64,000 nt of DNA from the NCBI RefSeq assembly GCF_900168255.1, contig NZ_LT799838.1, positions 1,798,001 through 1,862,000 on the forward strand, read 5' to 3'. How positions within the stretch are numbered: the first letter of the stretch is position 1; every line of letters starts with the position of its first letter. This stretch comes from Psychrobacter sp. DAB_AL43B (GTDB lineage: Bacteria; Pseudomonadota; Gammaproteobacteria; Pseudomonadales; Moraxellaceae). Under the pieces are notes generated by a model. It was not told the DNA's origin. It did not search any database and worked only from the letters and a program-made list of their open reading frames with translations. The translations under genes were made by a program, and so were the position numbers. Of the stretch, positions 1 through 64,000 are shown one piece after another.

Positions 1-1938
1 ATGGTCGGGATAAACCTAGACAGCCTTATTCAGAGCGATCAGAGCGATACTTCCGCGCAGATCGCTCAGTGGATTCAGCTAGCGCTTGCGACACCAGTGG
101 TACTCTGGGGAGCGGCGCCATTCTTCGTCCGTGGCTGGCAATCCATTAAAAGCCGAAATCTAAACATGTTTACCTTGATTGCAGTGGGCGTAGGCGCTGC
201 ATTTGGTTTCAGTCTGGTAGCAACCTTTCTTCCGGACATTTTTCCAGACAGTTTCAGAGGTGCCTCTGGTCAAGTCGGAGTCTACTATGAAGCGGCAGCG
301 GTCATTGTGACATTGGTGCTATTAGGTCAAGTTCTAGAACTTAAAGCCAGAAGTCAGACCTCTGGCGCGATCCGTGCGCTACTCGAGCTGGCTCCACCAA
401 CGGCAAGACGTGTGGATGAGAATGATGTCGAGACAGAAGTCTCACTTGACGAAGTTGTCAGCGGTGACACACTGCGAGTGAAGCCAGGAGAAAAGCTTCC
501 CGTAGACGGCACGGTACTTGATGGCAATAGCAACGTCGATGAATCAATGGTAACTGGTGAACCACTACCTGTTGCAAAAACAGCAGGGGATACGGTCACC
601 GGCGGCACAGTCAACGGTACGGGAACATTATTAATTGAAGCGGTCGATGTTGGTGATGACACCGTATTATCCAAGATCGTCAAGATGGTTGCCGAAGCCC
701 AGCGCAGCCGCGCACCAATACAGAAACTGGTCGATAAGGTAGCTGGTTGGTTCGTGCCGATCGTGCTTATCTGCTCCGTCATTACCTTTATTGTCTGGGC
801 TATGTTCGGACCTGCACCTGCAATGGCTTTTGCACTGGTTAATGCCATCGCGGTATTAATCATAGCCTGCCCTTGTGCATTAGGACTCGCCACGCCGATG
901 TCGATTATGGTTGGTACCGGAAAGGGTGCCCAAAATGGCGTGCTCATCAAGAACGCTGAAGCACTAGAGAGCATGGAAAAAGTCGACACCATCGTTGTGG
1001 ACAAAACCGGAACACTGACAGCAGGCAAACCAGAACTCACCGCCATCGAAGCGCTTGGCGGCTTAGATGAGGATGAACTCCTTGTGCTCGTCGCAGCCGT
1101 AGAGAGTGCTAGCGAACATCCTCTGGCAGAAGCTATTGTCAAAGCTGCGAAGGCAAAATCTCTTACTACTGCAAAAGCCAGCGATTTTAGTTCAACCACC
1201 GGTGAAGGCGCACAGGCGCTCGTTAATGGTAAGCAGGTCGCCGTAGGCAACTCAAAATTCATGCAGCGCCTTGATAGTTTTGACAGTGCACTTTCAGAAC
1301 GCGCCGACAAACGCAGGAAGGACGGTGAAACCGTCATATTTGTCGCAGTCGATGGGCAAGCTGCTGGCCTAATATCAGTCGCTGATCCAATCAAGCCGAG
1401 TACGAATGAGGCAATATCGCTACTGCACAAAGCCGGACTGCGGGTGGTCATGCTGACAGGTGACAATGAGATAACGGCCAAAGCGGTTGCCAGTAAATTA
1501 AATATTGATGAGGTGCATGCCGACGTCTCTCCAGAAGACAAAAACCGTATCATTAAAGAGTTACAGAATGACGGTAAGGTCGTGGCTATGGCGGGTGATG
1601 GTATCAATGATGCTCCTGCCCTTGCGCAATCAGACGTTGGCATCGCCATGGGCACAGGAACAGATGTGGCGATGGAGAGTGCTGGCATCACGCTAGTGAA
1701 AGGCGATCTAATGGGGATTGTGAGAGCCCATAAACTGAGCCATTCTACGATGCGCAATATCAGACAAAACCTGTTCTTTGCGTTTATCTACAATGCACTT
1801 GGTATACCGGTTGCTGCTGGCGTCCTGTATCCATTTTTCGGACTTTTACTCAGTCCAATGATAGCGGCGGCGGCCATGAGCCTTTCTTCAGTATCTGTTA
1901 TTGGTAACGCGCTGAGATTGCGCCGTTTGAAGCTATGA
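1..1938 (+). CDS. copA: Cu+-exporting P1B-type ATPase, 3' part (5' end outside window)
   Basis: Pumps Cu+ out of the cytoplasm using ATP and sits in the inner membrane. The 645 visible residues show the whole catalytic core: TGE actuator motif at 185-187, CPC membrane metal site at 290-292, phosphorylated Asp334 in DKTGT, His373-Pro374 in SEHP, and GDGIND at 532-537. The Cu+ subclass marks are present: N590, Y597-N598 and P603 in the seventh helix, and M626 with S629-S630 in the eighth. The N-terminal metal-binding domain and first two helices expected of a roughly 750-830-residue CopA are absent, so the ATG at base 1 is almost certainly internal and the gene begins upstream of the window. 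Downstream lie a copper-type operator and DUF411/DUF305 genes, which fits copper resistance. A Ag+/Cu+ pump of the same class cannot be excluded. Confidence 0.9.
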
Positions 1939-1978
1939 TTTTAGTAAGGTAGGAATATTCCTATGTAAAAACCGCAAC

Positions 1979-1994
1979 ATGACAAAATTGTCAT
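1979..1994. promoter_or_regulatory. CusR/CopR-like copper-responsive operator
   Basis: The palindrome ATGACAA-AA-TTGTCAT lies 100 bases before the DUF411 gene. It matches the published E. coli CusR box core (TGACAA-N2-TTGTCA) at every fixed base. A wider inverted repeat, CAACATGAC (1975-1983) with GTCATGTTG (2001-2009), overlaps it. CusR/CopR are OmpR-family regulators of copper genes, so copper-induced transcription of the genes from 2094 onward is inferred. No copRS pair is present in the window. Confidence 0.7.
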
Positions 1995-2093
1995 CTTAGC
2001 GTCATGTTGTTGTCAGAGTCATCATATTAAGATACTCAGCGTCTTAATTTATTATCTGTACTATTAAATATTATAAAAATATGAGAGAGCCTT

Positions 2094-2711
2094 ATGACAG
2101 TCTTTAAAATCGAATCTAGCTATGTATCTACATCTAATAGCCAGTCGTCTAAGCTATTGCGTAGTACGCTAATATTATTTGCAGCCTCATCACTGTTTGC
2201 TTGTAGTCAACCTGAGAGTAGTGCCTCTACTGCCAGCACGGTAAAAGCTGAGCATCATACTACAGCCACCTCTGTGATGAGTAAGCCAGTAAGCAATCCA
2301 GATTTACTCAAAAATATCTCAGCAACCGTCTATAAAGATGTGAATTGCGGCTGCTGTAAAGACTGGATAAGCCATGCAGAAGATAATGGTCTAGGTACTA
2401 CGGCGCATGATGTTGCGGATGTGGCATTATTTAAAGACCGCTATGGCGTACCCTCTGAGATGCGCTCTTGCCACACAGCAATCACCACCGATGGCTACGT
2501 CTTTGAAGGTCATGTCCCTGCTAAGTATATGGCGCAGTTTTTAGAGAATCCACCAGTACAAGCGCTTGGTCTTGCTGTACCCGGTATGCCGGTTGGTAGT
2601 CCAGGTATGGAATATCAAAATAAATTTGCACCGTATCAAATTATGCAGCTCAATAAAGACGGCACTACTCAAGTTTATGCGGATATTGAGTCTACTGAGC
2701 AACAGTTATAA
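2094..2711 (+). CDS. DUF411 metal-binding lipoprotein
   Basis: A 205-aa protein with a lipoprotein signal (LFAC, Cys37), so probably exported and lipid-anchored. The DUF411 domain occupies about residues 75-200. Cys85, Cys87 and Cys88 in NCGCC and Cys126-His127 in the RSCHT stretch are likely metal ligands. A conserved GHVPA segment follows at 139-143. DUF411 proteins are repeatedly found in copper and silver resistance loci, but the molecular role (periplasmic binding or delivery of Cu+) is not firmly settled. It follows the Cu+ ATPase by 155 bases and has the CusR-like box in its upstream region. The downstream DUF305 gene starts 45 bases later, so co-transcription is likely. Confidence 0.85.
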   Translation: MTVFKIESSYVSTSNSQSSKLLRSTLILFAASSLFACSQPESSASTASTVKAEHHTTATSVMSKPVSNPDLLKNISATVYKDVNCGCCKDWISHAEDNGLGTTAHDVADVALFKDRYGVPSEMRSCHTAITTDGYVFEGHVPAKYMAQFLENPPVQALGLAVPGMPVGSPGMEYQNKFAPYQIMQLNKDGTTQVYADIESTEQQL

Positions 2712-2756
2712 TATTAATAACTGTTTTCACTTTGTACCGTTTGTAAAGGTTACCTT

Positions 2757-3242
2757 ATGAATAATTCAAATCAAAAAGATATGAATAACCAAAATCAGAT
2801 GAACCCCTATCTCAAATTCTCCCTAATGATTCTAACCTCTACGGTCGTCATGTTTATCATGATGTATTTTAATACCTATAAATGGGATCACGTTTATTTT
2901 AGTGAGACCAGAGCCTATATGGCGCTGTATATGGGCGCTATGATGGCAATCATTATGCTGGCCTTTATGACCAACATGTATAAAAAAACCAAAGTAAATT
3001 TAATGATTTATGGTCTGAGCGTAGTGTTATTCGCTTTTGGTCTGTGGGGTGTCAGATCGCAAGCGACTGTTGATCAGGTTGATTGGATGCAAGCGATGAT
3101 ACCGCATCATTCAATTGCTATCTTGACCAGCTCAAGAGCAGATATCGAAGATCCACGCGTACGGAAGCTAGCGGATGACATCGTTGAGGCACAAAAGCGA
3201 GAGATCGGTGAGATGCAAGCCCTCATTGAAGAATTGAAGTAA
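2757..3242 (+). CDS. membrane-anchored DUF305 protein
   Basis: A 161-aa protein with three predicted membrane helices (about residues 19-38, 54-73 and 81-98) followed by a short DUF305-type tail. The tail carries the family's MIPHH motif (His117-His118) and ends in a helical RKLADDIVEAQKREI segment. DUF305 is a ferritin-like helical domain associated with copper and other metal loci; the His pair is a plausible metal ligand. An AAAGG ribosome-binding site lies just before the ATG. It is very likely in one transcript with the DUF411 gene, 45 bases upstream. The combination of three helices and a half-length DUF305 domain suggests a membrane-tethered periplasmic metal binder; this is inference. 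Confidence 0.8.
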   Translation: MNNSNQKDMNNQNQMNPYLKFSLMILTSTVVMFIMMYFNTYKWDHVYFSETRAYMALYMGAMMAIIMLAFMTNMYKKTKVNLMIYGLSVVLFAFGLWGVRSQATVDQVDWMQAMIPHHSIAILTSSRADIEDPRVRKLADDIVEAQKREIGEMQALIEELK

Positions 3243-3290
3243 AGGTGTACCCACAAAATTATCGTAACTTTTTAAACTCTGTTTTTTTAA

Positions 3291-3351
3291 ACTAGCAAAG
3301 CTAATCTAATAAAATTTAATTTTTTAAATTATTGTTGGAAGCTTTGCTAGT
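3291..3351. terminator. perfect 12-bp inverted repeat, likely terminator
   Basis: ACTAGCAAAGCT (3291-3302) pairs exactly with AGCTTTGCTAGT (3340-3351) across a 37-base AT-rich loop that is itself partly self-complementary. A T-rich run follows. It separates the short DUF305 gene from the double-DUF305 gene, so these may be separate transcripts or partial read-through. Confidence 0.6.
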
Positions 3352-3385
3352 CTTTTATTTAATCTGTTTATGTTAAGGATATAGC

Positions 3386-4144
3386 ATGAAAAATCATTAC
3401 AAATTACGCTTCTCTGTTCTTGCTGCTAGTGTTAGTGCAGCATTATTACTAAGTGCTTGTCAGCCAACAGCTGAGAAAGTTGACCCTACTACAACAGAAG
3501 ACGTAGCACCAGTCGAAGCAACTGAGACTGACACTACAACCGCAGCAGACCCGCATGCTGGTCATGATATGAGTGCAGATGCTATGGTAGCAGACGGCAC
3601 ACCAATGACCCCTATGCTCAAAGACTACACCGAATCAATGACTAAGATGCATAAAGAGATGATGATTGGTATGGATTATAACGATCCTGATGCGGCATTT
3701 GCTCAAGGTATGCTTGGTCATCATATCGGTGCAGTGGATATGGCAGAGATTGAGCTCAAGTATGGTACTGATGCAGAAATGCGTAAGCTTGCGCAAGAAA
3801 TCATCGACGCACAGCAGTCTGAAATTGCTACGATGAAAGCATGGCTCGCTGATAACCCTGATGCTAAAACACCTACCGCTGATACCAAAGCAATGCAGCA
3901 AGCCTATGCCGACGGTATGGATGCGATGCATGAAGAAATGATGGCGGGTATCGCCGACCCAGTACCGGATATGGCATTTGCTCGTGGTATGTTACCACAT
4001 CATGTTGGCGCGGTAGATATGGCAGAAACTCAGCTTAAATATGGTAAAAATCCTGAAATGCGTAAGCTTGCTCAAGAAATCATCGACGCACAGCAACCTG
4101 AAATTGAGCAGATGCAAAGCTGGATTGCTGCTCAAAAGGGCTAA
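3386..4144 (+). CDS. tandem DUF305 lipoprotein
   Basis: A 252-aa lipoprotein (LSAC, Cys25) with a Thr/Glu-rich linker and a Met/His-containing segment (DPHAGHDM, residues 55-62). Two homologous DUF305 domains follow. Each contains a GML-x-HH-x-GAVDMAE motif (His112-His113 and His205-His206) and a MRKLAQEIIDAQQ helix. The two halves are close enough to indicate internal duplication. The Met-rich sequences (MTKMHKEMMIGM) are typical of periplasmic Cu+ binders. It probably buffers copper in the periplasm or at the outer membrane; this is inferred from family and neighbours. AAGGAT precedes the ATG at suitable spacing, and a strong terminator follows. Confidence 0.85.
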   Translation: MKNHYKLRFSVLAASVSAALLLSACQPTAEKVDPTTTEDVAPVEATETDTTTAADPHAGHDMSADAMVADGTPMTPMLKDYTESMTKMHKEMMIGMDYNDPDAAFAQGMLGHHIGAVDMAEIELKYGTDAEMRKLAQEIIDAQQSEIATMKAWLADNPDAKTPTADTKAMQQAYADGMDAMHEEMMAGIADPVPDMAFARGMLPHHVGAVDMAETQLKYGKNPEMRKLAQEIIDAQQPEIEQMQSWIAAQKG

Positions 4145-4180
4145 GCAAGGTTTTAATAGATATTTACGACTCTTAAATTA

Positions 4181-4224
4181 AAAAAGCAGCCTCTTAAAAT
4201 ATCATTTTAGGAGGCTGCTTTTTT
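4181..4224. terminator. bidirectional rho-independent terminator
   Basis: AAAAAGCAGCCTC (4181-4193) pairs with GAGGCTGCTTTTT (4211-4223), with further pairing inside the loop. It has a T-run on the plus strand and an A-run upstream. It lies between the convergent double-DUF305 gene (plus) and the cysteine-rich small gene (minus) and can serve both. Confidence 0.9.
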
Positions 4225-4267
4225 GTTTACTATTAATACTATAGAGATCTATAAATTGTGTAATTTA

Positions 4268-4420
4268 TTACTTTTCACCACACTGACAGCATTTCGAGCA
4301 CATATCACATTTGTCACAAGTTGACGCACAGGTGCACCCACATTTCGGACAAGTACAGCTAGAATTATAGTTTACAGACGATACCAACGAGTTAAATTTA
4401 TCTTTAGAAGTAAAGTTCAT
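4268..4420 (-). CDS. cysteine-rich metallothionein-like small protein
   Basis: A 50-codon gene read on the minus strand from ATG at 4420 to TAA at 4268-4270. The AAGGA site at 4427-4431 lies six bases from the start, which supports translation. The first 21 residues are ordinary (MNFTSKDKFNSLVSS...). The last 29 contain eleven cysteines at 22, 24, 27, 29, 31, 35, 38, 41, 44, 45 and 47, with Lys, Asp and Gly between them and no His. This density of C-x-C and C-x-x-C steps is what metallothioneins show, and no signal peptide is visible, so a cytoplasmic Cu+/Zn2+/Cd2+ thiolate cluster is inferred. The pattern differs from the SmtA/BmtA family as I know it, which carries His ligands. It lies convergent with the copper DUF305 gene across a shared terminator. 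Gene confidence is good; metal identity is unknown. Confidence 0.75.
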   Translation of the reverse strand: MNFTSKDKFNSLVSSVNYNSSCTCPKCGCTCASTCDKCDMCSKCCQCGEK

Positions 4421-4716
4421 AATAAATCCTTATTCATGATAGATAACTCATTGTGGCAGGTATTAATAGAGTGTTAAGTAACCTTATTGTCAGTTTAGTA
4501 GATGAGTTAGTTAACGGCTATTAAAGCTATTATTTACTAAATATTTATCTATTTTTAGAGCTGGCGCGTTAAATATCATCGCATGGATACTGTACTTATC
4601 ACTTGCTTAAAAATGTCCAACACGCGTAATAAGGTACATATTAGACCTTACTACCCAGCACTGACAGTCGGTTTCAATTCTATTGCCGCGTATGCCATCC
4701 GTTCATTACATACTAT
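4421..4716. other. intergenic stretch with promoter of the cysteine-rich gene
   Basis: AT-rich, no convincing coding sequence. It must carry the minus-strand promoter of the cysteine-rich gene. CTGACA (minus strand, near 4490) with TATTAA about 19 bases on is a weak candidate. No copy of the CusR-like box seen at 1979 was recognised here. Confidence 0.4.
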
Positions 4717-5643
4717 CTATTGTAAGCAACCGTCTTGAGGGGCGATATCAGTGGGAAGATCGGTTTCTCCCAAGGCTTCTAATAAGTTGATTTCGATAGT
4801 GCGTGATAAAGTAGTCAGTGGCAGATGATTAGGAGCCACGCCAAAAGGATCGGTTATCTCTTCACTGAGGGCATCGAGACCGAAAAAGGTGTAGGCAATG
4901 ACGCCACAGACTAAAGGGGTGACCCAGCCCAAAGAAGTTGCCAAGCCAAAAGGCAACATAAAGCAATAAAGATAAGTCGTTCGATGCACCAATAGGATGT
5001 AAGCAAACGGCAGTGGCGTGTTTTGAATGCGCTCGCAGGCAGCCAAGACTATAGTCATAGAAGTCAGACGTTCATCCATGTTTTGTATCATAAGATCTGA
5101 TGATAGCTGGTGGCGACGACTGTAACCGAGCTTTTTGCCCATCAGCCGTAGCAGATACTCGGGGAGATTTCCCGCTTGGCGCATACTGATGTGATACTCA
5201 GGCTCAACAAAGCGCTCAACGTCCTGCCAAGGTGCAGTGCCACGAAGCCGATGCCTCAGTGCATGAGTAAAAGCAATGGTAAGATGGATCATACACCGCT
5301 GAGTATCCCGCCCAATCTCAGTTTCTTCGTCTATAAACGACAGCAGTTGGCGGGTCAGGCTGCGGGCATCAAATACCAACTGTCCCCATAATCCCCGAGC
5401 CTCCCACCAGCGTTGATAGCTGGCATTGTTACGAAAGCCAAGAAATAGAGATAGCGCAATCCCCAATAAGGTGAAAGGCGCTGTGCTATAAGATTCGAAA
5501 GAACTTGGAATCCCATGCTGAACCGCTGATATTAAGGCACTGAGCAGGGTTATTAGTAAAACCTGGGGATAAATGTGTGGGATTACAGAGCCGCGCAGGG
5601 TGAAAAGTATTTTGAATGCATTTGGTGTCTGCCTGACGATCAT
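4717..5643 (-). CDS. bestrophin-like (UPF0187/YneE-type) membrane channel
   Basis: A 308-aa inner-membrane protein of the bestrophin-like family, whose characterised bacterial members form pentameric ion channels. Family marks seen: the FLGFRNNASYQRWWEAR segment (residues 67-83), hydrophobic segments near 26-42, 56-72 and 225-260, and the late EEITDPFG motif. The start has AGGAAG five bases upstream. It is a single gene between the copper island and the betaine-type cluster, and nothing nearby ties it to either. Ion selectivity cannot be read from sequence. Length is normal for the family. Confidence 0.85.
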   Translation of the reverse strand: MIVRQTPNAFKILFTLRGSVIPHIYPQVLLITLLSALISAVQHGIPSSFESYSTAPFTLLGIALSLFLGFRNNASYQRWWEARGLWGQLVFDARSLTRQLLSFIDEETEIGRDTQRCMIHLTIAFTHALRHRLRGTAPWQDVERFVEPEYHISMRQAGNLPEYLLRLMGKKLGYSRRHQLSSDLMIQNMDERLTSMTIVLAACERIQNTPLPFAYILLVHRTTYLYCFMLPFGLATSLGWVTPLVCGVIAYTFFGLDALSEEITDPFGVAPNHLPLTTLSRTIEINLLEALGETDLPTDIAPQDGCLQ

Positions 5644-5792
5644 GTAAACTTCCTAGCGATGGGTTCTGTGAATGCGATATCTTTAATCACGCTCATTAAT
5701 GATAACAGATCTAGACTAAATCCTATATTTTTAGACCTTAATATCTATAGCAGAAAGCTTTTTAAACCCATCGTTAAAAGCACTTTTATAGT

Positions 5793-6518
5793 CTATACGC
5801 CCCCTGCCCCTTTACTTGACGCCTCACTATTTTCAACCAATATTGCTGCTGCGCTCTTTTTAAGAATTGCCCACTGCTCATCATCGACATAGATACCTTC
5901 TTTCCATGCGCGTTGATGGGTTTCAAACAGCTCATCCGTTGATACTTTTTGATTAAAATGCTGAATGTCTTTTTCGATATCAAAGTTAGAGGTCGCAAGC
6001 TCAATCACCATATCATTGGTATTATAGTTGTCCTGCGCCTTATTAAAGAAATACAAATCAGGATAGACAAATCTTTTATCCAAAGTAAATATGGTATGTT
6101 TCGGTGCGCTGCCATTGTCCCATTTAGCCAGACAAGCAATCCCTTTTGCAGCAAGTTTCACCAGTTCGCTATAAGCTAGCCAGCGGTTATGACAGTTACG
6201 CAAGTAGATTCTGAAATGCTCACGATTACCCATTTTTTCAATGGCATAGTCCATTACTACCGGCAAATGACAGACCAGACTGCTGCCATGCAGATCTAAG
6301 ATGAGCTCTTCCTCAGTTTGATGAACAATACCAATAGGGACATCGCGTTCGGACAGTATAAAAGGACTGGCATTATTAAAATGTAAGATACCATTAAGAC
6401 CAGCCATCTGTAGCTCCGCTACCATAGAAGCTATCAAATCTGCTTCCCCGACTTCACGTTGCAACCCCAAAAAGGCTTTGTTCACCATGGTCACGATTTC
6501 ATTATGCGATACAATCAT
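5793..6518 (-). CDS. DUF3726-like conserved protein of the BCCT cluster
   Basis: A 241-aa soluble protein. The opening MIVSHNEIVTMVNKA and the following helical stretch resemble DUF3726 proteins as I remember them (M-V-S-x-N-E-I start); no enzymatic motif is evident. It is the last gene of the minus-strand cluster, 13 bases after the unknown 580-aa gene. Its ribosome-binding site AAGGAG lies in that short gap, so translational linkage is likely. Presence in a cluster with a BCCT transporter, M19 protein, aldehyde dehydrogenase and RidA suggests a role in the same catabolic pathway. The function is unknown and I do not assign one. Confidence 0.75.
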   Translation of the reverse strand: MIVSHNEIVTMVNKAFLGLQREVGEADLIASMVAELQMAGLNGILHFNNASPFILSERDVPIGIVHQTEEELILDLHGSSLVCHLPVVMDYAIEKMGNREHFRIYLRNCHNRWLAYSELVKLAAKGIACLAKWDNGSAPKHTIFTLDKRFVYPDLYFFNKAQDNYNTNDMVIELATSNFDIEKDIQHFNQKVSTDELFETHQRAWKEGIYVDDEQWAILKKSAAAILVENSEASSKGAGGV

Positions 6519-6531
6519 GTCTCAATACTCC

Positions 6532-8274
6532 TTATTGGGCAGCTAATGGTAAGGTCGATAACTCATTTATTTTTGGTAAAAGAGGAAATAGCCACTCATC
6601 ACTATGGACGTCATCAAACAAAGGCGCGCCTTGAAACAAGGTCACACGCACCCAGCGGTCAGATCTCGGATCAAACTTGGTTGCACCAAACATAGACAAT
6701 TTACAGCGTAATAGATGCATCGGTAATGCGGTCTTTTGCAAGACGTTAATCTGAATATCGCCCATCTTTTTATGACCCATCGTCCATACTCTGCGAGCAA
6801 TCGAGCGATATTTTGGCTTGGTTAAGATAAATTCTGATAGTAGTTGCTGTGGATTTGCTTGTTGTAACGCTAAATACAAAGTATTTGCTTGTCTACCAAT
6901 ATCTAGTAAGAACTCTTTATCATCGCCACGCTCTTGTCCACGTATGCCCATTCTCGGCTCTTCTTTATCCTCGGAGCGATACCAGAACCAATAGACATTA
7001 TCTTCTGCGGCAAAATCAATGCTAATTGCCCACTGATAACGCGCTTCTAAAACTTCAACAAGGTCTTGAACGACTTTACCGCTGGGTAGTGACATCGTCT
7101 CATCAGCATTTACTTGCCCTGCAAATCTATCTACAAGCTCAGGATAAAGCTCCATCATGCAAGAGATAATGACCTCTTGGCTCTCATAACTGAGATGGTC
7201 ATTGTGCTGTAAAAAATCAGCCCACGTGTCGCAGTCTTTAAGCTCAGTAACAAGGTTGTTTTGCAATTGCGTCAGCTCATCAACAATCGTACTATTCAGT
7301 AAGATTTGCGGCTCATTGATAGTGACTACTTCAGAGAAATGCTGGATAGCGCGATTCATCAAGGTGGAGAATTGTTGTACTTTGCTATTATCTGCTTCAG
7401 ACTCGATATTACAGACCAATACAGCTTGTAGCGCCCCTTCACGGGTACTTAACCATTGATCAACGACACAAGGATGATTAATTAAATAAGGTGCCATCCC
7501 AAGACCGGTAGCATTACCGATACCTAAATACTGCTTAATCTCTGGATGTAAGCTGACTGCCTTATCGCCACCTTTTTTCTTCGCCAAATAATCGACCCAG
7601 TCGAGGCTAAACTCTCGAAGCAAATACACCGCACACATCTGAGCACGAAATGATTGGTTAAAATCTTCGCTATGATCGAGTGGTTTAAAGTCAAAAATAC
7701 CAAACTTACCATTGCCATAAACCGCAGTGGTGCGCAGGATATAACCAACTTGTGCCAGTACCTCCAAATCAGGTTGCTGCCCATCAGCCAATGAGCTGAC
7801 GACATGATCAAACACACGCACGCTTTTATTAGCACGTGCCAGCACCATCACCATGTTTGAGTTGCGACCAGCTTCTTGTAGTGGCACATTGGCTTTTAAA
7901 TTGGCAAGCAACTCATCACCGATCTCACCATAAACCAAAGCAAACGTCACATCCCACTTTTGCGCAATCACGCGATCATTGCGTTCTTCGTCGGCAATCT
8001 GATTGCAAAATACGACTAAGTGATAAACGTGCTCGGGCGTTTGCAAACGATAAATCACTTGTCCATAGCCTTCTTTATTTAGATCCCAAAGATGAATCTT
8101 TAACGTCCATTTCTCTTTATCAATTTTGCGTAATAAGGTACGCACGAAGCTGATACGGGTTTGGTGCATCGCGCCCAATCTTTCAGAGTGCATCACCACA
8201 TCGGGGGTACGGAAGCTGACCGCATCTAGCTTATTATTATCCAGCTCATTGTTCATTGGCAAAGTATGTTCCAT
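6532..8274 (-). CDS. unknown 580-aa protein of the BCCT cluster
   Basis: I do not recognise a named domain. The protein is soluble, without signal peptide or membrane helix. It is rich in Trp and His in places (WTLKIHLWDL near 57; VYWFWYR near 428), with a late basic segment (KPKYRSIARRVWTMGHKKMG). The size and even distribution of motifs look like a multi-domain enzyme or binding protein rather than a structural repeat protein. AAGGTG eight bases before the ATG at 8274 supports the start. It is flanked by BCCT upstream (103-base gap) and DUF3726 downstream (13-base gap), all on one strand, which argues for a shared pathway. It may act as a partner of the DUF3726 protein. Function unknown. 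Confidence 0.85.
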   Translation of the reverse strand: MEHTLPMNNELDNNKLDAVSFRTPDVVMHSERLGAMHQTRISFVRTLLRKIDKEKWTLKIHLWDLNKEGYGQVIYRLQTPEHVYHLVVFCNQIADEERNDRVIAQKWDVTFALVYGEIGDELLANLKANVPLQEAGRNSNMVMVLARANKSVRVFDHVVSSLADGQQPDLEVLAQVGYILRTTAVYGNGKFGIFDFKPLDHSEDFNQSFRAQMCAVYLLREFSLDWVDYLAKKKGGDKAVSLHPEIKQYLGIGNATGLGMAPYLINHPCVVDQWLSTREGALQAVLVCNIESEADNSKVQQFSTLMNRAIQHFSEVVTINEPQILLNSTIVDELTQLQNNLVTELKDCDTWADFLQHNDHLSYESQEVIISCMMELYPELVDRFAGQVNADETMSLPSGKVVQDLVEVLEARYQWAISIDFAAEDNVYWFWYRSEDKEEPRMGIRGQERGDDKEFLLDIGRQANTLYLALQQANPQQLLSEFILTKPKYRSIARRVWTMGHKKMGDIQINVLQKTALPMHLLRCKLSMFGATKFDPRSDRWVRVTLFQGAPLFDDVHSDEWLFPLLPKINELSTLPLAAQ

Positions 8275-8377
8275 ATAACTATCACCTTAAATAATGGGTT
8301 AAGCCAATAACTTATTTGCTACTTTTAAACACTGACATCAATAAGTAAATAGGTTATTGGCTATATTCATGACGCAC

Positions 8378-10060
8378 TTAATCAATTTCTTTGGGAACTG
8401 ATTCGTTGGCAAGTTTTTCTTCAGCAAGTCGATGATCGGTCTCAACTCGGTTAGGACGATAAAGGTCTTGATCACGAGCCATTTGCTGCGCAATTTTTGG
8501 TCCATTCCATAACGATGGTAGAAGAATAAAGGACACCGGCACAGCAGTAATCACGATAAAGGATTGCAAAGCAGTCACCCCGCCTGATCCAAGCGAGATT
8601 AAAACGATAGCCGTTACCCCCATCATGATGCCCCAAAAGGTACGGATAACAGCGTTGGGCTCGCGCTCACCACTGATAACGACACTGATGGTGTAGGTCA
8701 TCGAGTCACCCGTAGTGACAATAAAAACCATGGTTAAAATGATAAATAATAATGAGGTAATCAAAGGAAATGGTAACTGCTGAGTGATTGCTAGCAAAGC
8801 ACCAGGAAGGTTAAAGCCTTCAAAAGCAGTACTAACACTACCCGGATTGGCGATCTCAAACGCTAGGCCTGTGCCACCCACGACCGTGAACCAAAAGCAG
8901 GTCACTAGTGGAGCAATAATACAAACCGTCGTGATTAATTGGCGAATGGTACGACCCCGTGAGATACGCGCAATAAAGATCGCCATCATCGGGCCATAAC
9001 CTAAAAACCAACCCCAAAAGAATACCGTCCAGCCACCAAGCCAACCTTCATCACCGCGAAAAGTTGCCATCGGGATAAAGTTATGGACCATCGTGCCAAC
9101 GCCTTGAATATAGCCATTAACGATAAATTTGGTTGGTCCAAATAAAAGAATAAACACCATGAGAGCGACAGCCAGCATGACGTTAAATCGACTAAGTAAT
9201 TGCATACCGCGGGCAAGTCCACTAATCGCCGAAAGGGTATATAAGACAATAGCAAATATGATAATAATGAGCTGGGTGGTAAAAGTATCTGGAATACCAA
9301 ATAAAGTGTTTAATGCATAGCTGGTTTGTAGACCCAAAAAGCCAATAGGACCGATCGTACCGGCCGCAACCGCGACAATACAACAAGCATCGATAATCGC
9401 TCCGGTATGACCAGTAAGCACACGATCGCCAAACATAGGATATAAGAGCGTACGCGGTTTAAGCGGCAAACCTTTGTCATAATGCAGGTGCATTACCACA
9501 ATAGCTGTCAAGCTACCAACAATCGACCACGCTAAAAAGCCCCAATGCATAAACGATTGTGATAACGCATTAAAAGCGCGTTGTTGAATATCAGCTGTTT
9601 CAGCATAGACAGGCGGTGCACTAACGAAATGAGCGATAGGTTCAGCGGCTGCCCAAAAAACCCCGCCGCCAGCAAGTAGCGTACAAAATAGAATGGCCAT
9701 CCATTTAAAGTTGTCCATTTCAGGCTTTGGTAGATTGCCTAAAATGACCCTTCCGGTGCGACCAGCGCCAACTGCTAACGCAATCACAAAAGTGGCTAAT
9801 AATAAGATTTGCCAAAAAGGACCAAAAACTTTAGCCGACCAAACAAAGCCTAAATCAACTATTTTCGATAAGCGCTCTTCTGCAAAGATCGCCATCAGAA
9901 CAAAGGCAATAATAAAACCGCCACTGTACCAAAATGCTGGGTTTTTGAGTCCTAGAGTATCTGTGTCTGCCTCTTTAGAAGGTGATCCATGATTCGCTGC
10001 TGTGTTTGCCACACTTGAGCGTCCTTGCTCGTCTTTGTTAAATCCCTTTAAATCAGCCAT
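8378..10060 (-). CDS. BCCT-family transporter with atypical substrate-site residues
   Basis: A 560-aa inner-membrane transporter of the betaine/choline/carnitine family (12 helices expected, about residues 45-535). The family signature is clear at 344-371: WTVFFWGWF followed by the FIARISRGRTIRQ loop. Two sites differ from classical members. The WAWW aromatic box of helix 8 reads W349-G-W351-F352, and the usual GMGIG glycine stretch before FFGVAEP reads AGGGVFWAAAEP (130-141). These lie where substrate and coupling ion bind, so the cargo may not be glycine betaine. The N-terminal tail is polar and the C-terminal tail short, so osmosensing of the BetP type is not indicated. It probably imports the compound broken down by the neighbouring enzymes. 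GGAG precedes the ATG. Confidence 0.9.
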   Translation of the reverse strand: MADLKGFNKDEQGRSSVANTAANHGSPSKEADTDTLGLKNPAFWYSGGFIIAFVLMAIFAEERLSKIVDLGFVWSAKVFGPFWQILLLATFVIALAVGAGRTGRVILGNLPKPEMDNFKWMAILFCTLLAGGGVFWAAAEPIAHFVSAPPVYAETADIQQRAFNALSQSFMHWGFLAWSIVGSLTAIVVMHLHYDKGLPLKPRTLLYPMFGDRVLTGHTGAIIDACCIVAVAAGTIGPIGFLGLQTSYALNTLFGIPDTFTTQLIIIIFAIVLYTLSAISGLARGMQLLSRFNVMLAVALMVFILLFGPTKFIVNGYIQGVGTMVHNFIPMATFRGDEGWLGGWTVFFWGWFLGYGPMMAIFIARISRGRTIRQLITTVCIIAPLVTCFWFTVVGGTGLAFEIANPGSVSTAFEGFNLPGALLAITQQLPFPLITSLLFIILTMVFIVTTGDSMTYTISVVISGEREPNAVIRTFWGIMMGVTAIVLISLGSGGVTALQSFIVITAVPVSFILLPSLWNGPKIAQQMARDQDLYRPNRVETDHRLAEEKLANESVPKEID

Positions 10061-10175
10061 GATGTGGCTCCATATGATAATGTTGCGTCACTTAAATTAG
10101 CAGTAGCTTGTCTTGAAAATCAGCAGCCAAAGACAACGTTACATTGTCTATTTTTAGCTCTAAATATTACGATTT

Positions 10176-11162
10176 TTATAAAGGCCTTATGCCAGCCTCG
10201 AGAAAGTCAAACCAGTTTTGACCGATGATCTTGCCAGCATCTTTATCATTAAAGCCATGTTGCAATAAACCGTTATAGATATTTTCCATACCGTCTTTAC
10301 CAGCGAACCACGGCAGCGTATCAGGCCATCCTGAATTATTGGCATTACCTTCACCATAATCCATCGCCTTTGACCAACGACCGTTACGCATCCACTCAAG
10401 CACTGCTTGTGGTTGGTTAAGGCATAAATCACTACCAATCGCTAAATGCTCAACACCATATTTATCCGCACAATCAGCAATCATGCTACAAAAGTCATTG
10501 AGCGTACAGGCGCTGCCATTCGGTAAGTGAAACGGGTATAAGCTGAAACCTAACAACCCGCCAGCCTTGGTTAAGGCACTAATAACAGTATCCGATTTAT
10601 TACGTAACGCCTCATGGGCAGTAGTCGGATTGGCATGGCTGATACAGATTGGACGGCTCGATATCTCAATCGCCTCAAGCGTTGATTGCTCGGCGCTGTG
10701 CGACATATCAATAATCATACCGACTCGATTCATCTCGGCTATTGCTTGTTGACCAAAACGCGTTACGCCTGAATCATTTTGCTCATAACAACCCGTCGCC
10801 AGTAAGCTTTGGTTGTTATAGGTCAATTGCATAATCAATAAACCTAAGCGGCGCATAACACTAATCAGACCAATCTCATCATCGATAGGCGAGCAGTTTT
10901 GCGCGCCAAAGAAGATACCAACTTTGCCTTGTTGCTTAGCAGTCTCAATATCAGCGACCGAATACACGGGCAAGATAAGGTCTGAGTTTTGCTCAAAGCG
11001 GGCATCCCATTCAGCAAAGCGCGTTAGGGTTTGGCGAGCATCCTCGTGATACACCAAGGTGGCGTGTACCGCATCGATACCACTGGCTTGTAGCATCTTG
11101 AAATAATCACGATCCCAATGGCTATACTGTAATCCATCAATGATGATATGGTCTTGGTACAT
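10176..11162 (-). CDS. M19 (membrane dipeptidase)-family protein lacking part of the metal site
   Basis: A 328-aa protein of peptidase family M19. ATG at 11162 was chosen over an upstream TTG because AAGGA is eight bases before it. The distal motifs are present: DMSH and SHAN histidines, and later IGSDL. The first zinc ligands are missing: the usual DGH-x-D reads DGLQY at residues 9-13, and the bridging Glu of the GVEGG motif is Gln in FGAQN. From memory, the same changes mark the M19 member of the Pseudomonas dgc (dimethylglycine) locus, so this is likely a distinct subfamily linked to catabolism of N-methylated compounds rather than dipeptides. The position between BCCT and aldehyde dehydrogenase supports that. 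No signal peptide is seen. Confidence 0.85.
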   Translation of the reverse strand: MYQDHIIIDGLQYSHWDRDYFKMLQASGIDAVHATLVYHEDARQTLTRFAEWDARFEQNSDLILPVYSVADIETAKQQGKVGIFFGAQNCSPIDDEIGLISVMRRLGLLIMQLTYNNQSLLATGCYEQNDSGVTRFGQQAIAEMNRVGMIIDMSHSAEQSTLEAIEISSRPICISHANPTTAHEALRNKSDTVISALTKAGGLLGFSLYPFHLPNGSACTLNDFCSMIADCADKYGVEHLAIGSDLCLNQPQAVLEWMRNGRWSKAMDYGEGNANNSGWPDTLPWFAGKDGMENIYNGLLQHGFNDKDAGKIIGQNWFDFLEAGIRPL

Positions 11163-11272
11163 TTTCAAATTCCTTTTATGCTTTTGTAAGTAGCCGCTCG
11201 GCGCAGGTTTAACCAGTTGCGCCGTGATTAATTAATCAATTAACTGCGGCTATCATCCTTTTTAATCCGCTT

Positions 11273-12736
11273 CTAGTACGCTTTTTGATAAGCGGTTTTA
11301 ACAATGGTATAAAACTCTTTGGCATACGTTCCTTGTTCGCGTGGACCAAAACTTGACTCTTTACGACCACCGAATGGCACATGATAATCGGTACCTGCCG
11401 TTGCTAAATTGACCATGACGCAGCCTGCTTGCACTTGCTCTTTAAACATCGCGCTATTCCGCAAGCTTTGGGTAATAATGCCGCCAGTTAAGCCAAAACG
11501 CGTGTCATTGGTCATGGCAATCGCCTCTTCCAAGTTCTGCACACGCATGACACAAGCAAGTGGTGCAAACACTTCTTCTTGGTTGATATCCCAACTGTTG
11601 TCGGTCTCTGTGAACAAGGTAGGCGACATATAATAACCGTCATGTGGCATGTCTAAACGCTCACCACCAAAGGCTAAATTGGCACCGGCTTGCTTGGCTT
11701 TTTCAATCCAATCCATATTCGATGCAAGCTGCTTGTCATCAACGATTGGACCCATAAAGATACCGTCATCAAGCGCATGACCGACTTTCAACGTTTTCAT
11801 TTTTGCAATAACGCCATCAACGAAAGCATCATGAATACCGTCCATAACAATCAATCGTGAAGATGCAGTACATTTCTGTCCTGAACCACCGAACGCGCCA
11901 GCAACAGCGGCATCAATGGCGACTTGCAAGTCAGCATCATCCGCGATGACTAAAGCATTTTTACTGCCCATCTCTAACTGGCAACGGACAAAGTTTGGCG
12001 CGGTTGCCGCAGCAACTTTGCGACCAGTCGCTACTGAACCAGTAAAACTAACCGCATCAATGTCTTTTGAATTAATCAACGCATCACCAACTGATGAGCC
12101 GCCACCAAGCACTAAGTTAAATGTACCTTCTGGCAATCCTTGACGGTGTATAATTTCCGCCAACGCAACGGCACTCGCTGGGGTTAAATTCGCAGGCTTC
12201 CAAATAACGCTATTACCATAGGCTAATGCTGGTGCAATTTTCCATACAGCAGTAGCGGTTGGGAAGTTCCAAGGTGAAATGATAGCGACGACACCGACTG
12301 CTTCACGAGTCACTTCAACTTTCACACCAGGGCGTACCGAGTCAGCAAGGTCGCCCATTTGGCGTAATACCTCGGCAGCATAATAGTGAAAGAATTGACC
12401 GGCACGATAAATCTCGCCGCGACCTTCCGCAAACGGCTTACCTTCTTCACGTGATAGCAAAGTACCTAACTCATCACAACGCGCAATCATCTCATCGCCA
12501 ATCGCTTGCAGAATTGACTGCTTTTTTTCTATGGGCGTTTTTTCCCATTTTGGCTGGGCAATGCGCGCGGCAGCAATAGCATCTTGTACTTGGTCACTGC
12601 TGGCTTGAGCAAAATCACCGATAGTTTCGCTGACATCAGACGGGTTAATATTGGCAATCGTATCTGCACCACTTTGCCATTCACCATTAATATAGAGTGA
12701 TTTGTTTGGGTCTTGTTTGAACGCTTGAGTTGACAT
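11273..12736 (-). CDS. NAD(P)-dependent aldehyde dehydrogenase (KGSADH-like)
   Basis: A 487-aa ALDH-superfamily enzyme oxidising an aldehyde to the acid. Catalytic residues visible: Asn157 in SPWNFP, Lys180 in WKPAN, Glu255 in LEMGSKN, and the nucleophile Cys289 in GQKCTASSR. The KCTASSR context and overall pattern resemble alpha-ketoglutaric semialdehyde dehydrogenases, though succinate- or betaine-aldehyde-type substrates remain possible. Length is standard. AAGGA sits seven bases before the ATG. It is the second gene after the RidA gene, on the same strand as the M19 and BCCT genes, and would act on an aldehyde produced late in the pathway. Precise substrate is not readable from sequence. 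Confidence 0.9.
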   Translation of the reverse strand: MSTQAFKQDPNKSLYINGEWQSGADTIANINPSDVSETIGDFAQASSDQVQDAIAAARIAQPKWEKTPIEKKQSILQAIGDEMIARCDELGTLLSREEGKPFAEGRGEIYRAGQFFHYYAAEVLRQMGDLADSVRPGVKVEVTREAVGVVAIISPWNFPTATAVWKIAPALAYGNSVIWKPANLTPASAVALAEIIHRQGLPEGTFNLVLGGGSSVGDALINSKDIDAVSFTGSVATGRKVAAATAPNFVRCQLEMGSKNALVIADDADLQVAIDAAVAGAFGGSGQKCTASSRLIVMDGIHDAFVDGVIAKMKTLKVGHALDDGIFMGPIVDDKQLASNMDWIEKAKQAGANLAFGGERLDMPHDGYYMSPTLFTETDNSWDINQEEVFAPLACVMRVQNLEEAIAMTNDTRFGLTGGIITQSLRNSAMFKEQVQAGCVMVNLATAGTDYHVPFGGRKESSFGPREQGTYAKEFYTIVKTAYQKAY

Positions 12737-12832
12737 AAAAATATCCTTAATAACAATTTTTAGTGAGTTTATTTAAATAAAAAATACAATAGATTTGAGT
12801 CATAAAATAAATAGAAAATTACAAATGAAAGC

Positions 12833-13222
12833 CTAAGGTACAGCCGCATAAACAACCAGCTCAACCAGCATTTCTTCCCGTGCCAAACCCGATATCACTA
12901 AAGCAGCGCGATTTGGATAGGGTGCGGTGAAGTATTCAGCATAAACCTGATTGACCACTTTTAGATAGTCACGATCGGTGACATAAATTAATACCTGTAA
13001 TACCGAGTCCATACTGGTATTGGCACATTCTAGGGTATGCTTTAGGTTATCAAGCGTTTGGCGAGTTTGTGCTTCGATACCACCAGCGACCACTTCACCA
13101 TTGTCATCGATAGGAATCTGGGCGGTATACAATGTACCGTTATTAGTCACTGCCCATTCAAGGGGCGACTTCGACGCATAAAGTGAAGTCTTAACGGCTT
13201 GTTTGGTTGATTGAGTGGTCAT
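12833..13222 (-). CDS. RidA/YjgF-family protein
   Basis: A 129-aa member of the Rid superfamily, whose archetype hydrolyses reactive enamine/imine intermediates. The start at 13222 is chosen because AAAGGA precedes it; an in-frame upstream codon would lack a site. Family features: a YTAQIPID segment, the QTRQTLDNLKHTLE helix, and NRAALVISGL holding the Arg expected at the active site. It is the first gene of the minus-strand cluster, divergent from the LysR gene, with the palindromic operator between them. It may act on an imine formed during demethylation or deamination of the imported compound; this is inference. Confidence 0.85.
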   Translation of the reverse strand: MTTQSTKQAVKTSLYASKSPLEWAVTNNGTLYTAQIPIDDNGEVVAGGIEAQTRQTLDNLKHTLECANTSMDSVLQVLIYVTDRDYLKVVNQVYAEYFTAPYPNRAALVISGLAREEMLVELVVYAAVP

Positions 13223-13319
13223 GTCGTTATATCCTTTGAATGAATGGTTACACAAATTCTTTGTTATTCATTATGCTACGCACTTATTAATGATAAATCT
13301 AACCAATTAAATATTAAAT

Positions 13320-13340
13320 ATGATAGATTTAATCTATCAT
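13320..13340. promoter_or_regulatory. 21-bp palindrome, probable LysR-type operator
   Basis: ATGATAGATT and AATCTATCAT face each other around a single central T, a perfect 10-bp inverted repeat. Its core ATAG-N7-CTAT contains the T-N11-A pattern that LysR-type regulators bind. It lies in the 171-base gap between the divergent RidA and LysR starts, about 98 bases from the former and 53 from the latter. This is the classical place for a site controlling both the catabolic operon and the regulator itself. Confidence 0.75.
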
Positions 13341-13393
13341 TTGAAACTATCGTATTTCTCGTAATATCAGCAAGCATAAAGGCGCTAACCACT

Positions 13394-14311
13394 ATGAAAT
13401 TACAGCAGCTACGACATTTTTTATTTGTGGTAGAAGAAGGCGGCTTTCGCGCGGCAGCCAATCGTGCCAATCGCTCACAAGCCGCAATATCGGCATCAAT
13501 AAAGGAGCTTGAGAAGACGCTAGATCAGCGTTTGTTTGAAGTTGGTAATAAGGCGACGCTGACAGCTTTTGGAGAAAGTTGCGTACCCAAAATTCAGCAG
13601 TTTCTCAGTGTCTATCAAGCATTAGAAGATGATTTGCAAGCCATTGCATCAGGGGACAAAGGAAAAATCAGGATTGCCAGCGTGCCATCACTAGTGACTA
13701 AGTTATTGCCTAGCGTGTTGGTCGCCTATTCAAAGAAATATCCGGATATCGAAATCGTCTTAATAGATGATAATGCGGTGGGAGTGGCCAATCGATTACT
13801 GACCGGTGAAGTAGATTTGGCTTTGGGCAACTGTACAAGTATCGACGAAAAAGAAATTGATTTTACCCTGCTCATATCAGATCCTATCGGGGTAGTTTGT
13901 CTTAAAAGCAACAAGCTAAACCGTTTATCAGGGCAGCTATCAAAACCGTCAAAAAGTGAAGTACAAAAAGGACTAAAATGGCAACAGCTCTTAACGCAGC
14001 CATTTATTTATAATGGCACCTGTAGACTACTTGAGAATACACCAGCAGAAGCGCTCAATCGCAAGGCTCGCTACACGGTAGAAAACATCACCTCATTGTT
14101 TTCATTATTGAGAAACGATTTGGGTATCACGACCTTACCGAAACTCGCCTTCCCTGCTAATGAACCTGAGCTGGTTTGGATAAAATTACTTGACCCTTCT
14201 TTAAACAGACAAATTGGTATCTTTAAACTGGCCAATAAATCTATCTCTCCACCTGCCCAAGCCTTTTATGAGCTGTGTATTTCGTATGTTCAGGAGAACT
14301 ATTTGTTGTAA
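13394..14311 (+). CDS. LysR-family transcriptional regulator
   Basis: A 305-aa LysR-type regulator starting at the ATG of MKLQQLRHFLFV. The open frame extends 50 codons further upstream, but that stretch overlaps the operator region and does not look like protein. The helix-turn-helix is at about residues 1-60 (GGFRAAANRANRSQAAISASIKELE). The inducer-binding domain follows (GKIRIASVPSL near 88). It is divergent from the RidA-ALDH-M19-BCCT operon and probably activates it when the substrate is present. The palindrome at 13320-13340 is the likely binding site. A long terminator closes the gene. Confidence 0.9.
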   Translation: MKLQQLRHFLFVVEEGGFRAAANRANRSQAAISASIKELEKTLDQRLFEVGNKATLTAFGESCVPKIQQFLSVYQALEDDLQAIASGDKGKIRIASVPSLVTKLLPSVLVAYSKKYPDIEIVLIDDNAVGVANRLLTGEVDLALGNCTSIDEKEIDFTLLISDPIGVVCLKSNKLNRLSGQLSKPSKSEVQKGLKWQQLLTQPFIYNGTCRLLENTPAEALNRKARYTVENITSLFSLLRNDLGITTLPKLAFPANEPELVWIKLLDPSLNRQIGIFKLANKSISPPAQAFYELCISYVQENYLL

Positions 14312-14381
14312 GCATTAACAATAGTATTAGTAAAATCCAAGCAGACGCTACTATAATTGTAGCGACCCGATTTAGTCATAT

Positions 14382-14430
14382 AAAAAAGGTTGCTAGTGCT
14401 ATATTAGCTATAGCACTAGCAACCTTTTTT
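14382..14430. terminator. strong terminator, 22-bp perfect stem
   Basis: Arms 14382-14403 and 14409-14430 are exact reverse complements (GGTTGCTAGTGCTATA core) with a 5-base loop. The stem begins with A6 and ends with T6, so it can work in both directions: after lysR on plus and after tehB on minus. Confidence 0.9.
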
Positions 14431-14502
14431 TGTACTTGGTGTTTTAACTCAGTAGCTTTTATTAAATAACTTTCATTCAGTAATATTATCAAAATTTATT
14501 GG

Positions 14503-15069
14503 CTAACTGGACTTACGTGCTAGCACCGTCGCAAATTGTAATTGAGCGCCGTTGTGCATCGTACCTAGGTCTTCATTGTACTTAATCAATTCCCACCCTT
14601 TATAAGCGTCGCGCAGTTGTCCTGCGCTGAGGGTAAATGGGAAATTAACTGGGCATGGGTACTGTGCCGTACTCATAGCACAAACAATCAGGTTATAACC
14701 AGCAGGCAAAGTACGCGCCTGCATGTCAGCGATAACAGCATCAACACGAGCAGGATCAAGAAACATTAAGGTTACCGTACAGGAAATAAATCCATAATCC
14801 GTATCAAGGCTTGCACGATTAATATCGTACACTTCAGCCTTAATATTGGTCAGACCTTCTTCATTAATGATGCTTTTCAGCATATCTATAGCACTGGGGT
14901 TAGCATCTATCGCGGTAACGTTAAATCCGTTTTGGCTAAGGTACAGAGCATTACGCCCACTCGAACAACCCATATCTAAGGTGTTGCACGGCTCGATAAT
15001 TTTGCATGCTTCTACCACTTCGCTATGTGCAGGAGTTAAGCCGTAACGGCTATTGAGATCAACGGTCAT
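14503..15069 (-). CDS. tehB: TehB-like SAM-dependent methyltransferase
   Basis: A 188-aa class I methyltransferase close to TehB, which methylates tellurite and related oxyanions using S-adenosylmethionine in the cytoplasm. Seen: the opening RYGLTPAHSEVVEA, the SAM-binding LDMGCSSGRN (31-40), and the TehB-typical stretches FISCTVTLMFLD and LIVCAMSTAQYPCPVNFPF. Length matches the short TehB form without the cupin-like N-terminal domain. No tehA is adjacent. AAGAGG lies before the ATG. The 28 bases around the start and leader are repeated almost exactly upstream of the neighbouring GST gene. The true physiological substrate may not be tellurite. Confidence 0.85.
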   Translation of the reverse strand: MTVDLNSRYGLTPAHSEVVEACKIIEPCNTLDMGCSSGRNALYLSQNGFNVTAIDANPSAIDMLKSIINEEGLTNIKAEVYDINRASLDTDYGFISCTVTLMFLDPARVDAVIADMQARTLPAGYNLIVCAMSTAQYPCPVNFPFTLSAGQLRDAYKGWELIKYNEDLGTMHNGAQLQFATVLARKSS

Positions 15070-15095
15070 GGTAACCTCTTAAGTTTGAAATGAGG
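15068..15095. repeat. duplicated 28-bp leader, copy A
   Basis: These 28 bases match 15808-15835 at 27 positions; the one difference is T/A at the tenth base. Copy A overlaps the tehB start codon and holds its ribosome-binding site. Confidence 0.85.
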
Positions 15096-15109
15096 CTTTT
15101 ATCATATCA

Positions 15110-15799
15110 CTAATTGAGGTCGATTAAAGAGGCAGGAAAAACCATCACGTCATCCCCTTCTTGCCACGGTCTAAATTTAATCATGGCTTGCAGAAAGAGG
15201 GGGTGTTCCAACCAGTGTTGTAGCCACTGCTGTAAATTGGGGTAAGGTAAGCTGTAAAAAATATCGCGATCGACATGGGCGAATTGGCGAACAAAAGGCA
15301 TGATGCCAATATCGGCGATACTAATACTATCGCCCAGCAAATACTTATTTTTAGCCAATAATTTTTCTAATACCTGCAAGAATACTTCACCTCGTTGCCG
15401 ATACTCTGTCTGGGTCATTTCAAGATGACGGTCGGCATATTTATAGCGATCTAGCCAATGTTTAAATTCATTGTCATTTTGCTCGATCAGAGCATTGGCT
15501 TGATCTAAAACCTTTGTATCCACCAGCCCTTGCGGATCTTGTTGCTCAAGCGCCCACGTCATTATCTCCCTGCTCTCTTCAATCACTGCACCATCTACAA
15601 TAGCATCCACAGTAGCATCAAAAACCTGTAAAACAGGTACAGTGCCTTTCGGGCTAATTGCTAGCATTTGGGCGGGTTTATTTTTCAATACTATCTCTCG
15701 CAGCTCCACTTGTAACTCGGCGAACAAGAGTCCTAGACGAGCGCGCATGGCATAAGGACAGCGACGAAAAGAATACAGGCGATGAAGTGAAGAAGTCAT
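15110..15799 (-). CDS. glutathione S-transferase-like protein
   Basis: A 229-aa protein with a thioredoxin-like N-terminal domain (about 1-85) and an all-helical GST C-terminal domain (about 95-215). Cys14 in the FRRCPYAMRARL motif is the likely glutathione-reactive residue, as in omega/beta-type and GrxB-like GSTs. KGTVPVL (52-58) is the cis-proline loop, and SIADIGIMPFVRQF (about 172-185) is the conserved N-capping region. It lies 40 bases upstream of tehB on the same strand and shares its leader sequence. Thiol chemistry beside a tellurite-type methyltransferase would fit detoxification, but that link is inferred only from position. Confidence 0.85.
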   Translation of the reverse strand: MTSSLHRLYSFRRCPYAMRARLGLLFAELQVELREIVLKNKPAQMLAISPKGTVPVLQVFDATVDAIVDGAVIEESREIMTWALEQQDPQGLVDTKVLDQANALIEQNDNEFKHWLDRYKYADRHLEMTQTEYRQRGEVFLQVLEKLLAKNKYLLGDSISIADIGIMPFVRQFAHVDRDIFYSLPYPNLQQWLQHWLEHPLFLQAMIKFRPWQEGDDVMVFPASLIDLN

Positions 15800-15807
15800 G
15801 GGTATTT

Positions 15808-15835
15808 ATGGTAACCACTTAAGTTTGAAATGAGG
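15808..15835. repeat. duplicated 28-bp leader, copy B
   Basis: Near-identical copy of 15068-15095 placed nine bases upstream of the GST start. Here it does not include the start codon, so the duplicated unit is an upstream leader or ribosome-binding segment, not coding sequence. Confidence 0.85.
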
Positions 15836-15870
15836 GCTATTATCTTACTACTAACCATGCTCAATTGAAA

Positions 15871-15912
15871 ATAGCAAATAGCAAATAGCAGATGGCAAAT
15901 GGCAAATGGCAC
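15871..15912. repeat. six tandem heptamers
   Basis: Three units of ATAGCAA/G are followed by three of ATGGCAA/C, giving a 42-base microsatellite in the gene-poor stretch 15800-16265. No gene start is close enough to make it an obvious phase-variation switch. Apart from this, the second 28-bp leader copy and the Fur box, nothing else was recognised in that stretch. Confidence 0.8.
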
Positions 15913-16141
15913 AATTACGGTAACGTGCGACGTCGCTTCCTCATGATCTTTGTATTATAGATTCCACAAAAATCATCCTTGCCACACCCCATACCTTTAT
16001 ATGTGGCTCAGTTTTAGCGTTGTTTCTAGCTATTGATAAAAGCTCACCTACACCACGCATTATTAGAATAAAAGCAATGCAAGCAGTCAGTAATAGTACG
16101 TAGTTAAATCGCTCCCATTGCTATAACCCCTATTTATATAT

Positions 16142-16156
16142 TGATAATAATTATCA
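16142..16156. promoter_or_regulatory. Fur box
   Basis: TGATAAT-A-ATTATCA is a perfect 7-1-7 inverted repeat equal to the Fur consensus core. It lies 110 bases upstream of the RCC1-repeat lipoprotein gene. Iron-dependent repression of that gene, and possibly of the di-haem gene after it, is inferred. Confidence 0.8.
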
Positions 16157-16265
16157 TTTGTAATATTATTCGCAATAATCGTTACTGCTATTTTGCTATA
16201 TATCCTTATTTTTAAGATTGGCATTGTTATTACCTTCCTTTTGTTGATGACCGATTGAGGCTTTT

Positions 16266-17957
16266 ATGCGTTTATCCTATCTCACTCAAGCAGTCGCTTT
16301 CGTTACTGCTACCTTGATTCTTACTGCTTGTGGCAATGATTCTGACACTACTACAGAAATCATTGATGGGACACCGCCATTATTAACGACCGATAGTAAC
16401 TTTTCTACTGGCGATAGCGCTGTTGCGGCAATGTTTGTCTCGGGTCAAGTGCAAGATAGTAGCGGTATCAAATCATTAACTTACGCTTTAAACAAAAAAT
16501 CAGCCCAATTATTAAAGGTTGACACAGATGGTTATTTTAACGATCAGATTTTATTAGACGTAGGTGGCAACACACTTACCTTAGAAGCCACAGACAATGC
16601 TGGCAATATCATGCGCTCAACCAAAACCATCTATTTGGGCGATACGATCGCCGCCGGTGGCTCACATACCGGTGCCCTACGTGATGGACAACTTTATGGT
16701 TGGGGTCGTAATAACTATGGTCAAACAGGTCTGGGACTGACAAGCAAAATAGCCGATACCATGGGACATCCAAATACGCCAATGCTCATGAACAGTGCGC
16801 CAAAGAACTTGCTTTCCATTAAATTTAATCAAAACCACTCGCTTGCTATTGATGATAAGGGGCTGGTTTATAGCTGGGGTGAAGATATTTCTGGGCAATT
16901 AGGGCGCGGCAGCACAGGTCGTAACGACTGTAGTAAAACGGCTGACTGCCGTCTTGATATCGGTGCCATTGCAGGTATTGAAAATGCTGTGATGGTAGCG
17001 GCTGGCTATAAGCACAATTTGGTGCTCACCAAAGATGGTAATGTCTGGGCGTTTGGTGCCAACGGTCAAGGACAGCTTGGCAATAGCACGTCTATAGACA
17101 GCAGTACACCGGTCAAAGTCGACTTTTCAGCGTCAGACGATGTTGGGCACATTGTACAAGTGGTTGCTAGTGCAAGCAGCTCTTATGCTTTAGACGATAA
17201 AGGTCAGGTTTGGGGTTGGGGCAGCGACGCTTATGCCAACCTTGGGCGTGGTCAAGAATGTAATAAAGTCAATAATTGCATCAATATCAACGCAACGCCT
17301 GTTCTTATTAATGTAATTAAGAGTAATCCAACTGACGCTAATACAGCTCAAGGCTTAGAAGCGGAAAAGGATATAAAAAAAGAAAAGGTAACCCAGCTTG
17401 CCGCTGGACGCGACCATGTCTTGGCATTAACCAACAAAGAATCTGTTTACGCTTGGGGATTGAATGCAACCAGCCAAGTAGGTTACAACGGCGAGCTATT
17501 TAGTGGTACTGAAAAAGCATGGGCAAATACCGTTACCACGCCAACCAAACTGCCATGGTTTGCTGATAAAGATATTCGCCGTGTCTATGCTAATGGCAAT
17601 GCCAGCTATGCGCTATTAGACAAGGTCGCATCGAATAATGGCTCATCGACAGATGGCATTCTTTATGCATGGGGTATGTTTGGTGAAACAGATAGCAAAG
17701 GCAAAACGGTTTATGACGATCTGGATGAACCAACGAACAAGCTGCCTAACTTAAAGAATATTAGTAATATGGCAATGGGAGCCATGCATCTCATCGCTCA
17801 AGAGAAACCGCTCAATCAAGACCATAGTACACCTGCTAAAAATGGTGATTTATTTACATGGGGATGGAGCTTTGAGGGTTCATTAGGTAGTAAAGATGCT
17901 GCTCATATCTGGATGTATAACACTCCTATGCTCGTTAATTTACCAAGTCAGCTATAA
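16266..17957 (+). CDS. RCC1-repeat (seven-bladed propeller) lipoprotein
   Basis: A 563-aa lipoprotein (LTAC, Cys22). Residues about 37-125 look like a bacterial Ig-like domain (SLTYALN, NTLTLEATDNAGN). The rest is an RCC1-type propeller with seven recognisable blade motifs (YGWGRNNYGQ, YSWGEDISGQ, WAFGANGQGQ, WGWGSDAYAN, YAWGLNATSQ, YAWGMFGE, FTWGWSFEGS). RCC1 propellers bind partners; bacterial secreted ones are poorly characterised. The consensus Fur box upstream suggests expression under iron limitation, so a surface role in iron or haem acquisition is possible but unproven. GAGG precedes the ATG. The next gene, a di-haem lipoprotein, begins 155 bases on after a weak hairpin. Confidence 0.85.
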   Translation: MRLSYLTQAVAFVTATLILTACGNDSDTTTEIIDGTPPLLTTDSNFSTGDSAVAAMFVSGQVQDSSGIKSLTYALNKKSAQLLKVDTDGYFNDQILLDVGGNTLTLEATDNAGNIMRSTKTIYLGDTIAAGGSHTGALRDGQLYGWGRNNYGQTGLGLTSKIADTMGHPNTPMLMNSAPKNLLSIKFNQNHSLAIDDKGLVYSWGEDISGQLGRGSTGRNDCSKTADCRLDIGAIAGIENAVMVAAGYKHNLVLTKDGNVWAFGANGQGQLGNSTSIDSSTPVKVDFSASDDVGHIVQVVASASSSYALDDKGQVWGWGSDAYANLGRGQECNKVNNCININATPVLINVIKSNPTDANTAQGLEAEKDIKKEKVTQLAAGRDHVLALTNKESVYAWGLNATSQVGYNGELFSGTEKAWANTVTTPTKLPWFADKDIRRVYANGNASYALLDKVASNNGSSTDGILYAWGMFGETDSKGKTVYDDLDEPTNKLPNLKNISNMAMGAMHLIAQEKPLNQDHSTPAKNGDLFTWGWSFEGSLGSKDAAHIWMYNTPMLVNLPSQL

Positions 17958-18017
17958 CCAATAATGGCTTAGTTACTTTCATAAAAATAACTGATATTTA
18001 TAAAGAAAAATAATAGT

Positions 18018-18053
18018 TAAAAAGGGCGATATAAATTGTGTTGCCCTTTTACT
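18018..18053 (+). terminator. weak terminator-like hairpin
   Basis: AAAAGGGC (18020-18027) pairs with GCCCTTTT (18043-18050) over a 15-base loop. The T-run is part of the stem, so termination may be partial, allowing some read-through into the di-haem gene. Confidence 0.5.
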
Positions 18054-18112
18054 TAACATTTATGCTGACTCATTTTAACTTATTACTTAGCCATCGTATT
18101 CTTAGGTAACCC

Positions 18113-19576
18113 ATGTCCTTATTTTTAAAACCACCTACTGCTTTAACAACTTCATCATTACCGATTGTGCGCCGTACCTTGCTCAGCTTAAGCACCGCTT
18201 TAATACTGAGTGCTTGCGGCGGCTCAGATGGCTCAAATGACAACGTATCTAATCCGCCCAATCCACCTAGTAACCCTACGCCACCAACCAAACCTGAAGA
18301 ACCAGAAACCGATACTAATTGGCTACCAGCAGGCGGCAGTGCCACGATCTCTGCCGATATATCGCGTCCATTCTTACAAATCATGCCCAATCTGCCAAGC
18401 AGTGCTTTAGGCAGCGTTTCGCCAGGACGTGAGTTATTTATCACCGAATGGGCGCCAGCCAATCAAGGTCGGGTGCTATTTGATGGCGTGGGACCATTGC
18501 TCAATGCTAATGCTTGCACTCAATGCCATAGCGCAGAAGGACGTAAGCCTATCTATGCCATTAATGGCGAGCTAAGCGACGCTATTTTATTCAGACTGGG
18601 CGACAAACAAGGTGCCGCTCATGCTTATTACGGCGAGCAAATGCAGCATCAAAGTATTGAGCCTAGCATAGCAACAGAAGGTAATATGCGCTATGTCATA
18701 ACAGCTAGTACGGACAATAAACCTGCCGGTATAACATTTAATTTCACCCCAACCGACATGAGTCAGCCTTTAAGCGATACTGCTATCAGCGGACGTATCT
18801 CGCCGCAGCTGGTCGGCATGGGCCTGCTGGATCTGATTCCTGAGGCTAATATTATCGCGGCGGCTGACCCTAATGATAGCAATAAAGACGGCATCAGTGG
18901 TCGCGTACATTGGGTTAATGATGGCACCCAACAACGGATTGGACGCTTTGGCTGGAAAGCTATTAATTCAAGTCTGCGCACCCAAAATGCTAATGCTATG
19001 TCGCAAGATATGGGTTTGACTACTTCAGTATTTATGGATCCCAATTGTACCGTTAATCAGCCCATTTGTTGGACCGCGCCAAATGGCGGTAGCCCAGAAG
19101 TCTCTGACAGCAGCTTAGATGCAGTCACTGATTTTATGACAGCGCTTGCGGTTCCTGAGCGTCGATTGGGCAATATATCAACCTTTAATAAAGGTGCTCA
19201 GCTATTTGACCAAGTCGACTGTGCCAGCTGTCATAACCCAAAGCAAAAAACTGGTGATAGTGTGCGCTTTCCACTACTCTCACAGCAAACTATTTATCCC
19301 TATACCGATTTATTACTTCATGATATGGGTGCAGCGCTTGATGATGGGGTCAAAGAAAAAAATGCAGAAAGCTTTGAATGGCGCACACCACCATTATGGG
19401 GTATTGGCATTGTGGCACGTGACCCAGAAGCGCGATTTTTACACGATGGTCGCGCCAGCAGCTTAACTGAAGCGATACTTTGGCATGGCGGTGAAGCAAA
19501 AGGAGCAAAAACACGCTTTAGGCAATTGCCTGCCGCGCAAAAAGAGACGTTACTGACATTTTTAAAAGGCATTTAA
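18113..19576 (+). CDS. di-haem oxidoreductase-like (DHOR/DUF1111) lipoprotein
   Basis: A 487-aa exported lipoprotein (LSAC, Cys35) with a proline-rich linker and two c-type haem sites: CTQCH (135-139) and CASCH (370-374). The arrangement and surrounding sequence (GRELFITEW, GRVHWVNDG, RFGWKA, WRTPPLWG, FLHDGRA) fit the DUF1111/DHOR family, relatives of di-haem peroxidases. From memory, such proteins are often encoded beside imelysin-type iron proteins and regulated by Fur; no imelysin gene is present here. It probably performs periplasmic or surface electron transfer or peroxidase-type chemistry. It follows the Fur-box gene on the same strand. Haem attachment would need the cell's cytochrome c maturation system, not encoded in this window. 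Confidence 0.85.
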   Translation: MSLFLKPPTALTTSSLPIVRRTLLSLSTALILSACGGSDGSNDNVSNPPNPPSNPTPPTKPEEPETDTNWLPAGGSATISADISRPFLQIMPNLPSSALGSVSPGRELFITEWAPANQGRVLFDGVGPLLNANACTQCHSAEGRKPIYAINGELSDAILFRLGDKQGAAHAYYGEQMQHQSIEPSIATEGNMRYVITASTDNKPAGITFNFTPTDMSQPLSDTAISGRISPQLVGMGLLDLIPEANIIAAADPNDSNKDGISGRVHWVNDGTQQRIGRFGWKAINSSLRTQNANAMSQDMGLTTSVFMDPNCTVNQPICWTAPNGGSPEVSDSSLDAVTDFMTALAVPERRLGNISTFNKGAQLFDQVDCASCHNPKQKTGDSVRFPLLSQQTIYPYTDLLLHDMGAALDDGVKEKNAESFEWRTPPLWGIGIVARDPEARFLHDGRASSLTEAILWHGGEAKGAKTRFRQLPAAQKETLLTFLKGI

Positions 19577-19784
19577 ATTAGCAAAGGCATTTAGCTATGC
19601 TAATCTTTAGATAACTCTCTTTAAAACACTCTTTTTAAATATGGCTTAAATTTCTGAAAAATTTTTGGTTGTTATAGTGATGTAATAATAGCAGGGTCAA
19701 GGATACACAGCAGATGTCATCGCTTAAAAATTCGACTATAGTAGATATTTATATGACTATTTCAATAAACTGAGGAATTAAACC

Positions 19785-20489
19785 ATGAAAAAATTAGCAT
19801 TATGCGGCGCAGTAGCACTAAGTTTAAGCGCTTGTGCTGGCGGTATGAATGGTGGCACGACTGGCAATAACAACCAAAACAATATCGTCACCCAATACCC
19901 CGTTGAAGCAACCATGCTCAACATCTATACCAAAGCACGCAGCCAAAGTTTAGTGGCGGCGGTGGGCAATCAAAGTGCCTCAGCAGACATTACAGTCACA
20001 CCTAAAGGCAGTATGGTATTCAATAATAAATCTGTGCAAGGTGCTGAAGTAAACACGATTAATAAAATGAATAACCAAATCACCGATCAGTCAGTTGTAA
20101 TCAATTACTTTACTCTAAATCCATTGATATTCCACGGCTTCACCGACAGCTCAGGTGAGTATTCGTTAGCCACTCAGACGACGACTATCCCCAAGATGGC
20201 GACCGTTGGCAGCTCTAGCCAATTGCTGACGGAAGATATATATGCTGATAGCAGCAAACGTAAAAAAACAGGCACGTATAAACAAGATTGGTCTTTGACA
20301 AGAGATACCAATAGTACTGCATGGTTCTGTATAGAAACCTCGCAGAATCTACTTCTCGCCAATGATCCCGATGGTACTTCATCAGAATGCTATAAAATAA
20401 ATAATCGAGGCGATATCTTAGATAGCAAGGTAACTATTAACCAGCCTACAAGCAACGGCTTAAGAACCATATTGTTTACTAGCCGTTAG
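19785..20489 (+). CDS. unknown lipoprotein
   Basis: A 234-aa protein that begins with a clear lipoprotein signal (LSAC, Cys17) and a Gly/Asn-rich linker. It continues as beta-rich soluble sequence with repeated mentions of short polar strands (SADITVTPKG, QSVVINYFTLNPL, WSLTRDTNSTAWFCIETS). Cys177 and Cys197 might form a disulphide. I do not recognise a family. GAGGA sits eight bases from the ATG. It is the third consecutive lipoprotein gene on this strand after the RCC1 and di-haem genes, 208 bases from the latter, and ends at a strong terminator. Shared function with them is possible but unsupported beyond position. Confidence 0.8.
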   Translation: MKKLALCGAVALSLSACAGGMNGGTTGNNNQNNIVTQYPVEATMLNIYTKARSQSLVAAVGNQSASADITVTPKGSMVFNNKSVQGAEVNTINKMNNQITDQSVVINYFTLNPLIFHGFTDSSGEYSLATQTTTIPKMATVGSSSQLLTEDIYADSSKRKKTGTYKQDWSLTRDTNSTAWFCIETSQNLLLANDPDGTSSECYKINNRGDILDSKVTINQPTSNGLRTILFTSR

Positions 20490-20590
20490 TCATTTACCCT
20501 CATAAATCATGATTTACGGAATTTTATTTCCTCTCAATGAGTGCTATCTCTTTTATTGTTACTAATAGCTGAATAGCAGAAATATTTAAC

Positions 20591-20625
20591 AAAAAGCCTG
20601 TCTTAATATTAAGACAGGCTTTTTT
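20591..20625. terminator. rho-independent terminator
   Basis: AAAAAGCCTGTCTTAA (20591-20606) pairs perfectly with TTAAGACAGGCTTTTT (20609-20624). It ends the unknown lipoprotein gene and isolates nirK transcription. Confidence 0.9.
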
Positions 20626-20825
20626 ATTGATTTTCAGGCGATTTATAGTTAGAGCCCCAACCTACTTCCAACATCATAGCAATTATTACCCTTAATCACA
20701 GACTATAAAGCTTTACTATAATATATTTTTTTATTCACTTAACTATAAAAATTCATATATAAATTAATAACTCATCAGTATAAAAGAAGTAAACAAATCT
20801 TACAGAAAGTATTCGCTTATATTTA

Positions 20826-20848
20826 AACATTCATTTAAAATGAATTTT
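20826..20848. promoter_or_regulatory. NsrR-like nitric-oxide-responsive operator
   Basis: The half-sites ATTCATTT (20829-20836) and AAATGAAT (20838-20845) flank one A, within an AA...TT frame. Against the NsrR consensus (ATGYATTT-N-AAATRCAT with AAG/CTT ends), 19 of 22 fixed positions agree by eye. NsrR is an NO-sensing repressor known to control aniA/nirK in Neisseria. It lies about 135 bases before the nirK start. Confidence 0.65.
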
Positions 20849-20983
20849 ATGGAAGCCAATTTATAAGTTCGTTATCTAATTCCTAATTTATGCTTCTTGC
20901 AAAGTTAGTGTTAGGATGACAAAGACCGATAAAAATCGAGCTTTATTAAATAAGCCACTTATTTTTAATTACTGGAGAGCATT

Positions 20984-22507
20984 ATGCGTCTTTTCAATTC
21001 AACATTCGCTCAACATCAATCTCCTACTTACTCTAAACTGGCCCTCGCTTGCTTGTTGGCGTTGAGCACAGCAAGTATGGTTGGTTGCGATAAATCAAAC
21101 CCTGAACAGACTAATGCGACCAGCGCCGAAAACACACAAGCCGAAAATGACAGCAAGGCTAAGACCAATAAAGACGGTGAATTGCCCGTTATTGATGCCA
21201 TTATCACCCATGCTCCTGAGGTTCCGCCGCCCATCGACCGCGATTATCCCGCAAAAGTGGTCGTAAAAATGGAAACCGTGGAAAAAGTCATGCGTTTAGC
21301 GGATGGCGTCGAGTATAACTTCTGGACATTTGGTGGGCAGGTACCAGGACAATTTATACGGGTTCGTCAAGGGGATGAAATTGAGTTTCATCTGTCCAAC
21401 CATCCTGACTCTAAAATGCCGCACAACATTGACTTACACGCAGTGACTGGTCCAGGAGGCGGTGCAGCTTCTTCGTTCACCTCTCCAGGCTATACATCTG
21501 AATTCAACTTTAAAGCCTTAAAGCCTGGTTTGTACGTCTATCATTGCGCCGTAGCGCCAGTTGGGATGCATATTGCCAACGGGATGTATGGTTTAATCTT
21601 AGTCGAGCCAGAGGAAGGCTTACCAAAAGTTGATCGTGAATTTTATATCATGCAAGGCGATTTCTATACCAAAGGTGACTATGGCGATAAAGGCTTACAA
21701 CCTTTTGATATGGGAAAAGCCGTCAAAGAAGATGCTGACTATGTGCTATTTAACGGCTCAGTTGGCGCGCTAACTGGTGAAAACTCGCTACAAGCGAAAG
21801 TTGGCGAAACGGTTCGTTTATTTGTCGGTAACGGTGGCCCTAACTTAGTATCGTCATTCCACGTTATCGGTGAAATTTTTGATAAGGTCAATATGGAAGG
21901 CGGCTCAGCTGAAAACCATAATGTGCAAACCACGCTTATCCCGGCAGGTGGTGCAGCCATTACTCAGTTCAAAGTAGATGTACCGGGTGAGTTGGTGATA
22001 GTCGACCATTCTATTTTCCGAGCATTCAATAAAGGTGCGCTAGGTATCATTAATGTCGAAGGCCCTGAAGACCCAAGAATATACTCTGGAAAAGTACGTG
22101 AAGCTGTCTATTTACCAGAAGGTTCAGCCGCTCAGAGTATTGGCAAAAATGATGCACCTGCACCAAAAGTAGTCGCTGCAAACAAACAAGAAAGAATTAA
22201 AATGGGCGAATCAATTTACGCCAGTAACTGTGCAGCCTGTCACCAACCTGATGGTACTGGTGTGCCAAAAGCCTTTCCGCCACTGGCCAAATCAGACTAT
22301 TTAAATAAAGATCCCAAACGTGCTATCAGTGCTATTTTAAATGGCTTAAGCGGTAAAATCACCGTCAATGGTCAAGAATATGACAGTGTCATGCCAGCCG
22401 TTGCTTTAGATGATGAGAAAGTTGCTAACGTTGTGACTTATATCATGAATAGCTGGGGTAATAAGGGTGGCGAAACCACACCTGAAGAGGTTAAAGCAGC
22501 TCGTTAA
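20984..22507 (+). CDS. nirK: copper nitrite reductase, AniA type, with C-terminal cytochrome c
   Basis: Reduces nitrite to nitric oxide. A 507-aa lipoprotein (MVGC, Cys35), so probably on the outer membrane facing the periplasm or outside, as in AniA. Two cupredoxin domains cover about 85-385. Type 1 copper ligands: His147, Cys188, His196, Met201. Type 2 ligands: His152, His187, His342. Catalytic Asp150 and His293 are also present. A linker leads to a cytochrome c domain (about 403-495) with CAACH at 416-420 and likely axial Met470, which would feed electrons directly to the type 1 site. nirV and a Sco protein follow. An NsrR-like box lies upstream. No NO reductase gene is in the window. Confidence 0.95.
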
Positions 22508-22563
22508 TAAATCTGATTGGTTTTTTAAGTAGATAATCGACTATCTTATCGTCAAGTCGAAAG

Positions 22564-22594
22564 CGGTGCCAGACTCAGTAAGAGTTTGCCACCG
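22564..22594 (+). other. stable hairpin between nirK and nirV
   Basis: A stem of about 12 pairs with one mismatch and a small AGTAA loop (ends CGGTG and CACCG). No T-run follows, so it looks like an mRNA-processing or stability element rather than a terminator; it could set different nirK and nirV levels. Confidence 0.5.
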
Positions 22595-22722
22595 TCACTA
22601 TAAATAAAGTTTTCAAAATACAGCCTTGAAAATAAGACTCTTTATATTGACTAACGGCTTTATTGACTATTTGATTGATCGCTATACGCCCCGCCCTTTT
22701 TAGGACAACTAGGAGGTTAATT

Positions 22723-23565
22723 ATGTCCTCTACTCGCATCACTAAAAGCTGCAAAACTATAACCGCTTATGCTCGTCCTTTCGCGCTGCTATTTGTATTG
22801 AGTGCGCTCACAATAACAACGGACTTTGGATTCATGAGTACGCAAGCGCAAGCAAAAGAACTAGCGATACAGCCGGGTACTTACCGCCCTTTATACTTGA
22901 GCAAAAACTCGCCCTTAGTGGCAGTGGATAGATTTAAAATAGATGAATTACCGGTTACCAATATACAGTTCTATCAGTTTTTAAAAACAAATCCGAAGTT
23001 TAGAAAACATGCTATCGCACCCATCTTTGCAGATTCCAATTACTTAAAGCATTGGCTAAACACAAAAGATATTTCTGTGCCTAAAAAATCTGATTTTCGC
23101 AAGCCTGTGGTGAATGTGTCATGGTACGCCGCCAATCAATATTGCCGTTCTCAAAACAAGCGCTTACCCACAGTTGAGCAGTGGGAATACGTGGCACAAG
23201 CTTCTACTACCAATAAAAATGGCAGTTTAGAGGCTGGTTATAACCAGCGCATACTGGACTGGTATGGCAAATCTGCTGGGAATAAAGACCAACTTGCTGA
23301 TGTCGGACAAAGCCCTGCTAACTATTGGGGCGTCAAGGACTTGCATGGTCTCATTTGGGAGTGGACAGAGAATTTTAACAATAGCTTAGTCACTGGCGAA
23401 TCACGCTCAGACAGCAACCTTAACCAACAGATGTTTTGCGGATCTGGCGCCGCGGGTGCCGTCGACCCAAGCGATTATGCCGCCTTTATGCGTTATGGAT
23501 TTCGCTCAAGCTTAGAAGCCAAATATACTGTCAGTAGTCTTGGCTTTCGCTGTGCTAGTGATTAA
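22723..23565 (+). CDS. nirV: NirV-like formylglycine-generating-enzyme-family protein
   Basis: A 280-aa exported protein. The start at 22723 follows an excellent AGGAGG site; upstream in-frame starts lack one. The signal sequence ends about STQAQA. The body is an FGE/sulfatase-modifying fold: PVVNVSWYAANQYC, KRLPTVEQWEYVA, GLIWEWTEN, and the closing SSLGFRCASD. Such proteins next to nirK are called NirV; their function is not established, with copper-site maturation of NirK a common suggestion. Cys residues are at MFCGSG and near the C-terminus, unlike the paired catalytic cysteines of true FGE. It lies about 215 bases after nirK and about 130 before the Sco gene. Confidence 0.85.
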   Translation: MSSTRITKSCKTITAYARPFALLFVLSALTITTDFGFMSTQAQAKELAIQPGTYRPLYLSKNSPLVAVDRFKIDELPVTNIQFYQFLKTNPKFRKHAIAPIFADSNYLKHWLNTKDISVPKKSDFRKPVVNVSWYAANQYCRSQNKRLPTVEQWEYVAQASTTNKNGSLEAGYNQRILDWYGKSAGNKDQLADVGQSPANYWGVKDLHGLIWEWTENFNNSLVTGESRSDSNLNQQMFCGSGAAGAVDPSDYAAFMRYGFRSSLEAKYTVSSLGFRCASD

Positions 23566-23695
23566 TGTTGTGTGATTGATTTATAAAGCTGGCAAGTAAA
23601 CAGCCAGATAGACCTTTTATCTAAAATAGTGAGTATTAAAACGCTAATTTAGCCGCTATTTTAAAATGAATTTAATTGCTTTTAAGGACTGTCTC

Positions 23696-24442
23696 ATGAA
23701 AACAATAAAAACCATGCAAAACAGCACCGCTCACCCATTGGTTCATGCTATCAAACTGACCTTAGCTGGCGGGCTATATATTACTTTACTGGCTTGTAGT
23801 AATCCTGACGCTAATGAAGGGGCTGCTGTACAGGATACACAGACTGAGTCCAAGTCTGGAGCTAACTCTAAGCCTGCAGTAATGGCTCATGACGATATGA
23901 ATGACATGGATCATAAAGACATGAATTCACAACAACCTGCAGAAGCATTGGGGCAAGATTACTCTATTTATCAGGTGGGCGGCGATTGGACAGACCACAA
24001 TGGCAATACTTTTGAGCTTGATAAGCTTCAGGGTAAAAACCAAGTGGTGGTGATGGCGTATACCAGCTGTCAGCATACTTGTCCTATTTTGGTTCAATCT
24101 ATGAAGCAGATTTATAAGGAGATGACGCCTGAAGTACGCGCACAAACTGAGTTTTTACTGGCCACATTAGATACTGAGCGTGATACCGTTGAGGTGATGA
24201 AAAACTTTGCTGAATATAATGAGCTCGGTGATAATTGGCGCTTGATTCGTAGTGATGAAGCCAGTGCCCGTATGCTTGCCAACACCCTAAATATTAAATA
24301 TCAATTTGCTGCTAATGGCGATATTAACCACTCTAATCTGATTTCTGTTTTGGATAAAGAAGGTCGCTTAGTAGCGCAAGGAATTGGTGTGGCGGATTCT
24401 GGCATTAAGCCGTTGATTGAGTATTTGAACACTCATAATTAA
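23696..24442 (+). CDS. SCO1/SenC/PrrC-family copper chaperone lipoprotein
   Basis: A 248-aa lipoprotein (LLAC, Cys34). The start at 23696 is preceded by AAGGA eight bases away; ten extra codons upstream are not supported. A Met/His/Asp-rich linker (MAHDDMNDMDHKDM) precedes a thioredoxin-like Sco domain. The copper ligands are Cys125 and Cys129 in TSCQHTCPI and His212 in the NHSNLISVLD segment. Sco proteins deliver copper to cytochrome oxidase Cu-A, and in denitrifiers to other copper enzymes. Position right after nirK-nirV suggests it loads NirK; this is inference. The strong terminator after it closes the nitrite-reductase cluster. Confidence 0.9.
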   Translation: MKTIKTMQNSTAHPLVHAIKLTLAGGLYITLLACSNPDANEGAAVQDTQTESKSGANSKPAVMAHDDMNDMDHKDMNSQQPAEALGQDYSIYQVGGDWTDHNGNTFELDKLQGKNQVVVMAYTSCQHTCPILVQSMKQIYKEMTPEVRAQTEFLLATLDTERDTVEVMKNFAEYNELGDNWRLIRSDEASARMLANTLNIKYQFAANGDINHSNLISVLDKEGRLVAQGIGVADSGIKPLIEYLNTHN

Positions 24443-24483
24443 GCTATCAAAACCATCGCTTACGTACGACTAATCTATATATA

Positions 24484-24524
24484 AAAACACCGCTTACTGA
24501 TAACAGACAAGCGGTGTTTTGTTT
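24484..24524. terminator. rho-independent terminator
   Basis: AAAACACCGCTT (24484-24495) pairs with AAGCGGTGTTTT (24509-24520), and T-rich sequence follows. It closes the nirK-nirV-Sco cluster and faces the convergent CoA-transferase gene. Confidence 0.9.
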
Positions 24525-24593
24525 TGAATGGCTTTATAAGCTTACAGTACTTTATAAAACTATAATGCTTTATAAACTTACAGCGTTATACGC

Positions 24594-26120
24594 TTACTTG
24601 ATGCGCATATCGCCTGTTTCGACATAACGTTGATGCCATGATAGCGACTCATTAAGAATATGCGGCGTTTGCATACCTGCTGTGCTAGAGGCGCGATCGA
24701 AGTAATCCTGCAACATCGGACGATAGTCTGGATGTGCACAGTTATCGATAATTGCTTGAGCACGTTGACGCGGCGCAAGACCACGCAAATCTGCCAAACC
24801 TTGCTCAGTCACGATGACCATCACATCATGCTCAGTATGGTCATGATGCGATACCATCGGTGTGATACAAGAGATAGCACCATCTTTTGCTACTGATGGC
24901 GATACAAAGAATGAGGTGTAAGCGTTACGGGCAAAGTCACCTGAACCGCCGAGGCCATTCATCATATTGGTACCCATGACGTGGGTTGAGTTGACGTTAC
25001 CATAAAGGTCACACTCGATCATGGCATTGATGGCAAGGACACCTAAGCGACGCGCCACTTCAGGGTGATTGGTAATCTCTTGTGGACGCAACACAATACG
25101 AGCACGTAACTCTTCAAGATTGGCATTAAACGTTTCTAGTGCATCTGGGCTTAATGACAGTGCAGTGGCAGACGCCATGGTCATTTTGCCAGACATGATG
25201 AGGTCTAACATACCATCTTGTAATACTTCAGTATAGCCGGTCAATTGCTCAAACGAGCTGTGCTGTAATCCGGCCAATACCGCATTAGCCACGTTACCTA
25301 CACCTGATTGGATAGGCAATAAGTTAGCAGGTAGACGGCCTTTTTTGACTTCATCATGGAAAAAATCAATGATATGGCTGGCGATTTTGTTTGAGCATTC
25401 ATCAGGATCAGCAAACTTGCTGTTGCGATCTGGTGAATCGGTTAAGACAACCGCCACCACTTTATCTAAATCACAATGTAAGTACGGAACACCAATACGT
25501 CCGCCTGGCGTGACTAATGGAATAGGCTTACGGTTAGGTGGCATACCAATGTCGTTATAAACATCATGCATACCCTCTAACATTAAGCTTTGCTGAGCGT
25601 TGACTTCTAAGATGATGTGGTCAGCATTTTCTAACCAAGCATTACTGGTACCAATTGACGTCGAAGGAATTAGGCGACCATCTGGTAAAATACCTGATAC
25701 TTCGACGACAGCCATATGCATATCGCCGTAGAATCCAATGGTACTTTGCTGAGCTACATGCGATAAATGCATGTCAAAATAATACGCTTCACCGGCGTTA
25801 ATTTGTTTACGCAGCGCAGGCTCTGACTGATACGGCGTGCGCCATTTGATGCCCTTGGCTTCAGCCAATACGCCATCACATTCAGTTGCAGTAGATGCGC
25901 CAGTCAGTAAGCCAATTTGAAATTCTTCACCGCGAGCGTGGGCAGCTTCCATATGTTTGGCAAGTGCTGCTGGTATGGCTTTAGGATAACCCGCCCCAGT
26001 AAAACCACTCATGCCGACATTCATATCATTTTTAATAAATGCCGCCGCTTCATCAGCAGACATGATTTTTTTATTTAAACCGTCGTGCAGTACGCGACCT
26101 TCATGATTAATTGATGTCAT
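24594..26120 (-). CDS. acetyl-CoA hydrolase / succinyl-CoA:acetate CoA-transferase family
   Basis: A 508-aa cytoplasmic CoA-transferase. The start at 26120 is favoured because AGGA is eight bases upstream; two earlier in-frame starts (26144, 26165) have poorer sites. Characteristic segments: MSGFTGAGYPKAIP near the N-terminus, GTSNAWLENADHIILEVN, the catalytic Glu298 in GYTEVLQDG, and GLGGSGDFARNAY. The family moves CoA between succinyl-CoA and acetate, or hydrolyses acetyl-CoA; the AarC/SCACT-like sequence favours transfer. It probably recycles acetate into the TCA cycle. Single gene, with MITE-like elements upstream in the 857-base gap to the secretion operon. Confidence 0.9.
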   Translation of the reverse strand: MTSINHEGRVLHDGLNKKIMSADEAAAFIKNDMNVGMSGFTGAGYPKAIPAALAKHMEAAHARGEEFQIGLLTGASTATECDGVLAEAKGIKWRTPYQSEPALRKQINAGEAYYFDMHLSHVAQQSTIGFYGDMHMAVVEVSGILPDGRLIPSTSIGTSNAWLENADHIILEVNAQQSLMLEGMHDVYNDIGMPPNRKPIPLVTPGGRIGVPYLHCDLDKVVAVVLTDSPDRNSKFADPDECSNKIASHIIDFFHDEVKKGRLPANLLPIQSGVGNVANAVLAGLQHSSFEQLTGYTEVLQDGMLDLIMSGKMTMASATALSLSPDALETFNANLEELRARIVLRPQEITNHPEVARRLGVLAINAMIECDLYGNVNSTHVMGTNMMNGLGGSGDFARNAYTSFFVSPSVAKDGAISCITPMVSHHDHTEHDVMVIVTEQGLADLRGLAPRQRAQAIIDNCAHPDYRPMLQDYFDRASSTAGMQTPHILNESLSWHQRYVETGDMRIK

Positions 26121-26382
26121 ACCTTTTTTCCTAGTAACTTCCATATTAAAATCAAACCTCACCATAGCGAAGGGTTTGATACGAAACTAACAATAAAATT
26201 CATTGCAGCATATTAACAACTTTACAATAAAAAACAAGCTGGTCAGCTTAAGTTTTAAAATAAGCACTTAAAATTTTTATAACTTACTGATAATAGTTCG
26301 TTTTTTATAAATGTTTTATGGTTAGGAGGGTTACGGTATTTTATATTTTTATTTTATATATAAGACAATTTTCACCTTTTTA

Positions 26383-26524
26383 TATACAGTCGATCCACTA
26401 TTAAAAAAATGCTACTGGGATAAATTTTGCGCTGCCTCTGTCTGCGCAGGCACAGCAAGCAAGGAAAATTTATCCCAGTAGCCCGTTATAATATTTGTGC
26501 TTATTTTATTTAGGACTGACTATA
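26383..26524. mobile_element. MITE-like palindromic element, copy 1
   Basis: A 142-base element with imperfect inverted ends (TATACAGTCGATCC on the left; TATAGTCAGTCC read inward from the right). Inside, a perfect 17-bp hairpin stem (26412-26428 with 26465-26481) surrounds a GCCTCTGTCTGCGC...GCACAGCAAGC loop. The same core recurs at 26603-26925 and, inverted, at 32714-32860. No coding capacity. Confidence 0.75.
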
Positions 26525-26602
26525 ATAAAAACCCAATAAAACCGATATAACACATACGACTAACCCATTATCCAAATAGACCATGGCCCATTCAATCAAA
26601 GG

Positions 26603-26925
26603 TATAATTGATTCACTTTAAAAATAATACAGTATTGCTGGTATAAATTTTTCGAAGCCTCTGTCTGGCGAAGTGCACAGCAAGCGAGAAAAGTTTATAC
26701 CAGCAAAATGTTATGACAATCGTACATATGCCAAATCAGTAGTTGGCTATGATGGAATGACACAGAGTATGTGTCGTCGTGGTACGACGCGAGCTGTGCT
26801 CAAGTGGGAGAAAAAGTGGGCACAGGTTAAATTCCTACGCCAAGGCTGGATGGGCGAATAGAGAATAGTTTGCAGAAACTATTCTCTGATATGGGATGTA
26901 TATCTTTTATTTTGGATTGACTATA
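26603..26925. mobile_element. MITE-like element, copy 2, enlarged by foreign DNA
   Basis: The first about 110 bases align with copies 1 and 3, including the TTTCGAAGCCTCTGTCTGG core and the hairpin ending in TTTATACCAGCA. Its right end (GATTGACTATA, to 26925) is displaced by about 190 bases of other sequence that includes a transposase fragment. A 62-codon open frame inside is not regarded as a gene. Confidence 0.65.
26754..26784 (+). pseudogene. 31-bp remnant of the IS3-family transposase gene
   Basis: Matches the minus strand of 35886-35916 (orfB of the IS in the adhesin gene) at 29 of 31 bases and encodes the GMTQSM-x-RRG transposase motif. Sequence around it no longer matches the IS. It is a relic of an earlier insertion or a recombination scar inside MITE copy 2. 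Confidence 0.6.
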
Positions 26926-26977
26926 GCAAGTAATGAGCTTGCCACAACCAAACCTAAATACTTGATTAAAATCTGTT

Positions 26978-28147
26978 CTAACGCTCCCCCATACCTTCTG
27001 ATAACGTCTTAGTAATAGGCTTGGTTAGGTAAGATAATACTGTACGCTCCATCGCTTTAATATCAACAGAAGCCGTCATGCCTGGCTTAATAACTATTCT
27101 ATCTTCTTGACCCTTAAACTCAGCACCAGTAATAACGATCAATACTCGATAATAAGGCTCTTCCCCTTTCGGTGTTTGCTCCATTAGAGTATCTGGACTG
27201 ATGTAGCTCACTGTACCATTCATCGCACCGAAAATTGAATAATCATAAGCATCAAGCTTTACGGTAGCATCCTGACCTTCTTTGACATAAGCAATATCAG
27301 CAGGACTGACCTTTGCATCTATCACGAGATCGCTACTCGTCGGCAAAATCTGCATAATGACTTCACCCGGTTTCACGACACCGCCGATAGTAGTAACATT
27401 GATGTTTTTGATTTTGCCATCTGTCGGCGCCAATAAACGTTTTTCTTCTAATACTTGCGTGCGATCTCGCAGCTGCTCAAGCTCGGTGTCAAGCTCCTCT
27501 TGTGCTTTGGTCATCTCTGCTTGAGCTTCTTCAAAGTACTTGTTACGCTTATTATTAATTTGTGCCTCAATATCAGCCACTTGGCGGCGCAGCTTAATCA
27601 CATCTGCTTGGCTGACATCGCCATATTCTAATAGCGGCTCATTCATACTGAGCTCTTTTTCCGCTAAAACTAGCATTGCTTCAAGAGAAGAGACTTCCTC
27701 ATTAATAGCTTGGCGACGACGATTATAAAGTGCCGTTTGGTTTTGTACATACTCAGGATAGTTTTCAACATCTTGAGTAAAGACTAAAGGCCTCTCGAAA
27801 ATCTCTGCATTGAGACGTGCGAGTTTAGCCTTTAGTGCGGCTGTTTTGGAGGCAGAGTTATCTAAAGCAGCTTTGGCTCGCTCCTCTTCTAACACCACAA
27901 GCAGCTGACCCGCCTTGACCTCTTCACCTTCAGCAACTGCCAGTTCTGTCAGGACACCACCTTCTGAGGCTTGGATTTCTTGTGTTCGAGCACTGGCAAT
28001 CACCGTCGCTTTGGCACGAGTTACTTGATCAATTTTGGCAAAGGAAGCCCATACGATCAAGATCACGATACCGATTAAGCCGATCCAAATACTCAGTCTT
28101 GAGCGACCCACTTTAACGGTGGTGGGTGTATATTTATAGTCTGCCAT
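26978..28147 (-). CDS. type I secretion membrane-fusion protein (HlyD family)
   Basis: A 389-aa periplasmic adaptor joining the ABC exporter to the TolC-type channel. One membrane helix (about 18-37) is followed by a lipoyl-like half motif (EGGVLTELAVAEGEEVKAG), a long charged coiled coil (about 85-240), the second lipoyl part (LLAPTDGKIKNINV), and a beta-barrel region ending in KPGMTASVDI. It is the last gene of a TolC-ABC-HlyD set on the minus strand, two bases after the ABC gene. Its most likely cargo is the BapA-like adhesin encoded nearby. Start and length are normal. Confidence 0.9.
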   Translation of the reverse strand: MADYKYTPTTVKVGRSRLSIWIGLIGIVILIVWASFAKIDQVTRAKATVIASARTQEIQASEGGVLTELAVAEGEEVKAGQLLVVLEEERAKAALDNSASKTAALKAKLARLNAEIFERPLVFTQDVENYPEYVQNQTALYNRRRQAINEEVSSLEAMLVLAEKELSMNEPLLEYGDVSQADVIKLRRQVADIEAQINNKRNKYFEEAQAEMTKAQEELDTELEQLRDRTQVLEEKRLLAPTDGKIKNINVTTIGGVVKPGEVIMQILPTSSDLVIDAKVSPADIAYVKEGQDATVKLDAYDYSIFGAMNGTVSYISPDTLMEQTPKGEEPYYRVLIVITGAEFKGQEDRIVIKPGMTASVDIKAMERTVLSYLTKPITKTLSEGMGER

Positions 28148-28149
28148 AC

Positions 28150-30414
28150 CTATTTCCCTTGAGCGTCTGTGAGCGTTTTAGTGACAATAGGCTTAATTCT
28201 AATTTTCTGATTTGGCGGTTGTGCTGTCTGATTTTTTGCTTGCTCGTTTTTCATTAACTCATCAAGTACCGCTTGTTTTGGACCATCCATAATGATACGT
28301 TGATTGTCCATAATGATAAGTCTATCAACCAACTCTAGGAGTGCGGTTTTATGGGTTGATACAATAAAGGTTTGACCTTCTGTCAATTCGTGCTTCAGTA
28401 CTTGTAGACAGCGCTGTTCCTGTCTATTGTCCATAGAAGCAGTAGGTTCATCGAGTAAAAATACATTAGGCTTGGTCAATAGTAAACGCGTGAAAGCAAC
28501 AAGCTGTTTTTGTCCGCCCGATAACCCTCGTCCGCCTTCACTGATAGGTAACTCAAGACCACTAGAATGGCTAGAGACTAAATTTATCAGTCCAGTCTTG
28601 ATCAGCACTTCTTGCATCACGTCATCATCAGGTGCTGCCATTCCTATCAGCAAATTCTCTCTCAACGTTCCTTGGAATAATCGATGGTCCTGTTGTAAAT
28701 AACCCAAACGTTCACTCAACGTCTCACGACTGATCTGATGAATATCAAGACCATCTAATAATATGCGACCTTTCGTAGGTGCATATAGTCCAGCAAGTAT
28801 CTTGAGAAGTGTTGACTTACCTGATCCGATAGGCCCAAGAATCGCTATACGCTCGCCTGGACGAATCGTTAACTTCTTAATATCGACGGCCGGTCTGTCA
28901 TTGTCTTTATAATTGAATACCAAACCATCACATTGATAAAAGCCCTTTATTCGGCTAGGAGATAAAGGATAAGACACACCATGGTTGTCCTGCTCTAATG
29001 AGAAAAGCGCTTCAATGTTTAGGTTAGCCGCCTTAGCATGTGAGTACTGCACCAGAAGATTAGGTAACATCATAACGGGTGCTAACACTCTACCACCCAA
29101 TATCGAGCAAGCAATCAGTCCACCCATCGTCATATCACCGCTAATAACGACGAACGAACCTACAATCACAATACCTACATAGCTAATCTGTTGCAGCATT
29201 TGCGTAAAATACGTTAAGTTATCGTTGGTGTGCTTCATATCTAAATCGTTTTTGATCGTGACCTTCATCACATCAAGCCAACGTGATAGGAATTTCCAAC
29301 TTCCTGCCCCCGCTTTTATGGTTTCGACCCCTTCTACCGCCTCGACCAATAAGCCTGTTTTATAATAAGAAGCGGTCGCACCTTCAGCAGCAATCGCATC
29401 GATACGTTTGCGCGCCGATAATCCCATTACTATGGCGATCACTGCTGCAATGACCGGTACGGTAGCTACTAACGGTGACCCAATAAAAGCTATTAAACTA
29501 ATGAAGATAATGGTCATCGGTAAATCGACCAATCCAAACAAGGTGCTGGCCGTAAAAAAACTGCGGACTTGCTCATAGCCACGTAGCTGTGCTGCCATAG
29601 AACCGACTGATCCTGGCATCTGGTCAATACGTACTTTGAGCAGTCGCTGGAATACTTCGCGAGATAAATACTGATCGAGTCCCACGACCACTTTATCCAT
29701 AATTCTCGAGCGAGAAAACTTCATAAACGCTTCGAAAATGATGACTAAAAATACACCGCTTGCTAAAATAATAAGCGTATATTCACTGCGAGTGGGTATC
29801 ACGCGGTCATAAACTTGCATTGAGAATAGCGATACGGCCAACGCCAACATATTAATTAAAAAGGTCGCAATAATGGCTTCAAAAAGAACACCCTTATAAT
29901 TACCTAAATCTGATTTAAGTAGATCCGTAAAAGAAGATTTACGCTTTTGAATATGTTCATCGGTGAGACGAATTCTTAGAATTAACGACAGCTCATCAGC
30001 ACGCGTATGGAGATGACTATTTTCTTGCCTAAAATTCCAGCTCTTTTGCGGGGTTTGACTGTCAATGACACCCCAGCCCAAATCTGAGCGATAGGCTAAT
30101 AAAGGTAGAAAGGCAGCATCGGGTTGCTCTAGTATTTCTGGTGTCCTATCTATACCTATATCTTTTAATATCGCAATAACACCGCCAAGCTCATTAATTG
30201 CTTGGCCTTTATCGTTTGCCAACCTGCCATCATGGCGCGCAACGACATCCTGCAAGCGTATATTATCTATTGGATAGCCTTGCTGGTTCAATAAGTGCCT
30301 GATAGCATTGACCAACGTTTGCGTCAACTCAGACGGAGCCAGCACTTGACCGGCCACATTGGTCATGCCGTTGCTATCTAAATCTGAGGTCGTAAGTTGT
30401 AATTGTTCACTCAT
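28150..30414 (-). CDS. type I secretion ABC exporter (LapB/HlyB type)
   Basis: A 754-aa inner-membrane exporter. The start at ATG 30414 is chosen over a GTG three codons upstream. An N-terminal C39-like domain without the catalytic Cys occupies about 30-150, as in RTX and adhesin exporters. Membrane helices span about 175-455. The ATPase carries Walker A GPIGSGKST (about 527-535), signature LSGGQ (about 631-635) and Walker B VFLLDEP (about 651-657). It couples ATP hydrolysis to one-step export of a protein with an uncleaved C-terminal signal. It is adjacent to HlyD and 144 bases after the TolC-like gene. The adhesin fragments at 33946-43975 are the obvious substrate candidates. Confidence 0.92.
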   Translation of the reverse strand: MSEQLQLTTSDLDSNGMTNVAGQVLAPSELTQTLVNAIRHLLNQQGYPIDNIRLQDVVARHDGRLANDKGQAINELGGVIAILKDIGIDRTPEILEQPDAAFLPLLAYRSDLGWGVIDSQTPQKSWNFRQENSHLHTRADELSLILRIRLTDEHIQKRKSSFTDLLKSDLGNYKGVLFEAIIATFLINMLALAVSLFSMQVYDRVIPTRSEYTLIILASGVFLVIIFEAFMKFSRSRIMDKVVVGLDQYLSREVFQRLLKVRIDQMPGSVGSMAAQLRGYEQVRSFFTASTLFGLVDLPMTIIFISLIAFIGSPLVATVPVIAAVIAIVMGLSARKRIDAIAAEGATASYYKTGLLVEAVEGVETIKAGAGSWKFLSRWLDVMKVTIKNDLDMKHTNDNLTYFTQMLQQISYVGIVIVGSFVVISGDMTMGGLIACSILGGRVLAPVMMLPNLLVQYSHAKAANLNIEALFSLEQDNHGVSYPLSPSRIKGFYQCDGLVFNYKDNDRPAVDIKKLTIRPGERIAILGPIGSGKSTLLKILAGLYAPTKGRILLDGLDIHQISRETLSERLGYLQQDHRLFQGTLRENLLIGMAAPDDDVMQEVLIKTGLINLVSSHSSGLELPISEGGRGLSGGQKQLVAFTRLLLTKPNVFLLDEPTASMDNRQEQRCLQVLKHELTEGQTFIVSTHKTALLELVDRLIIMDNQRIIMDGPKQAVLDELMKNEQAKNQTAQPPNQKIRIKPIVTKTLTDAQGK

Positions 30415-30558
30415 ACCAGTCACTTCTTCAGTATTGAAATAATGAAGCTTATCAGATTTATTTTAAGTCAAATCACTCAACTGGCTTCTTAGCGCCATCG
30501 TTAAGGCGTTGACTTTAATCACTGATAGCAGGGCTTTCATCGTACTTATTTGAGCTAC

Positions 30559-32097
30559 TTATCTATCTATCATATTATTCTGATCGACTATAGGCGTTAC
30601 ACTGTAGTCCTCATTCAGCATAATAAAATTACCATTATTAAGACTGTCTTCTATGTTTGCAGGTAATGTGATCTCTAAGTAATTATCTTCCACCATCGGT
30701 ACATAACTAGGACTCGTGGTCGGTCTTTTTATCTCTTGCTTATTAATCCATTCTTTCACAGGATCTAAAGGCTTAAATAACGTCACTGGCTCACGATTGT
30801 GTCCATATTGTTGCCATGGCATACTGCCGAAATCCACTTGCAACCTATAAAACGCGCCAAGCATATCTGCTCGCGTCTGCACCAGCTGTACTTGATAGTC
30901 ATTATGCTCGCGAACCGCATTTAACACTTCAAGCCACGATTTACGCCCAGCAATAAACTGCCGACGATAAGAGCTAACGACAATTTGAGCGCCTGCTACT
31001 GCTGCCACTAATGAGGCTTCTCGATCTTTAGCACTAACAAACTGCTGATACTGCACCTGAACATTTTCTATCACGCGCCGACGCGCCGCTTCCTGGGTCT
31101 GTACCAAACTATTTACCTGTGCTTGGGACGCCCGTGCTAAGGCAAGATTAGAGAATCCCGCTCCAGGCGCATAACTCAGCCCCAAGGAGAATTGTCCATT
31201 ATTCTCCTTATCTTCGTGATAGTAAACGTGTTCGTATTGAGCATAAACAGTAGGATATTTGGATGCCTGCTGGGCTTCGACGCCTTGTTTTGCAGACTCA
31301 ATCTGAAAGTGCTCTTTTACCACCGTCGGATTATAAAAACCGGCTTGCTCAAATGCCATCTTTTCAAAATTGGTTGATTGTTGCTTGGCTTGATTCACCA
31401 ATACTTTGATATTCGGCATACTCATTGCACTCATTTGAGACAACGGCTGACCGATAATCTGCTCAAGTCTGGCGGCGCCGATACGCTGCTGCTCAACTGC
31501 CCCTTGATAAGCCGTTTGCTCTTGCAAAATACGGTTGGTCACCAAATCAAGCTCAATTCGAGCAGATACGCCCTGACCGACACGGCGCTGCATCATAGCT
31601 TCAAATTCATTAAGCTCTTTTAAACCATCGAGATGGACGTTTTGTTTAGCAATGGCTTGAATATAACCCTGCCAGGCATCAATGGTCGTTTTCGCGACAA
31701 GATTCTGCTGCTCATAGATATACTCTACTGCGGCCTTGTCATCGAATATGGCTTGATTCACATCAGCGGTGAGCTTACCGCCTGTCCATAGAGGCTGGCG
31801 AATGGTGACTTGTGATACAAAATCATTGTCTCTATCATAGCCCGAGCTCACGCTTGGGGTTGGTAATAGATTTAATTTTGCAGCATTGATACCTTCCGTG
31901 GTTGCCTGTTGATTAGCACGAGCTGACCCGACTAAAGGATGCGTCTGAACTGCTTGCGTAATCAAAGTATTGATTTGCATATCTTTTACCGCAGCTTGCG
32001 TATTCATAGTGAAACACATAGCCACCGCTAAGATCGTTATCTGACTGCGCAGTAATAGGCTACAAGAGATCTCTTTTCGATTTGGCAGATTTTTCAT
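30559..32097 (-). CDS. TolC-family outer-membrane channel of the type I system
   Basis: A 512-aa protein with a Sec signal (cleavage about NTQAA, residues 32-36) and the two-repeat helical-barrel pattern of TolC/AggA/LapE proteins: NLLPTPSVSSGYDR, REPLWTGGKL-like RQPLWTGGKLTADV, and a second-half AGRKSWLEVLNAVREHNDYQ. It forms the outer-membrane exit duct. It is the first gene of the secretion operon. About 60 C-terminal residues beyond the barrel (from KPLDPVKEW) are an extension of unknown role. Upstream lies a 1036-base gene-free stretch with two MITE-like elements. Confidence 0.9.
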   Translation of the reverse strand: MKNLPNRKEISCSLLLRSQITILAVAMCFTMNTQAAVKDMQINTLITQAVQTHPLVGSARANQQATTEGINAAKLNLLPTPSVSSGYDRDNDFVSQVTIRQPLWTGGKLTADVNQAIFDDKAAVEYIYEQQNLVAKTTIDAWQGYIQAIAKQNVHLDGLKELNEFEAMMQRRVGQGVSARIELDLVTNRILQEQTAYQGAVEQQRIGAARLEQIIGQPLSQMSAMSMPNIKVLVNQAKQQSTNFEKMAFEQAGFYNPTVVKEHFQIESAKQGVEAQQASKYPTVYAQYEHVYYHEDKENNGQFSLGLSYAPGAGFSNLALARASQAQVNSLVQTQEAARRRVIENVQVQYQQFVSAKDREASLVAAVAGAQIVVSSYRRQFIAGRKSWLEVLNAVREHNDYQVQLVQTRADMLGAFYRLQVDFGSMPWQQYGHNREPVTLFKPLDPVKEWINKQEIKRPTTSPSYVPMVEDNYLEITLPANIEDSLNNGNFIMLNEDYSVTPIVDQNNMIDR

Positions 32098-32568
32098 ATT
32101 AGGTTTCGATATTCATCCCTGTAGTTATACTTTTGAAGTATCGACAAGCTCTCGCTAAACTTTACTAAAATTTACTTTATAAAGCAATCAAATAAAGTTC
32201 AAACAGTTATTTAATAACGATAAAGTAAAAAATATGAAATATCCATGCCCAAATAAAGTAAAATTATACGGTATTTAGGATATTTTCTTACTTCCCCCAA
32301 ATCTCTAACAATTACAATGCATAAAACATTTAATGTTTATGCCATCAAAGCCCTACTAAATTTTTATAAAAAAGCTATATTATAGTTTTTTCCTGTGCTA
32401 GGATAAAATATTTTCTAACAAAAAAAAGCTATTACCAACCTTTAAATACTGCTATTCAAAACTATAAAATATGATTGAGGTCCATATTTTAGCCTCACAG
32501 ATGACCAAGTGGGCATGACCAGTCTGACTTCAATTCATTTTATTTACTATTAATTATAAATTCTCTGC

Positions 32569-32717
32569 TATAGTCAGATTTAAATAGAAAAGAGTCCTTC
32601 ACGTAACCGTACTACGACTATGAATCTTACTTGCTATGCCTATGCCTATGCTTACATAGGCTAAGAGAACTTATACCAACAGTATGTGCATATCGATTTT
32701 ATTTCGTACTAACTATA
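32569..32717. mobile_element. MITE-like element, divergent interior
   Basis: A 149-base stretch bounded by TATAGTCAGATTTAAATAG and, read inward from the right, TATAGTTAGTACGAAATAAAA. The right-hand 30 bases resemble the right end of copy 1 (GTGC...TTTTATTT...ACTATA). The interior (with a CTATGC triplet repeat near 32633-32650) is unlike the other copies. It abuts the next element and shares its TATA. Confidence 0.5.
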
Positions 32718-32860
32718 GTCAGTTCAATATAAAAGAGGTACGTTAAAAATAGCGCTATGCTGGGATAAACTTTCCTCGCTTGCTGTGCGCTTCGCACTCC
32801 AGAGGCTTCGAAAAATCTATCCGAACAGCACTGTATTCTTTTTAAATTGAATCGACTATA
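32714..32860. mobile_element. MITE-like palindromic element, copy 3 (inverted)
   Basis: A 147-base element bounded by TATAGTCAGTTCAATATAAAAG and, inward from the right, TATAGTCGATTCAATTTAAA. The core is the reverse complement of copies 1 and 2 (GCTTGCTGTGC...CCAGAGGCTTCGAAAAATCTATCC). It lies on the far side of the secretion operon from copies 1 and 2. Confidence 0.75.
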
Positions 32861-33133
32861 TATAGATAGCATGATTTATTGTTAACAAGATATAAATATG
32901 AGTAGTAGTTAAATTTACCAAATTCATTTACAAGTATTAAATAACACATAATATTTAATACTTGATAGTTTTTAATAGATATCTCTTAAGATAAAATATA
33001 TACGAAAGCCATTTATTAAACTGATATTTAAAAAATATTATTTTATAAAATATTTACACAGTATAACGATAGTAATTTTATTTTCTATTAGCTCATAATA
33101 ATAACCCTTAGTGTTAAAAGGCGATATTTTATA

Positions 33134-33792
33134 ATGGTTAATTTCCGTGAAAAATGGCTGACGACTTTATTACTGGCAATACTATTGCATGTCTTGGTTT
33201 TTTTATTTTATACATTAACTTTAATAAAAAAACTATTGATAATAGCGTTTCTGATAATAAGAACACTGAGATTACAACACCTATTTTTCTTGATAAAGAT
33301 TATCCACCGTTACAAACACAGACTGACAGCTCCACTTCTAATGCCACTAAAAATACAGTAACAGATGAGCGCTCACTAGATAAAGCATCGTTGCCCCAGA
33401 CAACTGCTAAACCAGAGACGCCTAAAAATGTAACTACTGACTATAAAAAAACTGAAAAAATTAATAACTCAAATGATAAGATGCTAAAAAGTACGGCTGG
33501 TACTGTAATAGCAGACAATCAAATTATAGAATTCAATCCCAATGTTCCTGAAAATACTGAGGCAGTATCAGTGGCTATAAATAATGCCGGTCTGCTTGGT
33601 ATGGATACACCCGCACAAAATACTTTCGGAAAAACGAATAAAGAATATGATGCTGCAAAATCTGATTTAGATCAAACCAACAATCAGCTTAGTGATGCTA
33701 TTAACGAGGTAAAAAAACGTAATCAACAGAAAATAGATGAATTGCATCAGCAATCCCCTTATCCTGAAGAAAGTAACGATATTTTCAAGTAA
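33134..33792 (+). pseudogene. small single-pass membrane protein, frameshifted
   Basis: The reading frame from ATG 33134 gives a convincing membrane N-terminus (MVNFREKWLTTLLLAILLHV, then hydrophobic), but runs into unrelated sequence. The frame from 33154 carries the plausible 180-residue soluble part (TIDNSVSDNKNTE..., Asn/Thr/Lys-rich, ending in a charged helix KKRNQQKIDELHQQ). Joining them needs one extra base, and a T7 tract (33198-33204) and an A7 tract (33226-33232) lie exactly at the junction. It is therefore a frameshift mutant, a phase-variable gene or a sequencing error. The basic-then-hydrophobic start recalls TonB-like or secretion-accessory proteins, but no family is recognised. 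It lies between the secretion operon and the adhesin and ends at a shared terminator. Confidence 0.6.
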
Positions 33793-33890
33793 GAGTTATT
33801 CAGAATTAAATTCAATATTATTTGTCAAATAAATACGTTATAAAAAACATATTAGAAACAATTATTTAATTTATAGATATATTTCGATAC

Positions 33891-33924
33891 AAAAAGCCAG
33901 AGACATGAATCTCTGGCTTTTTTA
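33891..33924. terminator. bidirectional terminator
   Basis: AAAAAGCCAGAGA (33891-33903) pairs with TCTCTGGCTTTTT (33910-33922). It stands between the convergent small membrane-protein gene (plus) and the 3' end of the adhesin gene (minus, stop at 33946) and suits both. Confidence 0.9.
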
Positions 33925-33945
33925 ATGACGGGTTAAGTTAGACGA

Positions 33946-35661
33946 CTAGATAATGTAGTTATTAATCAAATCATCTACATTACTTGAAGTATAGCTATCT
34001 AATTGTATATTAAGGTCTGTTTTACTGCCATCGTATACACCATCTGTATAACCTCCGTTGGAGCTGATATGAAGTATGCCAGTAACACTATCCCAATTAA
34101 CAAACTCTTTCATACTATCTAAGTTACCGATAGTTTCACCAACCAATAGATCTCTTAGAACAATTTTATCGCCACTGGTAAGGTCTGTAATGATATCAAA
34201 ATCAGGATTTGCTACGCTACCTTTATCATCCGCTCTCCAAACGAAGAGGTCGTTACCTGTGCCACCGGTTAGGGTATCATTTCCAGATCGACCTTGGATG
34301 ATATCGTCACCACCAGCACCGCTGATGACATCATCAGCCAGTGCACGTCCTATTAAAGTATCGGCATTTTCGGTTCCTAGTAGCGTGATACCGTCTCCTT
34401 TAGGATACACATCTAAGGTTTGACTTGAAGATACGAGATCACCATCATTATCTTGGACAGTAAATGCGATTACCTCTTGATAAGATGCTGGTGTAGAGGC
34501 CGCTTGATACGTATAGTCTCCCGTGATTACATTTACCGTTAAAACACCATTTAACGCTGTCTCGACAGTAAATTCAAATGTCGCTGGGTCATACGTAGCA
34601 ATATCAACAGGTACGTTATTAACAAGCATATCATTATTAATTCTATCGTACTGGTAGACAGTCTGATCAATAGTAATATCATAGAGGGCACCACCATCAG
34701 CGCCATAACCTGAATCTGATGTGCTTAAATCGCCTTTCATCAAGTTTTTAGATATTGCTGGTGGTAATGTGCCTTGTAAAATACTATCAAGTTGATTTAA
34801 GTTACTTACTATTTTTGCTAGAGCGTTATCATCCACTTGGGTTATACCGTTATATGCTATAGGGTCAATCTTGCTAATATTTACATTTGTTCCTAGTCCC
34901 AATGCATACGATTTAATAGACTGTGTATCTAGCCAATTAGTCCAATCAGCTATCTCACTACCTGTAATACCGCCTCCCTGATTAGGTTCACCATCTGTCA
35001 GAAAATAAGAATAGTTCGTTGCATTACCAAGTTTTCCAGTTTCCGAAAAACCTAGTTTTGCGGATGCTAAAGCAGCATCATAGTCGGTACTACCATTTGC
35101 GCTCAGCCCGCCAACAATAGATTTGGCCTCGGATACTGTCAGCCATCTGTTATCAATTGGACCAGGATTCCGGTCAGCTGTTCCTGCAAATGTAATGAGC
35201 TGCACTTTAACATCGCCAAGATCATCATAGCCATCAAGCAATTTATTAATCGCCTGTTTGGCAACTTGAAGCCGAGTATAGGTTCCACCACCTGGTTTTG
35301 CTACACCTGATGAGTCGTTCATACTGCCTGATGTATCTAACACAATCATGACATTAGAATTCACTGGTTCAACTGGCACACTGACAGTGCCTTCTGCCAA
35401 GGTTGGTCGATCATCTTCAACGATTACTGAAAACTGAGTAGTTAAAGAGTCGAGTTGACCATCATTAATAGTAACACCAAAGTTGACAGCCAATTGATCT
35501 TCCATATTATTCAAAGGATGATCGATTGCATGCAGCAAGGTAGTCTCATATGTTGCGCTAAAGCCAGTTGTGGAATTCCCTGTAATAGCACCAACTTCAA
35601 TAGTCATCACTGGGATGTCACCTGCACCTAAATCAACAGTACCAGTTGTAGTGGTCAACTA
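33946..35661 (-). pseudogene. C-terminal fragment of the BapA-like adhesin (VWA, RTX, secretion signal)
   Basis: About 570 codons downstream of the IS, in the adhesin's frame but without its own start; TTG 35658 follows a TAG directly. It has a beta-sandwich repeat remnant (MTIEVGAITGNSTTGFSATY). A von Willebrand A domain follows with the metal-binding DTSGSMND (Asp108, Ser110, Ser112 counted from TTG). Calcium-binding RTX nonapeptides come next (GAGGDDIIQG, GRSGNDTLTG, GTGNDLFVW, about 430-470). The final type I secretion region ends in DDLINNYII. In the intact adhesin this end would leave the cell first. Separated from its N-terminus and probably unexpressed, it is best called a pseudogene half. 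Confidence 0.85.
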
Positions 35662-36540
35662 ATTTAGGACACCTGATAAGAGGTTTTTATTAAAGTATCG
35701 TTTCTCTTTTTCTAGCGGTGTTAAATAATCGTTGAAAGTATGCGGTCTCACGGTTTGATAATAGCCCCAGATATAATTACTGATGGCGATCTTAGCTTCA
35801 GTAATATTCTCATAACCGCCCTTTGGCATCCATTCAGTCTTAAAACTTCTAAAGAAGCGTTCAGTAGGCGCGTTGTCCCAACAATTACCACGACGACTCA
35901 TACTCTGTGTCATACCTTCACAACTCGCCACGGATTCAGCAAACTTCTTACTGGTGTAATGGGTTCCCTGATCAGAGTGAAACAGCACTCCAATTGGCTG
36001 TAAGCGCGTCTGATATGCCATCTGCAGCGCTTTGGTTGTCAGCATACTGTCAGGCGAATCTGACACGGCAAAGCCAACAATACGACGGGCATATAAATCT
36101 AAAACAACAGCTAAATAGCACCAGCCGCCTTTGATACGAATATATGTGACATCGCCCGTCCAGACTTGATTGGGTGCTGTTTGACTGAAATTTCTATTTA
36201 AGATATTGTGATGCGTTTTATGCGCCTCGTCAGCGTGCTTGTATTTATGCATCTTTAACTGACAGCTTTTAAGCCCCATCTGCGCCATGAATTTACCTGC
36301 TATATAGCGGGTCAGCTTGATGCCGTGTTCATTCATTAGTATGGCGGCAATGCTGCGAGCGCCTGCTGATTGCTTTGAGTCGTTAAATATTTGACGAATT
36401 AATGCCTTGTGCTTGACGGTTTCAAGACTGATGGGCTTGGGCTGCATGCCATAGTAGTAATTGCTTTTCATCACGCCAAACAGCTTGAACAAAAGGCTTT
36501 TACTCACCTGTTTATCTTGCTCTGCCAGATTTCTTATCAA
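35659..36540 (-). CDS. IS3-family transposase OrfB (integrase core)
   Basis: A 293-aa integrase-type subunit that cuts and joins DNA. The catalytic triad is Asp130 (WTGDVTY), Asp190 (HSDQGTHY) and Glu227 (APTERFF), embedded in rve-type sequence with the N-terminal HTH_21-like segment. No good independent start is seen (TTG at 36540 overlapping the orfA stop as TTGA). It is normally made as an OrfAB fusion by -1 frameshifting at 36582-36588, and that frame is open through the junction. The stop codon TAG (35659-35661) lies just outside the deduced IS end, in the adhesin sequence. All catalytic residues are intact, so the element may be active. Confidence 0.9.
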   Translation of the reverse strand: MIRNLAEQDKQVSKSLLFKLFGVMKSNYYYGMQPKPISLETVKHKALIRQIFNDSKQSAGARSIAAILMNEHGIKLTRYIAGKFMAQMGLKSCQLKMHKYKHADEAHKTHHNILNRNFSQTAPNQVWTGDVTYIRIKGGWCYLAVVLDLYARRIVGFAVSDSPDSMLTTKALQMAYQTRLQPIGVLFHSDQGTHYTSKKFAESVASCEGMTQSMSRRGNCWDNAPTERFFRSFKTEWMPKGGYENITEAKIAISNYIWGYYQTVRPHTFNDYLTPLEKEKRYFNKNLLSGVLN

Positions 36541-36848
36541 CGATAGCCGTTCAGACTGTCCAATGCCAGCAGAGCAGAAGCCTTTTTTAGAATGTCACGC
36601 TCCATAGTCAGCCGCTTAACTTGTTTGCGCAATTCTTGAAGTTCTCGCTGTTCATCCGTTAAAGCGTTGCCGACTTTAGGTGCTTGGCCACTCATTTCTT
36701 GACGGTATTGACTCAGCCATTTCTGCAAGGTGGATTTACCTATCCCTAAGGAATCGGCCACATCAGGTATGGTGCGGTTGTGATCAACAACTAAGCTGAT
36801 GGCTTCTAATTTAAATTCTCGGGTATATTGATTGCGTTTGTTGGTCAT
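36537..36848 (-). CDS. IS3-family OrfA (helix-turn-helix)
   Basis: A 103-aa protein with an N-terminal HTH (EFKLEAISLVVDHNRTIPDVADSLGIGKSTLQKW, read in two parts at about 11-30 and 31-44) and a leucine-zipper-like C-terminal helix (LQELRKQVKRLTMERDILKKA). It binds the IS ends and, fused to OrfB, forms the transposase. It begins 47 bases inside the IS end. Confidence 0.9.
   Translation of the reverse strand: MTNKRNQYTREFKLEAISLVVDHNRTIPDVADSLGIGKSTLQKWLSQYRQEMSGQAPKVGNALTDEQRELQELRKQVKRLTMERDILKKASALLALDSLNGYR
36582..36588 (-). other. programmed -1 frameshift site A6G in orfAB
   Basis: On the minus strand AAAAAAG is read as A-AAA-AAG in the orfA frame, the classic IS3-family slippery heptamer. 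After slipping back one base, the frame is open for the 14 codons leading into OrfB. Confidence 0.8.
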
Positions 36849-36892
36849 ACTATTTTCCTCTTTGGGTTAGTATAAACCTCTTACGTGCTGTC

Positions 36893-39800
36893 CTAATTTA
36901 TTATGCCACTACAAGTTAAAGTATCAGTCGAATTATCCCATGTCCAAGTAACAGGTTTACCTTGCACAGTTATGCCAGTTGGACCAGATAGTTGGATAGT
37001 AAATGCAGAGCTATCTACATCAGTAAATTTGATTATTCCAGTTGCTGTTATAGAGTCAGTAGTATCACTATTTCCGTTAGTATCCTTGATTCCTTTAACT
37101 AGTCCTTCTTCTGAAACTACAACTGGGCTTATAGCTTTAACAACAGGAGCGTCGTTAGCACCCGTCACCGTCATGGTCACGGTGGTCGCTGAGGTATCAC
37201 CATCATTGTCTTTAATCACATAGCTAAAGACGTCGGTACCAATTTGACCCGCATTTAACGCTTGGGCCGCTGCATTCGGTGTGTAGGTATAATTACCCAG
37301 AGCATCAATGGTAAGCACACCATAGCTACCGACGATATTCACGCCCACACCCGCTGTTGAGCTCTCATTAATTGTCGAGCCAGTACCAACTGCAACCACG
37401 TTTACTGGTGCATCAACGTTTATGGTGTCATTACCCATCACGTTACCGACAATACCAGTGTCATCTTCGGTCACTGTACGCATGTCAGCTTTAGCCACTG
37501 GCACCGTATCTGTGATTAAGATATCAAGTGTACCGGCCGCTGCCACATTTGCCGTATCGGTTACCACAATACTGATGCTGTCCATCACACTGTTATCACC
37601 AGCGCTATGGTTTTTACTGTCTCCTGTTGGATCGTAGTTGTAAGTCACCAAACCTGTTGCCGCATCATAACCAGTTAAGGTCAATACACCCTCAGTGGTA
37701 GTGATAGTCACTGGACTAGTCGTTAGATCAGCCATTTGGGCCGCTGTAACCTCAGTACCAGCAATGCTCACTTTGACTAGGCCATCAGGGGCTGTAACGG
37801 TGAACGTTTGACCAGTAAGGGTGGCGTTTTCAACCACACTATTATCACCATCAGCTTGACCATTGGTATCAACCACGACAACCGTTGGTCCACCTTCACT
37901 CACACCCGTCACCGTCATGGTCACGGTGGTCGCTGAGGTATCACCATCATTGTCTTTAATCACATAGCTAAAGACGTCGGTACCAATTTGACCCGCATTT
38001 AACGCTTGGGCCGCTGCATTCGGTGTGTAGGTATAATTACCCAGAGCATCAATGGTAAGCACACCATAGCTACCGACGATATTCACGCCCACACCCGCTG
38101 TTGAGCTCTCATTAATTGTCGAGCCAGTACCAACTGCAACCACGTTTACTGGTGCATCAACGTTTATGGTGTCATTACCCATCACGTTACCGACAATACC
38201 AGTGTCATCTTCGGTCACTGTACGCATGTCAGCTTTAGCCACTGGCACCGTATCTGTGATTAAGATATCAAGTGTACCGGCCGCTGCCACATTTGCCGTA
38301 TCGGTTACCACAATACTGATGCTGTCCATCACACTGTTATCACCAGCGCTATGGTTTTTACTGTCTCCTGTTGGATCGTAGTTGTAAGTCACCAAACCTG
38401 TTGCCGCATCATAACCAGTTAAGGTCAATACACCCTCAGTGGTAGTGATAGTCACTGGACTAGTCGTTAGATCAGCCATTTGGGCCGCTGTAACCTCAGT
38501 ACCAGCAATGCTCACTTTGACTAGGCCATCAGGGGCTGTAACGGTGAACGTTTGACCAGTAAGGGTGGCGTTTTCAACCACACTATTATCACCATCAGCT
38601 TGACCATTGGTATCAACCACGACAACCGTTGGTCCACCTTCACTCACACCCGTCACCGTCATGGTCACGGTGGTCGCTGAGGTATCACCATCATTGTCTT
38701 TAATCACATAGCTAAAGACGTCGGTACCAATTTGACCCGCATTTAACGCTTGGGCCGCTGCATTCGGTGTGTAGGTATAATTACCCAGAGCATCAATGGT
38801 AAGCACACCATAGCTACCGACGATATTCACGCCCACACCCGCTGTTGAGCTCTCATTAATTGTCGAGCCAGTACCAACTGCAACCACGTTTACTGGTGCA
38901 TCAACGTTTATGGTGTCATTACCCATCACGTTACCGACAATACCAGTGTCATCTTCGGTCACTGTACGCATGTCAGCTTTAGCCACTGGCACCGTATCTG
39001 TGATTAAGATATCAAGTGTACCGGCCGCTGCCACATTTGCCGTATCGGTTACCACAATACTGATGCTGTCCATCACACTGTTATCACCAGCGCTATGGTT
39101 TTTACTGTCTCCTGTTGGATCGTAGTTGTAAGTCACCAAACCTGTTGCCGCATCATAACCAGTTAAGGTCAATACACCCTCAGTGGTAGTGATAGTCACT
39201 GGACTAGTCGTTAGATCAGCCATTTGGGCCGCTGTAACCTCAGTACCAGCAATGCTCACTTTGACTAGGCCATCAGGGGCTGTAACGGTGAACGTTTGAC
39301 CAGTAAGGGTGGCGTTTTCAACCACACTATTATCACCATCAGCTTGACCATTGGTATCAACCACGACAACCGTTGGTCCACCTTCACTCACACCCGTCAC
39401 CGTCATGGTCACGGTGGTCGCTGAGGTATCACCATCATTGTCTTTAATCACATAGCTAAAGACGTCGGTACCAATTTGACCCGCATTTAACGCTTGGGCC
39501 GCTGCATTCGGTGTGTAGGTATAATTACCCAGAGCATCAATGGTAAGCACACCATAGCTACCGACGATATTCACGCCCACACCCGCTGTTGAGCTCTCAT
39601 TAATTGTCGAGCCAGTACCAACTGCAACCACGTTTACTGGTGCATCAACGTTTATGGTGTCATTACCCATCACGTTACCGACAATACCAGTGTCATCTTC
39701 GGTCACTGTACGCATGTCAGCTTTAGCCACTGGCACCGTATCTGTGATTAAGATATCAAGTGTACCGGCCGCTGCCACATTTGCCGTATCGGTTACCACA

Positions 39801-42800
39801 ATACTGATGCTGTCCATCACACTGTTATCACCAGCGCTATGGTTTTTACTGTCTCCTGTTGGATCGTAGTTGTAAGTCACCAAACCTGTTGCCGCATCAT
39901 AACCAGTTAAGGTCAATACACCCTCAGTGGTAGTGATAGTCACTGGACTAGTCGTTAGATCAGCCATTTGGGCCGCTGTAACCTCAGTACCAGCAATGCT
40001 CACTTTGACTAGGCCATCAGGGGCTGTAACGGTGAACGTTTGACCAGTAAGGGTGGCGTTTTCAACCACACTATTATCACCATCAGCTTGACCATTGGTA
40101 TCAACCACGACAACCGTTGGTCCACCTTCACTCACACCCGTCACCGTCATGGTCACGGTGGTCGCTGAGGTATCACCATCATTGTCTTTAATCACATAGC
40201 TAAAGACGTCGGTACCAATTTGACCCGCATTTAACGCTTGGGCCGCTGCATTCGGTGTGTAGGTATAATTACCCAGAGCATCAATGGTAAGCACACCATA
40301 GCTACCGACGATATTCACGCCCACACCCGCTGTTGAGCTCTCATTAATTGTCGAGCCAGTACCAACTGCAACCACGTTTACTGGTGCATCAACGTTTATG
40401 GTGTCATTACCCATCACGTTACCGACAATACCAGTGTCATCTTCGGTCACTGTACGCATGTCAGCTTTAGCCACTGGCACCGTATCTGTGATTAAGATAT
40501 CAAGTGTACCGGCCGCTGCCACATTTGCCGTATCGGTTACCACAATACTGATGCTGTCCATCACACTGTTATCACCAGCGCTATGGTTTTTACTGTCTCC
40601 TGTTGGATCGTAGTTGTAAGTCACCAAACCTGTTGCCGCATCATAACCAGTTAAGGTCAATACACCCTCAGTGGTAGTGATAGTCACTGGACTAGTCGTT
40701 AGATCAGCCATTTGGGCCGCTGTAACCTCAGTACCAGCAATGCTCACTTTGACTAGGCCATCAGGGGCTGTAACGGTGAACGTTTGACCAGTAAGGGTGG
40801 CGTTTTCAACCACACTATTATCACCATCAGCTTGACCATTGGTATCAACCACGACAACCGTTGGTCCACCTTCACTCACACCCGTCACCGTCATGGTCAC
40901 GGTGGTCGCTGAGGTATCACCATCATTGTCTTTAATCACATAGCTAAAGACGTCGGTACCAATTTGACCCGCATTTAACGCTTGGGCCGCTGCATTCGGT
41001 GTGTAGGTATAATTACCCAGAGCATCAATGGTAAGCACACCATAGCTACCGACGATATTCACGCCCACACCCGCTGTTGAGCTCTCATTAATTGTCGAGC
41101 CAGTACCAACTGCAACCACGTTTACTGGTGCATCAACGTTTATGGTGTCATTACCCATCACGTTACCGACAATACCAGTGTCATCTTCGGTCACTGTACG
41201 CATGTCAGCTTTAGCCACTGGCACCGTATCTGTGATTAAGATATCAAGTGTACCGGCCGCTGCCACATTTGCCGTATCGGTTACCACAATACTGATGCTG
41301 TCCATCACACTGTTATCACCAGCGCTATGGTTTTTACTGTCTCCTGTTGGATCGTAGTTGTAAGTCACCAAACCTGTTGCCGCATCATAACCAGTTAAGG
41401 TCAATACACCCTCAGTGGTAGTGATAGTCACTGGACTAGTCGTTAGATCAGCCATTTGGGCCGCTGTAACCTCAGTACCAGCAATGCTCACTTTGACTAG
41501 GCCATCAGGGGCTGTAACGGTGAACGTTTGACCAGTAAGGGTGGCGTTTTCAACCACACTATTATCACCATCAGCTTGACCATTGGTATCAACCACGACA
41601 ACCGTTGGTCCACCTTCACTCACACCCGTCACCGTCATGGTCACGGTGGTCGCTGAGGTATCACCATCATTGTCTTTAATCACATAGCTAAAGACGTCGG
41701 TACCAATTTGACCCGCATTTAACGCTTGGGCCGCTGCATTCGGTGTGTAGGTATAATTACCCAGAGCATCAATGGTAAGCACACCATAGCTACCGACGAT
41801 ATTCACGCCCACACCCGCTGTTGAGCTCTCATTAATTGTCGAGCCAGTACCAACTGCAACCACGTTTACTGGTGCATCAACGTTTATGGTGTCATTACCC
41901 ATCACGTTACCGACAATACCAGTGTCATCTTCGGTCACTGTACGCATGTCAGCTTTAGCCACTGGCAAGCCATCGGTAATGGCAATGTCTAGGCTGTCGT
42001 TACTGGTGTTGCCATTGCTGTCTGTAACGATCACTTCGATGTTGTCCATGACGGGCGCATCTGTGGTGTGATCTTGGACGATTGGGTCATAGGTATAAGC
42101 CACTTCACCGGAAGCTGGATCATAGCTTTCAATGACTAAGGTGCCGCCTTGTGCTGTGGTGATGATGGTCTCTGCGATGCTGCCATTGACGACAGGTATA
42201 ACCGTACCACCAACACTAATCTCAGTGACGGTAGTGTTGGGGTCAGCAGGATCCGTGGTAACGGTAAATGTGCCATCAACTGGACCATCGCCTTCATAGA
42301 CAGTTTTGTCGCCTGCACCGGTTGGGTTACCTTCGTTTACTGGGCTGTTAGGATCTGTTGGATCAACGGGTGTTGGATCTACTGGACCTTCATCTGGGAT
42401 GTCGATCACTGGATCGCCATCCGTACGACCACTAATCGTAATCGTCAAAGTAGCTGTTGTCGTATCCCCATCCCCATCAGTGATGGTATAGGTGTAGGTG
42501 TCAGTGAGAGCTTCACTATCATCTAACTTATTCACATCCACATTAGTATTATCTAATGTATAACTATAAGTACCATCTGTATTAATGGTGATTTTACCGT
42601 ATGTAGTAGCCACATCCGTCACGGGTGTGACTGCAATTACACCTTCACCATCGGCACCATAACCATCATTGATATTTAAGTCGCCAATAACTGTTGCAAC
42701 GCCATCTTCAGTCACCTCGTTAGTATCATTTGTGGCAAGCGGTATACTATCCGTAATGGCTATTTCTAAAGTATTAATACCAGTTTTTCCGTTAAGGTCA

Positions 42801-43975
42801 GTCACCACCAATGCGAAGCTATCTATAATAGGCGCGTTTGTCTCGTGATCTAAAACGTTTGGATCATAGGCGTAAAAAACATTACCCGTTGCCGCCTCAA
42901 AACCGATGATATACAACACACCTTTAGACGTTGTAATCGTCACAGGCTCTTCAATGCTGGCATTAATAATGTTTTGTCCATCAACTGTTATGGTAGCGAC
43001 GCCCGCTTCTGCCACGACATTAAAGGTACCTGGTTTTGGTCCGTCGCCTTCAAATACCGTCAAATCACCCTCACCGGTCGGGTTACCAGCATCTTGGGGA
43101 TTAAATTCAAGCGCTACACCATCAGGAATAGTGATAAATGGATTAAGCTGAGAGTCTATCGTAATAGTCGCAGGATCTGATGTTTTACCCGTTTTGTCAG
43201 AGACCACATAATCTATAGGCGTTGGATCACCAGTGAAAGTACTTATTGGTGTAAATGTTACTGCTCCGTTAACTGGGTTAACGCTCCATTCACCTTCGCC
43301 TGCTACGACGACTGAGCCGTCAGTTGGTTTATTGGTGGCAGGGTCAATGAGTTGTACGGTTGTTGGGTCAATATCGTCTTGAGGGTCGGTATCGTTAGCG
43401 AGCACGTTAATAGTTACTGAATCACCAACTGAGCCTCTGCCTGTATCGTCATTAGCTACAGGAGGGTTTGTGATAACTGGAGGCACTACAGGATCTGGAT
43501 CATCGTCATCTTTAATAAATGCCAATGGAATCAGACCTAAGCCTAACCACCAAGGAAATCCAGCCACCGCCGCGATCCACCACGGTGCCGCCATCTCATC
43601 TCCACCTAGTGCTTGCCCTTCAACAGCGCCTGCTTCTAGCTGGGTGACATAATCATAGACTTGCCCAGTATCTGGAATATAGTGATAGTAGCTACCATCT
43701 TCAGAGATACCTATCAAAGCCTGACTGTCGTTATCATAAAAACCTTCGATTATGAGGTCAGACTCTTTTCCCTCACTCTCAAATGAGACATGCAAATCTT
43801 TATTAACACGTTTAGTGACGATATGATTGGGAGCACGAGCGATAGATTCGTCAAAAAATTCATAATTAACATTTTTACTTGCTTTGATGACATTAGGCTG
43901 TCCATCTTTAGTGATTACGACAACTTCGCTAATCGTTTTGCTGGTGTCGTGTGTTTTTACGATGACTGTTTTCAT
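36893..43975 (-). pseudogene. N-terminal part of a giant BapA-like type I-secreted adhesin, truncated by IS
   Basis: 2360 codons from ATG 43975 (GAGG upstream) to a TAG created at the IS boundary. Residues 1-165 form a BapA/Bap prefix-like domain with an aromatic hydrophobic stretch (APWWIAAVAGFPWWLGLG) and an Asp/Pro-rich linker. Bacterial Ig-like domains follow (VANDDTGRGSVGDSVTINVL), then VCBS/T1SS-143-type units ending at about 669. About 6.5 apparently identical 248-residue repeats run from about 670 to 2273, then a non-repeated unit up to the break. The C-terminal VWA, RTX and export signal lie beyond the IS at 33946-35661. Without them this product cannot be secreted by the type I system. 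The intact protein would have been about 2930 residues and would mediate adhesion and biofilm formation. Confidence 0.88.
37159..41968. repeat. tandem array of 744-bp repeats in the adhesin gene
   Basis: About 6.46 copies of a 744-base (248-codon) unit, head to tail. By eye the copies are identical in DNA, including silent positions. Each unit encodes two adjacent beta-sandwich modules (PVAKADMRTVTEDDTGIVGN... and GPTVVVVDTNGQADGDNS...). Flanking modules are clearly diverged, so the array expanded recently. The number of copies may be under-counted in short-read assemblies. Confidence 0.9.
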
Positions 43976-44047
43976 GGCTTTGACCTCATATATTGAATAC
44001 TAAAATTTGGCTGCTTTAATTGCTTAAATAGTTAGAATTATTCAGGT

Positions 44048-45004
44048 CTATCTGCGCTCTTCAATGACCGCAACGACACGGCGGTTGAGCTGGCGACCCT
44101 CAGCAGTAGCATTGGTAGCGCGTGGACGTGATTCACCGTATCCCACTGCAGTCAAACGATCTGGGGAAATACCAAAGCGACTCGTCATCATATCCTTGAC
44201 GGCATCTGCACGGCGTTGAGACAGCTTCTGATTGTAACTATCGCTGGCATTACTATCGGTATGACCTTCAATAACAGCATTTGTATTACTATATTTGCTC
44301 ATGAAAGTAGCAACCTCTTCCACTTCCTTGTAGTACTCAGGTTTGATATTGGACTTGTCATTATCAAATAACACTTCAAGTTCAATACTGACTTTTTCTT
44401 TTAAGACAGGTACTACAACAGGCACTGGTATCATAACTACTGGCGTAGGGGCTCGAACAATGACAGGACAGTTAGGAGTAACCCTGGTAATTTGATGTGC
44501 TTGATATAGCTTACCGTTGAGCTGGTCAAGGGCGCTGTCTTCGGTGAGCTTTTGAATAGTAGATCTACCTTTTTCATCAACATCGACGTAAAAGAAGTTA
44601 TTGCTATTTGGAGAGAGGTCAAAATCTGAGGTATTTAGCAATAGATTGTTTGTTTTATTACCTGTTACTTCTGCACTTAAACGGTTAATACCAGCACAAG
44701 AATATACTTGCGTATAACTTCCCGGCTGCAGACTGACTTGAAATCTATCGTTAACTGCAATATTGGCGCTGGTCTGTTCTGGGTCAGAGTCATTTGCTCT
44801 TATAAAAAATATACTGACGCTATCTTTAGGAATTTGCTGGTTAATTAAGTCTAACGGATCAACTTTAGCTTGCTTGTGCCACATTGCATGGCCAACCGCT
44901 TTTCTATTATCTTCATCAATAATCCTTACAGCATTTGCGCTACAGCTTATCGAGCTTAAAGCTAGTGCAGCTAAAGGAAATAATAGTAGTACCTTAGTAT
45001 TCAT
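44048..45004 (-). CDS. OmpA-family outer-membrane/peptidoglycan-binding protein
   Basis: A 318-aa protein with a Sec signal (about residues 1-25, ending SANA). Its N-terminal domain has no recognised family, then a proline/valine-rich linker (VMIPVPVVVPVLKEK). The C-terminal OmpA-like domain (about 205-318) carries the peptidoglycan-binding pattern VIEGHTDSNASDSYNQKLSQ with RR-x-DAVKDMM and GYGESRP. It lies 72 bases upstream of the adhesin gene on the same strand, so the two were probably co-transcribed; OmpA-like partners next to Bap-type adhesins are common and may anchor them. AAGGAG is seven bases from the ATG. Confidence 0.9.
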   Translation of the reverse strand: MNTKVLLLFPLAALALSSISCSANAVRIIDEDNRKAVGHAMWHKQAKVDPLDLINQQIPKDSVSIFFIRANDSDPEQTSANIAVNDRFQVSLQPGSYTQVYSCAGINRLSAEVTGNKTNNLLLNTSDFDLSPNSNNFFYVDVDEKGRSTIQKLTEDSALDQLNGKLYQAHQITRVTPNCPVIVRAPTPVVMIPVPVVVPVLKEKVSIELEVLFDNDKSNIKPEYYKEVEEVATFMSKYSNTNAVIEGHTDSNASDSYNQKLSQRRADAVKDMMTSRFGISPDRLTAVGYGESRPRATNATAEGRQLNRRVVAVIEERR

Positions 45005-45791
45005 GAGCCAACTCCTTTGACTTAATTTATGCGCAAGAAAATTAGTTAAATTTTTTGAGGTAAGGCGTAAAAACTATTTAAAAAATAGGAAATTTCGTCT
45101 TTCAACATTAATATTTCTACATATTCAGCAATATCAACAAGCTAATATACCTTTAAATGAATATTTATATATATTTAATAGAATGTATATATAACAATAA
45201 TCGAATATATAAATTCTGGTGATACTTCCTGATAAATACTTATGACTGTTTACCGTTTTACTCATCATGCATTAAAAGATATTTTCATCTTAAAGAAATA
45301 GAAGTTTCTATAATCGATACATAAGAAACAGCTACGTTTCATAATGTATATTTATTATTACACTCTAAATATCCATAATACCGGATATAGTGAGAGTATC
45401 AATGCCGTTTATCTACTTTTTACTACCGTTCATCGGAATATATAACAAAAAATGAATGTATTAAGCAGAAATCAGCATGTATTCCACTAAATTCCTATTC
45501 AGTGCTGTTAACTTTTACGATACACAGCGGAAGGTTTGTTGAATGAATAGGTATAGTAATTACGAGAGACATCTAATTATTTTATTAATTAATAAAATAC
45601 TAATTAAACTTTTAAGTTATTCTTACTTTTAAATAAATTAAATACCGCGCAAGTTATAACCATTAAATGAGAGACAAAATACTGCTATGACCCATTTATT
45701 TATCTAGCATTAAAAAGCTATTCATAACACTATCAACTACAAATTAATGGGAGTTTTATATTAAAAAGAAGAGATCAATCGCAAAGATAGA
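45005..45791. other. 787-bp AT-rich gene-free stretch
   Basis: Very AT-rich DNA between the OmpA-adhesin genes and the sensor kinase gene, both read leftward. It must hold the adhesin-operon promoter. Several TATATA-like runs (for example 45165-45215) could be promoter or H-NS-type targets. No gene, RNA or clear operator was recognised. Confidence 0.4.
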
Positions 45792-47447
45792 TTATTCCAC
45801 AGGCAGCACAATTTGTACCACCAGACCTTGTATGCCATCCTGTCGATTATGCGCATTTAGCTGACCTTTATGTGCCATAACGACCGCATGAACAATTGCT
45901 AAACCTAAACCATAACCACCTGTTTGGCGATTACGAGCAGAATCAAGGCGGACAAAAGGCTGAAATATGCGCTCTAAATCTTCTTTTGCAACGCCGCCAC
46001 CCTCGTCTATTATGCTGATTTGAATAGATTCAGTATTGTCATTATTTTTTATCTGCAATACTTCAACTGTGACGGTCGAATTGGCTGCCGTATGCATAAA
46101 AGCATTACGAATGACGTTTTCAAGGGCGCTATACAACTGCTCATGATTGCCCGACACTGTGCAAGAATCTGTCAATAAAGGATTACTTGGCTGCCATTGC
46201 CAATGTACATTTTTATGTTGAAACTCAAAACAAACATCTTTTCCAATCTCGCTGATAATGTCACAGATATCTACTGTTTCATTTTCTATATTAGCGATAG
46301 TGTATTGCTGCATTTGTAGAGATTGAATACGAATGATTTGTTCAATCAGCTCATTCATACGGGCAGATTCTTTATCAATGCGGTCTAAATAGCGACTGGC
46401 ATTGGGGGCAAAATCTCTTGTTAATTCAGTGGCAACATCGAGACGTGCTAGTGGTGAGCGCAGTTCATGGGAGATGTCACTTAACATTTGCTTGCGCGCC
46501 AGCTCACTATCAGCCAAACGCGTGGACAATTGAGCCACGTCTTTTGCCAGTAGCCCCAGCTCATCTGTGCCTAGCTTTGATAGACTAGGGTTAACTTGAT
46601 AGTCCCCAACCAGCATGCGATGCACGGTATGTTGCACACGGCGAATGCGTTGAGTCATAGTACGACTGAGCCAAAAGCACACCAAGACACTAAACAGAAT
46701 AATTAATCCTAGCCGCAGCGTAAAATTACCGCGCTGCAACTCCAGCACATCCTTGAATAATAAGTGCGGACGCAGCTGTATGATAACTTTCTGCTCATCA
46801 GGTAACACCACCATCACATCAGCCAACTCCGGGCGGCTGTCGGCATTAGCAATGGCTCTACGAGACGGCTTGGGCTGCAAAATATGGTTAAGACTAAAAG
46901 GTTGATCGCCTGACTTATCACTATTTAAGCTATCACTGTTTAAATCGTAACGACTATAAGGGTTTCTATCGGCACGCGCTTTATTACTAAATTTACTATA
47001 GTCCGATTCTTTATGATCAAAAGCATCACTCACAGAGCCACGATTTTCTGAAGACACAGAGGTTTGTGAGTCTATTGCTTGACGTTGCTCTCCCCGACTT
47101 TCTCTAAAACGATATCTAGGAAATATGATAGCGCCTTGCTCATCATATATTCTTATCTGACTCATTAGCCTGCGGTCTTCGTTATAAATCTGCTTAACGG
47201 TGGATAAATCACCTGCTTGCAAGGATGTTACTAACCGTTCACGCTGAGTCAATAGCTTTTCGATTTGAGAATCCATGCGTGTCGCCAGCTCTCGCTCATT
47301 AAGCCAGCGCTCAACTGAAATGGATAAAACAGACGTGATAAGAATCATCAATAGCAAACTCAAAAACAGTCGCCAAAATAGCGTTATACGCACTCTAAAC
47401 TTTGGTTTTTTTATTGATGAACCCGTCATTTTAGTCATGTCAGTCAT
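45792..47447 (-). CDS. sensor histidine kinase (CpxA/RstB-like)
   Basis: A 551-aa inner-membrane kinase. Membrane helices at about 23-44 and 244-260 enclose a 200-residue periplasmic sensor that includes a polar, serine/aspartate-rich insertion (about 113-205). A HAMP segment follows, then the H-box DISHELRSPLARLD with phosphorylated His327. The ATPase has its N-box at EQLYSALENVIRNAF, and the glycine loops IIDEGGGV and TGGYGLGLAIV. It phosphorylates the response regulator encoded immediately upstream; the two genes overlap by one base. Divergence from a Spy/CpxP-like gene points to envelope-stress sensing. Confidence 0.9.
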   Translation of the reverse strand: MTDMTKMTGSSIKKPKFRVRITLFWRLFLSLLLMILITSVLSISVERWLNERELATRMDSQIEKLLTQRERLVTSLQAGDLSTVKQIYNEDRRLMSQIRIYDEQGAIIFPRYRFRESRGEQRQAIDSQTSVSSENRGSVSDAFDHKESDYSKFSNKARADRNPYSRYDLNSDSLNSDKSGDQPFSLNHILQPKPSRRAIANADSRPELADVMVVLPDEQKVIIQLRPHLLFKDVLELQRGNFTLRLGLIILFSVLVCFWLSRTMTQRIRRVQHTVHRMLVGDYQVNPSLSKLGTDELGLLAKDVAQLSTRLADSELARKQMLSDISHELRSPLARLDVATELTRDFAPNASRYLDRIDKESARMNELIEQIIRIQSLQMQQYTIANIENETVDICDIISEIGKDVCFEFQHKNVHWQWQPSNPLLTDSCTVSGNHEQLYSALENVIRNAFMHTAANSTVTVEVLQIKNNDNTESIQISIIDEGGGVAKEDLERIFQPFVRLDSARNRQTGGYGLGLAIVHAVVMAHKGQLNAHNRQDGIQGLVVQIVLPVE

Positions 47448-48133
47448 TAAATTACCAGCTGATAACCTTTACCACGAATCGCCTTAATCGGCTCATCATG
47501 AAAAGGTTGGAGTTTTTTACGTAGGCGTGAAACATGCACATCAAGGCTACGGTCAAACGGCTGTAATTCACGCTGCAAGACGTTTTTTGACAGCCATGCT
47601 TTGCTCACCACCTCGCCCTTTTGTTTTAATAACGCAACCAATAAGTCAAACTCTGTACCGGTCACTTGCAACGCTATATTGTCTATTTGACAAATTCGCT
47701 GGGTCTGGTCAAGATGCAAACGGCTGGCTGGTAGCGGGGTATGCTCTAAAAAAGGGGTAGCCGTACGTTTAATCACGGCATTAATACGTGCCAGCAATTC
47801 ACGTGGATTACAAGGTTTGGTAATATAATCGTCCGCACCAAGCTCAAGTCCAATGATACGGTCAATCTCCTCACCTTTAGCCGTCAACATAATGACCGGA
47901 ATATCGCTGATAGTTGGCAGCTGACGTAGCACGCTAAGTCCATCTATCTTTGGCATCATAATATCAAGCACCAATAAATCATAAGGTAAGTCGTCATGCA
48001 TCGCTGTTTTTAACCGCTCTATAACGGCTTCACCATCGTGAACGCAGTCGCATGTCACACCATGATTGTGCAAGTATTCTTGTAACAACTGGGTCAATTC
48101 TTCGTCGTCATCGCCTAGTAATATGTGTGGCAC
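47447..48133 (-). CDS. OmpR-family response regulator (CpxR/RstA-like)
   Basis: A 228-aa regulator: receiver domain about 1-115 with Asp57 as phosphorylation site (LLVLDIMMPKIDG) and Lys in YITKP, then a winged-helix DNA-binding domain (about 130-228) ending RKKLQPFHDEPIKAIRGKGYQL. The start is GTG at 48133, with GGAG six bases upstream; an ATG two bases before it is in another frame. It partners the downstream kinase and probably controls the divergent Spy-like gene. Direct and inverted repeats in the shared intergenic region are candidate binding sites. Confidence 0.92.
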   Translation of the reverse strand: MPHILLGDDDEELTQLLQEYLHNHGVTCDCVHDGEAVIERLKTAMHDDLPYDLLVLDIMMPKIDGLSVLRQLPTISDIPVIMLTAKGEEIDRIIGLELGADDYITKPCNPRELLARINAVIKRTATPFLEHTPLPASRLHLDQTQRICQIDNIALQVTGTEFDLLVALLKQKGEVVSKAWLSKNVLQRELQPFDRSLDVHVSRLRKKLQPFHDEPIKAIRGKGYQLVI

Positions 48134-48179
48134 ATTTTTCTCCTTCAGCGCTAGATCGCTTTATTAGCCATACTATCAG

Positions 48180-48243
48180 TCAATTGATTATCAATTCGCT
48201 ATAAACGTTACCTTTCTTAATCTTTCATAAAGCATCGTAACGT
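48180..48243. promoter_or_regulatory. candidate response-regulator sites in the divergent promoter
   Basis: TCAATT occurs at 48180-48185 and again at 48191-48196, an 11-base period typical of OmpR-family direct repeats. ACGTTAC (48205-48211) and GTAACGT (48237-48243) form an inverted pair whose centres are 32 bases (three turns) apart. No classical CpxR GTAAA-N5-GTAAA box was seen. Confidence 0.45.
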
Positions 48244-48305
48244 CTATCTGCTCTATCATAGGCTCTATTAAAAGCAGGTTCAGACAACCAATCAAGGATA
48301 TTACA

Positions 48306-48836
48306 ATGAAAAAATTATTTATGGGCTCAGTATTAGCGATATCTAGCGTATTTACAGTGACTGCTTGTACCAGTGTCAATGCAACCACCGATACTGCGCC
48401 AACAACTAGCAAAATGCAAAAGCATCATCAAGAAGGTATAAACAAAGGCGGTATGAGAGGTCCAATGGCACAGTTGGATTTGACAGCCGAGCAGCAAGCG
48501 AAAATCAAAGCCATCATGCAAGAAAAGTATAGTGATCGCAAAAATGAGCGCACGAAATATCAAGCAGAACATGCGCAAATGCAGCAGCAGATGCAGGCAT
48601 TGACGAATGCTAATACCTTGGATAATGCTGCCATCAATCGTCTTGCGGATCAGCAAGCCGCAAAAACCAAACAACGCTTTATCGAACGCGTGCAAATGCA
48701 ACATGCAATCTCTCAAGTGCTGACTACCGAACAACGTAAGAAAATGGCACAATTAAAATCAGAAAGACAAGCAAAAGGTCATCATGGCTCAAAAAACCGT
48801 AACATGCATGGCAAGCATCAACAGCAAGGCATGTGA
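48306..48836 (+). CDS. Spy/CpxP-like periplasmic protein
   Basis: A 176-aa exported, mostly helical protein with a signal that contains a lipobox-like VTAC (Cys21), so it may be a lipoprotein, unlike soluble Spy. Two LTxxQ motifs characteristic of the family are present: LTAEQQAKI (about 60-68) and LTTEQRKKM. The sequence is rich in Gln, Lys, Met and His, with His/Gly at the C-terminus. Family members act as periplasmic chaperones or as feedback inhibitors of a Cpx-type kinase. It is transcribed divergently from the response regulator, and AAGGA is eight bases from the ATG. A Zn/Cu-binding role for the His/Met residues is possible. Confidence 0.85.
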   Translation: MKKLFMGSVLAISSVFTVTACTSVNATTDTAPTTSKMQKHHQEGINKGGMRGPMAQLDLTAEQQAKIKAIMQEKYSDRKNERTKYQAEHAQMQQQMQALTNANTLDNAAINRLADQQAAKTKQRFIERVQMQHAISQVLTTEQRKKMAQLKSERQAKGHHGSKNRNMHGKHQQQGM

Positions 48837-48871
48837 TTGACTACTATTAATTAATTAAAATCTGACCATTT

Positions 48872-48906
48872 AAAAAAGCGCATCGGTTAGCCGGTGCGCT
48901 TTTTTG
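48872..48906. terminator. rho-independent terminator
   Basis: AAAAAAGCGCATCGG pairs with CCGGTGCGCTTTTT with one wobble and a TTAG loop. It ends the Spy-like gene and faces the convergent lipoprotein gene. Confidence 0.9.
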
Positions 48907-48997
48907 CTGATTTATTTAAGAATTCAATCGTTTAATAGCTTATGCTTTATGCTAGTTTCTAGAGCGATCCCAAACCTATTTTATCAAGCCCCGTCTC

Positions 48998-50770
48998 TTA
49001 ATCTATGGTGCTAAACCGCTGTTTATACATTGGTAGTACATTAAACAGCATTTTACCCATCGCTGTACCATTGCCTTGACGGTAATACTCTGCAAGCTCA
49101 GCGCTATATTGTTTTAGATCAATACTGTTGCTAGCATTAGGCACCTGACTGTCACTAGGTAAGTTAGGAAATGCCTTATCTTGCGCACGGATAGGCATAT
49201 ATTGATTAAGTGCGTCGATAATGAAGCTGTTTTGCGCAGTGGCTTCAGTACTTTCTTTAGTCGGAAGATAATGACGACTATGCTGCCATTGCAATTGACC
49301 ACTCTTACTAAAACCATATAGCTCTTGCACAGGCAGGCTCGAACTTAGCGCAGGTGATGTGAGTTCAGTTAATGAGCTTTCTTGAGTTTTTAGATTTTTA
49401 TCATCCGCAAAATCTTTCATTTTTTCTAAACCTTGCTGGACCAACCATTTACTGGTAATTTTACCATCCGCAGGGTAATCGTCATCTTGCGTATTAGAGC
49501 TGCTTTTTATGATTAGCTCAGGATATTGCTGAGTTATAAGCTGATAAAAAGTATCCATGTAGTCTTTATAAGCTTGCTCATCTTCAGCGTTACTTCTCAC
49601 ACGGCGGATAATTTTCGCACTATTAAGCATAGGCGCTAGCTGTTGTTCAGTCAATTTAGGTGAAAGTGCCGTCAGCATGTTTGGCGCTATAAAATCAAAT
49701 TGACTCATAGCAGCCTTGGCATAAACCCTGTCTCCTGCCTCAATATGACTTTTTACCACGGCTCGACCAAAACCTCTGGGTAACGTACCATCATCAAGCG
49801 CTATTTTCAGCCATTTGTTTTGCCACTTGGTACCTAATTTATCATCGGCAAGCTTCGATGTCAGTAATGCAAAATTGTCCGCCCATAGATAGAGGCTACC
49901 CGTTTTAAAATCGACGTAAATAGGCTGATTGATACTACTATGATGGTTGCGCGCCGAATACTGCACACTACCCAACATCGTAAACTTGCCAGCCAGTGGC
50001 TGATAAACGCCCTGCGCATTCATAGATAATGGCTGTAGCAAATAAGCATCCAATAGTTGTGATTTTTTGACATCTAGCTTGGTTTGCTTGCTGTCATATT
50101 CATTAAACAGCTTTTCGTAATAGGGTGAAACAGGAGTAATAGAGACATTAGCAATGCTTGCTTCGCTAGCGGAATCCATATCAGACGCTGGAACTGATGT
50201 CGCCATTGTCTCCTCTGCTGCTATTGCATCTACAATATCCTCAGCCGCCTCATCAACGCTATAAGCCGTACTATCATAATGATTGTCTCTCCATGCCTGA
50301 TAAGCATCAGCACATACTAGATAAGACTGCTTAAGTACACCGCGCTGAGCATCATAATCAAGCGCTGCAATATCTTTATTGTCTGCTTGCACTCTGAGTA
50401 GTAACTCAGAATAAGCATTGTCGTGGGTGGCATCACAATAGCTACCAACCTCTTCTGACACCGCCAATTGCGTACTATCGATGTCTGTAAACTGCTGCTG
50501 ATTCACAATCTCAATATTACTATGATAGGCAAAAGACTGTCGCCGCTGCTGCTGTAGCGCGGTTGCTAATGCTGCTTTGGCAGCGCTAGAAGTATTATCT
50601 GCACTCAAACTCTTAGATTGACTCAAATTGGTAGACTGGCAAGCCGTCATCAGTAGCGTACTCGTTACCAGAGCACTCAACATCATCACTGATTTAGAAG
50701 GCGCTGAGCACATTTTTTTTGTTTTTTTGATATCAGACAATGCCACACTATCATCATTCAACTTTTTCAT
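48998..50770 (-). CDS. unknown lipoprotein (590 aa), downstream of the pair
   Basis: A lipoprotein with a long polar N-region and lipobox MTAC (Cys44). A later in-frame Met (20 or 29) could be the real start, though AAGGAT before Met1 favours the first. The mature part is soluble, Ser/Ala/Asp-rich, with a low-complexity acidic stretch (about 170-215). Recurrent aromatic patches include QPIYVDFKTGSLYLWADNF, and the C-terminus (QRFSTID) resembles a partner-binding tail. No family recognised. It follows the related 688-aa lipoprotein gene by 87 bases. Both share a use-of-substrate-like phrase (IPLALDFTKSAITID versus PIYVDFKTGSLYLWAD), which suggests distant paralogy. Confidence 0.8.
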   Translation of the reverse strand: MKKLNDDSVALSDIKKTKKMCSAPSKSVMMLSALVTSTLLMTACQSTNLSQSKSLSADNTSSAAKAALATALQQQRRQSFAYHSNIEIVNQQQFTDIDSTQLAVSEEVGSYCDATHDNAYSELLLRVQADNKDIAALDYDAQRGVLKQSYLVCADAYQAWRDNHYDSTAYSVDEAAEDIVDAIAAEETMATSVPASDMDSASEASIANVSITPVSPYYEKLFNEYDSKQTKLDVKKSQLLDAYLLQPLSMNAQGVYQPLAGKFTMLGSVQYSARNHHSSINQPIYVDFKTGSLYLWADNFALLTSKLADDKLGTKWQNKWLKIALDDGTLPRGFGRAVVKSHIEAGDRVYAKAAMSQFDFIAPNMLTALSPKLTEQQLAPMLNSAKIIRRVRSNAEDEQAYKDYMDTFYQLITQQYPELIIKSSSNTQDDDYPADGKITSKWLVQQGLEKMKDFADDKNLKTQESSLTELTSPALSSSLPVQELYGFSKSGQLQWQHSRHYLPTKESTEATAQNSFIIDALNQYMPIRAQDKAFPNLPSDSQVPNASNSIDLKQYSAELAEYYRQGNGTAMGKMLFNVLPMYKQRFSTID

Positions 50771-50857
50771 TTTTTTATCCTTAAAAGGCGTTATATAAAG
50801 ACTTTATACATGGTGCAACTATGATTGACCGTGATTATGATTAAACGTGATAACGTC

Positions 50858-52924
50858 TCAGTCATTGCCTTCGAATGCTTCTGCCTCAGTTTCCATGTCT
50901 GCTGCTTCATCCGTTATATAGCTACTATCATCACCTGCATAGCCATCATCTCCATAGCCATCTGCATAGTCGGTGCTTGCCTCTGCATAATCGGTACTAG
51001 CTTCCACATAGTCATAACGTGCATAACGAGCCTTCTCAAGCCTCTCTTCTTGCTGGCGCTGTTTTGCAAGCCAAGCATTGCCATCTATAGCTGCAGGTGC
51101 TTTTGCACCAAATGACTGTGCCAATAATGGCGTTAACGAATTCTTATTAAAACTGGCGTTATCGTAGCGAGTCTGATTCAAAACTGTATTTTGTGAGCCA
51201 AAAAAATCACTGCCGATATTGACTCGTTGTTGCTTGGCGAGTAGACGATCTGAGCCATCTAAGTAGTAATAATTGATGTGATTAAAAGAAATAGGACTAA
51301 CTGCTTCTACCAGCTGTAGTAATGCACCAATATCGGCACTTTGATAGCCTTTATTGTATAGCTCAATCTTGGCAATCGCTGTTTTGAGCACCGTATCATC
51401 AGGATAGCTACTAGGATTTTCATCGATATGTTTTTGTAGTGAGCGTGAGATATTTTTTACCATTTTTCCTATCATCTCACCACTTTGCCGGCTACCAAAG
51501 TAGACTTTGACTGCCCTATCAGCACCGACTTGCCTAGCAAACTGATCATCACGAATATCAACAGCGCTGAAATACTCCGGTTCTAGCTCTGCCATACTGT
51601 TTTGGAGAGCAGCAATGACGGCATCATAAATCACGGCTGAGGGTATTTGCGAGGTAATAGCTTCAGGTAAACCAAAATTCACCGTATGCGAGGTCATTTG
51701 TGCTGGTAGCGGTGTATGTTCAGGATCACCCAGTGCCAAGATGGGCATCAATGCTGATGGATCGATAGTGATTGCGCTTTTAGTAAAGTCGAGGGCAAGA
51801 GGAATCTGTATAGATGAGCTAATCGTTGGCGACACATAATCATAGCTATAAACACTCTGTAACTGTTTTTGCTGTGGTTTATAGTGACTGACGCTATTGA
51901 CCGTTAAATATTGGTATTGGTAAGCATTCATTGCTTCAACTTGCTCAGGGGTGCGAATGAACATATTGACAAGTTGGGTTAGCATTCCAGGATAAGTACG
52001 AATGGCGTTTTCATCCTGAGTGCCATTTGCGGCTTTTCTGGCTTGCATGTCTTCATAATTATTAAGTAAACCATGAACATTTATGCCACGAATTTTTGAT
52101 GCTAAACCTCTGTCACTGTAGTCACTGTCGCTGTTATCGCCATAATCACTGTCATTTTCATCATCGCTACTATCTTGAGAATTGCCATATTCATCGTAGC
52201 CATCTCTATCGTAACCGTTTTCATCATAGCCATATTCGTCGTAACCATGTTGGTCATAGCCAAGCTCATCATATGATAGTACCTCAGTTGCAGTAGCCGC
52301 TTCGACTTCACTATATGCCGCTGCATAGCTATCTTCTTCAGGGTAGCTATCTGCAGCATTATCTACTTCGCCATCTTCTTCAGTCGCGTCAGCCGCTTCT
52401 TCGTATTCACTATAATCATCTGTTTCTGTGTTTTTAGAGAGATAAAGCTCAAGCAGTGTTCTAAAAAAACTGCTTGAGCCGGCATCAATACTATCGGCTT
52501 TAATATAAGGAACAGAGTGATAATTGGCTTGCGAAACAGCGACATGCTCATTGGCTAAATGTTTTTGAATAGCGCTAAGCAGACGGGTCTTAGCGTGCGT
52601 TTCCATATTGGGGTTTTTGCTTTGATCAAATAGCTGTTGATACTGCTCGGCACTAGCATTTAATTGGCTGGTAAAGGCTTGAGATTGCGCTTGATTACGG
52701 TTGCTGTCTGCAACACTAAAATCTATGGTCGTGGCAGGTGTTTGACTAGACTGCGACAAACCTGTATTTGTCTGACAGCCCATCAAAATCGTCGTTGCGC
52801 TAACGGCGGCAAGCGCATAAACAGCAAGCTTTATAGGATGATGTTTATCGGTAATCGATGATTGTACAACTGATACTTGAGAACGATGCGCTAAGGTGCG
52901 TTTTTGAGAAGTAAGCTGCCCCAT
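50858..52924 (-). CDS. unknown lipoprotein (688 aa) with GYD pentapeptide repeats
   Basis: A lipoprotein with long N-region and lipobox LMGC (Cys50). A very acidic Glu/Ala segment (about 165-215) leads into five tandem pentapeptides GYDxx (GYDQH, GYDEY, GYDEN, GYDRD, GYDEY; residues 222-246), then a Ser/Asp run to about 270. The central soluble domain (about 275-620) is unlike any family I know. The C-terminal 60 residues are again Tyr/Asp/Ala-rich (ASTDYAEASTDYADGYGDDG). The acidic repeats could bind calcium or cell-wall components; this is a guess. It is first gene of a two-gene operon with the 590-aa lipoprotein. Confidence 0.8.
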   Translation of the reverse strand: MGQLTSQKRTLAHRSQVSVVQSSITDKHHPIKLAVYALAAVSATTILMGCQTNTGLSQSSQTPATTIDFSVADSNRNQAQSQAFTSQLNASAEQYQQLFDQSKNPNMETHAKTRLLSAIQKHLANEHVAVSQANYHSVPYIKADSIDAGSSSFFRTLLELYLSKNTETDDYSEYEEAADATEEDGEVDNAADSYPEEDSYAAAYSEVEAATATEVLSYDELGYDQHGYDEYGYDENGYDRDGYDEYGNSQDSSDDENDSDYGDNSDSDYSDRGLASKIRGINVHGLLNNYEDMQARKAANGTQDENAIRTYPGMLTQLVNMFIRTPEQVEAMNAYQYQYLTVNSVSHYKPQQKQLQSVYSYDYVSPTISSSIQIPLALDFTKSAITIDPSALMPILALGDPEHTPLPAQMTSHTVNFGLPEAITSQIPSAVIYDAVIAALQNSMAELEPEYFSAVDIRDDQFARQVGADRAVKVYFGSRQSGEMIGKMVKNISRSLQKHIDENPSSYPDDTVLKTAIAKIELYNKGYQSADIGALLQLVEAVSPISFNHINYYYLDGSDRLLAKQQRVNIGSDFFGSQNTVLNQTRYDNASFNKNSLTPLLAQSFGAKAPAAIDGNAWLAKQRQQEERLEKARYARYDYVEASTDYAEASTDYADGYGDDGYAGDDSSYITDEAADMETEAEAFEGND

Positions 52925-53083
52925 AAAAATCCCTTTATTTGCTAAAAATAGACGTTTATAAATTTAGTAATTATTCTGTTATTTATAACATAAAAGTTTA
53001 CAACTGAGGAATAGTACAGACACTTTTTTAGACAAATCTATCAATTTATTAAGATTTTATAATCAATTTTATATTTAAAAAGC

Positions 53084-53114
53084 AAAAAAAGCGCTATCAA
53101 ATGAGATAGCGCTT
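53084..53114 (-). terminator. terminator of the small secreted-protein gene
   Basis: GATAGCGCTT and AAGCGCTATC arms (53105-53114 and 53089-53098) with a 6-base loop. On the minus strand the stem is followed by T7. It lies 33 bases past the stop of the 144-aa gene. Confidence 0.85.
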
Positions 53115-53146
53115 CGCATTACACATCAACCAAGTAGTAAAGTTAG

Positions 53147-53581
53147 TTACCATAAGCGGATATGTTCTTTATAGTCATCATTAATAATGACCAAGCCTTT
53201 TGTAAAATCTATACTTTGGCGACCATTTTTAATCGTTTTATAATTATAGCTTTTACGGTCTGCTAAATTAATTAACTCATAGACCTCATCACCGCCTATA
53301 TCTACATAACGGCTACTGTCACCATCTGTCCATTTGATGGTCAGTAACGGTAGGTCTTCATTCGAACCAAAGATTTTTTTAGATCTAGAATCCTTTGAAG
53401 AATTAATAGTTGAGGTTGTTACCAAGCATTTTTTGCTGGCAATTTTAAGTTTATAAGCACAATTAAAATAACCTGACCCATTCTCAGAAGACATAAACTC
53501 TTCGATAGTCGGCGAAGCTTGTACTTGGGCAGCGCTAAATGCAAAAGCTAAGCCTGTCGCTGCTGCTAATAATTTATTCAT
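53147..53581 (-). CDS. small secreted protein of unknown function
   Basis: A 144-aa protein starting at ATG 53581, which has an excellent GGAGG site; an in-frame start 20 codons upstream lacks one. A clean Sec signal (MNKLLAAATGLAFAFSAAQV) ends with an AxA-type site QAS. The mature 120 residues are beta-rich with two cysteines (NCAYKL, KKCLVT) likely to form a disulphide. It ends in EHIRLW. No family recognised; likely periplasmic. It stands alone, with its own terminator, between the lipoprotein pair and ggt. Confidence 0.8.
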   Translation of the reverse strand: MNKLLAAATGLAFAFSAAQVQASPTIEEFMSSENGSGYFNCAYKLKIASKKCLVTTSTINSSKDSRSKKIFGSNEDLPLLTIKWTDGDSSRYVDIGGDEVYELINLADRKSYNYKTIKNGRQSIDFTKGLVIINDDYKEHIRLW

Positions 53582-53787
53582 AATAACCTCCAGAGATTTT
53601 GGATAAAGTGAGATTAATAACAAAATTTTATTGTAATACAATTATTAATCTTTTAATTATTTATCTAATTTTAGTAACCATCTATTTTTTGAGGTAAGAT
53701 ATTTGTGTGATTAACCAGTAACAATATTGACCAATAACACTCGCAATCACACCTTACCCTCTTTTTTCACGTAAAAAGGATTTTACG

Positions 53788-55725
53788 ATGCATCAATCAA
53801 ACTCAAAAATTCATCAGGACGCTCACCGTCATCACTCTCGCAACAAAACAAAAATTAAAGCTGCTATTGTATTTATTAGTAGTACCTTTTTAGTCTCTGT
53901 ATCTGCTCATGCTCTTGAGCCCACTAAAAGTACCATAAATACGAGTTCGATCAATACCAGCGCCATAAACCTAGCGATTATGAATGACGCTCCAACGGTA
54001 TTGTCCGAAACCAAACGTATTACTCGATCCAAAAGCAATAGTCTCAAATCCACGACTAGCAATGCCCAAGCTGATCAAGCCATCTATTCTGAAGACGCTA
54101 TCCATCACCCTGTCTGGGCAAAAAATGGCATGGTCGCTACCCAAGAAGCGCTCGCTTCTGATATCGGACTAAAGATTTTAAAAGATGGCGGTAATGCGGT
54201 CGATGCCGCTGTGGCCGTTGGTTTTGCCTTAGCAGTCACTCTGCCGCGCGCTGGCAATATCGGTGGCGGTGGTTTTATGATGGTTTATGATGCTAAGCAA
54301 GGCAAAACGGTGGCGCTAGATTATCGCGAAAAAGCCCCTAGTAGCGCCTCGCGCGATATGTATCTTGATAAGGATGGCAATGCGGTTAGCGACTTATCTC
54401 AATATCATGGCTTAGCGGTTGGCGTACCGGGTACGGTCGCAGGCTTACTCAAAGCGTTGGAAGATCACGGTACGATGAGCCGCGGCCAAGTCATGGCACC
54501 AGCGATTGCATTAGCAGAGAACGGTATTGAAGTCACCGCTGGCTTGTCTGAGTCGCTCACCGCCTTAAGCGATCGTATGCAAAAATGGCCTAGTACTAAA
54601 AAGATATTTTTTAAAGCTGACGGCAGCGCTTATCAGCCCGGTGAACGCTTAAAACAGCCGGAGCTTGCTCATTCGCTAAAGCTAATTGCAGCAAAAGGCG
54701 CTGATGGATTTTATAAAGGCGAAACCGCCCGTAAATTGGTCAAGGCTGTCAATGAAGCTGGCGGTAATATGAGCTTAGCGGATCTAGCCAATTATGAAGC
54801 CATCGCTCGTGAACCTGTGAAAGGTAATTATCGCGGTTATGAGATCGTCTCGATGCCACCACCATCTTCTGGTGGTATACATATCGTACAGATTTTAAAT
54901 ATTTTAGAAGGCTATCCATTAAAAGACTACGGCCAAAACAGCGCACAAACCATTCACTTAATGGCAGAAGCAATGCAATTGGCTTATGCAGATCGTGCTG
55001 AGTATTTGGGTGATTCTGACTTTATCGATGTACCTGCCAGCGGCTTAACTTCACAAGCTTATGCCGATAAACTGCGCAGTTTAATCAATCCAAACAAAGC
55101 CACGCCAGCAGCAACCATCAAAGCCAATAATCCACTACCCTATGAGAGTGATCAAACCACGCATTTCTCTATCGTTGATAAAGACGGCAACGCAGTCGCC
55201 AATACTTATACGCTGAATTTTTCTTATGGTACTGGTCTCGTCGCTGAAGGTACAGGGATATTACTCAATAATGAAATGGACGATTTTTCTGCCAAGCCGG
55301 GCGTCCCTAACGGTTATGGATTACTGGGCGGTGAAGCCAATGCGGTAGAAGCAAATAAACGTCCCTTATCTTCTATGAGCCCTACACTGGTATTTAAAGA
55401 TAGTAAACCTTATATCGTCACTGGTAGCCCAGGTGGTAGCCGCATCATTACCACCGTTACGCAAATCATCTCAAACGTCATCGATCACGATATGAATATC
55501 GCTGAGGCCACTCACGCGCCTCGTATTCATGACCAATGGCTACCCGATGAGATTCGAGTTGAAAAAGCATTAAATATCGATACCGTTAAAAAACTTGAAT
55601 CAATGGGACATACCGTCAGTCCAAAATCAGCCATGGGTTCAACGCAATCAATTATGATGACGCCAAACGGTGTTTACGGTGCATCCGACCCACGTATTGT
55701 CGATGCAGCGGTGGTTGGATATTAG
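53788..55725 (+). CDS. ggt: gamma-glutamyltransferase
   Basis: Cleaves the gamma-glutamyl bond of glutathione and transfers the glutamyl group to water or amino acids in the periplasm. A 645-aa precursor with a polar N-region, a hydrophobic signal (about 24-42, ending AHA) and then an unusual Ser/Thr/Asn-rich stretch of about 60 residues before the enzyme body (HPVWAKNGMVATQE). Autocleavage would occur before Thr457 of QTTHFSIVDKDGNAV, giving large and small subunits. Other signature parts: DGGNAVDAAVA, GGGGFMMVYD, RPLSSMSPT and GSPGGSRIITTV. AAAAGGA precedes the ATG. It is longer than the E. coli enzyme mainly because of the N-terminal stretch. Confidence 0.95.
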   Translation: MHQSNSKIHQDAHRHHSRNKTKIKAAIVFISSTFLVSVSAHALEPTKSTINTSSINTSAINLAIMNDAPTVLSETKRITRSKSNSLKSTTSNAQADQAIYSEDAIHHPVWAKNGMVATQEALASDIGLKILKDGGNAVDAAVAVGFALAVTLPRAGNIGGGGFMMVYDAKQGKTVALDYREKAPSSASRDMYLDKDGNAVSDLSQYHGLAVGVPGTVAGLLKALEDHGTMSRGQVMAPAIALAENGIEVTAGLSESLTALSDRMQKWPSTKKIFFKADGSAYQPGERLKQPELAHSLKLIAAKGADGFYKGETARKLVKAVNEAGGNMSLADLANYEAIAREPVKGNYRGYEIVSMPPPSSGGIHIVQILNILEGYPLKDYGQNSAQTIHLMAEAMQLAYADRAEYLGDSDFIDVPASGLTSQAYADKLRSLINPNKATPAATIKANNPLPYESDQTTHFSIVDKDGNAVANTYTLNFSYGTGLVAEGTGILLNNEMDDFSAKPGVPNGYGLLGGEANAVEANKRPLSSMSPTLVFKDSKPYIVTGSPGGSRIITTVTQIISNVIDHDMNIAEATHAPRIHDQWLPDEIRVEKALNIDTVKKLESMGHTVSPKSAMGSTQSIMMTPNGVYGASDPRIVDAAVVGY

Positions 55726-56035
55726 GCTAAAGCTTGTCTTATCTAGTCATTAAAAAAAGCCTTCTATCCTTTATAGTGTAGAGGGCTTTTTAATATGATT
55801 TTTTATGTAGTTTTTATATTACCCAAATAACTTATCTATGTGTTTCAAAGAGATTAAACCAACCGAATCAGTGGCTGTCTACGCCAAATAATGCTATTAT
55901 TAACGACCAAATTTAAACCTTAAAAACACAAACTTTAGCGTTTTACTACGCCCTAAAAAAACATAAAGTATTGATAATGAAAAATTTATCATCATACAAC
56001 TCATTCCTTCTCGATCGCATCAGTAAGAGTCTTCT
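55726..56035. other. ggt-dnaE intergenic region with terminator
   Basis: A terminator-like hairpin (about 55751-55791, AAAAAGCC...GGGCTTTTT) ends ggt. The remaining about 240 bases are AT-rich and must carry the dnaE promoter. No other feature recognised. Confidence 0.6.
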
Positions 56036-59000
56036 ATGGCATTTGTACACCTTGGCATCCACAGCGAATATTCAATTACCGATTCTATCGTCCGTATTAA
56101 GCCGTTGATTAAAGCGGCGGCGGCAGACAATCAAAGCGCGCTTGCCTTGACCGATTTATCCAATCTTTATGCTACGGTAAAGTTTTACCGTGCCTGCTTA
56201 GGTGCTGGTATCAAGCCAATCATCGGTAGTGAAGTCATCATGGAGAATGAAGACACGCGCCTAACTCTGCTAGCAATGGATAACGAAGGTTATCAAAACA
56301 TCACCCGTATTGTATCGCTTGGCTTTACCGAAGGTCGCGCCGACCCTACCAATCATGGCACGCCTGTCATCAAGCGCAGCCATATTTTAGAGCACGCGGC
56401 TGGTGTCATCGTCTTATTTACCGAAAAATCTGATGTCGGTCAAGCGTTAGTTGGCTCTATGCCAGAAAAAGCCGATGAGCTGATTACAGAATGGCAAGAA
56501 CAGTTTGGCGATCGCCTATATTTTGCTATTAAGCGGACCAATCGCTCAGGTGAAGACGCTTTTATTAACGCTGCTATTCATGCCGGTGCTAAACACAATA
56601 TACCTATTATTGCCCATAACGACGTACGGTTTTTAGAGCAAGATGATTTTGATGCTCATGAAGCGCGGGTTTGTATTGCTGGCTCCTACGTACTTGCAGA
56701 CCAAAATCGTCCGCAAACTTATTCCGATGCGCAATATCTTAAAACTCAAGCACAAATGCAGCAGTTGTTTGCCGATATTCCACAGGTTGTCGATAATACT
56801 TTGCGCTTAGCAACGCGCTGTAATGTGACTTTGACACTTGGTATAAACGTGCTGCCAGAGTTTCCAGTACCTGAAGGTGAAACCACCGAGTCTTTCTTTC
56901 GCTTAGAATCGCAGCGCGGACTTGAACATCGTTTAGAAAAGCTATTTCCTATGGAAGCACGTAGTGATAACTGGAGCGATATTCGCCAAAGATATGATGA
57001 ACGTCTAGAGTATGAGCTAAAGATTATCCTATCAATGGGCTTCCCCGGTTACTTCTTAATCGTCATGGACTTTATTCGCTGGGCTAAAGCCAATGGCGTG
57101 CCTGTTGGACCGGGTCGTGGTTCAGGTGCTGGTTCGCTAGTTGCTTATGCGCTAAATATTACTGATCTTGACCCTATCCATTACGACTTATTATTTGAGC
57201 GCTTCTTAAACCCTGAGCGCGTATCCATGCCCGATTTCGATATTGACTTTTGTATTGAAGGACGTGATCGTGTGATTGATTATGTGGCTCAAACTTACGG
57301 CCGAGAAGCGGTATCGCAAATCATTACCTTTGGTACTATGGCCGCAAAAGCTGTGGTACGTGACGTCGCGCGCGCGCAAAGTAAATCGTACTTTCTTGCC
57401 AGTAAAATGTCCAAACTGATACCTAAGACACCCGGTATTACGCTCAGTCAAGCGCTTGAACAAGAGCCGCAGTTAAAAGACTTAATCTCCAATCCTGATA
57501 ATATGGATTATGAAGATGCCACTGAAGTGTGGGAGATGGCCATTAAGCTTGAAGGCATTTGCCGAAACGTTGGTAAGCATGCTGGTGGTGTATTGATTGC
57601 CCCGCATAAAATCACCGATTTTAGTGCCATTTATTGTGATGATGAAGGACACCGTGTCAGTCAATTTGATAAAGATGACGTTGAAGCAGTTGGTCTGGTA
57701 AAGTTTGACTTTTTGGGTCTGCGTAACTTAACGGTCATTAGTGCCGCCGTTGAAAACATCAATAAGCGCCGTGCTAAAGAGAACAAAGAGGCGTTGGTAT
57801 TAGAAGACTTACCATTAGATGACGCTAAAGCTTATAAGCTCTTGCAAGATGCCAAAACCACTGCCGTCTTTCAGTTAGAAAGTATGGGCATGAAAAAGTA
57901 TCTTGCCAAGTTGCAACCGACTAACATCGAAGACGTTATCGCTATGTGCGCGCTGTATCGTCCAGGTCCGCTCGATGCGGGTATGGTAGAGATGTATATC
58001 GACCGTAAGCACGGTCGCGAAGAAGTCATTTATGACCATCCCAATCTTGAGCCAATTTTAGAAAACACCAACGGCGTTATCGTCTATCAAGAACAAGTGA
58101 TGCAAATCTCGCAGGTAATGGCTGGCTATAGCTTAGGTGGTGCTGATATGCTCCGCCGCGCTATGGGTAAGAAAAAGCCTGAAGAGATGGCTAAGCAGCG
58201 CGATATCTTTATTACAGGTGCAACCTCACAAGGTATCGATGAAGCCACCTCGGGCGGCGTGTTTGACCTGATGGAAAAATTCGCCGGTTACGGCTTTAAC
58301 CGCTCGCATTCAGCCGCTTATGGTGTGCTGGCTTATCAGACGGCCTATTTAAAACAATACTACCCTGCTGAGTTTATGGCAGCAGTACTGACTTCGGATA
58401 TGAACAACACCGATAACGTGGTGTTCTTTATCAATGATTGCCGTGAAAACTTCGATTTAACCGTGGTTAATCCGTCTGTTAACCGTAGTGAATGGCATTT
58501 TGTCGCTGATACCGCGACCAATATCATTTACGGCTTGGGTGCGATTAAAGGCGTTGGTGAAGGTGCGGTTGAATCTATTGTAGAAGCGCGCCGCCGCGAT
58601 GGCTATTTCAAAGATTTATATGACTTTTGTCGCCGTGTCGATATCAAAAAAGTCAATAAGCGCACCCTTGAGGCATTAGTAAGTGCTGGCTGTTTTGATG
58701 ACTTCGCCGCCACTTTACGACCTGACTTGCCAGCCGACGAAGCTTACGAGATTCGTGGTGCATTAATGAGTCAATTGCCAAGCGCAGTACAAGCCGCTGA
58801 GCAAGACCGTCAAAACCGCGAGATCGGCATGATGGATTTGTTTGGTGAGATGGACGGTATCGTCGCTGCGCCGCCGTTGGTGATGACTCCAGAGCTGATT
58901 TGGGGTGATAAGCATCGCTTAAAAGCTGAAAAGAATACCTTGGGGTTATACCTGACCGGACACCCAATTAATGAGTATTTAGATGAGCTAAAACGTTATA

Positions 59001-59782
59001 CCTCAGGCGCACGTCTCGATAAGTTAGCTGATACCGGCTACAACGGCAGCTGTTATTTTGCCGGCTTGATTATCGATATCGCCAACTTCGGTAATCGTAA
59101 CGTTATTATCTTGGATGACGGTACGTCAAGATTAGAAGTCAGCTGCTATGCTGAGCGCTTTAACCGTGTCAAAGAGCAATTAAAAGTCGATGAAGTCGTC
59201 ATTATTAAAGGCAGTATTCGTGAGCGTGATGGACGCCTATTTGCGCGCCTTGATAATGCCATGAGTATGGTTGATGCACGCCTAAGATGGCTGAAGAAAA
59301 TCAGCATTAAAGTCCATGGTAGCGATATTACCCTGTTGACACGCCTGCAACCGTTACTCAAGTCTGCACAAGCCAGCATTATTCCTGCACCAAAACTGTC
59401 TTATGATAACGATCAGGACGAGCAAGGTAGCCATATTAACAACAGTAACAATGGTGCTTACGATCCTGCTATGGGTGGCAGCTTATATGATGAAGATGGT
59501 AACGATTTATTGGCTCTTGAAAACGATATGAATCAAGATTCTATTTATCAAAACAGTGCTAATCAAAGCGTTTCTGAACAAAGCTATGCCAATCATGCTC
59601 TTAGCAATACAGACGCTTCGATCAATGATAACTGTCTGCCGCTTGGACTCAGTATTTATGAAGAATATGGCATTGCCAATGTAGGGTTGTCGGAGCATTG
59701 GCGCGTCTATCCGAGCGATGATAATTTACAGCAGCTAAAAAGTATGATTAGTGAAAACAACTTACACTTTCATTACAGCTAA
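56036..59782 (+). CDS. dnaE: DNA polymerase III alpha subunit
   Basis: The replicative polymerase subunit, 1248 aa. A PHP domain at the start (FVHLGIHSEYS) is followed by the polymerase core with catalytic aspartates Asp400 and Asp402 in PDFDIDF. Thumb and fingers show GPGRGSGAGSLVAYAL and NRSHSAAYGVLAYQTAYLK, and there is a late OB-fold (RNVIILDDGTSRLEV). It exceeds the usual about 1160-1190 residues because of a low-complexity Asn/Asp/Ser/Gln-rich insertion at about 1122-1197, between the OB-fold region and the last domain (CLPLGLSIYEEYG). The HPt and trmJ genes follow on the same strand. Confidence 0.96.
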   Translation: MAFVHLGIHSEYSITDSIVRIKPLIKAAAADNQSALALTDLSNLYATVKFYRACLGAGIKPIIGSEVIMENEDTRLTLLAMDNEGYQNITRIVSLGFTEGRADPTNHGTPVIKRSHILEHAAGVIVLFTEKSDVGQALVGSMPEKADELITEWQEQFGDRLYFAIKRTNRSGEDAFINAAIHAGAKHNIPIIAHNDVRFLEQDDFDAHEARVCIAGSYVLADQNRPQTYSDAQYLKTQAQMQQLFADIPQVVDNTLRLATRCNVTLTLGINVLPEFPVPEGETTESFFRLESQRGLEHRLEKLFPMEARSDNWSDIRQRYDERLEYELKIILSMGFPGYFLIVMDFIRWAKANGVPVGPGRGSGAGSLVAYALNITDLDPIHYDLLFERFLNPERVSMPDFDIDFCIEGRDRVIDYVAQTYGREAVSQIITFGTMAAKAVVRDVARAQSKSYFLASKMSKLIPKTPGITLSQALEQEPQLKDLISNPDNMDYEDATEVWEMAIKLEGICRNVGKHAGGVLIAPHKITDFSAIYCDDEGHRVSQFDKDDVEAVGLVKFDFLGLRNLTVISAAVENINKRRAKENKEALVLEDLPLDDAKAYKLLQDAKTTAVFQLESMGMKKYLAKLQPTNIEDVIAMCALYRPGPLDAGMVEMYIDRKHGREEVIYDHPNLEPILENTNGVIVYQEQVMQISQVMAGYSLGGADMLRRAMGKKKPEEMAKQRDIFITGATSQGIDEATSGGVFDLMEKFAGYGFNRSHSAAYGVLAYQTAYLKQYYPAEFMAAVLTSDMNNTDNVVFFINDCRENFDLTVVNPSVNRSEWHFVADTATNIIYGLGAIKGVGEGAVESIVEARRRDGYFKDLYDFCRRVDIKKVNKRTLEALVSAGCFDDFAATLRPDLPADEAYEIRGALMSQLPSAVQAAEQDRQNREIGMMDLFGEMDGIVAAPPLVMTPELIWGDKHRLKAEKNTLGLYLTGHPINEYLDELKRYTSGARLDKLADTGYNGSCYFAGLIIDIANFGNRNVIILDDGTSRLEVSCYAERFNRVKEQLKVDEVVIIKGSIRERDGRLFARLDNAMSMVDARLRWLKKISIKVHGSDITLLTRLQPLLKSAQASIIPAPKLSYDNDQDEQGSHINNSNNGAYDPAMGGSLYDEDGNDLLALENDMNQDSIYQNSANQSVSEQSYANHALSNTDASINDNCLPLGLSIYEEYGIANVGLSEHWRVYPSDDNLQQLKSMISENNLHFHYS

Positions 59783-59874
59783 CGTTTTCCGTACATTTAG
59801 CAGGTTCATTCGTATTAAAAAATTCATTATAGTTAACTTTCCTGCTTCAACTTTATTCTATTGGACACATAACC

Positions 59875-60258
59875 ATGGCTGAGATTATCAATAACAATAC
59901 AACCGCCAAGATTGATGATGAGATTATCAATAACGAGCAGTTTGAAGACATGCGCGACTTATTAGAAGAAGACTTTGCTGATTTAATACAAGTCTATTTT
60001 ACTGACTGTCAGCACCGCATCACACAACTAAGAACCGCTCAACAAGAAGAAGATAACGCTAATGGCTTTGAGCTTGCTCATGCATTAAAAGGTGCCAGTG
60101 CCAACTTAGGCACGACACAATTGGTGAGCCTTAGCAGTCAATTACAAGAGCGATGCCGCGAGCAGCGTATCAGCGAACAAGCTCCGCTTATCGAAAATAT
60201 TGCCATTGCATTAGACAATGCTGAACAAGAAATCAACCAGCGCTTGGGGCAACAATGA
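59875..60258 (+). CDS. HPt (histidine phosphotransfer) domain protein
   Basis: A 127-aa stand-alone HPt protein. The phosphorylatable His69 lies in FELAHALKGASANLG, the expected H-x-L-K-G-x-S/A-A pattern, within a four-helix bundle covering about 20-120. It would pass phosphate between a hybrid sensor kinase and a response regulator in the cytoplasm. No hybrid kinase or receiver gene is adjacent. The gene overlaps trmJ by four bases (ATGA), so their translation is coupled. It lies 92 bases after dnaE. Confidence 0.85.
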   Translation: MAEIINNNTTAKIDDEIINNEQFEDMRDLLEEDFADLIQVYFTDCQHRITQLRTAQQEEDNANGFELAHALKGASANLGTTQLVSLSSQLQERCREQRISEQAPLIENIAIALDNAEQEINQRLGQQ

Positions 60259-61172
60259 GTAACGACGTGTCATCATTTTTAGCATCACCGGCAGCGTCAA
60301 CGCTAAGTCAGACAGCGAACGATTATTTGTCTTGTTTACAAGTGGTCATGGTTAATACTACCCTGCCCGCCAATATTGGCTCAGCAGCAAGAGCGATGCA
60401 CACTATGGGCTTGTCACGATTGACAGTCGTTAATCCCAAACTACCAATTGATGAAACCAGTATCTCTCATGCCGCAGGTGGTAGTGATTTATTGTCATCC
60501 GCAATCATAGCACCGACGCTAGAGTCTGCTATCGAAAATTGTCAGTTGGTATTTGCTGCCAGTAGTCGCAGTCGTCATTTACCGCGCCCTGTGGTAACGC
60601 CTACGCAAGCGGCCAAAATCATGCTAGATTTTATGGATAAACAGGCGGCTCTCGATACTACTAAGAGTACTACTGATAATCAAACCGCTCACACTACTAA
60701 CCAACCAAATATCGCTATCTTATTCGGCCGTGAAGACCGTGGTTTGACCAATGAAGAATTGGCATATGCAGATTATCATATTCAAATAGATGCCAATCCT
60801 GCTTATCCAGTGCTCAATGTCGCCTCAGCTGTACAAGTGATTGCCAGCTTTATTTTTGCTTACGCGCAAACGCACATCAACGCTGATACTGATACTGATA
60901 AATTAGGCACAACTGACAGTTTAGAAATGTCAGAACAACCAATGCTGAATACTTACGTACGCCAACAATGGGATGAGCCTGCTATTACTCAACAGCAGCT
61001 ACAGCAACTTACTGAGCGTACTACCGCTTTGATGGTTCAGCGTGGTCTGGCAGATAGCGAACATTTAAAATCACTGCCATCACGCTTATCTAGACTCGGC
61101 TCACGTATCCAACTTGATCAAAAAGAGTATCAGCTGTTAAGTGCGTTGATTGCCAAACTTGCAAAAGACTAA
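60255..61172 (+). CDS. trmJ: tRNA (Cm32/Um32) 2'-O-methyltransferase
   Basis: A SPOUT-class methyltransferase modifying position 32 of certain tRNAs with SAM. The 305 residues show the family order: VVMVNTTLPANIGSAARAMHTMGL, AAGGSDLL, LPRPVVTP, the SAM-knot motifs ILFGREDRGLTNEEL and PVLNVASAVQVIASF, and a C-terminal helical extension (about 220-305) typical of TrmJ. Two low-complexity Thr/Asp/Asn insertions (about 131-150 and 210-225) lie in surface loops. The start overlaps the HPt stop. Confidence 0.92.
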   Translation: MSNDVSSFLASPAASTLSQTANDYLSCLQVVMVNTTLPANIGSAARAMHTMGLSRLTVVNPKLPIDETSISHAAGGSDLLSSAIIAPTLESAIENCQLVFAASSRSRHLPRPVVTPTQAAKIMLDFMDKQAALDTTKSTTDNQTAHTTNQPNIAILFGREDRGLTNEELAYADYHIQIDANPAYPVLNVASAVQVIASFIFAYAQTHINADTDTDKLGTTDSLEMSEQPMLNTYVRQQWDEPAITQQQLQQLTERTTALMVQRGLADSEHLKSLPSRLSRLGSRIQLDQKEYQLLSALIAKLAKD

Positions 61173-61289
61173 TACTTAGATACAAGTCGTGGTACGTCGG
61201 TTTTTTACCCTAGACTGCGGCTGATATACTGCCGAAAACCACGCACATTATTTGATTACTATTATTTTTTATGAGTCGAACAGCAGCAA

Positions 61290-61303
61290 CTAATTATAAT
61301 TAG
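61290..61303. repeat. 14-bp perfect palindrome upstream of ytoQ
   Basis: CTAATTATAATTAG, flanked further out by GCAA and TTGC (61286-61310), can form a cruciform or a dimer-protein site 55 bases before the ytoQ start. No matching known operator was recognised. Confidence 0.5.
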
Positions 61304-61357
61304 CAGTTGCCCTGAATTTAATGATAACCAGCATTTAATACTAAAAAGGAATTTATT

Positions 61358-61801
61358 ATGAATTGGACCGTTTATTTATCTGGAGAAATACACAGCGACT
61401 GGCGTCAGAAAATCATGCAAGGTGCTACAGAACATGGTCTTGACATTAAGTTCACATCAGCCGTGACTGAGCACGAAGCCAGCGATGCGGCAGGTGACGT
61501 GTTAGGTAAAAATGACAATGGATTCTGGCGCGATCATCAGTCCTCAAAGGTTAATGCAATTCGCACTAAAAATATGATCCAAAAATGTGACATTGCTATC
61601 ATTCGGTTTGGTGATAAATACAAGCAGTGGAACGCTGCATTTGACGCGGGATATTGCGCCGCTTTGGGTAAGCCGTATATCACCCTGCATGCTGAGGATA
61701 TTATCCATCCGTTAAAAGAAGTGGATGCGGCGGCAATGGCATGGGCGCAAACGCCTGAGCAGGTTGTAGAGCTGCTAAAATATATTACTAACGATAGCTA
61801 A
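61358..61801 (+). CDS. ytoQ: YtoQ-family protein
   Basis: A 147-aa cytoplasmic protein. The sequence (MNWTVYLSGEIHSDWRQ, KVNAIRTKNMIQKCDIAIIRFGDKYKQWNAAFDAGY, given here as two motifs at 1-17 and about 67-102) matches the conserved YtoQ family as I know it. The fold resembles nucleoside 2-deoxyribosyltransferase-like proteins, but the reaction is unestablished. AAAAAGGA lies before the ATG. Single gene with its own terminator-like hairpin downstream. Confidence 0.85.
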   Translation: MNWTVYLSGEIHSDWRQKIMQGATEHGLDIKFTSAVTEHEASDAAGDVLGKNDNGFWRDHQSSKVNAIRTKNMIQKCDIAIIRFGDKYKQWNAAFDAGYCAALGKPYITLHAEDIIHPLKEVDAAAMAWAQTPEQVVELLKYITNDS

Positions 61802-61814
61802 ATTAGAAACGAGC

Positions 61815-61870
61815 GCCTATAGATACAAAAGCTAATGATTGGCTTTTATATCTATAGGCAATCTGTTTTT
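61815..61870 (+). terminator. terminator after ytoQ
   Basis: GCCTATAGATACAAAAGC (61815-61832) and GCTTTTATATCTATAGGC (61842-61859) pair at all but one position, with T5 shortly after. Confidence 0.75.
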
Positions 61871-61952
61871 ATTTATAGCCCATTGCTATGTTTTATGATG
61901 CAAAGCTGCTATAACTAAAGAGATTGTAATAAAAAATACGATAGGATGATTT

Positions 61953-62891
61953 ATGTCATTGCCAACCAATTTTTTCAAATCGCTTGCGCGCATCAAAAAA
62001 GATTTAAAAGAAGATATCGATGCGGTATTTACTCGCGATCCTGCTGCGCGTAATAGCTTAGAAGTTATCTTGACCTATCCTGGTATCCACGCCCTTATTT
62101 TACATCGCGGTGCCCATTGTCTTTGGCAAAATGAGCAAAAACTGGCTGCCCGCGTTATCTCTTATGGCTCGCGTATCATCACTGGCATTGAGATTCATCC
62201 TGCTGCCAAAATCGGCAGACGCTTTTTTATTGATCATGGTGTTGGCGTCGTCATTGGTGAGACCGCCGAGATTGGTAATGATGTCACCTTGTATCACGGT
62301 GTGACTCTTGGCGGCGTCTCACAAAATAACGGCAAGCGCCACCCAACATTAGAAGATGGCGTAACGGTAGGTGCGGGTGCAAAAGTATTAGGGCCATTTA
62401 CTGTTGGTAAAAACGCCAAGATTGGCTCAAATGCGGTCGTTGTCAAACCTGTGCCAGCAGGCGCAACCATGGTCGGCAGTGCAGCGCGCATGATATCCGA
62501 TCATCACGACGAAAAAGGCAATCCTATTGTAAAAAAAGTCGATGACGCCAAGCAACAAGAAAGCGTCATAAAAGCAGCCGCTACAATCAATAATACAGAG
62601 CAAAGCAATAGCTCTAAAGATGAGCCAGAGACAAGCACACAGAGCTCAGCACGTGACACCGCTTTTCAGGCTTATGGTATCGACCCCTATTCACAAGACC
62701 CAGTCGCTGAAGCTTTTGCTAAAATGCTCGAGCATATTCAGCAGTCAGAAAACCGTTTGGATCAACTGCAGGCAGCAATGTGTAAAATCGATCCTGATTT
62801 TTGCAAAAAGGAATACGATAAATTATGCTTAGAGGATTTGGATGTGATTGGACAAAAAGATATGCATGATGCAGGCGCTGAGTTAAAGTAG
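61953..62891 (+). CDS. cysE: serine O-acetyltransferase
   Basis: Transfers acetyl from acetyl-CoA to L-serine, the committed step of cysteine synthesis. 312 aa: helical N-terminus (1-75), then a left-handed beta-helix of hexapeptide repeats (about 80-181; [40 protein letters not shown]) with likely catalytic His95. After that comes an about 130-residue tail, first low-complexity (Glu/Ser/Thr/Asn), then helical with three cysteines ([20 protein letters not shown]). The N-terminus is short, as in EpsC-type enzymes, whereas the tail is unusual and replaces the short C-terminal peptide that normally docks into cysteine synthase. AGGA precedes the ATG. Confidence 0.92.
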
Positions 62892-62950
62892 AACTAGATT
62901 TTAGTTGCTGAGTAGTATACGCAATCCTAAAAGCATTAAGGTCTCAAACT

Positions 62951-62992
62951 AAAAACCCGAAGCCAATGGTTATAAATGGCTTCGGGTTTTTT
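62951..62992. terminator. bidirectional terminator
   Basis: AAAAACCCGAAGCCA (62951-62965) pairs exactly with TGGCTTCGGGTTTTT (62977-62991). It is shared by cysE (plus) and the convergent DUF488 gene (minus). Confidence 0.92.
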
Positions 62993-63019
62993 GATAATAG
63001 AAACAGGAAACCCTCTTTA

Positions 63020-63385
63020 TCAGTTTATTTTTTCTTCAACCCATTCTTTCAATACTACCGCTTGATTGTGCTCTTCGTCTTTTGCACCATAAATAAAGGT
63101 AACATTGTGCTTATTAAGCTGGTATTTCACTTTGTCTAGAAACTCATCTTTAAGATCATTATCTTCTAATTCTTTTTTATAGGATTGTTTAAAGTCACTA
63201 AACTTGTCCTCATTATGATCAAAGGATTTCCTCAGTTTATCTGAGGGTGCAATATCTTTTGGCCACCAGCTATAACTTAGGTTCTCTTTTTTTATGCCTC
63301 TCGGCCATAAACGGTCTACTAATATACAGTATCCATCATCCTTTCCCTTTTCTGTATACGCTCTTCGGATTTTAATTTTTGACAT
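63020..63385 (-). CDS. DUF488-family protein (YeaO-like)
   Basis: A 121-aa soluble protein with the family's marks: ILVDRLWPRGIKKENL near the start, WWPKDIAPSDKLRKSF, and the closing TFIYGAKDEEHNQAVVL. Structure-level knowledge of the family suggests a small Rossmann-like fold; its function is unknown. Normal length. It lies 105 bases downstream of the DUF924 gene on the same strand. Confidence 0.88.
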   Translation of the reverse strand: MSKIKIRRAYTEKGKDDGYCILVDRLWPRGIKKENLSYSWWPKDIAPSDKLRKSFDHNEDKFSDFKQSYKKELEDNDLKDEFLDKVKYQLNKHNVTFIYGAKDEEHNQAVVLKEWVEEKIN

Positions 63386-63490
63386 GACTATAGAATCCTT
63401 TTAGCCTTAAAAATTAATATTATATTTGAATGACTCACTTACTGAACCGTCCTGTCCATAGCATGAATGATGATACCCTAGACAGTCTGC

Positions 63491-64000
63491 TTAAAACGAT
63501 GAATTGGGTTGCTTTAAGAACGCTACTTCTTCGACAGTTGAAGTCCGCCCCAAAATTTCATTCCGGTGTGGGTAACGACCAAAGCGATCAACGATGACTT
63601 TATGTTTGATCTCAGACTCGTATATTTCTTCATTAGTAAATTTCTTAAATAACAGCTCAGCTTGTTGGTGAATTAACTTTGATTCGCTATGCATATAAGG
63701 CATCAAAATAAACTTGCGCTCATCCACACTCTTTAGTTCTTGTAGTATGCCAGCTGCTACCGCTTCTTGAGCTAAGGCCAATGCCATAGGGTCTTGAGAA
63801 AAAGCGTTTGGCGTATTGCGGTAAATATTGCGTGAAAATTGGTCTAATATAATGATTTCAGCTAATCGTCCCTGAACGCTGCTACGCCAAGCATAAAACT
63901 CTGCGGCGGCAGCTTGCGTAAGAATATCGATAAAGTGTTCTCTAAGCAATTGATCTAAGCCTAAATCCTTCTCGAAAAATTTTTGGCTACCCACCTCTTT
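63491..64000 (-). CDS. DUF924-family protein, 5' end outside window
   Basis: At least 169 residues of a DUF924 protein, an all-helical, TPR-like family of unknown function. Conserved parts: LREHFIDILTQAAAAEFYAW, GRLAEIIILDQFSRNIYRNT, FSQDPMALALA, ILMPYMHSES and VDRFGRYPHRNEILGR, close to the stop. The frame is open to the window edge (reading KEVGSQKFF inward), and the usual EFWF-type beginning is missing. The GTG at 63994 is therefore not the start. Confidence 0.88.
   Translation of the reverse strand, partial: KEVGSQKFFEKDLGLDQLLREHFIDILTQAAAAEFYAWRSSVQGRLAEIIILDQFSRNIYRNTPNAFSQDPMALALAQEAVAAGILQELKSVDERKFILMPYMHSESKLIHQQAELLFKKFTNEEIYESEIKHKVIVDRFGRYPHRNEILGRTSTVEEVAFLKQPNSSF

Follow-up and report, generated by a model that had tools for sequence, protein, structure and literature searches.

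A metallothionein-like gene family of Psychrobacter with a recurrent place beside copper genes

A 50-residue, cysteine-rich reading frame from Psychrobacter belongs to what is probably a new family of cytosolic metallothioneins, restricted to this genus and most likely buffering Cu(I). The frame lies on the minus strand of the 64,000-nucleotide stretch of DNA analysed here (the window), within a genome of 3.31 Mb that forms a single contig, and those of its relatives that have named records are Psychrobacter. Metallothioneins are small proteins in which some 20% or more of the residues are cysteines, set in CxC, CxxC and CC steps, and which contain few or no aromatic residues. Members of the Psychrobacter family have 10–12 cysteines in 38–50 residues, and the Cys core is devoid of aromatic residues in all 31 members aligned.

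The reading frame and its conservation

4268..4420, minus strand: metallothionein-like gene, 50 aa (open reading frame, 31-sequence alignment, purifying selection, 37 loci)
4427..4431, minus strand: AAGGA ribosome-binding site (sequence; 27-sequence upstream alignment)

The frame opens with an ATG at 4420–4418 and its stop codon ends at 4268. The initial annotation had placed 11 cysteines in the last 29 residues, and this is correct: residues 22–50 hold them in CxC, CxxC and CC steps, all within residues 22–47. The AAGGA site that it had pointed out is likewise present, with 6 bases between it and the ATG; across the 27 aligned upstream sequences its first G is invariant and the adjoining bases are largely conserved. 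The absence of histidine, on the other hand, is true of the window peptide but not of the family, 26 of whose 31 aligned members have at least one. Open frames in 100 dinucleotide-preserving shuffles of the 64-kb window reached at most 9 cysteines per 30 residues, against 11 in the thionein. Another stop-to-stop stretch in the window has at least 8 per 30 residues, and counts of 8 or 9 also arose in 18 of the 100 shuffles.

A search with a 31-sequence profile located the gene in 26 of 105 Psychrobacter genomes (24 of the 97 of good quality), at 37 loci, of which 34 have an open frame and three are degenerate; at L081 the frame is open and the start codon unclear. Conservation of frame and cysteines in related strains had been proposed as a check on the gene, and across these 26 genomes both are kept. 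The underlying protein alignment (A2) has 31 rows, representing 30 distinct proteins, and omits the two identical copies on plasmid NZ_CP012707, the L037/L087 copy, the three degenerate copies and L081. Within it, ten core cysteines are packed into 26 residues with the spacing C-x-C-x2-C-x-C-x5-C-x2-C-x2-C-x2-C-C-x-C, and they are invariant in 31 of 31 sequences, as is the lysine before the third of them; most non-Cys core positions are variable. Ahead of the conserved core lies an N-terminal arm of some 20 residues, which varies. An extra cysteine stands two residues past the fourth core Cys in 13 of the 31 sequences, and within the CxxCxxC run (C-N-C-C type) in 6 of the 31 rows, counted by column. 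Three open copies, two of them identical and all outside A2, have one core cysteine broken: Tyr replaces the fourth in both NZ_CP012707 copies, and Ser stands at the seventh in the L037/L087 copy.

The gene is under purifying selection, with a dN/dS of 0.20 between the window copy and that at L017 and a median of 0.24 for the 97 pairs, out of 406, that could be used. By these comparisons the 50-residue frame is a real, conserved gene. Its shortness, and the fact that the family is mostly missing from a large protein collection (see below), are what one would also expect of a chance reading frame or a piece of a non-coding RNA; purifying selection, the Cys frame kept across 26 genomes, a conserved ribosome-binding site and promoter, and an upstream block without consensus RNA structure nevertheless leave that explanation with a practically negligible probability. 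Barring alignment error, codon-level conservation refutes a chance frame.

Upstream block and copper neighbourhood

4433..4515, minus strand: conserved promoter/operator block (model R1 from 23 upstream regions)
4450..4458, minus strand: extended -10 element TGCCACAAT (key G, A and T unchanged in all 27 upstream sequences)
4179..4225, no strand assigned: stem-loop with A- and T-runs between the DUF305 and thionein genes, a probable bidirectional terminator (three overlapping terminator-like versions)

Surroundings were clustered for 35 loci, and at 30 of them a regular expression located the gene. Some 80 bases of upstream sequence are common to 27 of these 30 (alignment A3, without L023, L076 and L081); a narrower alignment of 23 (A4) also leaves out L025, L030, L043 and L082. 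Model R1, whose 23 training regions include the window's own copy, gave the window locus 65.9 bits and the next best site in the genome 14.4 bits, with 150 of 1990 first-look candidates scored; on this difference the block appears tied to the thionein gene. A shared regulon, sought in the genome with the upstream model, was not found among the same scored candidates. The block includes an extended -10 pattern, TGnCAnnnT, the assignment of which rests on its conservation in the 27 copies, given that promoter-like sites with TG (three found) are about as frequent as shuffling predicts (2.7). Further invariants in the 27 copies are an A-C/n-A group, upstream of this, and a C 11 bases on, a spacing that could be compatible with a response-regulator site. 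An RNA leader was dropped as a candidate when RNAalifold found no consensus structure in the block. On the other side of the gene, the terminator-like site occurs in three overlapping versions on the plus strand, against 0.3 expected in shuffles, and its A- and T-runs suggest that it may act in both directions.

Beyond this stem-loop lies the copper cluster:

3386..4144, plus strand: DUF305 protein, 252 aa, convergent neighbour (PF03713, E 5e-38)
2757..3242, plus strand: second DUF305 protein, 161 aa (PF03713, E 4.9e-10)
2094..2711, plus strand: DUF411 protein, 205 aa (PF04214, E 1.7e-22)
1979..1994, plus strand: perfect palindrome ATGACAAAATTGTCAT, 100 bp before the DUF411 gene, the sole exact match in the window
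1..1938, plus strand: heavy-metal P-type ATPase, 3' part (PF00122, PF00702, PF19335)

The convergent orientation to DUF305 copper genes described at the outset is confirmed, with 123 bp between the ends of the thionein gene and of the DUF305 gene at 3386–4144. Leftwards from the latter follow the second DUF305 gene, DUF411 and the heavy-metal P-type ATPase, which has 831 aa in full and starts outside the window. To say that the thionein lies just past a Cu+ ATPase is loose as to distance, since the ATPase gene ends 2.3 kb away. The palindrome before DUF411 is one that we take to resemble the E. coli CusR box. A second match in the window has 2 mismatches, and of the 7 remaining copper-linked loci 2 have the core palindrome as well, though at one it does not directly precede DUF411; a search in front of the thionein gene did not find it.

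The pairing recurs elsewhere in the genus. Eight loci have the arrangement of the window, with the thionein convergent to a DUF305/DUF411 cluster and 123–227 bp between gene ends; seven of these clusters begin with DUF305 and that at L079 has DUF411 only. Two further loci carry decayed DUF305 remnants in the equivalent place, convergent with the thionein. These are L024 (genome G029), where the thionein is decayed too, and L085/L040 (G353, contig 6). Altogether DUF305 or a remnant of it lies convergent within 1 kb at 9 of the 37 loci, where 0.06 would be expected, a figure to be taken as a guide that overstates independence, as the loci share ancestry and the limits were chosen after seeing them. 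The tenth locus has DUF411 alone, and in the stretches searched around the other 27 loci neither a DUF305 nor a DUF411 relative came up at E ≤ 1e-5. Other loci adjoin an LD-carboxypeptidase, an MFS transporter, a plasmid gene without Pfam match or a sulphite exporter, among others. The neighbourhood lends support to the proposed copper link, although 27 of the 37 loci lie away from such copper genes.

At L017 the cluster also contains CopB and a multicopper oxidase (Pfam), as does that at L032, which clusters with it. At the eight intact-cluster loci, genes of six different families (bestrophin, DUF6847, TrkH and others) adjoin the thionein on its outer side, so that copper cluster and thionein stay paired while their flanks vary, as if they were one unit. 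The cluster does not need the thionein, which 26 of the 105 genomes carry, against 91 that carry DUF411. An unplanned finding, kept as a lead, concerns MoCoBD_2: a molybdenum-hydroxylase gene of this type lies within 7.5 kb at 6 of the 37 loci against 0.29 expected, in about three distinct contexts. The enrichment input comprised 69 of 77 DUF305 rows and 45 of 60 MoCoBD_2 rows, the rest being second pieces of the same gene.

Relation to known systems and likely metal

PF02069, the model for SmtA and BmtA, matches none of the 31 family members and was not found in any of the 105 Psychrobacter genomes, the Synechococcus control being positive; in the order, 14 of 293 genomes carry a match (12 above the curated cut-off), and Psychrobacter is not among them. 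Like SmtA, BmtA and PmtA, the Psychrobacter proteins are short and Cys-rich, with a CxCxxCxC step, invariant in the 31 sequences (the NZ_CP012707 copies, with Tyr at its fourth Cys, apart), and a CxC near the C-terminus. Unlike the SmtA type, they lack Y-C-x3-C-A-x2-H and have CxxCxxCxxCCxC there; Cys-x3-Cys-Ala-x2-His is invariant in an alignment of 11 SmtA-type sequences (A6) and absent from A2. When the two alignments were compared with hhalign, the CxCxxCxC step was all that aligned, over 13 columns (probability 16%, E 0.0016 for this single comparison), and any relation to SmtA may be very remote at most.

MymT, too, began as a non-annotated Cys-rich open reading frame and later proved to be a copper thionein, as the excerpt cited describes it (PMC7558416). 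The Psychrobacter protein is similarly small and overlooked, and the role in Cu(I) handling that the same excerpt gives MymT (PMC7558416) is one for which it is a candidate; the likeness is one of description, and MymT belongs to the mycobacterial lineage. Bufferins, or oxazolins, are copper-buffering Cys-containing peptides with Sec signal peptides that are modified by MNIO enzymes, according to the part of the source cited (PMC12452194). Here, by contrast, MNIO (PF05114) occurs in 1 of 26 thionein-carrier genomes and is absent from the window's genome. The copper storage proteins Csp1 and Csp3 bind many Cu(I) ions (PMC7558416, as excerpted). They are folded homotetrameric proteins, whereas none of the 31 family members matches any Pfam model. 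Composition and conservation support the view that the Psychrobacter protein would work like a metallothionein, one lying outside the families recognised through PF02069 and MNIO.

We infer that the peptide resides in the cytosol, that it forms a metal cluster holding mainly Cu(I), that metal induces it and that it divides the labour with the neighbouring genes. The thionein gene would have an extended -10 promoter of its own and yield a short peptide made of the variable arm of about 20 residues and the Cys core, often with an eleventh Cys at one of two positions. Its thiolates would enclose a few metal ions in a cluster, most likely Cu(I), thereby lowering free cytosolic copper, while the P-type ATPase and the DUF305/DUF411 genes, joined in two relatives by CopB and a multicopper oxidase, would deal with exported copper. 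Ten to twelve cysteines would be in keeping with several Cu(I) ions in a cluster, or with three to four Zn(II).

The copper linkage and a core without conserved His favour Cu(I) roughly twofold over Zn or Cd, and a mainly Zn(II)- or Cd(II)-binding metallothionein of the SmtA kind, with copper neighbours that reflect general metal-resistance islands, seems to us a serious yet rather unlikely alternative. It would account for the spacing of the first four cysteines, CxCxxCxC as in the SmtA type and just the part that hhalign aligns, and for the 27 of 37 loci that are not beside DUF305/DUF411; it sits poorly with linked genes that are copper genes (CopB, multicopper oxidase), with the enrichment of DUF305, and with the 39 Pfam-scanned proteins, a minority of the neighbours, among which no zinc or cadmium gene was recognised. 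The peptide might instead be a structural zinc knuckle or a small regulator, with one or two bound Zn and another macromolecule as its target. Hints of this kind come from a chance-level PDB likeness to eS27 and an RNA polymerase subunit (E 0.12–0.64), and from the single-sequence AlphaFold model, in which blocks of the Cys region reach pLDDT 73–80 and a short helix appears, features not reproduced with relatives. Ten cysteines within 26 residues, some of them in CxC and CC steps, are, however, more than one or two zinc sites need; the 31-sequence profile matched no PDB chain, Foldseek with the better AlphaFold model returned 0 matches, and most non-Cys core positions vary, all of which makes such a knuckle improbable. 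The models themselves, with mean pLDDT of 66.4 without relatives and 55.7 with them, are too poor to judge the fold.

The layout of a leader followed by a Cys core is also that of a precursor of a modified copper-binding peptide (a bufferin, a methanobactin or another RiPP), and bufferins likewise buffer copper (PMC12452194, in the part cited). Yet with MNIO found in only 1 of the 26 carrier genomes there is little room for this proposal; no gene family, copper genes and plasmid-type relatives aside, is present at more than 4 of the 30 clustered loci, and here it is the core that is conserved and the leader that varies. We regard a RiPP precursor as very improbable and reject the MNIO/bufferin version of it, as 25 of the 26 carriers yielded no MNIO match. 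A cytosolic Cu(I)-buffering metallothionein thus remains the reading that we prefer.

Distribution, annotation and plasmids

Searches of differing reach returned convincing members from Psychrobacter. A single-sequence query matched 11 of 96 genomes, that of the window included, and a scan of genome contigs gave 16 loci, every one in Psychrobacter. At family level (348 genomes) the 26 Psychrobacter genomes were joined by 7 with weak matches (E 8.5e-5 to 8.2e-3), and in a class-level sample of 369 genomes the window genome was joined by 5 (E 1.8e-4 to 9.2e-3). The weak Moraxellaceae matches, 4 of 7 of which were translated, have at most six of the ten core cysteines and all overlap a longer open reading frame; we set them aside as chance or decayed pieces. 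One of them (L072, near 1501, in G099 of another Moraxellaceae genus) is a 47-codon open stretch with the first six core cysteines as CxCxxCxCx5CxxC, after which it ends, and may be chance or a remnant; at L073 the first five core cysteines are kept but located after a stop. The five class-sample matches, all translated, proved to be zinc-ribbon-like or other longer proteins, or to be without the Cys core. The family accordingly appears confined to Psychrobacter, with no convincing relative elsewhere in the family- and class-level samples searched. Thionein relatives were not found among viral contigs, nor in phage records searched with the window protein, nor in a plasmid search with two divergent members as queries.

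The family is also largely hidden from protein databases. A single-sequence protein search gave no match, and profile searches of a collection of 5.77 billion proteins matched only 3 clusters, unchanged even at E ≤ 10, one of which is named 'hypothetical protein'. As that search works through short exact words shared with any member, close relatives should have surfaced, subject to any length limit of the collection, in which the shortest match has 47 residues. With 3 clusters against 29 distinct proteins read from DNA, most of the family must escape gene callers. At E ≤ 1 the 31 members are without a match in Pfam or NCBIfam, and among the papers listed for metallothionein in Psychrobacter, bacterial metallothionein families, copper and plasmids in Psychrobacter, and metallothionein-like small proteins with Acinetobacter or copper, none has a title or displayed abstract opening that describes the family. 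The description of the gene as unannotated needs some qualification: no feature underlies the copies in three Psychrobacter plasmid records, whose gene table is incomplete, but one relative at NCBI is entered as a 'hypothetical protein'. The suggestion of a new and easily missed thionein family stands nonetheless, as its members are conserved, under purifying selection, outside Pfam and NCBIfam, nearly absent from the protein collection and distinct from PF02069.

Three Psychrobacter plasmid records carry a thionein, two of these plasmids being typed as mobilizable and the copy of the third being degenerate, and up to four thionein loci occur per genome (G353 and G373). Plasmid copies and multiple loci suggest that dosage matters. 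In its fullest form, which we offer tentatively and consider doubtful as a whole, our interpretation is of genus-specific, plasmid-mobile cytosolic Cu(I)-thioneins, independent of SmtA and MymT, missed by gene callers and paired with a DUF305/DUF411 island, that may keep copper off molybdenum-cofactor assembly; the idea of such shielding comes from the thionein also settling beside molybdenum genes. A 2020 paper states, in the part cited, that SmtA and MymT were until then the only bacterial thioneins whose biological function had been studied (PMC7387436). A further, apparently independent family, multi-copy and on plasmids, would suggest a repeated origin of bacterial thioneins, which would then hide below the size limit of annotation. 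For finding more of them we offer the pattern CxCxxCxCx5CxxCxxCxxCCxC together with the promoter block, and a peptide of 50 residues is a tractable object of study.

Some details of the individual loci may be added. Five loci (L020, L021, L045, L046 and L082) lie near genes for a xanthine-dehydrogenase-type molybdenum hydroxylase or for the molybdenum cofactor, and the copy on plasmid NZ_MN657020.1 (L076), which is outside the 37 loci, is near molybdenum genes as well. On plasmids and at related loci (L031, L076, L077, L078 and L084) the thionein, which is decayed in L078, follows a same-strand hypothetical protein; one copy of this protein was scanned and had no Pfam match, and the gap to the thionein is about 101 bp where measured. 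On plasmid 1 of P. urativorans R310.10B (NZ_CP012707.1, L077) one run of protein accessions appears twice, with two identical copies of the thionein.
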